Made by a program: the position numbers and the translations under genes. Positions 1 to 43,564 of a DNA stretch of 43,564 nucleotides are shown piece by piece (position 1 is the first letter of the stretch; every line of letters starts with the position of its first letter). Source of the stretch: a virus; the IMG/VR virus record IMGVR_UViG_3300042691_008888, positions 1-43,564 of that record; one strand, written 5' to 3'. Below the pieces are notes generated by a model, which searched no databases, was not told the origin of the DNA, and saw only the letters and a program-made list of their open reading frames with translations.

Positions 1-69
1 GATCAATAGCTTCTAACAAACGTCCCTTGTCAAAGATGACCGTATTAAGGAACTGTGCAGACTGCGGAA
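1..69. repeat. Left copy of 69-bp end overlap (circular assembly junction)
   Basis: These bases are identical to 43496-43564. The portal reading frame continues through the junction if the two copies are merged, so this is best read as the overlap of a circular or circularly permuted assembly rather than a biological repeat. The unique length is then 43,495 bp. A short direct terminal repeat is the alternative, but it would interrupt the portal gene in the linear molecule. Confidence 0.9.
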
Positions 70-1501
70 CGAAAGGAACAAATAGCTTCGTCATATCCGT
101 TTCAAGTGGGACATTAACGCCTAATGCACTTTTCTGTTCAGTACCAGCTAAGAAGTTTTCTACAACGGTATCATCTTTAACGACATTACTATTGTAGATG
201 ACCTTACCTGTAATATAAGCACGTACCTTCGCAACCTCATTGTTAATCGCATTAATAGCATCTTGCTGATCTAAGAACATAAGTGTCTCAGACCTAGCAT
301 AGAAGCCATCAGGATCATCATAGAAATTAAGGCGAACTAATGGGAAGAAGTCAGGATACTGATACGGATCATCCCATACCCATAGCGGCCACTTCCAATC
401 GCAAGCATTAAACAGATACACACGACGAACTACTTTATCCCACACATACCAGACTTCAGTACGCTGTGCACGCTTATACGAGTATTCATCATCAAAGCCG
501 TAATCAGCATGCGTCTTTTCATCGTTAGCACGTAGGAATGAAAAGTTCTTCTCGCTATCTTCATTACCTAAGTCATCTTCATCGATCTTCATAATATGCG
601 AAGGCTTGAAGATGCTCATATACTCATCAGACTCTGCATCCTTCTTACCGTACAACGCCTTAAGCATCTCAGTAGGAACATAGTCACGATACATAATCCA
701 ACGGCATTCATCCATCATAGTCGCGTCAGTATCAACTAACACGTCATGAGGAGCTTTGAATTTAGCGAACGGAGAACTAGGGCTAAGAAGATCGATCTTA
801 CTCTCTAATGCCTCTAACTTACCTTCAATGTCTTTAATTTCTGCCGGCTTCTTAGCTTCCATTAACTGCTTCGATAACGTCTCTAATTCCTTAATAGCCT
901 CGTCGCTAGTCATTTCCTTCTCAACGTAACCAACTTCCATCCATGCTTCATTAGTCAGCGTGGTATTGATTACGGCACGACGAGCTTTAGGCTTTAAATT
1001 GATACCTGGGGCAGTCTTAATACGAAACAGTGCATTGATAAGCCGTTCCGCAGTCTTCATAAACTCTTCAAATTCAGGGTTATCAGCACTAATCTCTACT
1101 GTAGGGTTCTTAGCATAAACAGCAGGAACTAACGACGATGTATTAGCAAAGACGATATTCTCTGTTTCCTTGCCACGCGTAGTCAGTCGAGTACCAATAT
1201 CACGGCCTACTTCATCACTGCTATGCGGGTCTTTCTGGGAATGATGGTCGTTGCGGTAATACTGAACAGCTTCTTCCCACCGCTTTAATTCACCACTGTT
1301 CTTTAGTTTAGCAAGTGATGCCTTCTTACGTGACTTCCAAAGAGGGCCAAGCTTCTTAGATACAGCAATACGATCCTCTGCCATCATACGATACATAGGT
1401 TCGTTTTCGTTCTCTGCTTCTTCAACAGGAACATCTACACCGTCATTGACCAGCTTATTAATCTTCTGATCGAGTTCTTTAGTATCAGGTTGCTTGGCCA
1501 T
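1..1501 (-). CDS. Portal protein, N-terminal two thirds (gene crosses the circular junction)
   Basis: The gene starts at 1501 (MAKQPDTKELDQK) and stays open to base 1. It continues in frame from 43495 down to 42780, giving 738 residues in all. Size, position directly after the large terminase and before the scaffold and coat genes, and the acidic, helix-rich composition (for example KELETLSKQLMEAKKPAEIK near residue 210) fit a podovirus-type portal. The portal forms the dodecameric ring at the capsid vertex through which DNA is packaged and ejected. The family is inferred from gene order and overall look; there is no short diagnostic motif. The start lies 8 bases after the TerL stop. Confidence 0.85.
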   Translation of the reverse strand, partial: MAKQPDTKELDQKINKLVNDGVDVPVEEAENENEPMYRMMAEDRIAVSKKLGPLWKSRKKASLAKLKNSGELKRWEEAVQYYRNDHHSQKDPHSSDEVGRDIGTRLTTRGKETENIVFANTSSLVPAVYAKNPTVEISADNPEFEEFMKTAERLINALFRIKTAPGINLKPKARRAVINTTLTNEAWMEVGYVEKEMTSDEAIKELETLSKQLMEAKKPAEIKDIEGKLEALESKIDLLSPSSPFAKFKAPHDVLVDTDATMMDECRWIMYRDYVPTEMLKALYGKKDAESDEYMSIFKPSHIMKIDEDDLGNEDSEKNFSFLRANDEKTHADYGFDDEYSYKRAQRTEVWYVWDKVVRRVYLFNACDWKWPLWVWDDPYQYPDFFPLVRLNFYDDPDGFYARSETLMFLDQQDAINAINNEVAKVRAYITGKVIYNSNVVKDDTVVENFLAGTEQKSALGVNVPLETDMTKLFVPFVPQSAQFLNTVIFDKGRLLEAID

Positions 1502-1509
1502 CTTATCCC

Positions 1510-3069
1510 TCAATGCCTATGAGCGTAATTGTCAACAGCACGTTCAATCTCTTGCCACTCAGTCATGTAGCTAGGTATGTGTATGCCTGTATTGGTAGAG
1601 ATAGTAGCAGGTTCTGGTGCGTGGGACAACAGGTATTTGATAGTATCCATAGCGTGATCGTTCTTATCAGTAGGCTTATCTACACGTTCACCGCTAGTAT
1701 TCGACTGCCAGTAGTACGCTGTAATTTCTTCTTCAAACCATGTAAGACGATCTGAATGGTATAGATAAGGTGCACTGGGTTCGCCAGTAATAGGATGTAA
1801 ATGATATTCTCTATTCTGTAAGTACGAACCTACCTTAATAATACCATTGTCAATGTCGTTGTTACCACGTGTGAATAGCAGCTTACCGTTACTACTATCG
1901 AAGAATAGATCACTGATAGATTTACCGACTGTCTTATTATCACCTGCTTTACGACGGAATATATCGGGATCAGCCATAATCCATGGGACAGTAGCTGAGT
2001 ACCTATTCATAATATCTAACATTTCACGTGATTGCCACTCGATACTAGCTTCTGATTTATGGAAACCGTCGAGTAGGAAGATGTTACTTTTAGTGTCAGT
2101 GAACGCTAGAATGAAACACGATGGACTAACCATACCGAAGTCATAACCAGCTAACCACTTAGGCCGCATACCATTACGAATACAATCACGTAAGTACAGC
2201 ATTAACCTATCGTGTTTGATACTGTGCGAAATGCTAGAATATTCTGGATAGACAAGTCCTTCATAAGCAGCCCACTCTCCTTTAAGAAAGCGGTTCCTCA
2301 TCTGTCCAGTGTATGTAGCTTCCAGGCCCTTAATGAAGTCGCCTTCTAGGACGTGAGAGTTTTCGTATGTGCTACCTTCAATGAGATCGATAATGATCTT
2401 AGGCTTACCGTCAATTAATTCAGGCTTACCATCACTGTCTCGATCGCATAACAAATCATCCGTAATAGTACCGTCTAACTGATACTTCTTAAGAGGCTCA
2501 ATTAGTTTCTTATAAACCCAGTTACGTGTAGGGTTACTAGAAATGAAGAACCAACGAGGACCAGTACGCGGCATAGTAGGGTCTTTGCCACGATAGATAG
2601 CACTACCACGGAGACGGCCCATAAGATCGAGGAAGTCTTTATGAATAATTTCAGGGTCTTCGATCTGGTCTAATACAATAAGGTCATACGTAGCAGACAG
2701 AAGGTTAGATGTACTACCACCGTCTTCTGTAGCCTTACGCTGTGACACGTATCTGAAATTAATAGTCGTACCGTTATTAAGTACGCATGTGTTATCTGAG
2801 TTCTTGCTAAGAGGAAAAGACTTAATCCACTCAGCAGGACAGAACTCTAAGAACGTCCTACGCATGGTGTCATTAAGCTTAGGATACGTAGACCTAGCCA
2901 TCAGAATATTACAGCCAGGATAATCAATAGCTACCTGAATAATAGCCTTGACTACCATAGCAGAAGTCTTCCCGTTACCAAACCCTCCTCCGAAGAATTG
3001 GATTTTGTTACGGGAAGCAAAGAAGCGTTCGTGAATACCACCTTCTTTAAGAATATATGTCTTAGCCAT
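1510..3069 (-). CDS. terL: Terminase large subunit (packaging ATPase and nuclease)
   Basis: A 519-residue protein that pumps DNA into the prohead and cuts the concatemer. The Walker A motif GGGFGNGKT is at residues 27-35. A Walker B-like stretch DLIVLDQIEDPE has D134 and E137, and the coupling motif SSNP is at 177-180. The C-terminal RNase H-fold nuclease shows the expected acidic residues: D310 in GYDFG, D367 in MADPD and the Asp of DHAMDTIKYLL near residue 480. Both activities therefore look intact. The start codon overlaps the upstream stop as TGATG. The portal follows after 8 bases, the usual TerL-portal order. Confidence 0.97.
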   Translation of the reverse strand: MAKTYILKEGGIHERFFASRNKIQFFGGGFGNGKTSAMVVKAIIQVAIDYPGCNILMARSTYPKLNDTMRRTFLEFCPAEWIKSFPLSKNSDNTCVLNNGTTINFRYVSQRKATEDGGSTSNLLSATYDLIVLDQIEDPEIIHKDFLDLMGRLRGSAIYRGKDPTMPRTGPRWFFISSNPTRNWVYKKLIEPLKKYQLDGTITDDLLCDRDSDGKPELIDGKPKIIIDLIEGSTYENSHVLEGDFIKGLEATYTGQMRNRFLKGEWAAYEGLVYPEYSSISHSIKHDRLMLYLRDCIRNGMRPKWLAGYDFGMVSPSCFILAFTDTKSNIFLLDGFHKSEASIEWQSREMLDIMNRYSATVPWIMADPDIFRRKAGDNKTVGKSISDLFFDSSNGKLLFTRGNNDIDNGIIKVGSYLQNREYHLHPITGEPSAPYLYHSDRLTWFEEEITAYYWQSNTSGERVDKPTDKNDHAMDTIKYLLSHAPEPATISTNTGIHIPSYMTEWQEIERAVDNYAHRH

Positions 3070-3473
3070 CAGTCAAACACATAACCTGAGCCAGCAAGAA
3101 TAGTAGCACTAGCAACACTGATATTATTTAACGGTATTGCAGACCATGTAACCGCATCTTTCCAATACATAGGTGCGTCAGGACGAGTATACACGATACG
3201 GCAAGATGGCAACTGTCTAGCTTCTTCTGATTTATCTAACGAGTCAGTAGTAACGCCAAGCCAATAACCACTAGCAGCCACAACACCGCGAATGAAGTTA
3301 CCATCACCATCAGTAGTGTCCTTCGTAGGATCGACTAACATGATCTGACTATTAATTACCGTGTAACCGTTATGATCCCACGCAGCACTTGGCATATCAT
3401 CTACAATACCATCACCGAATACTGCGGTAGCTTCTTCTTCGTTAGCGAACTGGTGTAATTGATCGTACATCAT
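3069..3473 (-). CDS. Unknown protein downstream of tail fibre, possible fibre accessory or chaperone
   Basis: A 134-residue protein starting MMYDQLHQFANEEEA (a second ATG at 3470 is equally possible). It overlaps the tail-fibre stop codon and the TerL start. No enzyme motif is seen; it is acidic with a beta-rich centre (YTVINSQIMLVDP, WLGVTTDSLD). A small gene immediately after a tail fibre often encodes an assembly factor or a distal fibre component, so that role is suggested by position only. It could equally be an unrelated virion protein. Confidence 0.8.
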   Translation of the reverse strand: MMYDQLHQFANEEEATAVFGDGIVDDMPSAAWDHNGYTVINSQIMLVDPTKDTTDGDGNFIRGVVAASGYWLGVTTDSLDKSEEARQLPSCRIVYTRPDAPMYWKDAVTWSAIPLNNISVASATILAGSGYVFD

Positions 3474-4747
3474 GCGACAAGTGCTCCGAGTTCGGCGTCA
3501 GTGAGCTTGCGGGGGTAGAAGGTGAGGCGGCGGAGGTAGCCGTTAATGATCTGGGCACTGCCGAAAGATCCAACTGCGATTGTATTTGATCCTGTTGGCA
3601 TGGTTGCCAGTGTATCATTTGCAGGATCAGCGCCTAGATATGGTGAATATCTGGCGGCCACGTCATCTGTTCCCCAACGAGAGGCTTGTTTACTTATTGT
3701 GTTTATTGTCAAAATATTTGTGGCATTCAGTGTTGCTTGTGAAGAACCACCAACGACTACGGCAAACGAGAAAGCGTCACTGCTGCCATGAACAGCCCTA
3801 ATATAATCGCTTCCTCCGACGCGGTTATTAAACAAAACTCGGGTCGCGCCTGCATTTAGTACAATCGGCTCATATTCAACAAACGCGCTCCCCTGCGCGA
3901 GGGACGAATATTTCGGGTCGATGGTGATGACATCCGCAGCCCTCGTCGCCGCAGCAGAAGTCGTGCGGATGGGAGATGTGGCGAAGGCTCCGAGTTCAAG
4001 TTGAGGCCAGCCGATGCGGAGGGTTAGATCGACGGCGCCGGCAGAGCACGAGACTTTGAGCACCGGCTGCACTCTTGCGACAGTTCCGCCGCCCGACAAA
4101 GTTCGAGGGTAGTTGAACCTTTGCAGGGTCGCTGTAGGTACGATTGTTGCTGCACCAGAGACAACACCCGCCCCAGCAGCTGTATTTTCAATGATGAACA
4201 ACCTAACAGATGATACATTGGTCAGCGAACCTGCAACAAGTGCACTGAAAAGTGAAAACGTCCAGTTCTCACCTGTAAGAGCGCTTACTTGAGTGGTAGT
4301 TTCAATGTATATATCATTATCACCAGCTGCGGCGACGCCGTTTATGCGAAAGTCGATATACTCTACACCATTCAGAACTCCAACAGAGCTTACCTCTCCG
4401 GCGAGACCTGTGCTGTTAGCCTTACTCCAATTCGTCGGCAGCGTGCCAGGACTACCCGCAACCGCCCCCTGCATCGAATTGTTGCGAATTTGATTGGTGC
4501 GGCTTTCTTCAATAAGAATACCACGATCTGTAATAGCAGGGATACCACTAGCAAACTCAGTCCATACACCTGTAGTACTCTCAGCATATTTAGTTGAAGC
4601 ACGAGTTAATGTATGAACATCATTAAAAGCTCTAGGAAATCCTGCATCAGCATACAAGTTCCTATAATACAAAGCATCAAATGCAGCACCGATTGGAGAG
4701 TATCCAGCACCAGCACTACCACCAGACCTACCTAATCGAATGCTCAT
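3470..4747 (-). CDS. Tail fibre / receptor-binding protein
   Basis: A 425-residue protein. The N-terminus (GRSGGSAGAGYSPIGAAFD) is glycine-rich. It is followed by a segment of the kind EESRTNQIRNNSMQG...PGTLPTNW and a beta-sandwich region ending in LRRLTFYPRKLTDAELGALVA. These are hallmarks of fibre and lectin-like proteins common in alphaproteobacterial phages and prophages, and the C-terminal half resembles LamG/carbohydrate-binding jelly-roll folds. The likely job is host-surface recognition. The middle and 3' parts are clearly more GC-rich than the flanking genes, a sign of recent transfer. It separates the putative TerS from TerL. Confidence 0.85.
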   Translation of the reverse strand: MSIRLGRSGGSAGAGYSPIGAAFDALYYRNLYADAGFPRAFNDVHTLTRASTKYAESTTGVWTEFASGIPAITDRGILIEESRTNQIRNNSMQGAVAGSPGTLPTNWSKANSTGLAGEVSSVGVLNGVEYIDFRINGVAAAGDNDIYIETTTQVSALTGENWTFSLFSALVAGSLTNVSSVRLFIIENTAAGAGVVSGAATIVPTATLQRFNYPRTLSGGGTVARVQPVLKVSCSAGAVDLTLRIGWPQLELGAFATSPIRTTSAAATRAADVITIDPKYSSLAQGSAFVEYEPIVLNAGATRVLFNNRVGGSDYIRAVHGSSDAFSFAVVVGGSSQATLNATNILTINTISKQASRWGTDDVAARYSPYLGADPANDTLATMPTGSNTIAVGSFGSAQIINGYLRRLTFYPRKLTDAELGALVA

Positions 4748-4751
4748 TTAA

Positions 4752-4958
4752 TTAACCAACCTCAAACGTTGCAGGAGTCCAACCAGTCACCGTATTATCA
4801 GATGCAAACCACAATGTACCAGTAGACGTATCGAGAATAAGTTCACCAGTATACTGAGGCGTAGTGACACCTAACGGGCTGAATGCAATCTTCCTATTCG
4901 TACTAGCTAATTTCTTATCTACAGGTGCAATAGCTGCTCGGTTAACTACGGTTGCCAT
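4752..4958 (-). CDS. Small unknown protein upstream of tail fibre
   Basis: A 68-residue protein starting at ATG 4958, chosen over GTG 4961 because AGGAAT sits 6 bases upstream of the ATG. The sequence MATVVNRAAIAP...GELILDTSTGTLWFASDNTVTGW looks like a short beta-hairpin module of the type used at the root of phage fibres (the 'tGeL.yDt.tg.lw..d..tg' style seen in tail-fibre tips). It lies 4 bases before the fibre gene, so it is probably part of the tail-fibre cassette. No function is assigned. Confidence 0.75.
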   Translation of the reverse strand: MATVVNRAAIAPVDKKLASTNRKIAFSPLGVTTPQYTGELILDTSTGTLWFASDNTVTGWTPATFEVG

Positions 4959-4969
4959 CACTGTATTCC

Positions 4970-5524
4970 TTACATAGAGATTGTGATAGAGTCGTCTTTA
5001 GTATCTTTAATAATCTTAATCGTCAGACCGGGACCAGCCATACCATGATTGTCGTCACCAGTAATATTCATACGATTAAGAATACTCTCAGCAGCCTTTA
5101 ACTTATTCTGTTCATTCTTACTCTTAGATGCAATCGTTACAAGTGTATTAGCAGCACTCATAGAAGCTCTAGCAAGAATGTCTCTAGCAGAATTTTCTTG
5201 TCCCCTAACGAACGCAGCTAGGATGTCATTATAAGTCTTATCGTATATGTCACCTTCTAAGATACTCTGTAACTGATTAGGTGAACATCCCAATGCAATG
5301 CAAATATCACTGTCTGAAATACCTAATATCTTATAAGAAGCTACTGCACACACGACATTCATAATCTTCGGTGCAGCAGGTAAGTCTTCTAATCGAATGT
5401 TAGATTTAGGTGAAACAATAGGCAAATCCTCCGACACATTATCTGTATCGGAGGACATGTCTTCTAACGCTATCTTCTTGACAGTATCAAACTTTCTACC
5501 GTCAGCAAGAGTAATTACAGTCAC
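4970..5524 (-). CDS. Putative terminase small subunit
   Basis: A 184-residue protein with a GTG start overlapping the upstream stop as GTGA. A central helix-turn-helix-like stretch (GISDSDICIALGCSPNQL, residues about 68-85) is followed by helices with AANTLVTIASKSKNEQNKLKAAESILNR. The pattern of a DNA-binding HTH followed by 'L..la.....e..kl.Aa..iLnr' is typical of TerS proteins, which recognise the packaging site and regulate TerL. Unusually, the tail-fibre cassette lies between it and TerL. The alternative is a different HTH-containing virion or regulatory protein. Confidence 0.6.
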   Translation of the reverse strand: MTVITLADGRKFDTVKKIALEDMSSDTDNVSEDLPIVSPKSNIRLEDLPAAPKIMNVVCAVASYKILGISDSDICIALGCSPNQLQSILEGDIYDKTYNDILAAFVRGQENSARDILARASMSAANTLVTIASKSKNEQNKLKAAESILNRMNITGDDNHGMAGPGLTIKIIKDTKDDSITISM

Positions 5525-6486
5525 TTTACACGAACCTTCGGCTTCTTAACTTTTTCCTTGGCAGTAGTAGTCTTACCACTTTCATCCTTAGCTTCGATAG
5601 CCTCATCAGATTTAGCAGTAGGCCGCTTATCAGTAGTGTCTTCTTCCTTAGGACCAGTTAACTTCTTACGCTCATCAACTGCCTTAGGAGTAACATCTCG
5701 GTATTCAGCATCTTCAATATCACCAGCGAAAGCTTTATTAAACTGCTGATCCACAGGAGATAACTTAAGAGAGGGATTAGGCTTGTCTCGGAAGTTATTA
5801 ACCTGAGTACCTTCCTTCTCTGCCGCTGAGTATGTCTTACTGGTAGCAGGAGGATTGAAAGGCTTACTATCGCTGTCAACAATATCAGACTGACGAATTT
5901 TAGGTACGCCAGCATTACTATCTGCAACTTCCGGAGGCATCTGCTTAGACGGGCTAGTGGCTTTATATGCAGCGTAACCTAATCCACCACCGATACCCAT
6001 AGATGCAAGTGTCTTAGCTATAATAGACGACATAGACGGATCAACAGCACCTTCCGCAACCTGCGTGGGATCGGATGTAGGTGCAGTAGTTCCTCTAGGT
6101 GATCCAGGTCCGCCAGCGCGTGCAACACGATCTTCTCCTGTAAGTTCAACAGGTTTAGTCGGAGGCATTACATTATTAGGATTAGCAGAAGCTACTTGAA
6201 CGTTAGCAGGACGCGCAACAGGCATAGGAGCAGCAGTAGGAGTACCATCCTGTGCCATCATTGCAGTCATCATATCATCAATACGCGATCCGCCGTTAAC
6301 TCCACCACTATTAGAGTTATTGCCGGAACGCTCATTATACATAGTCATAGCCTGAGATGCTAAACCCGGATTATTGAGTAGCATCTGCATCATAGTGTTA
6401 ATATCAGACGGAGCCCTACCACCTAACTGAGGCATGTAGTTCTGTGCAACTCGCTGCTGTTCAGGTGTAGTAAGATCGCCAAACAT
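5521..6486 (-). CDS. Low-complexity unknown protein, probable virion component
   Basis: A 321-residue protein starting MFGDLTTPEQQRVAQNYMPQ; the start overlaps the upstream stop as TAATG. The N-terminal 70 residues are helical with Met/Asn-rich stretches. A proline- and alanine-rich linker follows, then a short hydrophobic glycine-rich segment (IIAKTLASMGIGGGLGYAAY) that could be membrane-active. The last 100 residues are highly charged and end in a lysine-rich tail (KEKVKKPKVRVK). It is mostly disordered by composition. Promoter-proximal position in the late unit suggests a structural or assembly role; no family was recognised. Confidence 0.8.
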   Translation of the reverse strand: MFGDLTTPEQQRVAQNYMPQLGGRAPSDINTMMQMLLNNPGLASQAMTMYNERSGNNSNSGGVNGGSRIDDMMTAMMAQDGTPTAAPMPVARPANVQVASANPNNVMPPTKPVELTGEDRVARAGGPGSPRGTTAPTSDPTQVAEGAVDPSMSSIIAKTLASMGIGGGLGYAAYKATSPSKQMPPEVADSNAGVPKIRQSDIVDSDSKPFNPPATSKTYSAAEKEGTQVNNFRDKPNPSLKLSPVDQQFNKAFAGDIEDAEYRDVTPKAVDERKKLTGPKEEDTTDKRPTAKSDEAIEAKDESGKTTTAKEKVKKPKVRVK

Positions 6487-6899
6487 TAGAAACCATTCCT
6501 CTTATTACCACCACCGTTACGCGAACGATCAACAGGATAAGAAGTAGGAGCAAACACTCGATCGAAAATACCGTTAATTAAAGTCTGGTCAGCAGCAGTA
6601 GTAACACGGTTAACATCAACATCGGTTTCAATAACACGACGACCGCCATTCGACAGAGCATCACCACGGACACTCTCTTCACGAACATTACGGTAGTTAA
6701 CAGTAGCCGTACCACCAGCAGCAACACCATTAAGTGCACGCATGATAGCCATTAACTTACGAGTACCACGATCTCGCGTCAGCAACCTCGACAACGTAGT
6801 ACGCAGACGGTTATTCTGTTCAAACGTGTTACCATTAGAAGCCAGCGCAGTATAATTAACGCCGTACACATTGTTCCACAAACCAGAATACGAAGGCAT
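6486..6899 (-). CDS. First gene of late operon, unknown
   Basis: A 137-residue protein, MPSYSGLWNNVYGVNYTALASNG. The start at 6899 has a strong ribosome site (TAGGAG, about 9 bases upstream) and lies 35 bases downstream of the -10 box of the late promoter. The middle is basic and helical (RTTLSRLLTRDRGTRKLMAIMRALNG) and the C-terminus is Gly/Asn/Arg-rich. No known motif. It is the leader gene of the unit that encodes packaging and virion proteins. Confidence 0.8.
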   Translation of the reverse strand: MPSYSGLWNNVYGVNYTALASNGNTFEQNNRLRTTLSRLLTRDRGTRKLMAIMRALNGVAAGGTATVNYRNVREESVRGDALSNGGRRVIETDVDVNRVTTAADQTLINGIFDRVFAPTSYPVDRSRNGGGNKRNGF

Positions 6900-6933
6900 G
6901 CGTCTAACTCCTATAAGGGATATTCAATAGGGT

Positions 6934-6961
6934 ATTATATATAATGAGTGCGTATTGTCAA
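6934..6961 (-). promoter_or_regulatory. Main late (structural) promoter, sigma70-like
   Basis: On the minus strand a perfect TTGACA (6961-6956) and a perfect TATAAT (6939-6934) are separated by 16 bases. The predicted start lies near 6927, about 28 bases upstream of the first late gene. No other promoter this good was noticed in the minus-strand unit, so it may drive the whole 24-kb late operon with host RNA polymerase. A perfect consensus on a late unit is surprising and suggests it is repressed early. Confidence 0.85.
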
Positions 6962-7052
6962 TATGTAGTTAGTAGACATTCTTTAGGAGTATTATCTTAT
7001 TGCATTCTATTAGCATTTATGCTACCCTATGGTTCGGGAAGGGGACGGCTAA

Positions 7053-7090
7053 CCCAGAGTTGCGAGTATAAGTAAGTTGTGCAACCTGGG
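7053..7090. other. Long stem-loop in the divergent region
   Basis: CCCAG-A-GTTGC (7053-7063) pairs with GCAAC-CTGGG (7081-7090), giving a 10-bp stem with one bulged A and a 17-base loop. There is no U-tract on either side, so it is not a standard terminator. It may be part of an untranslated RNA or a protein-binding site. Confidence 0.5.
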
Positions 7091-7453
7091 ATATATGTAG
7101 GTAGTAGTTAATAAGTAATCGCAGAGTATAGGCTACCGCATAAATAAGCATCAGTGGGGCACGAGCTAGACGAGTGCCGAACGCCTCACAACAACAAACG
7201 ATACGCATCCCCAACAACCAATTAATCCTCTAATACACTAGCACATGCATACAACTTCTATTCTTTAATTTAAGTAGAAGTGTTAGTTGTTTAAGATGGG
7301 GGAAGGTTGAGATTATTATCTATCACACTCCATTCAGTAAACCCCTGTTTGATTTTAGGGGCGGGGATAGGGGGCACACTTGCATGGTTGCATACTGGGA
7401 TCGATCGACCTTGCATCAGTGCATAGAGGTATCAGCGTACCACATCTATAGTG

Positions 7454-7541
7454 TGTCTCTTACCTACCTAGATCAGCATGTGTGTTTGGGCATTGGCTCT
7501 TTGAATTGATATGTATGCATCGATCGCTAGTAAGTAATTAC
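7454..7541 (+). promoter_or_regulatory. Regulatory box array, copy A
   Basis: Ordered boxes TGTCTCTTA (7454-7462), GTGTTTGGGCAT (7482-7493) and the imperfect palindrome GTAAGTAATTAC (7530-7541). The same three boxes recur in the same order at 7653-7707. The sequence between boxes is not conserved, so this looks like selected binding sites rather than a simple duplication. Confidence 0.55.
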
Positions 7542-7643
7542 CATTAGCGTTATAGTCTTATTTACAAGGAATGTGTGTTGAGGCGGCCACTATCCCTAAC
7601 ATAGACACACGCTTATGCTACTAACAGACACTCATATAATATA

Positions 7644-7707
7644 GTAAGTGAATGTCTCTTATACGTATTTAGTGTTTGGGCATATGTAATTATCGGTAAG
7701 TGCTTAC
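7644..7707 (+). promoter_or_regulatory. Regulatory box array, copy B, just upstream of the early promoter
   Basis: GTAAGTGAATGTCTCTTA (7644-7661) contains the TGTCTCTTA box. It is followed by GTGTTTGGGCAT (7672-7683) and the palindrome GTAAGTGCTTAC (7696-7707). The palindrome ends 19 bases before the -35 box of the early promoter, a position suited to an activator or repressor operator. The 12-mer GAATGTCTCTTA also occurs at 15523-15534. Confidence 0.6.
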
Positions 7708-7726
7708 TATATATAGATATGTACGG

Positions 7727-7756
7727 TTGACATGTGTATATATTATGTGGTATATA
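7727..7756 (+). promoter_or_regulatory. Putative main early promoter
   Basis: TTGACA (7727-7732), an 18-base spacer and TATATA (7751-7756). The region is very AT-rich and the first small ORF starts 54 bases downstream with an AAGGA ribosome site. It is the first good plus-strand promoter of the early unit. Confidence 0.65.
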
Positions 7757-7809
7757 TTAATCATATTAAACGAGATGCATATATAACCTAATAGATAAGG
7801 AATTAAATC

Positions 7810-7911
7810 ATGTTAGAGTTCTTCATTCACGTATGGGTATATGGTTGGATGGCTGTTATGGTCTTTGTTTCTCTTAGTGAATTGTTTAATGGCATATTCC
7901 GTAGATGGTAA
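7810..7911 (+). CDS. Tiny membrane protein, first early gene
   Basis: A 33-residue ORF, MLEFFIHVWVYGWMAVMVFV... ending in FRRW. One hydrophobic helix covers residues about 3-23, followed by a short basic tail, giving an expected inside-positive C-terminus. AAGGA lies 8-12 bases upstream of the ATG. It is the first reading frame after the early promoter, where phages often place small host-takeover peptides. Its stop codon lies inside the palindrome at 7908-7919. No homologue family was recognised. Confidence 0.6.
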   Translation: MLEFFIHVWVYGWMAVMVFVSLSELFNGIFRRW

Positions 7912-7919
7912 GCGCTTAC
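7908..7919. promoter_or_regulatory. Palindromic operator-like element GTAAG-CG-CTTAC
   Basis: A perfect 12-bp palindrome GTAAGCGCTTAC overlapping the stop codon of the tiny membrane protein gene. It is one of four copies with both GTAAG and CTTAC half-sites intact (7696, 7908, 9395 and 15505), all outside or at the very end of genes in the early region. Confidence 0.55.
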
Positions 7920-8050
7920 TGAAAACGAACCCACTCATTATATACGTATATGATTGATCACAGAAATTGATGGCGCTCATCACAAATTGTAATTGGTATT
8001 CTTTTATCGCCTTCCTTATGTGTTGGATATCGAAACGAAAGGAATGTGTC

Positions 8051-8245
8051 ATGCAAACCGATCATGCCCGTCGCAACCACGTCTATAATAGCGTCGCATC
8101 CAATGATGGCTGGCGCAAGTTTGATGAAATCATGTCGGCATTCCGGCTTTCGGGATATCTCGACAAGTATAACGACGAGCCGGCTTCCGACTGGGATGCA
8201 ATCGACATTCGCGACGCGCTAGATACAACTGTTGTGTGGGGCTAA
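8051..8245 (+). CDS. Small unknown early protein
   Basis: A 64-residue protein, MQTDHARRNHVYNSVASNDG. The ATG at 8051 was chosen over the longer frame from 7967 because AAAGGAA lies 6 bases upstream and the extra N-terminus looks like untranslated sequence. It is helical and acidic (DEIMSAFRLSGYLDKYNDEP, WDAIDIRDALD). C-ending codons are frequent, unlike most early genes, suggesting good expression. No known family. Confidence 0.75.
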   Translation: MQTDHARRNHVYNSVASNDGWRKFDEIMSAFRLSGYLDKYNDEPASDWDAIDIRDALDTTVVWG

Positions 8246-8500
8246 CTCTCACAACATACAAATTGTTTCACTCTATATCGCTTGTCTCACTGGCCGGCGA
8301 TATACAGGGACGCAATCAGGCTCCCAACTAGATAAGGAATACCGGCCCTAATAGAGCAATGAACAACAGGCAGGGACGCAAACGAAACGCTGGCAATGGC
8401 TATGCTGTTGGGTGCAATTAGTTTGACTTAGCTCATAAGCCCTTAAGTAAGTTCAGGATCGTTAGGCAACCGGTTTACTTATCGCAAAAGGAGAATTATC
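8246..8500 (+). other. Leader region with a repeated 11-mer upstream of the 296-residue gene
   Basis: This 255-base stretch without a gene contains CAGGGACGCAA twice (8305-8315 and 8371-8381) and GGCCGG/CCGGCC segments (around 8292 and 8343) that could pair. A weak -35-like TTGACT is at 8423 without a good -10. It is more GC-rich than its surroundings. It may be a structured 5' leader for the highly translated gene that follows. A 20-codon frame at 8359 has no ribosome site and was not called. Confidence 0.45.
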
Positions 8501-9391
8501 ATGTCTGACAACACCGTTCGCAATGACGACGCCATCATTCTGTCTGATGTTTTCGCCGCTATCCGCAAGGCATCTGATACGTCTGATAAGGTTACAGGTT
8601 CGCTTATCATGGGTCTGTATACTCATGAAGCGTCGTTCAATCAGGAAACGCTGGAATATTACTTCAAGACTGAGTCGGCCAAGCGTAAAGACGTCCAGAC
8701 CCGTATCCTCTCGCAGAATGACGACGAATTTAAGCAGGAAATCCGCTATCTTGAAGCTCAGGCAGAAAAGGATAAGCGGGACCGTGATGCTGACACTATT
8801 GAAACCGTGATGCGTCGTCACAAGAGCCTGCGTAACATCTTCCATTCATGCATGCAGGCCACTTACTTCCTTCGCGTCGGCGGCGACCTTGCTGGTAACA
8901 CCGTTGGACCTGTCACCGCGCTTAAGATGGTGAAAGACCGCTTCATTGTCTCTTATATCGATGAAGATCAGACGGTCACGCGGTTGCAGGGCAAGTTCTC
9001 TAGTGCGGCGCTTATCAAGGCTGGCGTTTCTGTAGTCGATAAGATGTTGGCTAAGCCTGCTAAGGCATCTACTGCAAAGAGTGTGAACACGTCGCCTGTT
9101 AGCATTCTCGATAGCTCGGCCAAGGCTATTAACATCATGCTTGATCAGGCTATCAATGAGACGACGACGGCGCTTAAGAGCAAAGGCGTTAACGTTGAGC
9201 GTGCTTCCTTTGATGACATGCCCGATGACGTGACTAACAACCTTGACCAAATGCTGCTTAAGCTGATTAAGGCTAAGTTTGCTCATGAAGGCACGATCGA
9301 AGCTAATGACGTCTTTGAGTGGCTTACCGATAGCATGAAGGATGTTAAGGTTATCGACGGTAAGATTATCAAGTCTCGCAAGGCAGCGTAA
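8501..9391 (+). CDS. Unknown 296-residue early protein, probably abundant
   Basis: Starts MSDNTVRNDDAIILSDVFAA behind a strong AAAAGGAGA site. The protein is soluble, mostly helical and without a recognised motif. The first 110 residues are highly charged with a coiled-coil-like stretch (EIRYLEAQAEKDKRDRDADTIE). A beta-containing middle (RFIVSYIDEDQTVTRL) is followed by an Ala/Ser-rich linker near 180-200 and a helical C-terminus ending KSRKAA. It is the only sizeable gene before 17 kb. Its strong ribosome site, long leader, own downstream palindrome and richer use of C-ending codons suggest high early expression, as for a host-takeover or DNA-binding protein. The function is unknown. Confidence 0.9.
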   Translation: MSDNTVRNDDAIILSDVFAAIRKASDTSDKVTGSLIMGLYTHEASFNQETLEYYFKTESAKRKDVQTRILSQNDDEFKQEIRYLEAQAEKDKRDRDADTIETVMRRHKSLRNIFHSCMQATYFLRVGGDLAGNTVGPVTALKMVKDRFIVSYIDEDQTVTRLQGKFSSAALIKAGVSVVDKMLAKPAKASTAKSVNTSPVSILDSSAKAINIMLDQAINETTTALKSKGVNVERASFDDMPDDVTNNLDQMLLKLIKAKFAHEGTIEANDVFEWLTDSMKDVKVIDGKIIKSRKAA

Positions 9392-9394
9392 TCA

Positions 9395-9406
9395 GTAAGC
9401 ACTTAC
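9395..9406. promoter_or_regulatory. Palindromic operator-like element GTAAG-CA-CTTAC
   Basis: GTAAGCACTTAC begins 3 bases after the stop of the 296-residue gene and lies upstream of the next tiny gene. It shares both half-sites with the elements at 7696, 7908 and 15505. Confidence 0.55.
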
Positions 9407-9422
9407 TAGAAAGGAACGGAAT

Positions 9423-9509
9423 ATGCCCGATGAATATATCGCCCCTATTCTCTTTGTTCTGGCCATCATTGCTCTATTCACTGTGGTCAATGCGAGGCTT
9501 CCTAGCTAG
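9423..9509 (+). CDS. Tiny single-span membrane protein
   Basis: A 28-residue ORF, MPDEYIAPILFVLAIIALFTVV then NARLPS. One hydrophobic helix covers residues 6-22, with an acidic N-terminus and an Arg just after the helix. AAAGGAA lies 10 bases upstream. C-ending codons match the preceding 296-residue gene, so the two may be expressed together before the terminator at 9528-9564. The stop codon adjoins a degenerate copy of the palindrome (GTAAGTAAATAC, 9509-9520). The function is unknown. Confidence 0.6.
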   Translation: MPDEYIAPILFVLAIIALFTVVNARLPS

Positions 9510-9527
9510 TAAGTAAATACCAATCAA

Positions 9528-9564
9528 ATGCCCCGTTAGCCTTCATCGGTTAGCGGGGCATTTT
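9528..9564 (+). terminator. Rho-independent terminator
   Basis: ATGCCCCG-TTAGCC (9528-9541) pairs with GGTTAG-CGGGGCAT (9548-9561), a 14-bp stem with two G-U pairs and a 6-base loop, followed by TTTTC. It closes the first early cistron (296-residue gene plus tiny membrane protein). Confidence 0.88.
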
Positions 9565-9730
9565 CGTATGCTTATTAGGTGACTAAGTTGAGACATTGCG
9601 CGTGTCGCTCCGCAACGAATGTAATTACCGTGGCACGTCGTACGGCAATGTAGATACAAGCATCGAAAAATCAGTACGTCAGTTACTAACGCGCAGCATG
9701 CGCCCGCAATACTTAATCAGGAGAAACAAA

Positions 9731-9994
9731 ATGACCAAGCGTATCCGTATTATCATCGACTTTCCTGTCCTTGTAAATGTTTCTGATGATGTAGAGAAGG
9801 GTATTATTGATCTAATCCAAGAACACGTTTGTGAAAAATATAAGTTGGAGCATCCAGATCGTACTATGTGGGTATTTGGTTGCGGTGATATGATGACATG
9901 TAATCCATTAATGTTGTCTGATGATGAGCCTATTCCATTTGATAGTAACGTTTTTCATATTGAGTGTGCAGAACGTGAACGATACGATGATTAG
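9731..9994 (+). CDS. Unknown early protein
   Basis: An 87-residue protein, MTKRIRIIIDFPVLVNVSDD. The ATG at 9731 has AGGAGA 6 bases upstream, so the longer frame from 9596 is unlikely. An alternating beta-alpha pattern with an N-terminal RIRIIIDFPVLV strand and a tail rich in Cys, Met and acidic residues; four Cys are present (CEKYK, FGCGDMMTC, HIECAE) but not in a clear zinc motif. The 166-base gap before it holds only a small TTGCG/CGCAA stem-loop (9596-9615). No family was recognised. Confidence 0.7.
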   Translation: MTKRIRIIIDFPVLVNVSDDVEKGIIDLIQEHVCEKYKLEHPDRTMWVFGCGDMMTCNPLMLSDDEPIPFDSNVFHIECAERERYDD

Positions 9995-10024
9995 TATCCA
10001 TTTACTAGTATTCATGTAGTTAAC

Positions 10025-10053
10025 TTGACACGTGCGTACTATTAAGTTATTAT
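10025..10053 (+). promoter_or_regulatory. Early promoter, sigma70-like
   Basis: TTGACA (10025-10030), 17-base spacer, TATTAT (10048-10053). The predicted start is near 10060, about 35 bases before the first gene of the long run of small genes from 10096. A degenerate palindrome copy (9994-10005) lies 20 bases upstream. Confidence 0.85.
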
Positions 10054-10095
10054 ATGTGTGTAAGTTGATAATGTGTTTTGGGAAAGGACAATCCA

Positions 10096-10335
10096 ATGCC
10101 ACATCGACCAATACATGAGATTGCTACTCAGATTGCCCGCTCTTGGAAGAATATTAATTATGGAGCAAAGCCATATCTCAATGCTATGTATACACTTAAC
10201 AGCATTGATGATATGTATATGCAAGACACAGCTAAATCAGTTGTCTTATACTTCCTTGCTAATGCTTCTACATGGCGTGGCGAGGATGCTCGTCGTATTA
10301 AAGCTGAACTTAAGAAGATAGCAGGTGTAAAATGA
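10096..10335 (+). CDS. Conserved phage small protein (IHEIA..I...W family)
   Basis: A 79-residue protein, MPHRPIHEIATQIARSWKNI. It is helical, with YGAKPYLNAMYTLNSIDDMY and KSVVLYFLANASTWRGEDAR followed by RIKAELKKI. This arrangement is familiar from many unrelated phages, including actinophages, where it is annotated as hypothetical. The ATG at 10096 is preferred because AAAGGA lies upstream; the same 20-base initiation context recurs at 14549-14568. The stop overlaps the next start (ATGA). Confidence 0.8.
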   Translation: MPHRPIHEIATQIARSWKNINYGAKPYLNAMYTLNSIDDMYMQDTAKSVVLYFLANASTWRGEDARRIKAELKKIAGVK

Positions 10336-10667
10336 CACAAATGGTTGATCACTTTAAAGAAGCTATGCGTTTATTGATTGCTGCTCCTATTCATCTTAAG
10401 GGGTCATTCTACGGTAAGAAGTTTAGCAATGGCACATTAGTAGTTCACGAGAATATTAAGACGGCTGATTGTTTCTGTGCTGCCGGCGCATTGTATCGTG
10501 TGTTAGACAGAGATGTAGTTAACGCTGGCTCCTCTTTACCACAAGAGTATGTAGAAGCACTGGGATTTAAATCAGAAGGAGGCATCTATAATTGGAACGA
10601 TAAATCAGATAAGAATGAAGTGCTTACTCGCTTTGCTGAAACCATTAACAAATTGGAGAAGATGTAA
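10332..10667 (+). CDS. Unknown protein of the phage CAAGAL type (DUF6197-like)
   Basis: A 111-residue protein, MTQMVDHFKEAMRLLIAAPI. The centre has DCFCAAGALYRVLDRDV and the C-terminus YNWNDKSDKNEVLTRFAETI. The pattern of a Cys-rich 'C..GAL' segment followed by 'NWND...K.EVL..F...I' matches small phage proteins of the DUF6197 type, whose function is not known. It overlaps both neighbours (ATGA and TAATG) and so is translationally coupled. Confidence 0.8.
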   Translation: MTQMVDHFKEAMRLLIAAPIHLKGSFYGKKFSNGTLVVHENIKTADCFCAAGALYRVLDRDVVNAGSSLPQEYVEALGFKSEGGIYNWNDKSDKNEVLTRFAETINKLEKM

Positions 10668-10969
10668 TGGGCTTCTATATCAATCCTGCCGATATGACCA
10701 AAGAAGAATGGTTCGACAAGAATGTACAACGGTATTCGAATACTCCTGTCGAACATAACTATCTTAAAGACGATGATCTAGTGTGTTGCGTATGGTTTAT
10801 GAACCCTGGCTTTACTGCTTTGGGTATTGCATTTAGTAAGAACGAGCTAGTTGCATTTAGTGATCCTAGTGATCCTCGTCTAAAGCGTTGGGGCTATTTC
10901 CCGCGTAAGATTGTTGAACCTTATCTGTTTGGCCAGAAGATTGAAGGAGTTGATTATGGAAACGATTGA
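10667..10969 (+). CDS. Unknown small phage protein
   Basis: A 100-residue protein, MGFYINPADMTKEEWFDKNV. The N-terminal 'MGFYINP.d.tKEEWl..n' followed by a beta-rich centre (LVCCVWFMNPGFTALGIAFS, ELVAFSDPSDPR) is a recurring phage hypothetical family. TAATG overlap with the gene before; it overlaps the following gene by 14 bases. No enzymatic motif. Confidence 0.8.
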   Translation: MGFYINPADMTKEEWFDKNVQRYSNTPVEHNYLKDDDLVCCVWFMNPGFTALGIAFSKNELVAFSDPSDPRLKRWGYFPRKIVEPYLFGQKIEGVDYGND

Positions 10970-11249
10970 GCAGATTGCAGAGTTCTTTGCTGAGAATAAA
11001 ATTCAGTGCTATGCTAGTTATTATCCACAGTATGCGAATACAAAGTGGCGTGTGAAGGCAGAAAAGCAAGAAGATGGTATCAAGTTGGAAGTAGAGTCGT
11101 TTAGTCCTCTGCTGTTCGATGCAATGCTAGATGTGTATGAGAAGTTTACTCTTACTGCACAGCGTGGCAATAGTCAGTTGCTTGCGCTTCAGTTAGAGTA
11201 TCGTAAGGCTGATATGGAGATTGTAAACGGCGATGACATTCCCTTCTGA
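10956..11249 (+). CDS. Unknown small protein
   Basis: A 97-residue protein, METIEQIAEFFAENKIQCYA. The ATG at 10956 follows GAAGGAG by 5-6 bases and is preferred over 10911. The N-terminal helix precedes strands (KWRVKAEKQEDGIKLEVESF) and a helical C-terminus. It is acidic overall. It overlaps the neighbours by 14 and 17 bases. No family recognised. Confidence 0.75.
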   Translation: METIEQIAEFFAENKIQCYASYYPQYANTKWRVKAEKQEDGIKLEVESFSPLLFDAMLDVYEKFTLTAQRGNSQLLALQLEYRKADMEIVNGDDIPF

Positions 11250-11469
11250 TCCTCCTTATAGAATTGGTGTGCCTGTCGGAACGCGGCTCATGGGACTTAC
11301 ACGACATAACAATGCATGGCAACTCTGGCTAGCTATCCAAAACAAGTCAGATAATCCAAGCGAGTGGGTAGGTACGTACTTACTCTGTCATGATGATGGC
11401 TCAGTGCTGCGTATTCAGAATGATATAGAACCAGAGGATGTGTTTCATGTTAAACTTTCAGATCGGTAA
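11233..11469 (+). CDS. Unknown small protein
   Basis: A 78-residue protein, MTFPSDPPYRIGVPVGTRLM. It is beta-rich, with WQLWLAIQNKSDNP and GTYLLCHDDGSVLRIQNDIE. It begins inside the previous gene and ends inside the next (23-base overlap). A near-match to the early palindrome (GTACGTACTTAC, 11372-11383) lies within it and is probably chance. No family recognised. Confidence 0.7.
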   Translation: MTFPSDPPYRIGVPVGTRLMGLTRHNNAWQLWLAIQNKSDNPSEWVGTYLLCHDDGSVLRIQNDIEPEDVFHVKLSDR

Positions 11470-12004
11470 GAAGTATCGTAGACGTGATGGAATTATTACA
11501 GAGTGTACAGAAGTAAATAGAAACCATAATCTTGTTTATTTTAAGGAAGGCAGTTGTGTTTTCTTCGATAATGGTGCATGTTATCGTAATAAAGAACAGA
11601 AAACTCCTCATGATATCATCGAAGAGGTAAATGAAATGAAGATCGAAGTTGGTAAGTATTATAAGACACACAGCGGTAATAAGGCCTTTATTGGTTATAA
11701 GATTAACAAAGGAGCCTCATATCCTCTAGTTGGTCATATCGAGAATACTAATGGAGAATATTACGAGCGTTGTAATTGGTGTCTCAATGGTTCCGTAGCA
11801 AATAGAAACGACTATGATCTAATCGAAGAATGGAAAGAGCCTAAGAGTGGTGTTCGTTACCTGAATGTTTATACTAATGCCGTAAATACAATTGGTGAAT
11901 ATACATACATGCTTGCTAGTGAACGTGATGTGGCCGATACTTATAACAAAAACCGTATCGCATGTGTTCGTGTAGAGTGGAAGGAAGGACAGTTCGATGA
12001 GTAA
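11447..12004 (+). CDS. Unknown protein with two repeated modules plus a third C-terminal module
   Basis: A 185-residue protein. ATG 11447 (MLNFQIGKKYRRRDG) is preferred over 11438. Two related segments occur: IGKKYRRRDG...DIIEEV (about 5-62) and VGKYYKTHSG...YDLIEEW (about 67-128). Both follow the scheme 'vGkyY.trdG...g...dliEEw' found singly in small phage proteins. The third segment (RYLNVYTNAVNTIG...RIACVRVEWKEGQFDE) resembles another stand-alone phage module. This is therefore a fusion or duplication of small domains; function unknown. Confidence 0.75.
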   Translation: MLNFQIGKKYRRRDGIITECTEVNRNHNLVYFKEGSCVFFDNGACYRNKEQKTPHDIIEEVNEMKIEVGKYYKTHSGNKAFIGYKINKGASYPLVGHIENTNGEYYERCNWCLNGSVANRNDYDLIEEWKEPKSGVRYLNVYTNAVNTIGEYTYMLASERDVADTYNKNRIACVRVEWKEGQFDE

Positions 12005-12251
12005 TAAAGTTATTATCGCTAAGTTTATGTATACTAACTACAAGGGAGAAACTAAAGAAAGAAAGATTGAGTTTGAAAGTATCAGCTTCATTAGTAATCC
12101 TGGGTTTGGCTACCAACCGGGATGGTTTATTAATGGATATTGTTTTGAAAAGAATGCTCGTAGATCATTTGCTTTGTCTCGTGTAATTATCAATGAAGGT
12201 TGTGATGTTCCAAGTCATTACACATTGGTAGAATGGAAAGATGTGGGATGA
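11997..12251 (+). CDS. WYL-domain-like small protein
   Basis: An 84-residue protein, MSNKVIIAKFMYTNYKGETK. The pattern 'f.Y.n.kGe..eRkI...' followed by PGWFINGYCFEKNARRSFALSRVI matches the beta-sandwich WYL fold, in which a Trp-x-(Y/L) element and an Arg-Phe-(A/L) strand frame a ligand pocket. WYL domains bind nucleotides or nucleic acids and often regulate defence or DNA-damage genes. The usual N-terminal HTH is absent, so a stand-alone sensor or inhibitor is possible. It overlaps the next gene by 4 bases. Confidence 0.7.
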   Translation: MSNKVIIAKFMYTNYKGETKERKIEFESISFISNPGFGYQPGWFINGYCFEKNARRSFALSRVIINEGCDVPSHYTLVEWKDVG

Positions 12252-12832
12252 GTCGAGCTAACACCATCGAAGACCTATTTGCTAACATAGATACTAAAGG
12301 TGGTGATACTGATAAGTGTTGGCCATGGCAAGGTGGTGCATCTAGTCTATATAAAGATCGTCCATACTTCCAATTCGAAGGACAACGATGGTTAGCATAC
12401 CGCCTTATGTATACGTTAGTTAATGGTCCTATTCCCGACGGTAAAGTCATTCGTCATCTCTGCGATAATTCATTGTGTTGCAATCCAAACCATCTAATGC
12501 CAGGCACAAAGTCGGAGAATGAGAATGATAAATACCAAAACGATAGGGCAGGCATACCCGTTGCAGCCGTTAGAGAAATTAAGCGCCTGCTGCAAACTAC
12601 TAACGCAACTCAACAGACTATCGCTGAATATGTTAGCAAGAGGTACAACTATGACGTATCAAGATCAGCAGTCAGAAACATCAAACTCGGTCTTAGAAGG
12701 ACTACAATCGACAAAGCACGCACGGCGGGAGAGATTGCAGGGTTCACATTTCAGCCTGAGGACGGTGTTGGCAGTAACGATGCTGAAGAAGATAGCACTT
12801 CCGGAGATGTGGACACAGAAACAACTGATTGA
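12248..12832 (+). CDS. HNH homing-type endonuclease with C-terminal HTH
   Basis: A 194-residue protein with a start overlapping the upstream stop (ATGA, 12248). An N-terminal KCWPWQGG leads into YRLMYTLVNGPIPDG and the HNH core H70-LCDN-x2-CCNP-NHL (Cys 72, 77 and 78; His 82) and GTKSENENDK. This is the zinc-bound HNH_3 type used by free-standing homing endonucleases. A helix-turn-helix follows (VREIKRLL, TQQTIAEYVSKRYNYDVSRSAVRNI), the usual DNA-recognition part. It is embedded in an operon without breaking any recognised gene. The last 53 bases overlap the next reading frame. Confidence 0.92.
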   Translation: MSRANTIEDLFANIDTKGGDTDKCWPWQGGASSLYKDRPYFQFEGQRWLAYRLMYTLVNGPIPDGKVIRHLCDNSLCCNPNHLMPGTKSENENDKYQNDRAGIPVAAVREIKRLLQTTNATQQTIAEYVSKRYNYDVSRSAVRNIKLGLRRTTIDKARTAGEIAGFTFQPEDGVGSNDAEEDSTSGDVDTETTD

Positions 12833-13148
12833 ATACGACGCAGAGAACATGCAGCCTATTAAGTATGACTTGTGTGCTGCATTGGCTCAGGTGTTTCTCG
12901 ATCTCAATATGTCTGTGCCCAAACGTAGGCTAGAGGATGTTATTGTAGGTCTGACTAGTGATGATGATCTACAGAATATGCTTAATGTATTCGTTGAGGC
13001 ATATGAGGATGTACATGGTGAAGTAACTAACAACGATCGTCCTATTAAATCACAGTTTGCTCAGGTTAAGATTGGTTGTATTAACGACAGTCATACACAT
13101 GAGCAATTGATGCAGAAGCTTTATAAGGTATTGGAGAGTTTGAAATGA
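12780..13148 (+). CDS. Unknown protein
   Basis: A 122-residue protein from ATG 12780 (MLKKIALPEMWTQKQLIEYD). The frame is open further upstream, with other possible starts at 12651 (AAGAGG upstream) and 12807 (CCGGAG upstream), so the N-terminus is uncertain. It is acidic and helical, with VFLDLNMSVPKRRLEDVIVG and LNVFVEAYEDVHGEV. It overlaps the end of the HNH gene, and its stop overlaps the next start (ATGA). No family recognised. Confidence 0.65.
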   Translation: MLKKIALPEMWTQKQLIEYDAENMQPIKYDLCAALAQVFLDLNMSVPKRRLEDVIVGLTSDDDLQNMLNVFVEAYEDVHGEVTNNDRPIKSQFAQVKIGCINDSHTHEQLMQKLYKVLESLK

Positions 13149-13486
13149 AGAAGTCAGTCTGTATTGCATGGATCGAAGCTCTTAGGAGTGGTAACTATAA
13201 ACAACATCGTGGCTCTCTGACTAGTAACTCATGCAGCATCGATCTACCTACCTTCAAAGGAGCAAAAGCACATTGTTGCTTAGGTGTAGCTATAGAAGTA
13301 GACTGTAAAATCAATGGTAATAATCCTGACGAAGTTAGACTTATTAGTGGTGTAGGTCATTATATTAGTATCAATGGTCCTGAACAGGCTACTTTAATTT
13401 ATATGAACGACACAGAATATAAATCGTTCCCAGAAATCGCAGACTATATCGAAGCTAATATTCTACCTAATTGTACGGAGGAATAA
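13145..13486 (+). CDS. Conserved phage protein of the CCLGV type
   Basis: A 113-residue protein, MKKSVCIAWIEALRSGNYKQ. The motif chain 'W..ALRSG.YkQ..gsL' then AHCCLGVAIE, then LIYMNDTEYKSFPEIADYIE is a very common hypothetical family in phages of many hosts. The double Cys is characteristic. The function is unknown. ATGA coupling with the gene before. Confidence 0.85.
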   Translation: MKKSVCIAWIEALRSGNYKQHRGSLTSNSCSIDLPTFKGAKAHCCLGVAIEVDCKINGNNPDEVRLISGVGHYISINGPEQATLIYMNDTEYKSFPEIADYIEANILPNCTEE

Positions 13487-13487
13487 G

Positions 13488-13736
13488 ATGAAAACGATTA
13501 GTGGTAATGATCTACGTGATAGGCTATTGGAGAAACTAAAGATGGAACCTTCACAGATTAATCATCTAAGAGAAGCTGCTGTTGATATTCGTAATAGTAT
13601 CCAACGTATTCTAAATATTGCGGATACAATTGATGGAGAAGATGTAGAGACTGATAAAGCTCTATTAAATGCTAGGGTTAATGATATCGAACGCGCTCTT
13701 ACTCGAATTGAAATGTGTTTGAAAGAGGTTAAATAG
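13488..13736 (+). CDS. Small coiled-coil protein
   Basis: An 82-residue protein, MKTISGNDLRDRLLEKLKME, with CGGAGGAAT just upstream. It is almost all helical with heptad-like hydrophobics (INHLREAAVDIRNSIQRILN, ARVNDIERALTRIEMCL), so a dimeric coiled coil or small helical bundle is likely. No known family. The next gene starts on its last base. Confidence 0.75.
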   Translation: MKTISGNDLRDRLLEKLKMEPSQINHLREAAVDIRNSIQRILNIADTIDGEDVETDKALLNARVNDIERALTRIEMCLKEVK

Positions 13737-13945
13737 TGGCAAGTAAACACTCATACAAAAGCCATCCTATGCCAACAATGAATGGTGTTAAGCACGGTAC
13801 AATGAGAGCTATCTGCTGTGCTTTTCCTGCTGATATGTTTGAGACTATCCAACAGATGGCATTGAAGGATGGTGTGTCATTCGCTGAGCAGGTACGTACT
13901 ATTATTGAATGGGGATTAGAGACATGCAAACACGTAGAGGATTAA
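13736..13945 (+). CDS. Ribbon-helix-helix type small regulator
   Basis: A 69-residue protein with a GTG start (AGAGG about 6 bases upstream). After a polar N-terminus, the core GTMRAICCAFPADMFETIQQ - MALKDGVSFAEQVRTIIEWGLE has the strand-helix-helix layout of Arc/CopG DNA-binding proteins: the beta strand RAICCAFP, helix A DMFETIQQMALKDG, turn, and helix B SFAEQVRTIIEWGLE. It may control phage or host promoters and is a candidate ligand for the GTAAG palindromes, but nothing shown here links them. Confidence 0.75.
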   Translation: MASKHSYKSHPMPTMNGVKHGTMRAICCAFPADMFETIQQMALKDGVSFAEQVRTIIEWGLETCKHVED

Positions 13946-14211
13946 TCACTGGATTGATATCATTAGTAGCTGCACCTGCTATTATACGTGTTAATCATTT
14001 GATGCCTATTAGTGTACCTAAGATCATTGCTAGACCAGCAGATTGGGTTACACCTGAATTTGGATGGACACAACTAGAACAAGGAGCTTATTACACTGAT
14101 TATATCCGTGTTGATAAGCGTGTCTATGATTTATATAAAGAGGCAGTACTAAAGCCCAATCCATTAATTAGTATATTATATACCAATCTTGATGAAGAAG
14201 ACTTGACATAA
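13924..14211 (+). CDS. Small protein with twin-arginine-like N-terminus
   Basis: A 95-residue protein, MQTRRGLITGLISLVAAPAI. The start at 13924 is preferred because the twin-Arg T-R-R-G-L-I followed by a 15-residue hydrophobic stretch begins there. This looks like a Tat signal or N-terminal anchor, with 'LMPI' just beyond. The rest (FGWTQLEQGAYYTDYIRVDK) is beta-rich. I recall similar 'RRgfltGL.sLiAAPAIvr...LMP' proteins in Rhizobiales phages, function unknown. A phage protein possibly exported folded is unusual. It overlaps the RHH gene by 22 bases. Confidence 0.8.
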   Translation: MQTRRGLITGLISLVAAPAIIRVNHLMPISVPKIIARPADWVTPEFGWTQLEQGAYYTDYIRVDKRVYDLYKEAVLKPNPLISILYTNLDEEDLT

Positions 14212-14231
14212 CTACAAAAGTATGATATCTT
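14203..14231 (+). promoter_or_regulatory. Putative early promoter
   Basis: A perfect TTGACA (14203-14208), 17-base spacer and TATCTT (14226-14231, four of six consensus). It overlaps the end of the twin-arginine gene and lies 64 bases ahead of the next gene, in an 83-base gap with no other content. Confidence 0.6.
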
Positions 14232-14294
14232 AATTATATTATCACATGAACAGAAGCAATGGTGCTTACGTTCTTAAGATAATGGAGTATACAT

Positions 14295-14573
14295 ATGCGA
14301 ACTTTTACAATTAAAGTTCTCCTGCGACTCCTTAATAGAGTTGATAAGGAATATAAATACGAACCTTTCCCCAAAAATAAGTATGATACACTTGAGCGGA
14401 TTAAGGTTCTTATCGACCGCGTTAATGGCACGATGAAACAAATCCCAAATAGGTATTACTTCTGGATTGATCGTGATGGCAGCCGTAGTAAGCTTACATT
14501 ACGTGAGTTTGATGTGAACAACCAGAAGCAGGTATATCCCGTAGTCTATGGGAAAGGGCAATCCAATGTTTAA
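14295..14573 (+). CDS. Unknown small basic protein
   Basis: A 92-residue protein, MRTFTIKVLLRLLNRVDKEY, with GGAG 9-12 bases upstream. Basic, with an N-terminal amphipathic or hydrophobic helix and a central RIKVLIDRVNGTMKQIPNRY followed by YFWIDRDGSRSKLTLREFDV strands. No recognised motif. It overlaps the next gene by 8 bases. Confidence 0.75.
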   Translation: MRTFTIKVLLRLLNRVDKEYKYEPFPKNKYDTLERIKVLIDRVNGTMKQIPNRYYFWIDRDGSRSKLTLREFDVNNQKQVYPVVYGKGQSNV

Positions 14574-15030
14574 CTTCGCAATCATGAACTCCGCTCTACA
14601 GAAAGCAATGAAGTCTATCGGCAAAGAAGGAGATCATGCTCCACCGCCTAGCCAAGACCCTCTCGATGCTGTCCTTCATGAGTATTACGTTGCTAAGATG
14701 GGCGCTAAGTTCTTTGATGATCGTAGCAAGGCAGCGCTAGAGAATATGCTTAAGGAGGTAGGGCCTGAGGCTAACCGCATTATCAATGACATGATCGCAG
14801 CTACTAAGACCAATGATGCTGGCGAGAGTGCTGTAGTTACTGATGCTCAACATTACAACCTTGACTTCACTACTCGTAAGGGGGCTATGCGTCTTGATGG
14901 TACTGCTGTTAAGGTAATGTTGCAGACTAAGTTCGGTCTTCCTGCTACTGCTGCTGAACAAGTAGTTAATGATTGTAGTAAGAAGTCTGAGCCTACTAAG
15001 ATTTACTCTGTTAAGCCAGTGAGGGATTGA
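14566..15030 (+). CDS. Unknown helical protein
   Basis: A 154-residue protein, MFNFAIMNSALQKAMKSIGK. The ATG at 14566 is preceded by GGAAAGGGCAATCCA, nearly identical to the context of the gene at 10096. Helices with KAALENMLKEVGPEANRIIN precede a segment DFTTRKGAMRLDGTAVKVML and an acidic-basic tail. It uses GCT, GGT and ACT codons heavily, suggesting good expression. No family recognised. Confidence 0.8.
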   Translation: MFNFAIMNSALQKAMKSIGKEGDHAPPPSQDPLDAVLHEYYVAKMGAKFFDDRSKAALENMLKEVGPEANRIINDMIAATKTNDAGESAVVTDAQHYNLDFTTRKGAMRLDGTAVKVMLQTKFGLPATAAEQVVNDCSKKSEPTKIYSVKPVRD

Positions 15031-15031
15031 T

Positions 15032-15247
15032 ATGAGTAAATTCTTTTGGTTGCAGGATGTATGTGTACGACTGTCTGAAATTAAGATGGTTAGTAAAGTT
15101 AAGCAGACTGGCCCTAATGCAGGTTTTACAGTTTCAGATGCTGTTAGGTATCGTGACGATCCTATCTATGTGCATTATAATACATTAGCTGAGGCAGTAG
15201 CTGTACACTCTGCATTACTCGAGGCTTTGGAGAATGATGATGCGTAA
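15032..15247 (+). CDS. Unknown small protein
   Basis: A 71-residue protein, MSKFFWLQDVCVRLSEIKMV, with GAGGGA 5-6 bases upstream. Strands in the first half and a C-terminal helix (LAEAVAVHSALLEALENDDA). The fold scheme 'strand-hairpin, then helix' resembles the protein at 18661. It is followed by an overlapping 56-residue gene. Confidence 0.75.
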   Translation: MSKFFWLQDVCVRLSEIKMVSKVKQTGPNAGFTVSDAVRYRDDPIYVHYNTLAEAVAVHSALLEALENDDA

Positions 15248-15410
15248 GTATATAACCGCTCGTCGTAGCCAAATCTTATCTTCTCGTAAGCGTATGCATG
15301 AAGAAATGAAGAAGACAGAAGAAGATGTGCAGCCTATTGACATTGAGTTTTGGAAGGCTGCCGAAGCTAAACGTGAACGTAAGAATGCAAAGCGTCTAGC
15401 TAATCGATAA
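15240..15410 (+). CDS. Small basic protein
   Basis: A 56-residue ORF, MRKYITARRSQILSSRKRMH. Three ATGs in a row (15234, 15237, 15240) are possible; 15240 gives the best distance (6 bases) from GGAGA. It is highly charged, basic at both ends, and helical (EFWKAAEAKRERKNAKRLANR). It overlaps the previous gene by 8 bases and ends 6 bases before the tRNA. Possibly nucleic-acid binding by charge; no family recognised. Confidence 0.65.
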   Translation: MRKYITARRSQILSSRKRMHEEMKKTEEDVQPIDIEFWKAAEAKRERKNAKRLANR

Positions 15411-15416
15411 GTAATT

Positions 15417-15493
15417 GCGCGTGTAGCCCAATTGGCAGAGGCAAGAGCTTTAAATCCTCTAAAGTGTGGGTTCGAGTCCCACCACGCGCACCA
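15417..15493 (+). tRNA. tRNA with anticodon UAA (tRNA-Leu by anticodon, atypical short variable loop)
   Basis: A 77-base cloverleaf with encoded CCA. The acceptor GCGCGTG/CACGCGC pairs perfectly over 7 bp. The D stem is GCC/GGC, the anticodon stem AGAGC/CCTCT with a C-C mismatch at the loop end, the loop TTTAAAT puts anticodon TAA at 15451-15453, and the T arm is GTGGG-TTCGAGT-CCCAC. The variable loop is only 5 bases, whereas bacterial tRNA-Leu normally has a long variable arm. It would read UUA, a codon expected to be rare in a GC-rich host but frequent in this AT-richer phage. Amino-acid identity is therefore uncertain. Confidence 0.9.
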
Positions 15494-15504
15494 ATTACAT
15501 ACCA

Positions 15505-15534
15505 GTAAGTACTTACTCTAATGAATGTCTCTTA
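15505..15534 (+). promoter_or_regulatory. Palindrome plus TGTCTCTTA box downstream of the tRNA
   Basis: A perfect palindrome GTAAGTACTTAC (15505-15516) is followed by GAATGTCTCTTA (15523-15534), the same 12-mer as at 7650-7661. The box runs directly into the AGGAGGA ribosome site of the next gene, so binding here could control transcription or translation of that gene. Confidence 0.55.
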
Positions 15535-15544
15535 GGAGGACAAC

Positions 15545-15871
15545 GTGAGCGATCAGCAGAAACTTATAGAACGTCTTATGCAGGCACTTAACGATGCTAA
15601 GACGTGTAAGGTATTGGATGAGCAGGCAGGAGATTTCTTTGCTCACTTGCTTGTTGCTAATATTATCGATCTCGAAAAGCGTATGGTTGATGCTATTGTA
15701 GGTGTTAAAGATCATCCATCTGTTAGCGAAGAGATGATGGCTAGGGCTAATGCATGTGTCAGTTTACTTGGTTGCCTTGCTCGTTTTCATGATGACCTTC
15801 TAGCTAACACTGCTGTTGCTCGTAAGTGTAAAAAGAAGTATGATGAAATGGTAGCAGAAGGTAAGCTCTAA
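15545..15871 (+). CDS. Unknown helical protein
   Basis: A 108-residue protein with a GTG start behind a very strong TTAGGAGGA site. All-helical: LIERLMQALNDAKTCKVLDE, FFAHLLVANIIDLEKRMVDA, ACVSLLGCLARFHDDLLANT and a basic tail. Four Cys are scattered without metal-site spacing. It sits alone between a palindrome/box element and a strong promoter, so it may be separately controlled. Function unknown. Confidence 0.75.
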   Translation: MSDQQKLIERLMQALNDAKTCKVLDEQAGDFFAHLLVANIIDLEKRMVDAIVGVKDHPSVSEEMMARANACVSLLGCLARFHDDLLANTAVARKCKKKYDEMVAEGKL

Positions 15872-15893
15872 ACTAACTGAGCCACAACTTACC

Positions 15894-15922
15894 TTGACAT
15901 TACGACGTTATTTGTGTATACT
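15894..15922 (+). promoter_or_regulatory. Strong sigma70-like promoter
   Basis: TTGACA (15894-15899), 17-base spacer and TATACT (15917-15922). The predicted start is about 22 bases upstream of the gene at 15951. It probably drives the run of genes that leads into the DNA metabolism module. Confidence 0.88.
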
Positions 15923-15950
15923 AATCAGATAGTTAACTGAGAGGTATTAC

Positions 15951-16292
15951 ATGAGTAACGTCGTTCGTTTGCCTACACCTGATACTTACGATCATAGTAA
16001 GCGTCCTCCTTCTTTTATTCTTCCTACTGATTTAAATGAACTAAGTGACGAGCAAGTAGATGCTATTATTGAACACGCTCGCACCACACGACTTATCGCA
16101 CATCATCGATTGAATGATAGTAAGAAGCTCCGTAATGCTGCATCTACCGCTAACCTTAGTGTTCGGTATGATAAGTGCATGCATAATATGATTAAGGAGC
16201 TTGATAAGTTCGATAAGTACGTCGATAAACTCACCAAAGCTGCTAATGATTTACGTGCGCTCCGATTGCAGTTGGGGGCTGATCCGCTATGA
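15951..16292 (+). CDS. Unknown helical protein
   Basis: A 113-residue protein, MSNVVRLPTPDTYDHSKRPP, with GAGAGG upstream. A proline-containing N-terminal tail (to about residue 28) precedes long charged helices (ELSDEQVDAIIEHARTTRLI, MIKELDKFDKYVDKLTKAAN), so a coiled-coil bundle is likely. It is the first gene after the strong promoter and is coupled to the next by ATGA. No family recognised. Confidence 0.75.
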   Translation: MSNVVRLPTPDTYDHSKRPPSFILPTDLNELSDEQVDAIIEHARTTRLIAHHRLNDSKKLRNAASTANLSVRYDKCMHNMIKELDKFDKYVDKLTKAANDLRALRLQLGADPL

Positions 16293-16399
16293 GCACTGAA
16301 ACCGAGCATAGGATCATTGGTGCTATTATTGCTTCCATTGGAATAAGTTTAAGTTTATTTTTGTTGGCCGCCGCGTATGCAATAGTGAGGGGATCATGA
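16289..16399 (+). CDS. Tiny single-span membrane protein
   Basis: A 36-residue ORF, MSTETEHRIIGAIIASIGIS then LSLFLLAAAYAIVRGS. One transmembrane helix covers residues 9-32 after a polar N-terminus. It is coupled on both sides by ATGA overlaps (16289 and 16396), strong support for a real gene despite its size. Function unknown. Confidence 0.75.
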   Translation: MSTETEHRIIGAIIASIGISLSLFLLAAAYAIVRGS

Positions 16400-16596
16400 A
16401 TAATGAACGGTGTATTCGTTTGTTAACTGTAGAACGTGATGCACTTAAACGTATTGTAGAACTAGAAGCCAAGAAAGCTGTTACTGCTGGCGGTGATGCA
16501 CAACCTGCTAGAGATTTTGTGGTGCGCCGTAATAATGTAGTAGAGGCGTATGACTTTGCAATTAAGGTGTTAAGTAATGGAAGAAACCCTGCATAG
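16396..16596 (+). CDS. Small helical protein
   Basis: A 66-residue protein, MNNERCIRLLTVERDALKRI, with GAGGGG about 6 bases upstream in the preceding gene. Two charged helices are separated by a short TAGGDAQPA loop. Such short hairpins are common phage accessory proteins. No function assigned. It overlaps the next gene by 20 bases. Confidence 0.75.
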   Translation: MNNERCIRLLTVERDALKRIVELEAKKAVTAGGDAQPARDFVVRRNNVVEAYDFAIKVLSNGRNPA

Positions 16597-16747
16597 TGCG
16601 GCCCGTCGAGCAGTCAGGTTCTTTAACATCGTAATGCAGCAAGGTGGTTTAGTCGATACCGAGTTCGAGCATGCTATGTTACAGTTATCTAAAGAAGTAG
16701 AGAAAGAGAACGAGAGGATTAAGCGTAATGAAGACAAATCAGATTGA
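16577..16747 (+). CDS. Small helical protein
   Basis: A 56-residue ORF, MEETLHSAARRAVRFFNIVM, ending in a charged helix LSKEVEKENERIKRNEDKSD. It begins inside the previous gene and ends inside the next (20-base overlaps each), so the three appear translationally coupled. No strong ribosome site is visible. Function unknown. Confidence 0.65.
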   Translation: MEETLHSAARRAVRFFNIVMQQGGLVDTEFEHAMLQLSKEVEKENERIKRNEDKSD

Positions 16748-17003
16748 AGAAATTCTCCGTGACCGTGGATTTGAGAACGGTGCTAAGTATATTCTTATGG
16801 CATTGAATGAAGAGAACCGCACACTGCGTAAGTCAGTCACCGAGTTGGCACAGATGCTAGACAAGATGATTGATACTATGAATAACGTAGTCGAAGGTGC
16901 TGGTGCTATGAAGCGTGAACATCAGAATGCATTGCGTAAGGCTGGATTGATTGAACCAAGTGATGATCTTGGTGCTTCTACTCAGATGATTGGGGAGCAG
17001 TGA
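16728..17003 (+). CDS. Coiled-coil protein
   Basis: A 91-residue protein, MKTNQIEEILRDRGFENGAK. A long heptad-like stretch (LNEENRTLRKSVTELAQMLD, KMIDTMNNVVEGA) predicts a parallel coiled coil. A short polar C-terminus follows. No family recognised; it lies in the promoter-proximal part of the DNA metabolism unit. Confidence 0.75.
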   Translation: MKTNQIEEILRDRGFENGAKYILMALNEENRTLRKSVTELAQMLDKMIDTMNNVVEGAGAMKREHQNALRKAGLIEPSDDLGASTQMIGEQ

Positions 17004-17368
17004 TGGAAACAGAATACTATTATCGATGGTCAGCAACAGTGCAATGGTTGGGTGGTGGTGGTCATAGTGTATATTTTCATTGCGAAGCTTATCCTGTAAT
17101 TAAGAAAACAAGAGCAGGAGTATTTGTAGAGGAAGCTAGCGGACGTAAGCACTTTATTTTGAATGACGCAAATAAGAAGTGGGCTGCCCCTACCAAACAA
17201 GAGGCATGGCTAAACTACAAAAATCGTTCACGTAATCATTTACGATTTGCACAAAACAATTTAGACAAGATTAAGTGTGCACAAGCAGCGCCACAATTTC
17301 AGAGTGACGAGTTTCCAACTGAGGTATTAAATGAAGTTCAATCTGAGAACACCTTTACCTTCGGATGA
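17003..17368 (+). CDS. Conserved phage small protein (KKW..PTKQEAW type)
   Basis: A 121-residue protein, METEYYYRWSATVQWLGGGG. The ATG at 17003 has GGGGAG 5 bases upstream. A beta-rich first half (AGVFVEEASGRKHFILNDAN) is followed by KKWAAPTKQEAWLNYKNRSR, a pattern 'kkfaypT.eeAw.sy..R..r' seen in many phage hypotheticals. It overlaps the nuclease gene by 38 bases. Function unknown. Confidence 0.75.
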   Translation: METEYYYRWSATVQWLGGGGHSVYFHCEAYPVIKKTRAGVFVEEASGRKHFILNDANKKWAAPTKQEAWLNYKNRSRNHLRFAQNNLDKIKCAQAAPQFQSDEFPTEVLNEVQSENTFTFG

Positions 17369-18413
17369 TTTAGATAAGTTACACGCCTTCGACTTCACTA
17401 AGATGAGTGCTGTTAACACGTGTCCAACATTTGGCATTATTCGTTATGGCTATCATAAAGTATTCTCGACAAGTTCCAGAGCAATGGCGTTGGAGGCAGG
17501 ATCAGCTTGTCATGAAGTATTTGCAGCAGCGCGATGCGTCGATCTTATCACTAATTTCAGAAAGGCTTATCCGGATCAAGACGAAGGACATGTTAGAAGC
17601 ATTGTACGAAAACGTGCAGTTAATATGTTCGGGGAAGAAAGAGCTAACGAGTTCTTTGCGGAGCTTGATAGTTCAGAGGATGAGAGAACAAAAGTACTTA
17701 GAAGCTGTCTCAGCATCCTCAATAATGGGCCTTTCTATGACGACCCATCAGACAAACGACGTACTATGTCTAATCTCGAAGAGGCTTGCATTGCGTACTT
17801 GGATCGCTTAGAGTTTGGTAGGAACGTTCCATTTCTGCAAGGTGATTATGTAGGTATTGAGACGCCTATTAATTTAATCATTGAGTATGAAACAGATGAC
17901 GGTGTTAGTAGAACTATTAGGTTTGTTGGCCGCATCGATGGTGTGCATTGTCATCGTAATGATCCTAGCGCCCCATTTGTAGAGGAAAATAAAACAGCGA
18001 GTAGGTTAGGTGATGCGTGGGAACAATCATTCGAGATGTCGCATCAGGTCACTGGTTACCTTGCCGCAGCATCCACGCTTATCGGTATCCCTTTGGGCAT
18101 GGGACGTGTTAGGGGTTTATGTATACCCCAACCGCGCGTGTATGACACTAACGGGGTTTCTACAGTCACAGTATTCCGCAAGCAACACCAATTTACCGAG
18201 TGGGCTAAGTGGGTAGTTCATACTGTAGAAATGTTCATGCTTCACTACGACGACCCCACTAATGCGCCTAAGTATACTCATAGCTGCAATCGTTATTTTC
18301 GTCCGTGTTCTTATATCCCCTTGTGTAGTGCTGCACCAGAGGAACGGACTGAGATGTTTGCAGATATGTTTGATGATGAATGGAGTCCTTTGCACGAGAA
18401 AGCAAATGATTAA
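17331..18413 (+). CDS. PD-(D/E)XK nuclease, Cas4/RecB-like with Fe-S cluster cysteines
   Basis: A 360-residue protein. The nuclease core shows H61 (GSACHEVF), D203 (FVGRIDG), E219-x-K221 (VEENKTAS) and Q239 (SHQVTGYL), the canonical order for RecB/Cas4 exonucleases. C31 near the N-terminus and C319, C326 and C332 near the C-terminus have the split 1+3 spacing of the 4Fe-4S clasp in Cas4 and AddB nucleases. It likely resects DNA ends for recombination with the Sak4-like protein that follows, or degrades host DNA. No Cas1/Cas2 is present, so a CRISPR role is not implied. Confidence 0.9.
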   Translation: MKFNLRTPLPSDDLDKLHAFDFTKMSAVNTCPTFGIIRYGYHKVFSTSSRAMALEAGSACHEVFAAARCVDLITNFRKAYPDQDEGHVRSIVRKRAVNMFGEERANEFFAELDSSEDERTKVLRSCLSILNNGPFYDDPSDKRRTMSNLEEACIAYLDRLEFGRNVPFLQGDYVGIETPINLIIEYETDDGVSRTIRFVGRIDGVHCHRNDPSAPFVEENKTASRLGDAWEQSFEMSHQVTGYLAAASTLIGIPLGMGRVRGLCIPQPRVYDTNGVSTVTVFRKQHQFTEWAKWVVHTVEMFMLHYDDPTNAPKYTHSCNRYFRPCSYIPLCSAAPEERTEMFADMFDDEWSPLHEKAND

Positions 18414-18624
18414 CAGACCAACTAGAGAGATAAAAGCATACGGCATCAGAACCAACCTATATGTAACGCAGTCAGGATTACAAAAGCAAAATGTAATTCT
18501 CGGATGGATAACATCAACTGTCGCTATACAAAAATTAAAAGAGCACGAGAATAAAGAAGCCTTTATAGCCCAACAAACGCAAGAATTTGAAAAGATGCTT
18601 ACACGTTTGATTGATGAGTACTAA
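18406..18624 (+). CDS. Unknown small protein
   Basis: A 72-residue protein from ATG 18406 (MINRPTREIKAYGIRTNLYV), overlapping the nuclease stop by 8 bases. The codon use is more A-rich than its neighbours. A strand-rich N-terminus is followed by a charged helix (IQKLKEHENKEAFIAQQTQE). The ribosome site is weak, suggesting coupling to the nuclease gene. No family recognised. Confidence 0.65.
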   Translation: MINRPTREIKAYGIRTNLYVTQSGLQKQNVILGWITSTVAIQKLKEHENKEAFIAQQTQEFEKMLTRLIDEY

Positions 18625-18641
18625 ATGAGCCAAAAACTTCC

Positions 18642-18669
18642 TTGACTTAAGGAGAATAAAGTGTATAAT
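18642..18669 (+). promoter_or_regulatory. Sigma70-like promoter overlapping a start codon
   Basis: TTGACT (18642-18647), 16-base spacer and a perfect TATAAT (18664-18669). The spacer also contains AAGGAG, placed 6 bases before GTG 18661. A transcript starting near 18676 would lack that start codon, so the promoter would serve the Sak4-like gene and beyond. Confidence 0.7.
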
Positions 18670-18930
18670 AATTACATCAAGTTAACCGAACAGTACACAA
18701 GAGATAAAACACGTACTGTTTATATTAATTTAGATCAAGTAGTTATGGTTGCTGAGAATGGTACTGGTTCTAGGCTGTTCTTTTCTCATGCTATGTATGA
18801 TGTACTAGAGTCGCCTGCTTCTATTATTGGTGGGCAAGTAATTGTTCTAACAGATAAGGAAGAAGTAGATGGCGGAAGTCGAAATGAAGATGGGCGGCCT
18901 TCTAATCCAGCCATCAAGTCAAACAGTTAA
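18661..18930 (+). CDS. Unknown small beta-rich protein
   Basis: An 89-residue protein with a GTG start and an ideal AAGGAG site. The first 65 residues (YIKLTEQYTRDKTRTVYINL, DQVVMVAENGTGSRLFFSHA) resemble short phage modules of the FlbD-like 'I.L....g..v.in.d.I..ve' type. The tail after residue 69 overlaps the Sak4-like gene by 62 bases and is polar. The -10 box of a promoter lies inside its first codons. Confidence 0.65.
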   Translation: MYNNYIKLTEQYTRDKTRTVYINLDQVVMVAENGTGSRLFFSHAMYDVLESPASIIGGQVIVLTDKEEVDGGSRNEDGRPSNPAIKSNS

Positions 18931-19699
18931 ACGAATGACAATGCTTCTATGGGGCGGTCCAGGTGGAGGAAAGACTACACTTGCTTGCACTGCCCCCGGT
19001 AAGAAGCTTCTTGTTAACTTCGATCCTGATGGCCCTGCCTCCGTTGCTGGTTGGGCTAATGTAGACGTAGTAGATTTCTCTGGTGTACCTGCATCAACAC
19101 TTGCACAAGCGAAGAATACTAATAACCCTATGGGACTCGCATCTGTCTTAGAGAATTATGATACAGTTATCTTTGACAGTCTTACTAACATTGGTTATAA
19201 GGCTTTGATGCATGGCGTCTCAGAAGGAGGTAGTAAAGTTTCGATTGAGCGACCGGGTCTCCAAGCTTATGGTATTCGAAACGCTCTTATTTTGCAGCTT
19301 ATCAAGAACGTCCTTGCGCTTACCAACAAACTTAATAAGCATTGTATCTTTATTGCACACGAAGCTGCTCCTAATACTAATGACGATGGTGTTATTCTGT
19401 ACATCACTCTTGCTTTGGGTGGTCAATTGCCAGATCAGGCTGCTCTTGATTTTTCCGAAGTGTGGAATGTTAGTGATATGGGGGCTGGTCGTAATCGTCG
19501 TATTATGATCCGTCCTGCTAGGAATAAGAAGCCTTGTAAGACACGTATGTTCCAGACTAGCGGCGATCCAGAGTTCGAATGGTCATTTGATCCTGATGAT
19601 TTAGATGATAAGGATAACATGACTATCGAAGGATGGTTCGAAGCTTGGAAGGCTAACAATATGAAGAAGCTCGAACTTCCCAAGGTTAAGAAGAAGTAA
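18869..19699 (+). CDS. RecA-fold ATPase, Sak4-like recombinase
   Basis: A 276-residue protein. Walker A GGPGGGKTT is at residues 29-37 and the Walker B-like YDTVIFDSLT near 95-104. The fold class is the phage AAA_24/RecA-core family that includes Sak4 single-strand annealing ATPases. These promote annealing of complementary ssDNA with a partner SSB, and an SSB-like gene follows two genes downstream here. Expected role: homologous recombination, replication restart and concatemer formation. AAGGAAG lies 6-8 bases upstream of the ATG. Confidence 0.88.
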   Translation: MAEVEMKMGGLLIQPSSQTVKRMTMLLWGGPGGGKTTLACTAPGKKLLVNFDPDGPASVAGWANVDVVDFSGVPASTLAQAKNTNNPMGLASVLENYDTVIFDSLTNIGYKALMHGVSEGGSKVSIERPGLQAYGIRNALILQLIKNVLALTNKLNKHCIFIAHEAAPNTNDDGVILYITLALGGQLPDQAALDFSEVWNVSDMGAGRNRRIMIRPARNKKPCKTRMFQTSGDPEFEWSFDPDDLDDKDNMTIEGWFEAWKANNMKKLELPKVKKK

Positions 19700-19804
19700 T
19701 TCAACCGCTGCCTAATGGTATGCGATGAATGTCACACTACTACATATAGTGGCTTGTGCTAGTGTGTCTTTAGTATATAGTAGCCATCCCTCTAGAGGTA
19801 ATTC

Positions 19805-20041
19805 ATGACAGATCACAAGGGTCTTCCTGTCTCTGGTTATCAGCCACAGACGGATGACAAGGTTGCTTATGTTAATGAGAATAAGCGCCTTGAAGAAATC
19901 ATCTTGCGTAGGCTTGATGATATGATGCAGGACAACAAATACGATCATCGTTGGACTGCTATTGCTAGGACACAAATGGAACAGGCTTTTATGGCTATGA
20001 ACCGTGCTGTGTTTCGACCTTCCCGTATCGATAATGTTTGA
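19805..20041 (+). CDS. Acb2/Tad1-family protein, probable cyclic-nucleotide sponge
   Basis: A 78-residue protein, MTDHKGLPVSGYQPQTDDKV. The sequence follows the 'GY.p.s...v..vN..K.lEe.ilr.ld' then 'D.RW.aIArT..eq.FMAmNRAVf.P' scheme of the Acb2/Tad1 hairpin domain: HRWTAIARTQMEQAFMAMNR is at residues 48-67. Characterised members are small helical oligomers that bind the signalling nucleotides of CBASS (Acb2) or Thoeris (Tad1) and so block these defences. The AGAGG site is 6 bases upstream. It sits between the Sak4-like and SSB-like genes. Which ligand it binds cannot be told from sequence; many family members are uncharacterised. Confidence 0.85.
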   Translation: MTDHKGLPVSGYQPQTDDKVAYVNENKRLEEIILRRLDDMMQDNKYDHRWTAIARTQMEQAFMAMNRAVFRPSRIDNV

Positions 20042-20052
20042 GAGGAATTAAA

Positions 20053-20499
20053 ATGGCTAAGAAGGATCAGGTTTCGCTTGTTGATGACGACGAGAACGAC
20101 AGCATCATCGAGTTCTCTGAAAACATTGCAGAAGCCGAAGCTCCGGAACCGCTGCCTGAGCGTGAGTATGTTGCTTCGATCGAGAGCGTTACTCGTGCAT
20201 CTAGTCAGAAGGGTTCTGTTTACGCCGCTCCGATCTTCTTTGTTAAGGAAGAGGATTATCCGGCCGACTACGATACCAACAATGCGCCCGGTGGTAAGAA
20301 AATCCGTCATATGGTTATGCTTACCGATGATGGTCCGTCGCGTCACCGTCTGCGTAAGTTCTGTGAGGCCATCGGTGCTCCTATGAGCAAGCGTATTGAC
20401 TTGTCGCAGTGGGTCGGTCTGGAAGCTAAGATCACCATCAAGCATGACACCTACGAAGGCGTTACTCGCGAGCGCATTTCTAAGGTCGATATGGTTTAA
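20053..20499 (+). CDS. Single-stranded DNA-binding-like protein
   Basis: A 148-residue protein, MAKKDQVSLVDDDENDSIIE, with GAGGAA upstream. An acidic N-terminal tail precedes a beta-rich core (EYVASIESVTRASSQKGSVY, KKIRHMVMLTDDGPSRHRLR, WVGLEAKITIKHDTYEGVTR) of the kind found in phage OB-fold proteins of the DUF669/DUF2815 class that accompany Sak-type recombinases. The C-ending codon use indicates high expression, as expected for an SSB. A terminator follows. The assignment rests on pattern and context. Confidence 0.65.
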   Translation: MAKKDQVSLVDDDENDSIIEFSENIAEAEAPEPLPEREYVASIESVTRASSQKGSVYAAPIFFVKEEDYPADYDTNNAPGGKKIRHMVMLTDDGPSRHRLRKFCEAIGAPMSKRIDLSQWVGLEAKITIKHDTYEGVTRERISKVDMV

Positions 20500-20504
20500 C
20501 GAGG

Positions 20505-20533
20505 TTGACGTAGCTCTATCAATGGGCTATATC
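20505..20533 (+). promoter_or_regulatory. Promoter nested just before a terminator
   Basis: TTGACG (20505-20510), 17-base spacer and TATATC (20528-20533). The predicted start near 20540 lies inside the 5' arm of the terminator hairpin, so transcripts made here would carry an incomplete hairpin and could pass it. Confidence 0.5.
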
Positions 20534-20537
20534 AATA

Positions 20538-20568
20538 GGGCTAGGTCAATGGTGGTCTAGCCCTTTTT
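20538..20568 (+). terminator. Rho-independent terminator after the SSB-like gene
   Basis: GGGCTAG (20538-20544) pairs with CTAGCCC (20557-20563) around a 12-base loop, followed by TTTTT (20564-20568). It ends transcription from upstream after the SSB-like gene. Confidence 0.85.
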
Positions 20569-20588
20569 CATAACTAGGGAATATTATT

Positions 20589-20834
20589 ATGGCTAATGTC
20601 ACCACGCCTGCTACCACGACTGAGAAGAAGAAGCGTAAGCCCCAGGGTCCGCGTCAGGCTCGCACTCTGAACATTCTTCTTTCGGTTGATGACGCTGGTA
20701 AGCCGGTTGTCGAGATCGCTTCGTATAACGCGCAGGATACGCTTAAGGCTTATGTTGCTGCTACGGAAGCGGGTAAGAAGGTTAACCTTACCACTTGGCA
20801 GGATAAGTCTAAGGAAGCTGCTCCGGCGGCGTAA
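20589..20834 (+). CDS. Small basic, probably abundant protein
   Basis: An 81-residue protein, MANVTTPATTTEKKKRKPQG. A disordered Thr/Lys-rich N-terminus (to about residue 25) is followed by RTLNILLSVDDAGKPVVEIA strands, a helix (AQDTLKAYVAATEAGKKVNL) and an Ala-rich end. Codon use is strongly biased to C- and G-ending forms like the SSB-like gene, suggesting high expression. The basic tail suggests nucleic-acid binding. No known family. Confidence 0.75.
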   Translation: MANVTTPATTTEKKKRKPQGPRQARTLNILLSVDDAGKPVVEIASYNAQDTLKAYVAATEAGKKVNLTTWQDKSKEAAPAA

Positions 20835-20852
20835 TGCACAAGGGGTCTGCAA

Positions 20853-21194
20853 GTGTCTGATAAAGTACAACTTCCAGAGAAGATCAGTATTTTATCACCA
20901 CGTCCTGCTGGCGTCTTACCTCGTGGTAGGAATAATCCAAAAGGTGCAGACCCCCAACGCAACTATCGCTGTCCTGATGATAAGTTCAAGAGTATTCAGG
21001 AAGCGTGTGACTTACTCGGTATGAACCCTGCTGAGTTTGCGCGTTGGGTAACTTTCCTCGCAGCTAATGAAGTGTTGCGTATAGCTCGCGAGCAGAAAGT
21101 AGCACCGCCGGCCACAGTCGTTAAAGTGGTAGATAAAAAACCTGTTAGTGTTGTTCCAGTCCGTACGGTAATCAATCCATACGGGCTGAAGTAG
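20853..21194 (+). CDS. Unknown protein, possible RHH-type DNA-binding core
   Basis: A 113-residue protein with a GTG start (AAGGGG upstream). The N-terminal 40 residues are Pro/Arg/Gly-rich and probably disordered. The middle 'CPDDKFKSIQEACDLLGMNP - AEFARWVTFLAANEVLRIAR' looks like a helix-turn-helix or ribbon-helix-helix unit. The tail (TVVKVVDKKPVSVVPVRTVI) is a Val-rich linker. A small regulator or a helicase accessory is possible; the family is not recognised. Confidence 0.7.
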   Translation: MSDKVQLPEKISILSPRPAGVLPRGRNNPKGADPQRNYRCPDDKFKSIQEACDLLGMNPAEFARWVTFLAANEVLRIAREQKVAPPATVVKVVDKKPVSVVPVRTVINPYGLK

Positions 21195-21209
21195 TATTTA
21201 AATAGTGGT

Positions 21210-21235
21210 GAACTAACTAAGGTGCTGGTTAGTTC
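21210..21235 (+). other. Stem-loop upstream of the helicase gene
   Basis: GAACTAAC (21210-21217) and GTTAGTTC (21228-21235) form a perfect 8-bp stem with a 10-base loop; TTAATT follows. It is too weak in U to be a clear terminator and may be a processing or attenuation site in the 119-base gap. Confidence 0.45.
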
Positions 21236-21313
21236 TTAATTGGGGCGCAAGCACTCTTTGCCTGTAGGATGCGCTGAAGCCACTACCTTTTCATTCCCAC
21301 ATCGAGGGCTATT

Positions 21314-22693
21314 ATGGAAATCAACCTTCATCCAGTACAGGTTGAAGCAGTAAATCTGTGTCTGGATAAGAGTAAGCGAATTGTAGCTGTTACTGGTCCT
21401 GCTGGTTCTGGTAAGACTACGATTATTAAGCATGTTGTTAATGCACTAGCCGAGCAAGGTCTAATTATCGGCGTATGTGCTCCAACTGGTAAGGCTGCTA
21501 GGCGTATTACACAGGCTACAGGCATCGAAGCAGTTACTATGCATCGATTGCTTGAATATCCTATGCCGGGTGAACGCGATCCAGAAACTGGCAAGCCTAT
21601 GAACCCCGGTCAGCCCAAGCGAGATACATATCATCCACTATTTCATGATGTTATTATCGCTGACGAGTATGCGATGGTGAATTATGAGTTGGATCGTAAT
21701 CTCATTGATGCTCTTAAGCGTGGTGCTCGTCTTCTTGTATTTGGGGACGTATATCAGCTACCCCCTATCGAAAAACAGCAAGCACAAATGGAGGCACCTG
21801 CTCCTTTTGAACGTCATCTTGCTCGTGATGGGGCTGTTGTTAAGCTTGAACATGTATTTCGGCAGGGTGAGGGTAGCGGTATTCTAATCGGCGCTAACAA
21901 CGTACGTCATGGGCGTGTTCCTGCTAAAGCTGATGACTTCCAGTATGTATTTACTGACAATCAGCCATCATATCTCATCAAGTACCTAGAGAATGCACTC
22001 GATGCTGATGTGATGTTCAACACGCTGGACAACCAAATCATCACGCCAGAGAAGAAATCGTGGATTGGCACCGGCCCACTGAACCTTAAACTACAGGCGT
22101 TTTACAACCGTGCTGAGTTGATGATCGATAACCTGATGTTGCCTCGTCACTCATGGGATAAGGGTGGCGAACTGACGATTGCCAAGGGTGATAAGCTCGT
22201 CTGTACTGAAAACACCTATGATATGCGAGATTACCATGAAAGGTTCGCTGATTTTGGTGATCGTGACTTAGGTATTCAAAGTACGTTCATCCCTGTTCCT
22301 CCCCACAAGTTCATGCTCAATGGCGAAATCGGTATCGTAGAGGATATCTTTGCAGATGGTTCCATTTACCTCAATGTTGGAGATCGTACAGTACATATCC
22401 CAGCATCCTTCAGTGAATACAACCACTATAAGGATAACTTTTACCCAAAAGACCCTAGACGTTCTCTCGACCTTGCCTATGCCCTCACGACCCATAAGTG
22501 CCAAGGTTCTGAATTTGAGAGGGTGATTTATATGATGTCACATACTAAGCCATTCATGCTCAATCGACGTAATTTCTATACTGCTGTTACGCGAGCTAAG
22601 AGTCATGTGATGATTGTTGGTGATCAGAAAGCATTGACCTATTCTCTGCGTCCGTATGTTCCACCGAAGCCTTATGTTGCAAAGGGACGATGA
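21314..22693 (+). CDS. RecD-like superfamily 1 helicase
   Basis: A 459-residue protein that unwinds DNA 5'-3' if it behaves like RecD/Dda relatives. Q-like motif HPVQVEAV, Walker A GPAGSGKTT (28-36), motif Ia CAPTGKAARR, Walker B IIADEYAM with D117/E118, motif III VFGDVYQLPP and the C-terminal UvrD_C_2 motifs (YALTTHKCQGSEFERV, NFYTAVTRAKSHVMIVG) are all present. The insert between about 300 and 370 (DYHERFADFGDRDLG...) looks lineage-specific. As the only helicase in the window it is the probable replication or recombination helicase. ATGATGA coupling to the next gene. Confidence 0.93.
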   Translation: MEINLHPVQVEAVNLCLDKSKRIVAVTGPAGSGKTTIIKHVVNALAEQGLIIGVCAPTGKAARRITQATGIEAVTMHRLLEYPMPGERDPETGKPMNPGQPKRDTYHPLFHDVIIADEYAMVNYELDRNLIDALKRGARLLVFGDVYQLPPIEKQQAQMEAPAPFERHLARDGAVVKLEHVFRQGEGSGILIGANNVRHGRVPAKADDFQYVFTDNQPSYLIKYLENALDADVMFNTLDNQIITPEKKSWIGTGPLNLKLQAFYNRAELMIDNLMLPRHSWDKGGELTIAKGDKLVCTENTYDMRDYHERFADFGDRDLGIQSTFIPVPPHKFMLNGEIGIVEDIFADGSIYLNVGDRTVHIPASFSEYNHYKDNFYPKDPRRSLDLAYALTTHKCQGSEFERVIYMMSHTKPFMLNRRNFYTAVTRAKSHVMIVGDQKALTYSLRPYVPPKPYVAKGR

Positions 22694-23292
22694 TGCCTAA
22701 GCCATATGTAGTATTCTTAAATGGTCCTCCCGGTAGTGGTAAGGATTATGCTACCGAAATTCTACTACACGAAGATGATCTAACTGTTATTCATCATAAG
22801 TTCTCTGGCCCTCTTAAAGATATGGCTAGTGCGTTATTGCGTATCAGTAAAATTGAATTGGAGATGAGTAAGCCTCTTATTGTACCTCCATATAATGTAT
22901 CCATTCGTCAGCTTCTAATTGATATGTCTGAGAAGTGGATGAAGCCTTGTTACGGTACAGATATTTTCGGTAAGATTGCTACTGAATTGCTTGCTGAGCA
23001 CATCCAATTAACCGACGAACTTAAAGAAGACCAACCTGACCTATTTGTAATTAGCGACAGTGGATTTGACAAAGAAGCTCATAGTGTGCTACAATTATTT
23101 GGTAATGAAAATGCACTCTTAATTAGGTTACATCGTGATGGATGCACTTTTGAGGGTGATAGTCGTAGTTATATTGAGCTTGATGATGTTCGGAGTGTTG
23201 ATATTAACAATGATGGAACTAGCAGCTTTAATGTAAAGTTGATTAGGGTTGTCAAGGATTGGATCGCAGAAAGGGAAGCAAATGGACAATGA
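22693..23292 (+). CDS. P-loop deoxynucleoside monophosphate kinase-like protein
   Basis: A 199-residue protein. Start 22693 is preferred over 22690 because AAAGGGA is then 5 bases away. The P-loop GPPGSGKD is at about residues 10-17; a central FSGPLKDMASALL and SIRQLLIDMSEKWMKPCYGT resemble the phage dNMP kinase family (T4 gp1 type), as does the late DVRSVDINNDG. It would feed dNTP synthesis for the polymerase two genes downstream. The family fit is good but the substrate is not certain. Confidence 0.8.
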   Translation: MPKPYVVFLNGPPGSGKDYATEILLHEDDLTVIHHKFSGPLKDMASALLRISKIELEMSKPLIVPPYNVSIRQLLIDMSEKWMKPCYGTDIFGKIATELLAEHIQLTDELKEDQPDLFVISDSGFDKEAHSVLQLFGNENALLIRLHRDGCTFEGDSRSYIELDDVRSVDINNDGTSSFNVKLIRVVKDWIAEREANGQ

Positions 23293-23500
23293 TGAATTGC
23301 ATGAGAGTGTAAAGAAGCTGGTCGGAGAGAGTTTTATTCTTATCCTACCTAATGACCAGAAGATTGTTACAGATGTGCAACCTATGGATATGGCTGCTAC
23401 ATTGGCGGCTATTGTATCATCACTGCTTAATGGTGGAGCACGTGTAGAAATCCACGACGATGGCGATGATGAGCAGGATAACACTAAGGGCATGAATTAA
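23282..23500 (+). CDS. Small acidic protein
   Basis: A 72-residue protein, MDNDELHESVKKLVGESFIL, ending in an acidic tail EIHDDGDDEQDNTKGMN. The start at 23282 lies 11 bases inside the kinase gene. A strand-helix pattern in the middle (ILILPNDQKIVTDVQ, MAATLAAIVSSLL). It is translationally coupled to the polymerase gene by TAATG. No family recognised; a polymerase accessory is conceivable by position only. Confidence 0.7.
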   Translation: MDNDELHESVKKLVGESFILILPNDQKIVTDVQPMDMAATLAAIVSSLLNGGARVEIHDDGDDEQDNTKGMN

Positions 23501-25953
23501 TGATCACCACTACTGCACAGCTAAAAGCAGAGTTCGCCAAGCGTGCAGATACTTGCGGTCTGTCTATCGAGTGTCCTGCTGATGGTACATTCAATAGCCA
23601 GATTGCAGTAATTGCGGAGGCGCCGGGTGATAGCGAAGTACATAAGAAGATGCCGCTTGTCGGTACTAGTGGTCACAAGTTATGGACTACTATGCGGCAG
23701 TTCGGTATTAATCGTATGGATTGTTATATCACCAATGTTGCCAAGCGTCAGGTAAGCTTTGGTGACGATCAACGTAGACCGATGAGTAAGCCGGAGCAGG
23801 AACAATGGAACGATTTGCTGTTATGGGAATTGTCCCAACTACCGAACCTAAAGTATGTTGTAGCTCTAGGAAACTTCGCGTTATCGGCGTTGGCGGGACA
23901 CCAGGGGATTACGAAATGGCGTGGCTCTGTTCTTCCTGTGGTACTATCCAATGGACGAACGGTACAGGTAATATGCACTTACAATCCTGCGATGATCCTA
24001 CGGGAACCAAAGACAGAGATCACATTCCAACTTGATATTAGTAAGTTAAAGCGCGTCATTGCTGGTAAATTCAAAGTACCTGTAATCACTACGCATATTA
24101 ATCCTTCGTTTGCTGACGCTCGCGAGTGGATCAACAAAATGCGTCAAGACGGCCAACCTGTGGCATGGGACATTGAGACCAAATCAAATGAAACAGCTTG
24201 TATCGGTTATGCGAATACTGTTGACGAGGCTATGTGCATCAATTGGCGTAGCATCGATCAAAATCGCTATACGGTTGAACAAGAACGCATCCTCCGCAGA
24301 GACATTCAATCATTACACACAGACCGGGAAGTCCGATTTGTTACACAGAATGGAATGTTCGATACTACTTGGCTCGGATACAAGGATAGTATTCAGACTA
24401 CTGCGATCTGGTTCGATACGATGCTTGCTCACCACACCCTCTACCCGTCACTTCCCCATAATCTCGGCTTCATCACAACACAGTACACCGATCACCCATA
24501 TTATAAGGATGAAAAAGACGACTGGAAAGATGTAGGGGATATTGATGAGTTCTGGCGCTATAACGGCAAGGATTGTTGCAACACGTTAGCAGCTAGCCAG
24601 AAGATGCATAAGGAGTTAATCAAGCAGGGTCTAGACGAGTTCTTCTTTAATCACGTCATGCGTCTGCAACCACATCTAGCCAGAATGACTATCGGTGGTG
24701 TGCTTATTGATACGAAGTTAAAGGAGAATATTAGAAGTGGACTCGTGGAAGATTGTGCAGAGAGGCTCGCCAAATTTCATCAAGCTGTACGACTTGCTAC
24801 AGGTCTTGAAGACTACGCACCAAATCCGAAGTCCCCTGTACAACTTGGCGACTTATTCTTCCGAAGACTTAAACTTGTCGGGAGAGGCACTTCGACTGAT
24901 GCGGCAAATAGAAAACGAATGTATGAACATCCTAGAACTAATGATCTTGCTAAGGATGTTATCACGAGTCTCGATGGGTACCTCAGAGAACACAAATTCT
25001 TAACTACTTACGCAGAAATGGAGATTGATCCAGACGGACGAGCCAGAAGCGAATATAAACAAACAGGTGTTCAATCCGCTCCTGGCCGTCTATCAAGCAG
25101 CAAGGTCATGTGGGGTTCTGGTATGAACTTTCAGAACCAGCCCTCGCGAGCGTACCCAATGTTCATCGCTGATCCCGGCTTTGGTATTGGATACTTCGAC
25201 GCTTCCCAAGCTGAGGCTCGACTTGTCGCTTACTTCGCTGACATCCCTCTTTGGAAGGAACAGTTCGAGCGTGCTAGACTTGATGGTGTCTACGACGCGC
25301 ATAGGGCTCTGGCCGGGGAAATGTTCAGTATCCCTTACGACGAGGTTCCCACCGCAGATGAAGTAACACATGATGACGGCTCCATTCACAAAACTATTAG
25401 GTTCATTGCGAAGCGCTGTCGTCATGGCCTTAACTATCGTATGGGACCGGATCGACTAGCGCAGACTACAGGGCTTAGTTTGGGCGAGGCATATAAGGCT
25501 TATAACGCATACCATCGGGCAACCCCTGAGATTAAGGTATGGTGGGGTAAGATCGAGAGGGAGGTACGGGATACCAAGAACCTATTCAATGCCTACGGCC
25601 GCAGGTGGACTTTGCTAGAGCGTCTGTCTCCTGAAGCTTTAGAGAGTATAGTCGCATACAAGCCCCAGTCAACCCTAGGGGATCATATTTGTAGGGTTAT
25701 CTATAAGTGCCATGAGGATGATCGGTGGCCGCTACATGCCCGTATATGGCTAAACGTCCATGACGCCCTTTTGTGTCTTGCTCCGCTGGATAAATTGAAG
25801 ACCTGTATCGCCATCATGAAGGAGCATGCCGAGACGCCTATCGTGATCAAAGGAGAGTCTCTTATTATCCCTGCTGATACGAAAATAAGCTATCCAGATG
25901 ACGATGGTATTCATAGATGGTCAACTCTTAAGAAATGGAAGGTTGGAGAGTGA
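23500..25953 (+). CDS. UDG-like / 3'-5' exonuclease / family A DNA polymerase fusion
   Basis: An 817-residue replicative polymerase. Residues about 1-185 form a uracil-DNA glycosylase-like domain (family 4 style): IAEAPGDSE (37-45), PLVGTSGHKLW, YITNVAKRQ, ALGNFALSALAG, and the motif-2 position reads YNPA (161-164) where His is usual. The proofreading exonuclease is intact: D224 and E226, N284-x3-D288 and Y354-x3-D358. The polymerase domain has motif A FDASQAEARL (D567), motif B K638-RCRHGLNY646 with His at the Klenow F762 position, and motif C NVHDALL (H754-D755). There is no 5'-3' nuclease. Confidence 0.95.
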   Translation: MITTTAQLKAEFAKRADTCGLSIECPADGTFNSQIAVIAEAPGDSEVHKKMPLVGTSGHKLWTTMRQFGINRMDCYITNVAKRQVSFGDDQRRPMSKPEQEQWNDLLLWELSQLPNLKYVVALGNFALSALAGHQGITKWRGSVLPVVLSNGRTVQVICTYNPAMILREPKTEITFQLDISKLKRVIAGKFKVPVITTHINPSFADAREWINKMRQDGQPVAWDIETKSNETACIGYANTVDEAMCINWRSIDQNRYTVEQERILRRDIQSLHTDREVRFVTQNGMFDTTWLGYKDSIQTTAIWFDTMLAHHTLYPSLPHNLGFITTQYTDHPYYKDEKDDWKDVGDIDEFWRYNGKDCCNTLAASQKMHKELIKQGLDEFFFNHVMRLQPHLARMTIGGVLIDTKLKENIRSGLVEDCAERLAKFHQAVRLATGLEDYAPNPKSPVQLGDLFFRRLKLVGRGTSTDAANRKRMYEHPRTNDLAKDVITSLDGYLREHKFLTTYAEMEIDPDGRARSEYKQTGVQSAPGRLSSSKVMWGSGMNFQNQPSRAYPMFIADPGFGIGYFDASQAEARLVAYFADIPLWKEQFERARLDGVYDAHRALAGEMFSIPYDEVPTADEVTHDDGSIHKTIRFIAKRCRHGLNYRMGPDRLAQTTGLSLGEAYKAYNAYHRATPEIKVWWGKIEREVRDTKNLFNAYGRRWTLLERLSPEALESIVAYKPQSTLGDHICRVIYKCHEDDRWPLHARIWLNVHDALLCLAPLDKLKTCIAIMKEHAETPIVIKGESLIIPADTKISYPDDDGIHRWSTLKKWKVGE

Positions 25954-25954
25954 T

Positions 25955-26302
25955 ATGGACATGGATAACTACCAGAAACAAACAACCTCTACTGCTGTTT
26001 ATAATACCACTTCTGCAATCGGCGCAAATACAGCACAGCTTGCTTATGTTGTTCTTGGTCTTGCAGGCGAGGCTGGTGAGGTAGCTAATAAGCTTAAGAA
26101 AGTTATTCGTGATGGAGGCGGTGTTATTACTAAGGAACAGCGTTTCGCTTTGATTGATGAACTTGGTGATGTATTTTGGTATCTGGCTCAATGTTGCGAA
26201 AAGTTAGATATTGATCTATCGTTAGTTGCTATGAACAATCTTAATAAACTTGCAGAACGAAAGAAGAATAAAACATTACAAGGAAGTGGTGATGACAGAT
26301 GA
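25955..26302 (+). CDS. MazG-like nucleotide pyrophosphohydrolase
   Basis: A 115-residue protein starting at 25955, one base after the polymerase stop, with GGAG just upstream. The all-helical MazG pattern is clear: LGLAGEAGEVANKLKK (E-x2-E) and ALIDELGDVFWYLAQC (E-x2-D). Such proteins hydrolyse NTPs or dNTPs to monophosphates; in phages they may lower (p)ppGpp-like alarm signals or clean the nucleotide pool. A partner to the dNMP kinase-like gene nearby. Confidence 0.9.
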   Translation: MDMDNYQKQTTSTAVYNTTSAIGANTAQLAYVVLGLAGEAGEVANKLKKVIRDGGGVITKEQRFALIDELGDVFWYLAQCCEKLDIDLSLVAMNNLNKLAERKKNKTLQGSGDDR

Positions 26303-26514
26303 TAGCTCGCCGAAAGGAACGAATTGTATTTATATGCGATGAGTGCCAAGGCGAATTAGAGACTAACGAATTAGAGCGCGAAGAAGCCCTTGTTATGGCG
26401 AAGGACTTTGGATGGAAGAATATGAAAGTTAAGTATCTTCCACCAAATGGCCCTAAACTAAAACAAGGTGTTAACTGGGCTAATATTTGTAAAGATTGTT
26501 ACGAAGAATATTAG
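26299..26514 (+). CDS. Zinc-ribbon small protein, last early gene
   Basis: A 71-residue protein, MIARRKERIVFICDECQGEL. Two C-x2-C pairs (CDEC at 13-16 and CKDC near 64-67) predict a zinc ribbon. ELERE and GWKNMKVKYLPPNG lie between. ATGA coupling to MazG. It ends just before the convergent terminator. Function unknown; a nucleic-acid or protein-binding zinc finger is likely. Confidence 0.8.
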   Translation: MIARRKERIVFICDECQGELETNELEREEALVMAKDFGWKNMKVKYLPPNGPKLKQGVNWANICKDCYEEY

Positions 26515-26523
26515 ACAAAAAAT

Positions 26524-26557
26524 AACCTCCGTAGGCATTACGCTTACGGAGGTTTTT
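26524..26557. terminator. Bidirectional terminator between the converging early and late units
   Basis: AACCTCCGTAGGC (26524-26536) pairs with GCTTACGGAGGTT (26542-26554), a 13-bp stem with a 5-base loop and one G-U pair. TTTTTC follows on the plus strand, and on the minus strand the stem is followed by TTATTTTTTG. It can stop both the plus-strand early and the minus-strand late transcripts. Confidence 0.93.
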
Positions 26558-26570
26558 CTATTTGTATATG

Positions 26571-29500
26571 TTACTGAGGCTGTCTGTTCTTTAGTACCTT
26601 AACTCGTTTAGCGAAGTTCTGTAATGTAAAGGGTTCACTAAACTGTTTCTTATATGCATCAGCGACAGTAAGTCCGGGCTGTATTTCACGTAGACCAACT
26701 GACTTCTCTTCCTTAAGCATCCATTTCTGCTGTTCGATAGAGAGTTGATGCAGTTGTTTAAGTAGTTCACCAGATTGTTTCTGTCTTTCAGGTACTGGTA
26801 CGCTACGGTTGTCTTCGATTGCTTTAAGCTTGGTGTCTAGTTCCTTATATTGAGTAGTGAAGTCTTTAGGTTCGTAGGTTTTAGAGGCTGCTCGTAGTTC
26901 ATCAGTGATATAAGCTAGAACAGGATCGGTAGGTGTGAATGCTTTACCTCCGGTCCGTGAGCCACTGATGACTTGGAAGGCTTGACGGTTCTTATACAGT
27001 TCCTCGGTAACAGGTGTCTGTCTATATCTACGTGTGTTAACAAGATCGAGCCACGGAATAGGTTCTGCTCGCCCTTCCATAACACGATCTTTAACTTCTG
27101 TAGCACCCTTCCAAATAGCCTCTTCGATCTTACCAGTGCGCTTATATACCTGTTCACCAGTAGCATAGCCCTGTGCAAGTGACTTACCAATACCACCCAT
27201 TAACGCACCTAGTGTATTATGGATACTATTAGTAATGCTGCTATCAGTTGCAATGAGCTTATTAACACGGTCTTTATCACTATCAGACTGTACTAAGTTC
27301 TCTCCTCTAAGCATACCACCAGCATCGAGGCGTACACCATTCTGAGCAAGGATAGCTGCTAACGGAGGCGGAACACCTGGGGCAAATGCAGCAGAGATAG
27401 CCTGAGCAAACTGACTGCCCATAGTAGTATCTGCAACTTTATCCTTTTGTCCAGCCTTGTAAGCACCTAATCCCCTAATGGCCTGTGTGATAGCCTCTGT
27501 AATAGGACGTGCTTCTTGCGGAGAGAATAACTTATAGACATGGTCAGGCGAGAATGGGATTTCTTCTCCTAATACATGCCTACGATACATGATGTCAGGA
27601 CGGACAAAACCCACATAACCAGACCGCTCATAAGCATTGTTCTGACGGTAGTACCAGTCATATGCTTCTTTATCCCAATTAGCCATCTCATATTCAAAAG
27701 CTATTTTAGGAAGAACAATACCGCCGATAACTGCACCAGCTAACTTAGGATCACTAATCATACGCTGGTAGAAGTTCTTATTCGACTGGATCATAACACG
27801 GAAGTATGGGATAGTATCATCCACCATTTGCAGTGAAGAATTGCCCATACGTTTCGTGAAGTCACCAGTCAGCGTACGCACCTCATTCTGCATCTTCTTA
27901 AATACAGCTTCAGGTATCTTATCTTCACCACCGTATTTAAGAGCGTTGAACGATACCTGCCTATTATAGTGCATCCATTTAGCAGCATCACGATAGGAGG
28001 TAATAGCAAGCTTCATCTGTTTAAAAGGTTCAGCAACCGCACTACCAACTAACCTAGCAACAGGAGGCACATGCACGTCCATAAACTTCTCTAGTTCCCT
28101 AGTGTGTTCTAGGTTCTTAGCGAGTGTATTGAACGTCATTCCTTTACCATCGAGCAGTGCACCTTCGATAGTATCTTGGAATGTATCTACTGTATTCTGT
28201 GCCCACTTAGTAGCCCAAGCACGGAAAGCAGGCATCTTCATCATTGCACCGAACCAGCCGTCATCAGTAGCTAATCCAGTTAACATGTTATCAGCAAGAC
28301 GAATACGGTTCTGTTTCCACCATAGCTGTGCGCCACCATATACAGCTTCTGCCTGACCAACTAATAGATCAGCAGGCTTTAACACATGTGACACACTCTC
28401 GATAGCATTGATAGTCTTAAGTGCCGCACCTTCACCAGCAACAGCATTAACAGCTTTACCAATGTTACCAGCAATAGGACCAACACTGCCACGAGGACGC
28501 ATGATCTGAATACCAGCGTTCTCAAGCATAGTAGACATAGGAGCAAAGCCTAAATTCCATGCACCAGTAGCGCCACGCTGTAACATAGAAGTCATAGCAC
28601 GCCAAATAGACGCATCCATAGGACCAGCTTGTAGAGCCCTAGTGAGCATCGGTTCACGGAACTTAATGAACGTAGTTTTACCGTTATTGCCAGTCAGTTT
28701 AACAGGAATGAATTCACTAAGATCACGCTTCTGTGACATAGCATACACTTCTGCATCAGAGAAAGCTGTTCTTCCTCCGCTACCTACTAACTTCTCTTCA
28801 ATAACAGCGTCTGCGTTCTTACCGCTCATAATCCTTTCTACAGCATCACGCTTAAACAGTTCTGCTTCTCGCCAGTTATGATACTGATTACTCCGTTTAA
28901 ACAGTGCGTTATGTGGGTCCATTAAGAACTCAGCACCTTCTGCACCTTCACGAATATCACGCTGCGAGAATGGATTAACACGCATGCCTAACTGACTAGA
29001 CGGATCAGGATCACCCTGTAACTGTCTAGTAGCTTTAGCAAACACACGCGAGATGCCCTTAGCTCCCTTCAATTCATCTTCAATCATGGGAGCATACGAG
29101 CCGTCATGATGCTTATTGATACGAGCAATTACCTCAGGCTCAATAAGACCATCCTTCTCTAACTGCTTCATCCATGCACGATTATTCTCGTCAAACGCTT
29201 TCACGTAACGAGAGCCAATCTGCATATTATCGCCGGGAACATCAGGACCGTTTTTAATCATCTCCTTTAGTTCATCGGTAGAATGCTGCTGTAATTGGAA
29301 CCTCTTATCCATACGTGTCTTGAGATCGTCTTGTAACTTAACAATCTCCTGCATCACGTCATTAGCTTTGGCAACATCCTTAGCATTTACAGCAGCAGTG
29401 TGTTCGATATACTTCTGCTGGATATTCGCGTTTACTTCATCGATATAACGACCACGGTTAGACAACTCACTGCGAGCTAGTAAATACTTACTGACGTTAT

Positions 29501-30800
29501 CCCATCCATCCGTGCCGTCCTCTTTACGATAATCACGTAGAGCGGTACGCATATCATCTAAGTTCTTTAACGGCGTAACTTGCTGATCACCGAGGAAACC
29601 ATATTCTGCATGATTACGCTTAGAAGTACCAGCAGCAGACGGACTATGAAGACCGATTTCATTAGCTCCCTCTACTCCCTTAGCATAGCTACCTTCAGCC
29701 TTAGCGATAGCACTCTGAATAGGAGCACGTTCGTCTAATACCTGATTGGCTTTAAGATATGCAGTACCAGCTAATTCCTTAGTAGTCTCTGTAACACTAG
29801 GACCAGCGACGTTAGCCTTAGATGCATAAGCAGGACCAGTATCTGCAATGTTAGGCATAATCTTAGGACGAATACCAGCGGCTGCACCTAACATAGCGAA
29901 AATGCCAAGCGACTGCACACCTGGAATAATACCACTGATAGCACCGATCTGTTCGGCCTTGTCAGTAGCATTAGCAGTTACAGGAGGCTCTACGCCATCA
30001 GCAGTATTCAGTTCAGGAAAGTTAACAGCCGCTAATGGTACAGGTTCCTTCGGCAGTGTCTCAGTATATTCTTCCGGCTTAACATCACGACCTAAACCAG
30101 CTTGAATACCAGCAGTCGCACCCGCAGCCACGCCGCCAACAGCCAGTTTACCAGCAGTTGTAGTAGCTTGGTTGCCGGGAAGTAGAAACTCAGCAGCAAT
30201 ACGTGCAGCTTTAGGAAGCCCCTTAGCAATGCCAACTGGAATAAGTGCCTGAGTAGCATTCTGTAGAACATTCTCGGTATTCGTCTTCAAATTATCAGTA
30301 GGCACACCCATGAAGTTGTCAATAGCGTCCCCGACCTCCTCATTCTTCCTATAGAAAGGAATGCCGAAGCGATCGGGTAATTGCTGACGTTCAAAGGCTA
30401 CATATTCCGGAGTATTCTGATATTTACTTACAAACTCTTTAATCTGTTCCGATGTAGCATCAGGATTTGCAGCTTGCCATTCAGCTTGTTTGTTAGCAAG
30501 AAATTCCTGTACCTTATCAAAGCCGCCTTCGCGATAACGTGCTCTCTGTAAGTTCTCAGGGATGCTACCACTACGTTCTCCGAATGAGCTTACAATCTGG
30601 TCAACAGCCTGCACACCTTCAATGATAGAAGTAGGCAGACGTGCAACAGCAGAAGGAACTACCCTTAAAGTAGCCTTGTTACGCCGGTCAGCTTCTGGTG
30701 TAGACTGTGCTGCAATAGCTTGTTCCTGCAATCGACGTTGTTCTTCGCCTAATGCAGCGCCGTAATCAGCACCTTCACGGAAGTAATCAAGAATGCCCAT
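26571..30800 (-). CDS. Large internal virion (DNA ejection) protein
   Basis: A 1409-residue protein, the longest and last of the late unit; the start overlaps the upstream stop as TAATG. The N-terminus (MGILDYFREGADYGAALGEE) and much of the length are helical and charged, with Gly/Ala-rich hydrophobic segments near 200-235 (LAVGGVAAGATAGIQAGLG), 285-315 and 1015-1035 (LAGAVIGGIVLPKIAFEYEM). It has the size, position and composition of T7 gp16-like internal core proteins, which leave the capsid with the DNA and form the ejection channel. No lysozyme motif was seen in it; that activity seems to be in the preceding gene. Confidence 0.75.
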   Translation of the reverse strand: MGILDYFREGADYGAALGEEQRRLQEQAIAAQSTPEADRRNKATLRVVPSAVARLPTSIIEGVQAVDQIVSSFGERSGSIPENLQRARYREGGFDKVQEFLANKQAEWQAANPDATSEQIKEFVSKYQNTPEYVAFERQQLPDRFGIPFYRKNEEVGDAIDNFMGVPTDNLKTNTENVLQNATQALIPVGIAKGLPKAARIAAEFLLPGNQATTTAGKLAVGGVAAGATAGIQAGLGRDVKPEEYTETLPKEPVPLAAVNFPELNTADGVEPPVTANATDKAEQIGAISGIIPGVQSLGIFAMLGAAAGIRPKIMPNIADTGPAYASKANVAGPSVTETTKELAGTAYLKANQVLDERAPIQSAIAKAEGSYAKGVEGANEIGLHSPSAAGTSKRNHAEYGFLGDQQVTPLKNLDDMRTALRDYRKEDGTDGWDNVSKYLLARSELSNRGRYIDEVNANIQQKYIEHTAAVNAKDVAKANDVMQEIVKLQDDLKTRMDKRFQLQQHSTDELKEMIKNGPDVPGDNMQIGSRYVKAFDENNRAWMKQLEKDGLIEPEVIARINKHHDGSYAPMIEDELKGAKGISRVFAKATRQLQGDPDPSSQLGMRVNPFSQRDIREGAEGAEFLMDPHNALFKRSNQYHNWREAELFKRDAVERIMSGKNADAVIEEKLVGSGGRTAFSDAEVYAMSQKRDLSEFIPVKLTGNNGKTTFIKFREPMLTRALQAGPMDASIWRAMTSMLQRGATGAWNLGFAPMSTMLENAGIQIMRPRGSVGPIAGNIGKAVNAVAGEGAALKTINAIESVSHVLKPADLLVGQAEAVYGGAQLWWKQNRIRLADNMLTGLATDDGWFGAMMKMPAFRAWATKWAQNTVDTFQDTIEGALLDGKGMTFNTLAKNLEHTRELEKFMDVHVPPVARLVGSAVAEPFKQMKLAITSYRDAAKWMHYNRQVSFNALKYGGEDKIPEAVFKKMQNEVRTLTGDFTKRMGNSSLQMVDDTIPYFRVMIQSNKNFYQRMISDPKLAGAVIGGIVLPKIAFEYEMANWDKEAYDWYYRQNNAYERSGYVGFVRPDIMYRRHVLGEEIPFSPDHVYKLFSPQEARPITEAITQAIRGLGAYKAGQKDKVADTTMGSQFAQAISAAFAPGVPPPLAAILAQNGVRLDAGGMLRGENLVQSDSDKDRVNKLIATDSSITNSIHNTLGALMGGIGKSLAQGYATGEQVYKRTGKIEEAIWKGATEVKDRVMEGRAEPIPWLDLVNTRRYRQTPVTEELYKNRQAFQVISGSRTGGKAFTPTDPVLAYITDELRAASKTYEPKDFTTQYKELDTKLKAIEDNRSVPVPERQKQSGELLKQLHQLSIEQQKWMLKEEKSVGLREIQPGLTVADAYKKQFSEPFTLQNFAKRVKVLKNRQPQ

Positions 30801-31879
30801 TAAAATTCATCCTCACTCCCATCATATCCCATAGGCTTTACAGTAGGAGCTTGTGCAGTAGCAGCAGGAACAGGAATATTAGGAGTTGTAGTAGGAGCAA
30901 CCGGAGCTTTAACACCAGTATACTGTTTAACCACAACTTGGCCACGAGGTCCGACAGGTTTAGTAGGATCGACTACAAGCTTCTCACGTGCTCCAGGCAT
31001 ACCAGCTTGTAATTTCCTAAATCCGTCAGCATCCATCTGAACTTCAAAATATTCTCTGCCATCCACATCGATCTTCTTATTATCCTGTGGAGTAGTCTGA
31101 GCTAATTGAGCACCTGCCGCATTACGGTCCTTAGCAGTCATAGGGTTAGCACCGAATTGCTTAAGATATGCAGACGATGCATCTAGACGTGCTTTAGAAC
31201 TACCGCCACCAGTATCCCAACCAGCAAAACGCCAATTCTTGTTAATAATTTTCTGTGCCTCAGCGAGACTGCCAGCGTTCTGTAATTCCTGAACCATCTG
31301 AGGATTTTCGTCAGCAAGGAACCTACCCTGAGTACGCGCAGACGGCATCTCTTCACCATTCTGTCTACCGTACTGAATAGCCTTAGCCAGCCGATCACCA
31401 CGCCAAGACATTAACAGGCCACTAGTACCTGCTTGTCCACTCTCGCTAGGATCAGACCACTTACGATGTAGATTACCCTTAGAGAAACCGCTTTCAATCT
31501 GACCTGTACCAGCAACCGCAGCAAGTCCATACGGATTAGTCAGCCCTTTCTCCTTAACACCTTCCATAAACTCATTGAAGATTTCAGGATCATTAGGACC
31601 AACCTTACCGCTACGATAACGAGAGCCGCCAGTACCTAAACCAGCAGCTTCCGCATCCTTAGCGTTCTCGATATTAGCCTGTCCAACAGAACGAGTTTCA
31701 TTATACCTACGAATAGGTCGAAATGCCTCGTCTTTATCCTTCTGTTCCCTAGCAGCCTTCAGTTCTTTGTCACGTTGGTCGAACGAAGCCTGCTGTCTGA
31801 ACTCTGCATTCTGATTATCTAAGAACTTTTGAGCAAGAGTCCACGGATCAGTAGGATTTAGGTTAGGAGTAGTAGCCAT
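30800..31879 (-). CDS. Virion-associated peptidoglycan hydrolase, phage-tail-lysozyme-like
   Basis: A 359-residue protein from ATG 31879 (TAATG overlap; AGGTGGG upstream), preferred over GTG 31888. After a charged N-terminus, residues about 105-235 match the phage-tail-lysozyme pattern: GLAAVAGTGQIESGF with the likely catalytic Glu, GQAGTSGLLMSWRGDRLAKA, RTQGRFLADENPQMVQELQN and NKNWRFAGWD. The C-terminal part is Pro/Ala-rich and disordered. As one of three ejected proteins it would open a local hole in the peptidoglycan during DNA entry. Confidence 0.75.
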   Translation of the reverse strand: MATTPNLNPTDPWTLAQKFLDNQNAEFRQQASFDQRDKELKAAREQKDKDEAFRPIRRYNETRSVGQANIENAKDAEAAGLGTGGSRYRSGKVGPNDPEIFNEFMEGVKEKGLTNPYGLAAVAGTGQIESGFSKGNLHRKWSDPSESGQAGTSGLLMSWRGDRLAKAIQYGRQNGEEMPSARTQGRFLADENPQMVQELQNAGSLAEAQKIINKNWRFAGWDTGGGSSKARLDASSAYLKQFGANPMTAKDRNAAGAQLAQTTPQDNKKIDVDGREYFEVQMDADGFRKLQAGMPGAREKLVVDPTKPVGPRGQVVVKQYTGVKAPVAPTTTPNIPVPAATAQAPTVKPMGYDGSEDEF

Positions 31880-32844
31880 TATTCCCACCTATTTGAAGTT
31901 TGTTCCTGCCGACCGAACGATTTGAACAAATTACCCAATGCCTGCCCACCCTGAACCATCGTATTCGCATATCCAAGGTTAGGAGTGATATAATCGACCT
32001 TACCACCCTGTTTACCAGCAGCCTCTGTAAGCATTCCTTCACTATTCTGCGATCCAGACAGGAAAGACCTTAGAGAGTTGTTAGCATTAGCAGTAGTACG
32101 ATCACCAGAGTCATCCTTAGAGAACTGTACAGCAGGCATACCACGTGCACGGCCACCAAAGAAGTTAATCAGGTTCTGTAACTGGCCGACATTGCTCTTA
32201 GACATACGATCTGCCATTTCAAGTGACTGAACACCTGTCTTAGCGAACGCATCTCCGGTAGCATCAGCACGTTCTCTAGCGAATTTAGACAGTACAGCAG
32301 ACGCATCACCACCACGACGGCCCACTCCCCGTAGAGCAGCAGCAGTAGACTCGTCAAATGAACCTTGAATACCGCTATTAGCATCCTGAAATAGCATAGC
32401 ACGAATGCCTTCAGGATTTACCTTAGCGTATTTAAGCTCTTTAAGGTACTTATCTTCCTCTTCCCTATCCTGCACCTGATCTGCATAGTTCTGTTCCATT
32501 ACACGACGACGTAACGGAAGATCATTATACAGTTGTGCAGTCTGTTCTCTACGCTGCAACTGTTGAATTTCATCATACTTAGTAGACGGCGTAACTACCC
32601 ATCCCTTACCTGGGACAAACATAGTAACATTGCCGTCTGCATCAGTACCACCGAGTTTATCTTCTCGACGTACAGTACCAGCCTGTTCCATTTGATCAAT
32701 ACGTTCACGTTCGCGCATCATCGCGTTCATGATATTAATCATCTGGTTAGTTTTATTAGCGCTTTCTGTAGCATTAGCGCCCATAAGGCCACCGGCAATA
32801 CTACCAGCAGCACCTAATCCAGCAGCAATTAGAGGTAAGACCAT
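31879..32844 (-). CDS. Internal virion protein with N-terminal hydrophobic segment
   Basis: A 321-residue protein starting MVLPLIAAGLGAAGSIAGGL, a Gly/Ala-rich membrane-active segment typical of ejection proteins. Long helices follow (MINIMNAMMRERERIDQMEQ, EEEDKYLKELKYAKVNPEG). It is arranged between two other internal proteins with TAATG overlaps on both sides, as in the T7 gp14-15-16 layout. It may form the outer-membrane part of the channel. The role is inferred from context. Confidence 0.7.
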   Translation of the reverse strand: MVLPLIAAGLGAAGSIAGGLMGANATESANKTNQMINIMNAMMRERERIDQMEQAGTVRREDKLGGTDADGNVTMFVPGKGWVVTPSTKYDEIQQLQRREQTAQLYNDLPLRRRVMEQNYADQVQDREEEDKYLKELKYAKVNPEGIRAMLFQDANSGIQGSFDESTAAALRGVGRRGGDASAVLSKFARERADATGDAFAKTGVQSLEMADRMSKSNVGQLQNLINFFGGRARGMPAVQFSKDDSGDRTTANANNSLRSFLSGSQNSEGMLTEAAGKQGGKVDYITPNLGYANTMVQGGQALGNLFKSFGRQEQTSNRWE

Positions 32845-33902
32845 TAGAACACCTCATCAAGCGGCGTCAGCTTACGAGTAGAAGAACTGGTAGGAGCCTT
32901 AGTACGATCGGCCACACCAGTAGTAGAACCAATTAGACCATTGTTAGACGCAGCACCACTAGCAGCAGGCAGACCGTTATTAATACCCGAACCTGTACCA
33001 GCCTTACCTAACAACACATCAGTATCGAAGAACGACTGTCCACTGAGAGCGTTAAGAACATCGCCTTCAAGCCTGCTAGACAACGACCCCTTAAGGCTAT
33101 CAATCGTACCACGTTCCTTATCGAGATTAAATCCACTGTTAAAGTCCCACTCATTAGCCTTAGAGCGAACCTTACCGACAGCATCATCCAACTGTGTACG
33201 ATAACCACCAAGAACAGTACCACCAAGCGAGTTAGCCTTAGCCAGACCCATCTTAGTCATATTTTCTAGTTCTCGATCGGCGATAGCACGGCCAGCTTCA
33301 TTCATACCGCCACGAGCGAGAGCCCTGTCAAGTGCAGTAACTGCTTCCTGCTTCTGACTATCGAGAATAGACTGTAGAATAGGATCGTCAGCGGTATCAT
33401 TGAATGCTTGTAGACCGAAGTCATCAGCAAACGTATTCTTGACTTCCGCACCCACCTTATTACGCTGTGTAGTACGAACGCCAGAGATAGCATCTTCAAG
33501 CAGTGAAGGAGAGAACAGGTTACTAGTGTCCTCAACAATCTCAGGAAGACCAGTACGAGCCTTATCGAGAGAGCTTCTATACAGCCCCATGATGCCATAT
33601 GGATCGAGTTCAGGATCAATACCTTTAGACTCTAACCGGCGACGACCATCAGACAATGCAGCATCATAAGCACCGCTAACTTTACGGCCTGTCTGCTCAA
33701 TCTTGTTGGCCTTCTCTAAAGCAGCTTCATTCTTAAGACGCTCTTCACGCTCTAAAGCCTGTTGTTCGGCCTTAGCATTGCGTTCTGCTTCTGCCTGCTT
33801 GGCTTCCTGAGCATTCTTCTCCATCTGCATCATCATGGCAATCATAGCACCATTACCACCGCCTTTGTGATAATGATACTCGTTAGGAATTAACTTCCAC
33901 AT
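32844..33902 (-). CDS. Internal virion or structural protein, coiled coil
   Basis: A 352-residue protein from ATG 33902 (TGATG overlap), MWKLIPNEYHYHKGGGNGAM. A strongly charged coiled coil (KNAQEAKQAEAERNAKAEQQ...) covers residues about 30-75; the rest is helical with Asp/Asn-rich loops, and the C-terminus is Ser/Thr-rich. It is the first of the presumed ejection proteins. No enzyme motif. Confidence 0.7.
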   Translation of the reverse strand: MWKLIPNEYHYHKGGGNGAMIAMMMQMEKNAQEAKQAEAERNAKAEQQALEREERLKNEAALEKANKIEQTGRKVSGAYDAALSDGRRRLESKGIDPELDPYGIMGLYRSSLDKARTGLPEIVEDTSNLFSPSLLEDAISGVRTTQRNKVGAEVKNTFADDFGLQAFNDTADDPILQSILDSQKQEAVTALDRALARGGMNEAGRAIADRELENMTKMGLAKANSLGGTVLGGYRTQLDDAVGKVRSKANEWDFNSGFNLDKERGTIDSLKGSLSSRLEGDVLNALSGQSFFDTDVLLGKAGTGSGINNGLPAASGAASNNGLIGSTTGVADRTKAPTSSSTRKLTPLDEVF

Positions 33903-34357
33903 CACACAGTCCTCTTTTTATGATATGTCCCAACTTCTGGGTAGCCAATGCGAGGCAGGATATTACTAAGTGATTTAGAGTGAGCAGCACCCATCCAAAT
34001 TTCTACAGAAGAACGCAATCTAGCCCACTCTTCAAATGCTTTAATCAATTTCAAGAACGCCCTAGTACCACGATAAGCAGGACGTATAAACAACAACTCT
34101 TGCTGTGCATACCTCTGCTTATTGAAGAGATATTTGCCGCAAGACGCATAGATAAAACCTAACGGCTCATGGTCCCTATAAACGAGGAAGATGTTAAGAT
34201 ACTCACGGTCCATGTCGCTCATAACAAGACGGCAAGTAGCTCTAACTTCTCCCTCGTCATATTGAAGATGCGGCCCATTCTCAGAGACGAACACCTTACC
34301 CATGGCCACTATGTCATTAACATGTTCGTCCGTTAACAACTCAGTGACCGTATACAT
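33902..34357 (-). CDS. GNAT-family acetyltransferase
   Basis: A 151-residue protein. The strand-rich centre LNIFLVYRDHEPLGFIYASC leads into the acetyl-CoA loop region QELLFIRPAYRGTRAFLKLI (R-G-T-R-A in the Q/R-x2-G-x-G/A position), helix FEEWARLRS and the C-terminal strand region SLSNILPRIGYPEVGTYHKK. This is the complete GNAT fold. It would acetylate an amine or protein substrate. It is encoded in the late unit between lysis and internal virion genes, so virion or lysis targets are possible; the substrate is unknown. Confidence 0.85.
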   Translation of the reverse strand: MYTVTELLTDEHVNDIVAMGKVFVSENGPHLQYDEGEVRATCRLVMSDMDREYLNIFLVYRDHEPLGFIYASCGKYLFNKQRYAQQELLFIRPAYRGTRAFLKLIKAFEEWARLRSSVEIWMGAAHSKSLSNILPRIGYPEVGTYHKKRTV

Positions 34358-34545
34358 TATTCCTTCCTTGCAATCGGGGTGTTAGTCTGTGCACGAAGGA
34401 AAATGTTGACCACACCGACAATACCAATAACCAACGGCTCCCACTGGTCAGGGATGACGTTAGAATAAGTACCAGCCTCGATCGCAGCGAAGATGATAAT
34501 GAATGTATTGAAGATAACCGTCTTATAGCCCTTAAGAAAATCCAT
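34357..34545 (-). CDS. Putative holin
   Basis: A 62-residue protein from ATG 34545 (AAGGTGG 5 bases upstream), preferred over GTG 34554. Two hydrophobic helices (TVIFNTFIIIFAAIEAG and PLVIGIVGVVNIFLRAQT) are separated by an acidic loop DQWE, with a charged C-terminus (TPIARKE). Size, two-helix topology and position directly after the endolysin gene support a class II-like holin that permeabilises the inner membrane. The 88-residue membrane gene beyond the endolysin is the alternative. Confidence 0.7.
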   Translation of the reverse strand: MDFLKGYKTVIFNTFIIIFAAIEAGTYSNVIPDQWEPLVIGIVGVVNIFLRAQTNTPIARKE

Positions 34546-34557
34546 AGTATCCACCTT

Positions 34558-35061
34558 CTACGCTTCAGTTACACTATTCGTACCACCTGAGACAAGCGGT
34601 AGTGGTGCACGCGGAGGTAAAGGATACCCATTAGGCCAGCGGTAACCCATTATACCACCTGCCACGAATGGGTCAATACCTACCTTGTTGCCCTGATTAC
34701 CACCTAATAACATCACTCGATCTGCTTTATTTGCTCCGGCGACAAATGCGACATGGCCTCCAATAACTTTTCCCGCGCTATTAGTCCTTCGTTTGTAAGC
34801 GATTGCTCCCACTGCCGGATAATCGAGCTTCTGTCCCCACTTTGCATAGTCAAGAGCCCATCCCGTTCGTGTTGATGTGATCCCAACTTCTTCAAGACAG
34901 GAACCGACGAATGCAGCGCACCATGGTGTTTCATCGTCTTTAATCCCTGCCATCTTAATGCGAGACCACATACGAACGATCAACGGAGCATGTTTAATAC
35001 CTACGATCTCACGTAAGCCAACATACTCCTTAGCCTTGTCAAACCACGGTGTACGACTCAT
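34558..35061 (-). CDS. Endolysin, NlpC/P60-CHAP-like cysteine amidase or peptidase
   Basis: A 167-residue protein from ATG 35061, chosen for its AAGGAGA site 7 bases away; a 10-residue longer form from 35091 directly follows the upstream stop and may also be made. The papain-like layout is clear: C48 in ETPWCAAFVGSCLEE, H103 in GGHVAFVAG and GGNQ with N122, then a YRWP motif near the end. This is the TIGR02594-like family common among phage lysins. It has no signal peptide, so it needs the holin. Target bond not predictable. Confidence 0.9.
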   Translation of the reverse strand: MSRTPWFDKAKEYVGLREIVGIKHAPLIVRMWSRIKMAGIKDDETPWCAAFVGSCLEEVGITSTRTGWALDYAKWGQKLDYPAVGAIAYKRRTNSAGKVIGGHVAFVAGANKADRVMLLGGNQGNKVGIDPFVAGGIMGYRWPNGYPLPPRAPLPLVSGGTNSVTEA

Positions 35062-35087
35062 AAACAAATCTCCTTGAATAGGTGCAC

Positions 35088-35354
35088 TCATCTAAACCAT
35101 CCTCTGAACTTAACTAGATGTTCTCCAAGAGTAACCGTTGCAACAAATAAACTAACAGCAGTAATGATTAACCACTTGCCGAATGTGCCTACTGTTCTAA
35201 CCTTACCCATGAATTGGATAGCTTCATTCAGTTCTTCTACTTCTTCCTTACGCAAACCCTGCAAGAATTTCTGAGTGTGTTTAGGAAGGTCTACTAATCT
35301 TACACGCTCAAAGTCGTCATCCTCATCATCTTCTTGGTACCTGTTTTCGGCCAT
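35088..35354 (-). CDS. Small membrane protein of the lysis cassette
   Basis: An 88-residue protein, MAENRYQEDDEDDDFERVRL. A very acidic N-terminus and a charged helix (LRKEEVEELNEAIQFMGKVR) are followed by one transmembrane helix (KWLIITAVSLFVATVTLGEH) and a short basic end. Similar one-span proteins with 'EEveeL.eai.f...vrtvgrf.kWl' occur beside phage endolysins; a holin, antiholin or spanin-like role is possible. Confidence 0.75.
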   Translation of the reverse strand: MAENRYQEDDEDDDFERVRLVDLPKHTQKFLQGLRKEEVEELNEAIQFMGKVRTVGTFGKWLIITAVSLFVATVTLGEHLVKFRGWFR

Positions 35355-35359
35355 GGTAG

Positions 35360-36586
35360 TTACCCGTTATAATAAACAGTGACATTACAACCATAACCAA
35401 CAGTAGGAGCAGCTAGTCCTTCGACGGTGATGGTAGAGCTAGAGTTAGTAACATTTACAATAACCGCAGTAGCAACACTGGTAGGAACGAATGAAAGGTT
35501 TAATGCTTCTGTGCGATATGTGGTATTGGCACTAACGGTCCTAGTAGATACCTCATTCCCAGGGTTGCTACTAAGATAGACACTAGCTGTTCCGGCACTG
35601 ACTTTGACGTTGCCATTAAACACCGCCATCACAGTATCATCAGTCCAAGCAACAAAGATCGTCGTGAGGGCTGTGATAGTTGTAGATGCAGTACTGGACG
35701 TGAAGTCAGAAGTTAATGCTACACGAGTAAATTTACTAAGTCTGTTAAACCAACTAGATACACCACGCCAAGCAGTAGTATCTTGAAACTGGGAACTACC
35801 ATTAGTATAAACACCACCAACAAGTGCCCTAGTTGTATCACCTGTCTTATACGGAATACCAGTAGTAGTATCGATAGTGTAAGCAGTAGTAGAATACTCT
35901 AGCGTCATAGTACCACTGTTCATATACGCATAGATATAATACAGTGTACTAGAAGACATACCAGAATTAGACAGCGTTACACCACCAGTAGGAATTAACT
36001 GTGTAGTGTTATCGATGATAATCTTATTGCCTTTGTAAGGAGACAACTTGATCTGTGTAGCCGAGACATAATCTAACCTGCACTGACTGTTATAATCAGC
36101 GAGGGTTGCAGCGGCTACAATATCGAACAACAGCGTCCAGTTAGCAATATCAGTAGCAAATGCACCAGACGAGGTATGAGCAGCGATACAGAAGTAATAC
36201 TTGGTAGGCGCAACAAACACAATATCATTACGATAATATGCAGTCGCAGCAGCCCAAGCACCCTTATAGATAGGAACTTCTACATTGTTACGCCAGTGAG
36301 TAGGATTAGCAGTACGATAAGCAGCAAACGTACCACTAGCAGGAGACGTGTGCGCCACCTGACAGTAATACACGTAACCACTTACCGGATCAAATACACG
36401 ATCACCGACTAAGTAAGCAGTAGATAAGGCCCACTCACCACGGTAGATAACACCACCAGTCAAACCCCCTAGAATACCATCAAGCGCTCGCCAGTTGTCC
36501 CACTCGTAGGCGTTCCATCTAGGGAAGTCATAATTGATGATATTGAATTTGAAGCTTCCGGTTAGTTCTTTGATTGCACCTGTCAT
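35360..36586 (-). CDS. Tail protein with two chitin-binding-like modules
   Basis: A 408-residue protein, MTGAIKELTGSFKFNIINYD. Two copies of a carbohydrate-binding-like module (CBM5/12 style) are seen: residues about 47-98 (YRGEWALSTAYLVGDRVFDP, YYCQVAHTS) and about 108-152 (YKGAWAAATAYYRNDIVFVA, YFCIAAHTS). A long Ser/Thr-rich beta region with IYAYMNSGTMTLEYSTTAYT forms the C-terminal two thirds. It likely binds host-surface glycan as a tail appendage. The stop of the tail-hub gene overlaps its start. Confidence 0.85.
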   Translation of the reverse strand: MTGAIKELTGSFKFNIINYDFPRWNAYEWDNWRALDGILGGLTGGVIYRGEWALSTAYLVGDRVFDPVSGYVYYCQVAHTSPASGTFAAYRTANPTHWRNNVEVPIYKGAWAAATAYYRNDIVFVAPTKYYFCIAAHTSSGAFATDIANWTLLFDIVAAATLADYNSQCRLDYVSATQIKLSPYKGNKIIIDNTTQLIPTGGVTLSNSGMSSSTLYYIYAYMNSGTMTLEYSTTAYTIDTTTGIPYKTGDTTRALVGGVYTNGSSQFQDTTAWRGVSSWFNRLSKFTRVALTSDFTSSTASTTITALTTIFVAWTDDTVMAVFNGNVKVSAGTASVYLSSNPGNEVSTRTVSANTTYRTEALNLSFVPTSVATAVIVNVTNSSSTITVEGLAAPTVGYGCNVTVYYNG

Positions 36587-39000
36587 GGCTGTATGTTCCC
36601 ACGATGATATAAGAATGAGATACCAGAGATTTTAAGTGGTTCAGTACCGACACCAGACAGGCGTATCTTAGCAAGCTTACATTCAAAAGGAAATTCATAT
36701 AGAGTCTGTTCTCTGGTACGATTACCTAATCCATAAGACTGCTGACCATAACCAAAACCACCTGCATCTGTTCCTACGAATGAAGACTCGGCAGCTTTGG
36801 TTACGTAAACATTGCTATTACTGGTTAACAATTCCTCAGACACTAGATCACGATAGATATTATCAACGAATGCAGTAAGAGTAAATTTAGCTGTTCCACT
36901 GGTATTGAAGGCTACGTATTTATTGAGCTTCTTATACATACGTTGGCCATAATCAGACCATGGGCCTTCTGCAACCCACTTAATAGGAATGCCCTTATAC
37001 TCTTCCCACACACCATAGTTAGTAGCCACATCATCGTTAAAAGTACCAGACGATGTATGAGCTTCTAAACAGACGTAAATCTTACTCTCACCACTAGACT
37101 GCTTAACACGATCACCAACAATATAATTAGTGCCAGCAGTCCAAGTGTAATCCCATTCGTCTAGCTCGTCACCGTAGTATTTACGATCACGAGTACCAAA
37201 TTCATAAATCTTACCATCCTTCATCATGTAGACTTCACCTGTCTTAGACAAGCAGCCACAATCGAAGGAAAGATCACGATACCTAATCCAGCGACGAATT
37301 TTCAACTCTGGATTAAACTGATAGATGTATCCGATATTCTCATCATTGATAGGAGCAGCACTCATAAACACACCACCCCCCTGCACACCGTATGTAGAAG
37401 GAATAGCTCCAACCTCCATAACGAATGTGTTCTTATCAATGACAGTAATGATCTTACGAGTGCCATTGATATTAGCAGCAGTTAAACCAAGCATATCAAC
37501 AGCACCAGTAACCTCAACGAAGTCACCGGGGCTAACAGTATGAGCAGTACGCGATCGAACTAGAACCTGAGGAACACCACCAAAGTCTTCTACGCAATAA
37601 ATACCATCATCATCTAACTCGAAAGCAGAAGCACTATCGAACTTAGGAACGAATAGCATGTACTGACGGTCACGGGTATTAATCAGAGCCCACACACGAT
37701 AACGAAGCGTATACTCGGATAACCTAGCGAAGTGTTCGTTCAGTGCAGGATCAATTAACTGAGATAACCTAGAAGGGATAACAACGCCAGACTGTGCAGA
37801 TAACGCAAATGCAGGAACACCGGCGTAATCGCACATGAACAGGTCATTACCAACGTTCTTGATTACACGATGATTAAGCGATCCATGCTGCGGGATTTGA
37901 TCACCGAAAGAAGGCTTATGCGTAGTACCGTCATATGTTCCCAAAGTACCAAGCATAGCAGTGTCATTGAACGCGACGAATACATTACTACGGATGCTAC
38001 CAACGCCAGTAATAACGGGATCAACGGTTGTAGTAACGCGACCAAGATCGACCTGTACAGCGTCATCGGGAGAGGGATTACCAGTAAAGACACCACTTGT
38101 TCCTTCCGCACTAATTTCTACGATGGTAGGTGTATTTGTAGAAGGGGTATTAGGATTATTGGCACCATGAAGCAACGTATATCCATCACTGGTCTGAACA
38201 TAGTCAGCAGGATAGACATACGTGTTGCTAGATGTAGCAGGATCAACGAGATATTGAACAGGGCCTAACGAAGGACGATTGTTATTAATCTCGATAGGCT
38301 TATCATTATCTCTGCCATTAACAACAATCATAGTCTGCTTCCATGTGTCATACGAATACTGATCACACGGTCCCCAACCACGAGGATTACCAGCGGTTGC
38401 GTAGGCAGTAGATAAATTCCAGATGTTAGTCTTTACACCTGTATCACGATGAACACGAGCAATCTCACCACAGTCATCCATACAGATGATATAATTCTGA
38501 AAGAACGCTGCTTCGATGATGTTACCAGCTAGTGTATGATCGTCACGGAAGTATGTAAACGAGGTACTAACACTAGCAGTCGATCCAGTAGTTCTAGTCT
38601 GAATACGAATGGTGTTAGGATCAATTACACGAATGCCATGTGTGCGGTTAATCTCTGCATTCGGGATACCACTGACATCACCGACAACATTACTGATAGT
38701 GATATGATTACCGCTGACAAACGAATGACCAGTGATCGGAATATCAATCCAACCACTAGCACTAACAGCCCAGGTACTAGTAAGATTTACAGAAGCAAAG
38801 TCATTACCGTCTCGCAGCGTGTGGATTAGTTTATAACCCGGTCTAGGCGAAACAGCATTATCAATATCAATTACAACGTTATCAGCTACAGTAAGGAACC
38901 GACTAGATAAGTTAAACTGAGCATCAGCCACATTCCATCCACCACCGAAATCTACGATGCTGGCCGTCTTCATAATGCTACCAGAAGCTTTACGCATCAT
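36583..39000 (-). CDS. Tail hub / nozzle protein (tail tubular protein B-like)
   Basis: An 805-residue beta-rich protein. Start is uncertain among 39000, 38997 and 38973 (MKTASIVDFGGGWN), the last giving the most conserved-looking N-terminus. Segments ADNVVIDIDNAVSPRPGYKL, NYIICMDDCGEIARVHRDTG and VGSIRSNVFVAFNDTAMLGT suggest the beta-propeller-like nozzle class of podoviruses (T7 gp12 / P22 gp10). One chitin-binding-like module (TNYIVGDRVKQSSG, YVCLEAHTS) is inserted near residues 615-665, related to the two in the next gene. It should close the tail and carry the fibres. Confidence 0.8.
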   Translation of the reverse strand: MMRKASGSIMKTASIVDFGGGWNVADAQFNLSSRFLTVADNVVIDIDNAVSPRPGYKLIHTLRDGNDFASVNLTSTWAVSASGWIDIPITGHSFVSGNHITISNVVGDVSGIPNAEINRTHGIRVIDPNTIRIQTRTTGSTASVSTSFTYFRDDHTLAGNIIEAAFFQNYIICMDDCGEIARVHRDTGVKTNIWNLSTAYATAGNPRGWGPCDQYSYDTWKQTMIVVNGRDNDKPIEINNNRPSLGPVQYLVDPATSSNTYVYPADYVQTSDGYTLLHGANNPNTPSTNTPTIVEISAEGTSGVFTGNPSPDDAVQVDLGRVTTTVDPVITGVGSIRSNVFVAFNDTAMLGTLGTYDGTTHKPSFGDQIPQHGSLNHRVIKNVGNDLFMCDYAGVPAFALSAQSGVVIPSRLSQLIDPALNEHFARLSEYTLRYRVWALINTRDRQYMLFVPKFDSASAFELDDDGIYCVEDFGGVPQVLVRSRTAHTVSPGDFVEVTGAVDMLGLTAANINGTRKIITVIDKNTFVMEVGAIPSTYGVQGGGVFMSAAPINDENIGYIYQFNPELKIRRWIRYRDLSFDCGCLSKTGEVYMMKDGKIYEFGTRDRKYYGDELDEWDYTWTAGTNYIVGDRVKQSSGESKIYVCLEAHTSSGTFNDDVATNYGVWEEYKGIPIKWVAEGPWSDYGQRMYKKLNKYVAFNTSGTAKFTLTAFVDNIYRDLVSEELLTSNSNVYVTKAAESSFVGTDAGGFGYGQQSYGLGNRTREQTLYEFPFECKLAKIRLSGVGTEPLKISGISFLYHRGNIQP

Positions 39001-39631
39001 GCCACTCGGTAACGTTCTGCGAGCTATAAGAATAGAGAGACCTATTATCCTTCATCTCTAAACGTTCTAGCTGCATTAGGTGTTCATTGTACAGCGAGGT
39101 AAACAACTGAATAAGCGTCTGGTTAGCTGCATCGTTCATAACGTACATCATTGCGGCACGCCGTACGATAAGCTCTTCATGCATATTCACTTCGTCATTC
39201 TCTGAATAAGGTAACGTGTCCTTAGTGCGATAACGAACGTGAATAACATCAGATGCATTCAGTGGATAAATACGAAAAGGGCATGTAACATCTCGGTAAG
39301 GAGTGAAACATGCCACATTTAGATTAACTAGCGGTCGATTATTAGGGGCTTTAGGTAATGGATTGTTGTAGTCCTGATACCAGATGTATTGAATATCGTT
39401 CACAGATTTAATTAAGTCAGTCAAATCCTCTACGGTCTTACCAGTTGTGCCGTCGAGAGTAAATGTACTGACAGAAGAATAATCATCCCAGAACCGTTTA
39501 ATAAATAAATCAGCATATGCTAGTTGCACATACTGTACGATCTTCGGCTGTGCGTATGTCTGTGTACTCAATCCCGCAGATAAGCCTAATAGCTCTTGTA
39601 CACGGGTAATAATAACTGACAGCTTCGCCAT
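38990..39631 (-). CDS. Head-tail adaptor (tail tubular protein A / gp4-like)
   Basis: A 213-residue protein from ATG 39631 (GAGGGATG upstream), preferred over 39661. All-helical N-terminal half (MAKLSVIITRVQELLGLSAG, YAQPKIVQYVQLAYADLFIK) and a C-terminal helix (IVRRAAMMYVMNDAANQTLI) match podovirus adaptor rings that attach under the portal. It lies between capsid genes and the tail hub gene as expected. Its end overlaps the hub gene. Confidence 0.75.
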   Translation of the reverse strand: MAKLSVIITRVQELLGLSAGLSTQTYAQPKIVQYVQLAYADLFIKRFWDDYSSVSTFTLDGTTGKTVEDLTDLIKSVNDIQYIWYQDYNNPLPKAPNNRPLVNLNVACFTPYRDVTCPFRIYPLNASDVIHVRYRTKDTLPYSENDEVNMHEELIVRRAAMMYVMNDAANQTLIQLFTSLYNEHLMQLERLEMKDNRSLYSYSSQNVTEWHDA

Positions 39632-39649
39632 AACATCCCTCACAAAGTT

Positions 39650-39688
39650 GTACCTACGCACTCTGGATTGAACAAAGCGCGTAGGTAC
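39650..39688 (-). other. RNA hairpin between capsid and tail genes
   Basis: A perfect 10-bp inverted repeat GTACCTACGC (39650-39659) / GCGTAGGTAC (39679-39688) with a 19-base loop, in the only sizeable gap of the capsid-tail part of the late unit. It is not followed by a U-run in the minus-strand direction. It could protect the upstream capsid mRNA from 3' decay or attenuate transcription, helping capsid proteins exceed tail proteins. Confidence 0.65.
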
Positions 39689-39698
39689 TTATTGTTAA

Positions 39699-40385
39699 TT
39701 ACGCCTGAACGTGACGAGCGCCGTACAGGTTACCCTTAAGCCCCTGGAACTTCACCTTATGCAGTCGCGTCCCATTGGGCACGTTACCAGCAGCAGGAGT
39801 CCAAGTACCACGAGGATCACCAGAAGTAAGGGTCTGAGTAGCAACACGAGCGACGAAAGTACCCTGCGAAGAGTTCAGAACGTCGTCGGTATAAGAAACG
39901 CCCTCACCGATGTAAGCATACGGCAGACCAAGAACGTCACCATAACCAACGTTAATAGTCGTAGCAGCAGTCACAGCAGCGGTAATACGAGTAACACGCC
40001 TAAACGCTTTAGTACCGACTACAGGAGTAGTACCGTTCAGCGTAAAGCTCTGTGCCATCGGCTGTCCAAGGTAATCAAGACCATAGACAGTAACGTTAGA
40101 GGTAGCAGCACCAGAAGCCACAACCGTAATGTTACGACCGAAACGGCCCATGTAAGCTTCGCTAATGTTCTGGTTATTAGCAAAGGCGGTAACAAAGGTA
40201 GTCGTGTCAACAGCAGTAGCAATAGACTGTGCAGACAGAATACCAGCAGCAGCCGCCGCAAGCAGAGGAACCTGCGGAGACAAGTCAGCGGGAATATGCC
40301 CATTAATATCTACGTCTGCCGCATAAGACATATTCGGGACGTACATATTAACCCCAGTGGGATAATACGAACCAAGCGCACTCAT
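39699..40385 (-). CDS. Structural protein, possible capsid decoration or head protein
   Basis: A 228-residue protein, MSALGSYYPTGVNMYVPNMS, with AAAGGAA upstream. Very Ala/Thr/Val-rich and beta-structured (RNITVVASGAATSNVTVYGL), with codon use biased to C-ending forms like the coat gene, so it is probably made in large amounts. Location two genes after the coat and before the hairpin supports a head decoration or major head-associated protein. No family assigned. Confidence 0.75.
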   Translation of the reverse strand: MSALGSYYPTGVNMYVPNMSYAADVDINGHIPADLSPQVPLLAAAAAGILSAQSIATAVDTTTFVTAFANNQNISEAYMGRFGRNITVVASGAATSNVTVYGLDYLGQPMAQSFTLNGTTPVVGTKAFRRVTRITAAVTAATTINVGYGDVLGLPYAYIGEGVSYTDDVLNSSQGTFVARVATQTLTSGDPRGTWTPAAGNVPNGTRLHKVKFQGLKGNLYGARHVQA

Positions 40386-40712
40386 TTACGCATTCCTTTC
40401 AATCGGCTGGCGAACTACCTTAGGCTGATGATCCTTACTGACTTCAGCTTCAAGGTTCATATTAATAAGCGGAACCACCTCACCGAAACCAGCACGTTCA
40501 AGAGCTTTAGTAGAGAAATACATCTGCGAATGTCCACGAGGGAAGAACACCATATATCCCTTGTCTTCAATCACAGGCTGCTTCTTAATAATCCGTTCCT
40601 TCTCATCAAAGACCGAAATCTCACGATGAAAAGGGCCTTCCATCTCTACAATCTTATATGCAGGGACGGGACCATCAGAAGCAACAGGAGCATCAAATAC
40701 ACGATTAGACAT
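40386..40712 (-). CDS. Unknown head-module protein
   Basis: A 108-residue protein, MSNRVFDAPVASDGPVPAYK. It is beta-rich and charged (YKIVEMEGPFHREISVFDEK, YMVFFPRGHSQMYFSTKALE). It sits between the coat gene and the probable decoration protein, 11 bases downstream of the coat stop. A head completion or decoration role is possible. No family recognised. Confidence 0.75.
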   Translation of the reverse strand: MSNRVFDAPVASDGPVPAYKIVEMEGPFHREISVFDEKERIIKKQPVIEDKGYMVFFPRGHSQMYFSTKALERAGFGEVVPLINMNLEAEVSKDHQPKVVRQPIERNA

Positions 40713-40723
40713 TTAATTACTCC

Positions 40724-41677
40724 TTACGCCAGCATAACGGCATGAGTTCGATACGCCTTCCAAAGACAAAGCTGACCCTGCCAAACAACACGACGCCCAA
40801 CAGCATCAACATTCCACGGCGAAGACAGTTCCTTCACCTTCATGTTAACGCCCTTGAGAATATGCAGTCGGAGATACTGGTCATTGATGAAGTAAGCCTT
40901 ATTAGTCGGGCAGTCTTCATCGTACATGATCGGGATATTGTCGTGAGCAACACCCTTGAAGCCAAGATCAACAACTTCCTTCTTAATTTCAGAAAGATTG
41001 ATGACCAGCTTATCACGCACCGCCTGTCGATAGATACGATACACATCACGGCCGCAGATGATAACGGAGGGACGCTCCTTCTTCATCGTAAGGTCCATGA
41101 GAATATCATCAAAGGCTTCTTCAATATTAGTAGACGCCAGCGTACCAGCGAAATCATACGAAGAAGTACGCCAGTAGCTATTATCAGCCCTAGACAGACC
41201 ACCATAAGTACCAGTAGTCGGATCATCAGGAATAGCAGCTTCCAGACCGAACGGATCAAGACCGGGACCGCTACCATACATATAAGTAGAGAACTTCTCC
41301 TGAATGCTCTGATCCAGAATTTCCATCTTAGCTTTCATAAGCTTGAAAATCTGGGTAGCACCCTTGTTCTCGTCTTCTTCCTGATCGCTGATGATAACAG
41401 TACCAGCAACACGCGACCAACCATAACGAACCGTCTCAAACTCGGAAGTCTGAGCGGTCGGAAGGTTGCCGTAGTAAGCATAAGAAGTGACGTTAGGATT
41501 ACGACCAACAATCAGCGGGTTCGTAACATCCTTACCACCATCTTCAAACTCGATACGGTTATTCGCAAAAATCCAGGCCACAAGAGCATTGGACTTCACG
41601 TAAGACATAATAAGCTTCTTACGCGACTTGGTAATAACCGAATGGAGTACAGTATCAAGCGGAGTGACCGCAGCCAT
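40724..41677 (-). CDS. Major capsid protein
   Basis: A 317-residue protein, MAAVTPLDTVLHSVITKSRK, with GAGGAA upstream. The segment order (helical N-terminus, RYGWSRVAGTVIISDQEEDE, helix KAKMEILDQSIQEKFSTYMY, RPSVIICGRDVYRIYRQAVR, GFKGVAHDNIPIMYDED, YFINDQYLRLHI, WQGQLCLWKAYRTHAVML) is that of HK97-fold coat proteins of podoviruses. Strong bias to C-ending codons indicates very high expression. It follows the scaffold gene. The family inside the HK97 fold cannot be fixed without searching. Confidence 0.88.
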   Translation of the reverse strand: MAAVTPLDTVLHSVITKSRKKLIMSYVKSNALVAWIFANNRIEFEDGGKDVTNPLIVGRNPNVTSYAYYGNLPTAQTSEFETVRYGWSRVAGTVIISDQEEDENKGATQIFKLMKAKMEILDQSIQEKFSTYMYGSGPGLDPFGLEAAIPDDPTTGTYGGLSRADNSYWRTSSYDFAGTLASTNIEEAFDDILMDLTMKKERPSVIICGRDVYRIYRQAVRDKLVINLSEIKKEVVDLGFKGVAHDNIPIMYDEDCPTNKAYFINDQYLRLHILKGVNMKVKELSSPWNVDAVGRRVVWQGQLCLWKAYRTHAVMLA

Positions 41678-41694
41678 GTGTTAATTCCTCATTA

Positions 41695-42768
41695 CTAAAG
41701 ACCAGCAGACTTAAGAATAGTATTCCAGTCTGCATTCGGATTGATACTTCCGTCATCGATAGGCTTATGTGAGACACTGCTACCGTTAGGAAATGGCTTC
41801 TGTTTGCGCGCGGACGGTGCCGGTTCTTTATTCTTCGCGCTCTTAAGCTGCTCAATCTGCGGCCCTAGAGGTAATGAGAAATCAAGATTGTACTTATAAG
41901 CGACGTCTCGGATAGCGTTGTAAGCCTTCTGCGGAGTCATATCCGGATGTTCACCTAGCAGCTTATCCATTGCAACTTCATGGACTTCTGCATACTGGTT
42001 TTCGTCACAGAACTTCTGCCAAGCGGCTTCTGCTTTCCTAAGTTCTTCGCTCTCAACACGCTTTTGCTCTAGCGGTGCAACTAAAGGCTTCAACCGATCG
42101 TCAAGCATCTTTGAGACTGCTGACATTTCGATTGCATTCCCGGCATCTGCTCCGAGAATGTCAGTCACATTATGCCCCATTGCTAGGACATTTTCAAGCA
42201 CTTTCTTGGCGGTGGCTAATGGGTCTCTCTTATACGCAAGAACCATATTAATGCCTTCCGCAAATTCATCGGTAGACATACCATTGTTCTTGATTACACC
42301 ACGCAGGTTATCAAGCGTCTTGTCCTCGTTCTCATACTTCTGTAGCTTTGCAGTACGTTCATCAAGAACACTCGACAGACGCTGCGCCTTCTCAAACAAC
42401 CGTCGTTCCGTACCAGCCTTAGCAATAATAGCACCAGACTGAGGATCAACGATATTGTTTTGAGCGTCTACGAAGTTTGCACCTTGCTTGCGTAACTTGC
42501 TTGCATCCTGCTTTGGTTCTTCTTTATTTCCTTTATCCTTTCCTGCGTCCTTTGCGACAACAGGCTTATCTCCTGATCCGTCAACGTCATCAACAGAGCC
42601 ATCATCTGCTCCGCCATCTTCGTCTTCTGAACGGTCATCTACATCCTCCTCTGGCTCATCTTCATCATCAGAAGGCGCATCAGCAGGATCATATTCAGTA
42701 CCATCAATCTCATCCATGTTATCGATCATGGACATAATATTCTTTTCGTCTTTAACGTGCCTAGCCAT
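41695..42768 (-). CDS. Capsid assembly scaffold protein
   Basis: A 357-residue protein. The first 100 residues are extremely acidic (EYDPADAPSDDEDEPEEDVD...) and likely disordered; the rest is helical and Lys/Glu-rich (FEKAQRLSSVLDERTAKLQK), ending in a Lys-rich then Ser/Asn tail (KNKEPAPSARKQKPF). This acid-then-helix composition between portal and coat genes is typical of scaffolds that guide prohead assembly and then leave. AAGGAAG is the ribosome site. Confidence 0.88.
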   Translation of the reverse strand: MARHVKDEKNIMSMIDNMDEIDGTEYDPADAPSDDEDEPEEDVDDRSEDEDGGADDGSVDDVDGSGDKPVVAKDAGKDKGNKEEPKQDASKLRKQGANFVDAQNNIVDPQSGAIIAKAGTERRLFEKAQRLSSVLDERTAKLQKYENEDKTLDNLRGVIKNNGMSTDEFAEGINMVLAYKRDPLATAKKVLENVLAMGHNVTDILGADAGNAIEMSAVSKMLDDRLKPLVAPLEQKRVESEELRKAEAAWQKFCDENQYAEVHEVAMDKLLGEHPDMTPQKAYNAIRDVAYKYNLDFSLPLGPQIEQLKSAKNKEPAPSARKQKPFPNGSSVSHKPIDDGSINPNADWNTILKSAGL

Positions 42769-42779
42769 TACTTACTTCC

Positions 42780-43564
42780 TTAAGCTGCTTGCTGTTGCTG
42801 AAGTTCTTGTACAACCTGTCCGACTGCTTCTCGAATAGGCGTGCCTTGTGCAATCATCTGCCCTAAGAACTGTTTAGCACTATCGGGTAGACTATCTACT
42901 AATTTTTCCATCTGCTGAATTAATTCTCCACCAGACGGCTCTTCTCCACCTTCACCAGTTGCTTGACCTTCCGCCGGAGCATCTTCACTCGGAGCAGACT
43001 GACCACGCTGCAACTGCTGTTCGATTGACTGAATAATCATCTGCCAATCTTCATCACGAATAACTACTTCATCAAATGCCCTTTCCATAACTTTAAGTGC
43101 AATAAGAATAGCAACAGGAGCCGCAGAAGCAAACTGTCCCAATGCCTGCGAAATCTGTACAGCCTGCTGCTTTTTAACCGCGCTGGTAGGTTTAAGAGTA
43201 GACCCACCAACTACAGTAGCAGTAAACTTAATACCCTGATCGAGGAATGCACTACGGAACTCTTCCCATACCATTGCATCCTTCTCACCTAAGATATTAG
43301 CAACAGTGTCTCTACTCATATTACGTAAGCACACATGAAGCAGCTTAGTACCGATCTCTCCGATAAATTCCTCTACCGCATCGATCTTCTCATCTAAACG
43401 TGTCTGTGTAGTGCTTTCGTAGCTTTCAATAGCCTTGTTAGTCGTATTCGTCTTATATTCTACACCACGCATAACGGATGTAACAGACGACACACGATCA
43501 ATAGCTTCTAACAAACGTCCCTTGTCAAAGATGACCGTATTAAGGAACTGTGCAGACTGCGGAA
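42780..43564 (-). CDS. Portal protein, C-terminal third (continues across the circular junction)
   Basis: This is the 3' part of the portal gene that begins at 1501: the frame runs from base 1 into 43495 without break, and bases 43496-43564 repeat 1-69. The part unique to this end codes for about 238 residues ending in a Gln-rich helix (GQVVQELQQQQ). That C-terminal helical barrel, with Gln/Glu-rich segments and EDAPAEGQATGEGGEEPSGG linker, is the usual crown of podovirus portals that reaches into the head. Confidence 0.85.
   Translation of the reverse strand, partial: PQSAQFLNTVIFDKGRLLEAIDRVSSVTSVMRGVEYKTNTTNKAIESYESTTQTRLDEKIDAVEEFIGEIGTKLLHVCLRNMSRDTVANILGEKDAMVWEEFRSAFLDQGIKFTATVVGGSTLKPTSAVKKQQAVQISQALGQFASAAPVAILIALKVMERAFDEVVIRDEDWQMIIQSIEQQLQRGQSAPSEDAPAEGQATGEGGEEPSGGELIQQMEKLVDSLPDSAKQFLGQMIAQGTPIREAVGQVVQELQQQQAA
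43496..43564. repeat. Right copy of 69-bp end overlap
   Basis: Identical to bases 1-69; see the left copy. Joining them gives a closed 43,495-bp circle with the portal gene intact. Confidence 0.9.

Follow-up and report, generated by a model that had tools for sequence, protein, structure and literature searches.

The closest described relatives of the gene reported here are two Acb2 proteins, Vs.4 of phage T4 (PDB 7UQ2) and Acb2 of Pseudomonas phage p26 (PDB 8H2J, 8IXZ), together with Tad1 (CBTad1, PDB 7UAV), which shares the same Pfam hairpin name. Acb2 consists of a short N-terminal segment followed by two long antiparallel helices, whereas Tad1 carries an N-terminal antiparallel β-sheet domain. 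Acb2 forms a homo-hexamer built of head-to-head dimers; it takes up, and leaves uncleaved, cyclic oligonucleotides that infected bacteria produce as alarm signals, and thereby shields the phage from CBASS. In the case of Vs.4, the ligand is cGAMP, whose bases are stacked by Y8 and F82, while Y8, H11, K23 and R79 provide polar contacts; the Y8A and F82A substitutions weaken binding more than 5-fold and more than 25-fold, respectively (PMC10097602). A helix is capped by T12, and the hexamer is built by L29, F33, A66, A73 and A77, with A77I disrupting the protein (PMC10097602). The T68M substitution is also reported to lower binding (PMC12657230).

The window analyzed here is a single virus record of 43.6 kb, in which an acb2-like open reading frame (19805-20041, +) runs from an ATG start to a TGA stop and encodes a 78-residue protein carrying the motif HRWTAIARTQMEQAFMAMNRAVFRP. 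The initial annotation had read this frame and its Acb2/Tad1 signature exactly as found, and the profile comparison that it proposed gave a match far above the curated cut-off: PF24729 (Acb2_Tad1_hairpin) aligns with residues 11-71 over its whole length (model positions 1-58 of 58) at 61.1 bits against 27 bits (E 1.2e-16), a similarity above chance. The protein also matches phrog_717 (5.6e-13), the source used by Jenson et al. to gather Vs.4 homologues (PMC10097602), and an NCBIfam search returned nothing relevant. The start codon is sound, because independent relatives, drawn from unrelated phages, share this methionine as their first residue (MTDHKGLPV in loci L002 and L004) and the ATG is closely preceded by the purine-rich sequence AGAGG. 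We are highly confident that the frame is a real gene and its product a bona fide member of the Acb2 hairpin family. Its GC content (0.43) fits that of its own genome (0.44) and differs from the median of the sponge family (0.62), so the gene is no fresh arrival. A promoter-like site was not found in the 105-nt gap preceding it, and the RNA structure upstream is unremarkable (z -1.9).

Both sequence and predicted structure were compared with the known proteins. A single-sequence search of PDB sequences matched Vs.4 at 7e-4, and a family profile of 59 sequences (alignment A2) matched p26 Acb2 best, at 6.8e-11, followed by Vs.4 at 1.8e-10, while Tad1 reached only 0.07, a weak match aligned solely at profile positions 35-69. 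Given values near 1e-10 for Acb2 and Vs.4 against 0.07 for Tad1, the protein groups with Acb2. The AlphaFold2 monomer model (mean pLDDT 91.2) shows the Acb2 architecture, with helices at residues 17-42 and 48-70 forming a two-helix hairpin, and the β-sheet domain of Tad1 is absent, as the model of all 78 residues has no strand of at least three residues. Foldseek ranks 1-9 are all Acb2 or Vs.4 chains at a probability of 1.00, the next match falling to 0.09, with E-values (5e-3 and up) as modest as a fold of just two helices would lead one to expect. By VIA-align, Vs.4 and Acb2 reach Z values of 8.9 (Vs.4, over 71 residues), 8.6 and 8.3 and the first unrelated chain reaches 6.8, although such values, taken alone, are indecisive for helical proteins. 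Sequence and structure agree independently on an Acb2-type identity. The paired-helix hairpin expected from the initial annotation is thus predicted, with Acb2 and Vs.4 as the only confident structural matches; its Acb2/Tad1 assignment stands for the hairpin family, but the relationship is to be read as Acb2-like and not Tad1-like.

Alignments with Vs.4, to which the protein is about 28% identical, are gap-free around the ligand and interface sites. The cGAMP contacts Y8, K23, R79 and F82 correspond to the identical residues Y12, K27, R67 and F70, H11 corresponds to Q15, and T12 and T68 correspond to T16 and T56. Aligned with Vs.4 and with roles taken from that protein (PMC10097602), the N-terminal ligand loop SGYQPQT (residues 10-16; 19832-19852, +) comprises Y12, Q15 and the helix cap T16, and helix 1 of the model (residues 17-42; 19853-19930, +) holds K27. 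Following a short hairpin turn placed by the model and the alignments (residues 43-47; 19931-19945, +), helix 2 (residues 48-70; 19946-20014, +) contains the RW-AIART motif, the alanines A54 and A61, equivalent to the hexamer-packing A66 and A73 of Vs.4, and the ligand residues R67 and F70. The interface side is composed of I33, L37, A54, A61 and M65. Two substitutions relative to Vs.4 count against a sponge, namely F62 in place of S74 and M65 in place of A77; nonetheless, p26 Acb2 has an isoleucine at the M65 position, so a large residue there is tolerated in a proven sponge, and the two proteins share a small-then-large interface pattern (A-I in p26, A-M here). Moreover, Y11 and K26 of p26 Acb2 correspond to Y12 and K27, and both proteins carry an RW-AI-[KR]T motif, whose RW is missing from Vs.4; they differ at F70 (A88 in p26) and N66 (I84 in p26).

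Among 124 distinct relatives, Y12 is conserved in 96%, Q15 and K27 in 97% each and F70 in 100%, glycine or alanine occupies position 54 in 99% and position 61 in 97%, and R49 and W50 are retained in 95% and 90%. F62, M63, N66 and R67 are likewise conserved in 100%, partly by construction, since every recruited locus carries the C-terminal search motif; R67 lies inside this motif and its value is biased, whereas F70 lies outside the motif of the viral scan. Within the 84 relatives lacking the N-terminal search motif, Y12 is present in 78 and Q15 and K27 in 79 each. The median pairwise dN/dS of the family is about 0.3, a rough value with many pairs near saturation. A covariation between W64 and A65 was set aside as weak (p 0.008, unadjusted).

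The acb2-like product is probably a compact Acb2-type sponge that captures the cyclic oligonucleotides of CBASS, primarily dinucleotides. Its two-helix protomers would assemble, presumably into a hexamer, and where they pair, the GYxPQ loop at the N-terminus and the NRxxF segment at the C-terminus would together form pockets capable of binding the cyclic dinucleotides produced by CBASS during infection. The signal would be held rather than cut, which would keep the host suicide effector off. The short hairpin, the Tad1-like E59 and N66 and the p26-like R49-W50 make the exact choice of ligand less certain. The last of these, whose role is putative, bears on a rather unlikely alternative in which the protein mainly sequesters cyclic trinucleotides, bound at the trimer axis, with a secondary role for the dinucleotide pocket: R49-W50 is common to p26 Acb2 (RWLAIGKT) and absent from Vs.4, and cA3 and cAAG are reported to be bound more tightly than dinucleotides by Acb2 (review PMC12043709), but the contact residues for dinucleotides are all the same retained.

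In the alignments, the hairpin falls short of those of Vs.4 and p26 Acb2 by about 18-19 residues (19 for p26), and exactly the same short loop recurs in 93 of the 124 relatives. The initial annotation had instead singled out a short, divergent N-terminus, which does not hold, as 11 residues precede the ligand tyrosine Y12 against 7 in Vs.4 and this segment is highly conserved across the family. Judged from the alignments, the true peculiarity of the compact sponge is the shortened hairpin and not the N-terminus. This shortening could change the oligomer, yet the ligand residues are kept despite it, and the gene almost certainly encodes an Acb2 relative, a shortened addition to an established group and not a novel type of system. 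The compact form also offers a handy minimal scaffold with which to ask which residues set ligand choice in Acb2 versus Tad1. It is rather unlikely that the subfamily, combining an Acb2-like ligand loop with a Tad1-like last helix, binds one or more signals beyond those of tested Acb2 proteins, for example cyclic dinucleotides together with gcADPR, or an as yet undescribed alphaproteobacterial signal.

It is very unlikely that, like Tad1, the protein acts as a sponge for glycocyclic ADP-ribose of the Thoeris type, alone or in addition to CBASS signals. The C-terminal helix (T-x-[IM]-E-Q-[AG]-F-M-A-x-N-R) is close to that of Tad1 (THVEEALMWMNRR), with the N-R pair and the glutamate aligned in both; E59 and N66 are common to Tad1 and not found in Acb2 or Vs.4, and to this extent they also count against the Acb2-type reading. 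However, the model lacks the β domain, the profile match to Tad1 is marginal, and ThsB TIR, the one TIR family searched, was found in none of the 27 genomes that harbor a related prophage. In favor of a CBASS signal, a SMODS CD-NTase is found in 7 of these 27 genomes compared with 30 among 395 genomes related at the order or family level, centre genomes excluded (Fisher p 0.005), an enrichment that is only suggestive since mobile-element load, relatedness and genome or assembly quality could explain it. A whole-class baseline was dropped as unfair, its sample being rich in small genomes.

The flanking genes are those initially annotated, a Sak4-like ATPase on one side and an SSB-like gene on the other, within a recombination module. 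The upstream neighbor is a Sak4-like ssDNA annealing ATPase (18869-19699, +; phrog_124 6.5e-22, PF13479 7.5e-14) that is kept in backbone relatives. The downstream gene (20053-20499, +) starts with an ATG 11 nt past the acb2-like stop codon, which its Shine-Dalgarno sequence overlaps; it matches phrog_378 at only 3.6e-4, and its SSB-like assignment is strengthened by position and by conservation in backbone relatives. The module also includes a putative exonuclease or endonuclease (17331-18413, +), proposed from position and synteny in the absence of a Pfam match, and continues downstream with a Dda/RecD-like helicase (21314-22693, +; PF13604 5.7e-30, phrog_325), a dNMP kinase and a fusion in which a UDG domain precedes a 3'-5' exonuclease and a family A DNA polymerase (23500-25953, +). 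Early co-expression of the acb2-like gene with the recombination proteins is plausible. Polymerases of the UDG-fusion cluster also occur in several unrelated sponge-bearing loci (L006, L010, L019, L024, L029, L081 and L086). The replication module ends with a MazG-like nucleotide pyrophosphatase (25940-26302, +), and a MazG-like protein, Atd1, has been reported as a counter-defense protein (PMC10419184). The early region contains one tRNA-Leu with a TAA anticodon (15417-15493, +), the sole match of an Rfam search.

Relatives of the compact sponge were found in 204 viral contigs and in 53 genome loci, the latter nearly all from Alphaproteobacteria, giving a family of more than 200 loci mostly in phages and prophages of this class. 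Among annotated phages, those of Brevundimonas, Caulobacter, Rhodobacter and Rhizobium are the most similar; homologues in Brevundimonas phages Polewnik and Strzyga, Caulobacter phage Jess A, Rhodobacter phages RcWaterboi and RcapMu and Rhizobium phages are about 49-62% identical, share the compact hairpin and the invariant residues, and differ in their various genomic settings and in their annotation as hypothetical, the label borne by the best listed matches. A testable anti-defense function can be assigned to more than 200 loci, labeled hypothetical in the annotated phages examined. The closest relative (68% identity; L093 6001-6216) lies on a contig binned as Flavobacteriaceae (Bacteroidota), which may reflect a binning error or a host jump. 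In Rhizobium phage RHph_X2_26, the gene directly upstream of the sponge (L008 4444-4980, +) was deposited as "TIR domain-containing", a label that was not upheld, its matches being instead to DUF1937 and to a PHROG for nucleoside 2-deoxyribosyltransferase; it may encode a nucleotide-acting enzyme adjoining a nucleotide sponge.

Of 78 classifiable loci, defined by any classified gene within 4.5 kb of the sponge and with genes in GC-rich loci chosen by homology, 25 lie in recombination or replication modules, and the other 53 belong to clusters of virion structural genes, most of them of the Mu-like type. Built from 78 alignment columns, too few to fix the number, the best family tree needs 10 changes between these settings and its well-supported branches force only 1. 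It is highly improbable that a same-fold hairpin protein, devoid of any nucleotide-signal function, was recruited to replication or recombination, for instance as a Sak4 or SSB partner: the PF24729 fold is small and simple, and the 25 loci lie near Sak4, Enc34-type SSB, DUF2800 and DNA polymerase genes in modules whose proteins are only about 25-33% alike, but most loci are in structural clusters, the module is kept in backbone relatives without the sponge gene, and conservation is focused on the published ligand residues.

The distribution of this Acb2-type sponge gene is patchy and cargo-like. The backbone is without a close isolate: megablast of the module against phages gave no match, and identity to isolates is about 22% for TerL and less than 30% for the capsid protein. 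A pattern search for Sak4 relatives in viral contigs found none. Backbone relatives were instead recovered through the major capsid protein, and these keep the order exonuclease, Sak4, SSB, helicase and polymerase. Five of them (L234, L235, L236, L240 and L241) have no gene between Sak4 and SSB, whereas three others have unrelated small ORFs (L238, L239) or an HNH-like ORF (L237 3316-3894, +) there. The HNH-like ORF, found where the window has its sponge gene, suggests that this lineage uses the gap as a slot for cargo, and the Sak4-SSB interval stands out as a location in which phages keep such genes. Sponges 49-68% identical also occur near Sak4, SSB or polymerase genes in phages with a Sak4 and a polymerase that resemble those of the window at only about 25-33%, and in locus L018 the sponge gene begins at the Sak4 stop codon. 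As the slot is variable in backbone relatives and copies sit in similar modules of unrelated phages, the acb2-like gene behaves like a mobile cargo gene whose positions recur. Only one backbone relative (G028) has a PF24729 gene, which encodes a different protein of 73 residues (43 bits) and is located elsewhere, downstream of the polymerase and MazG genes (L235 2719-2940, -); this protein lacks the GY ligand tyrosine and may be a hairpin protein with another ligand.
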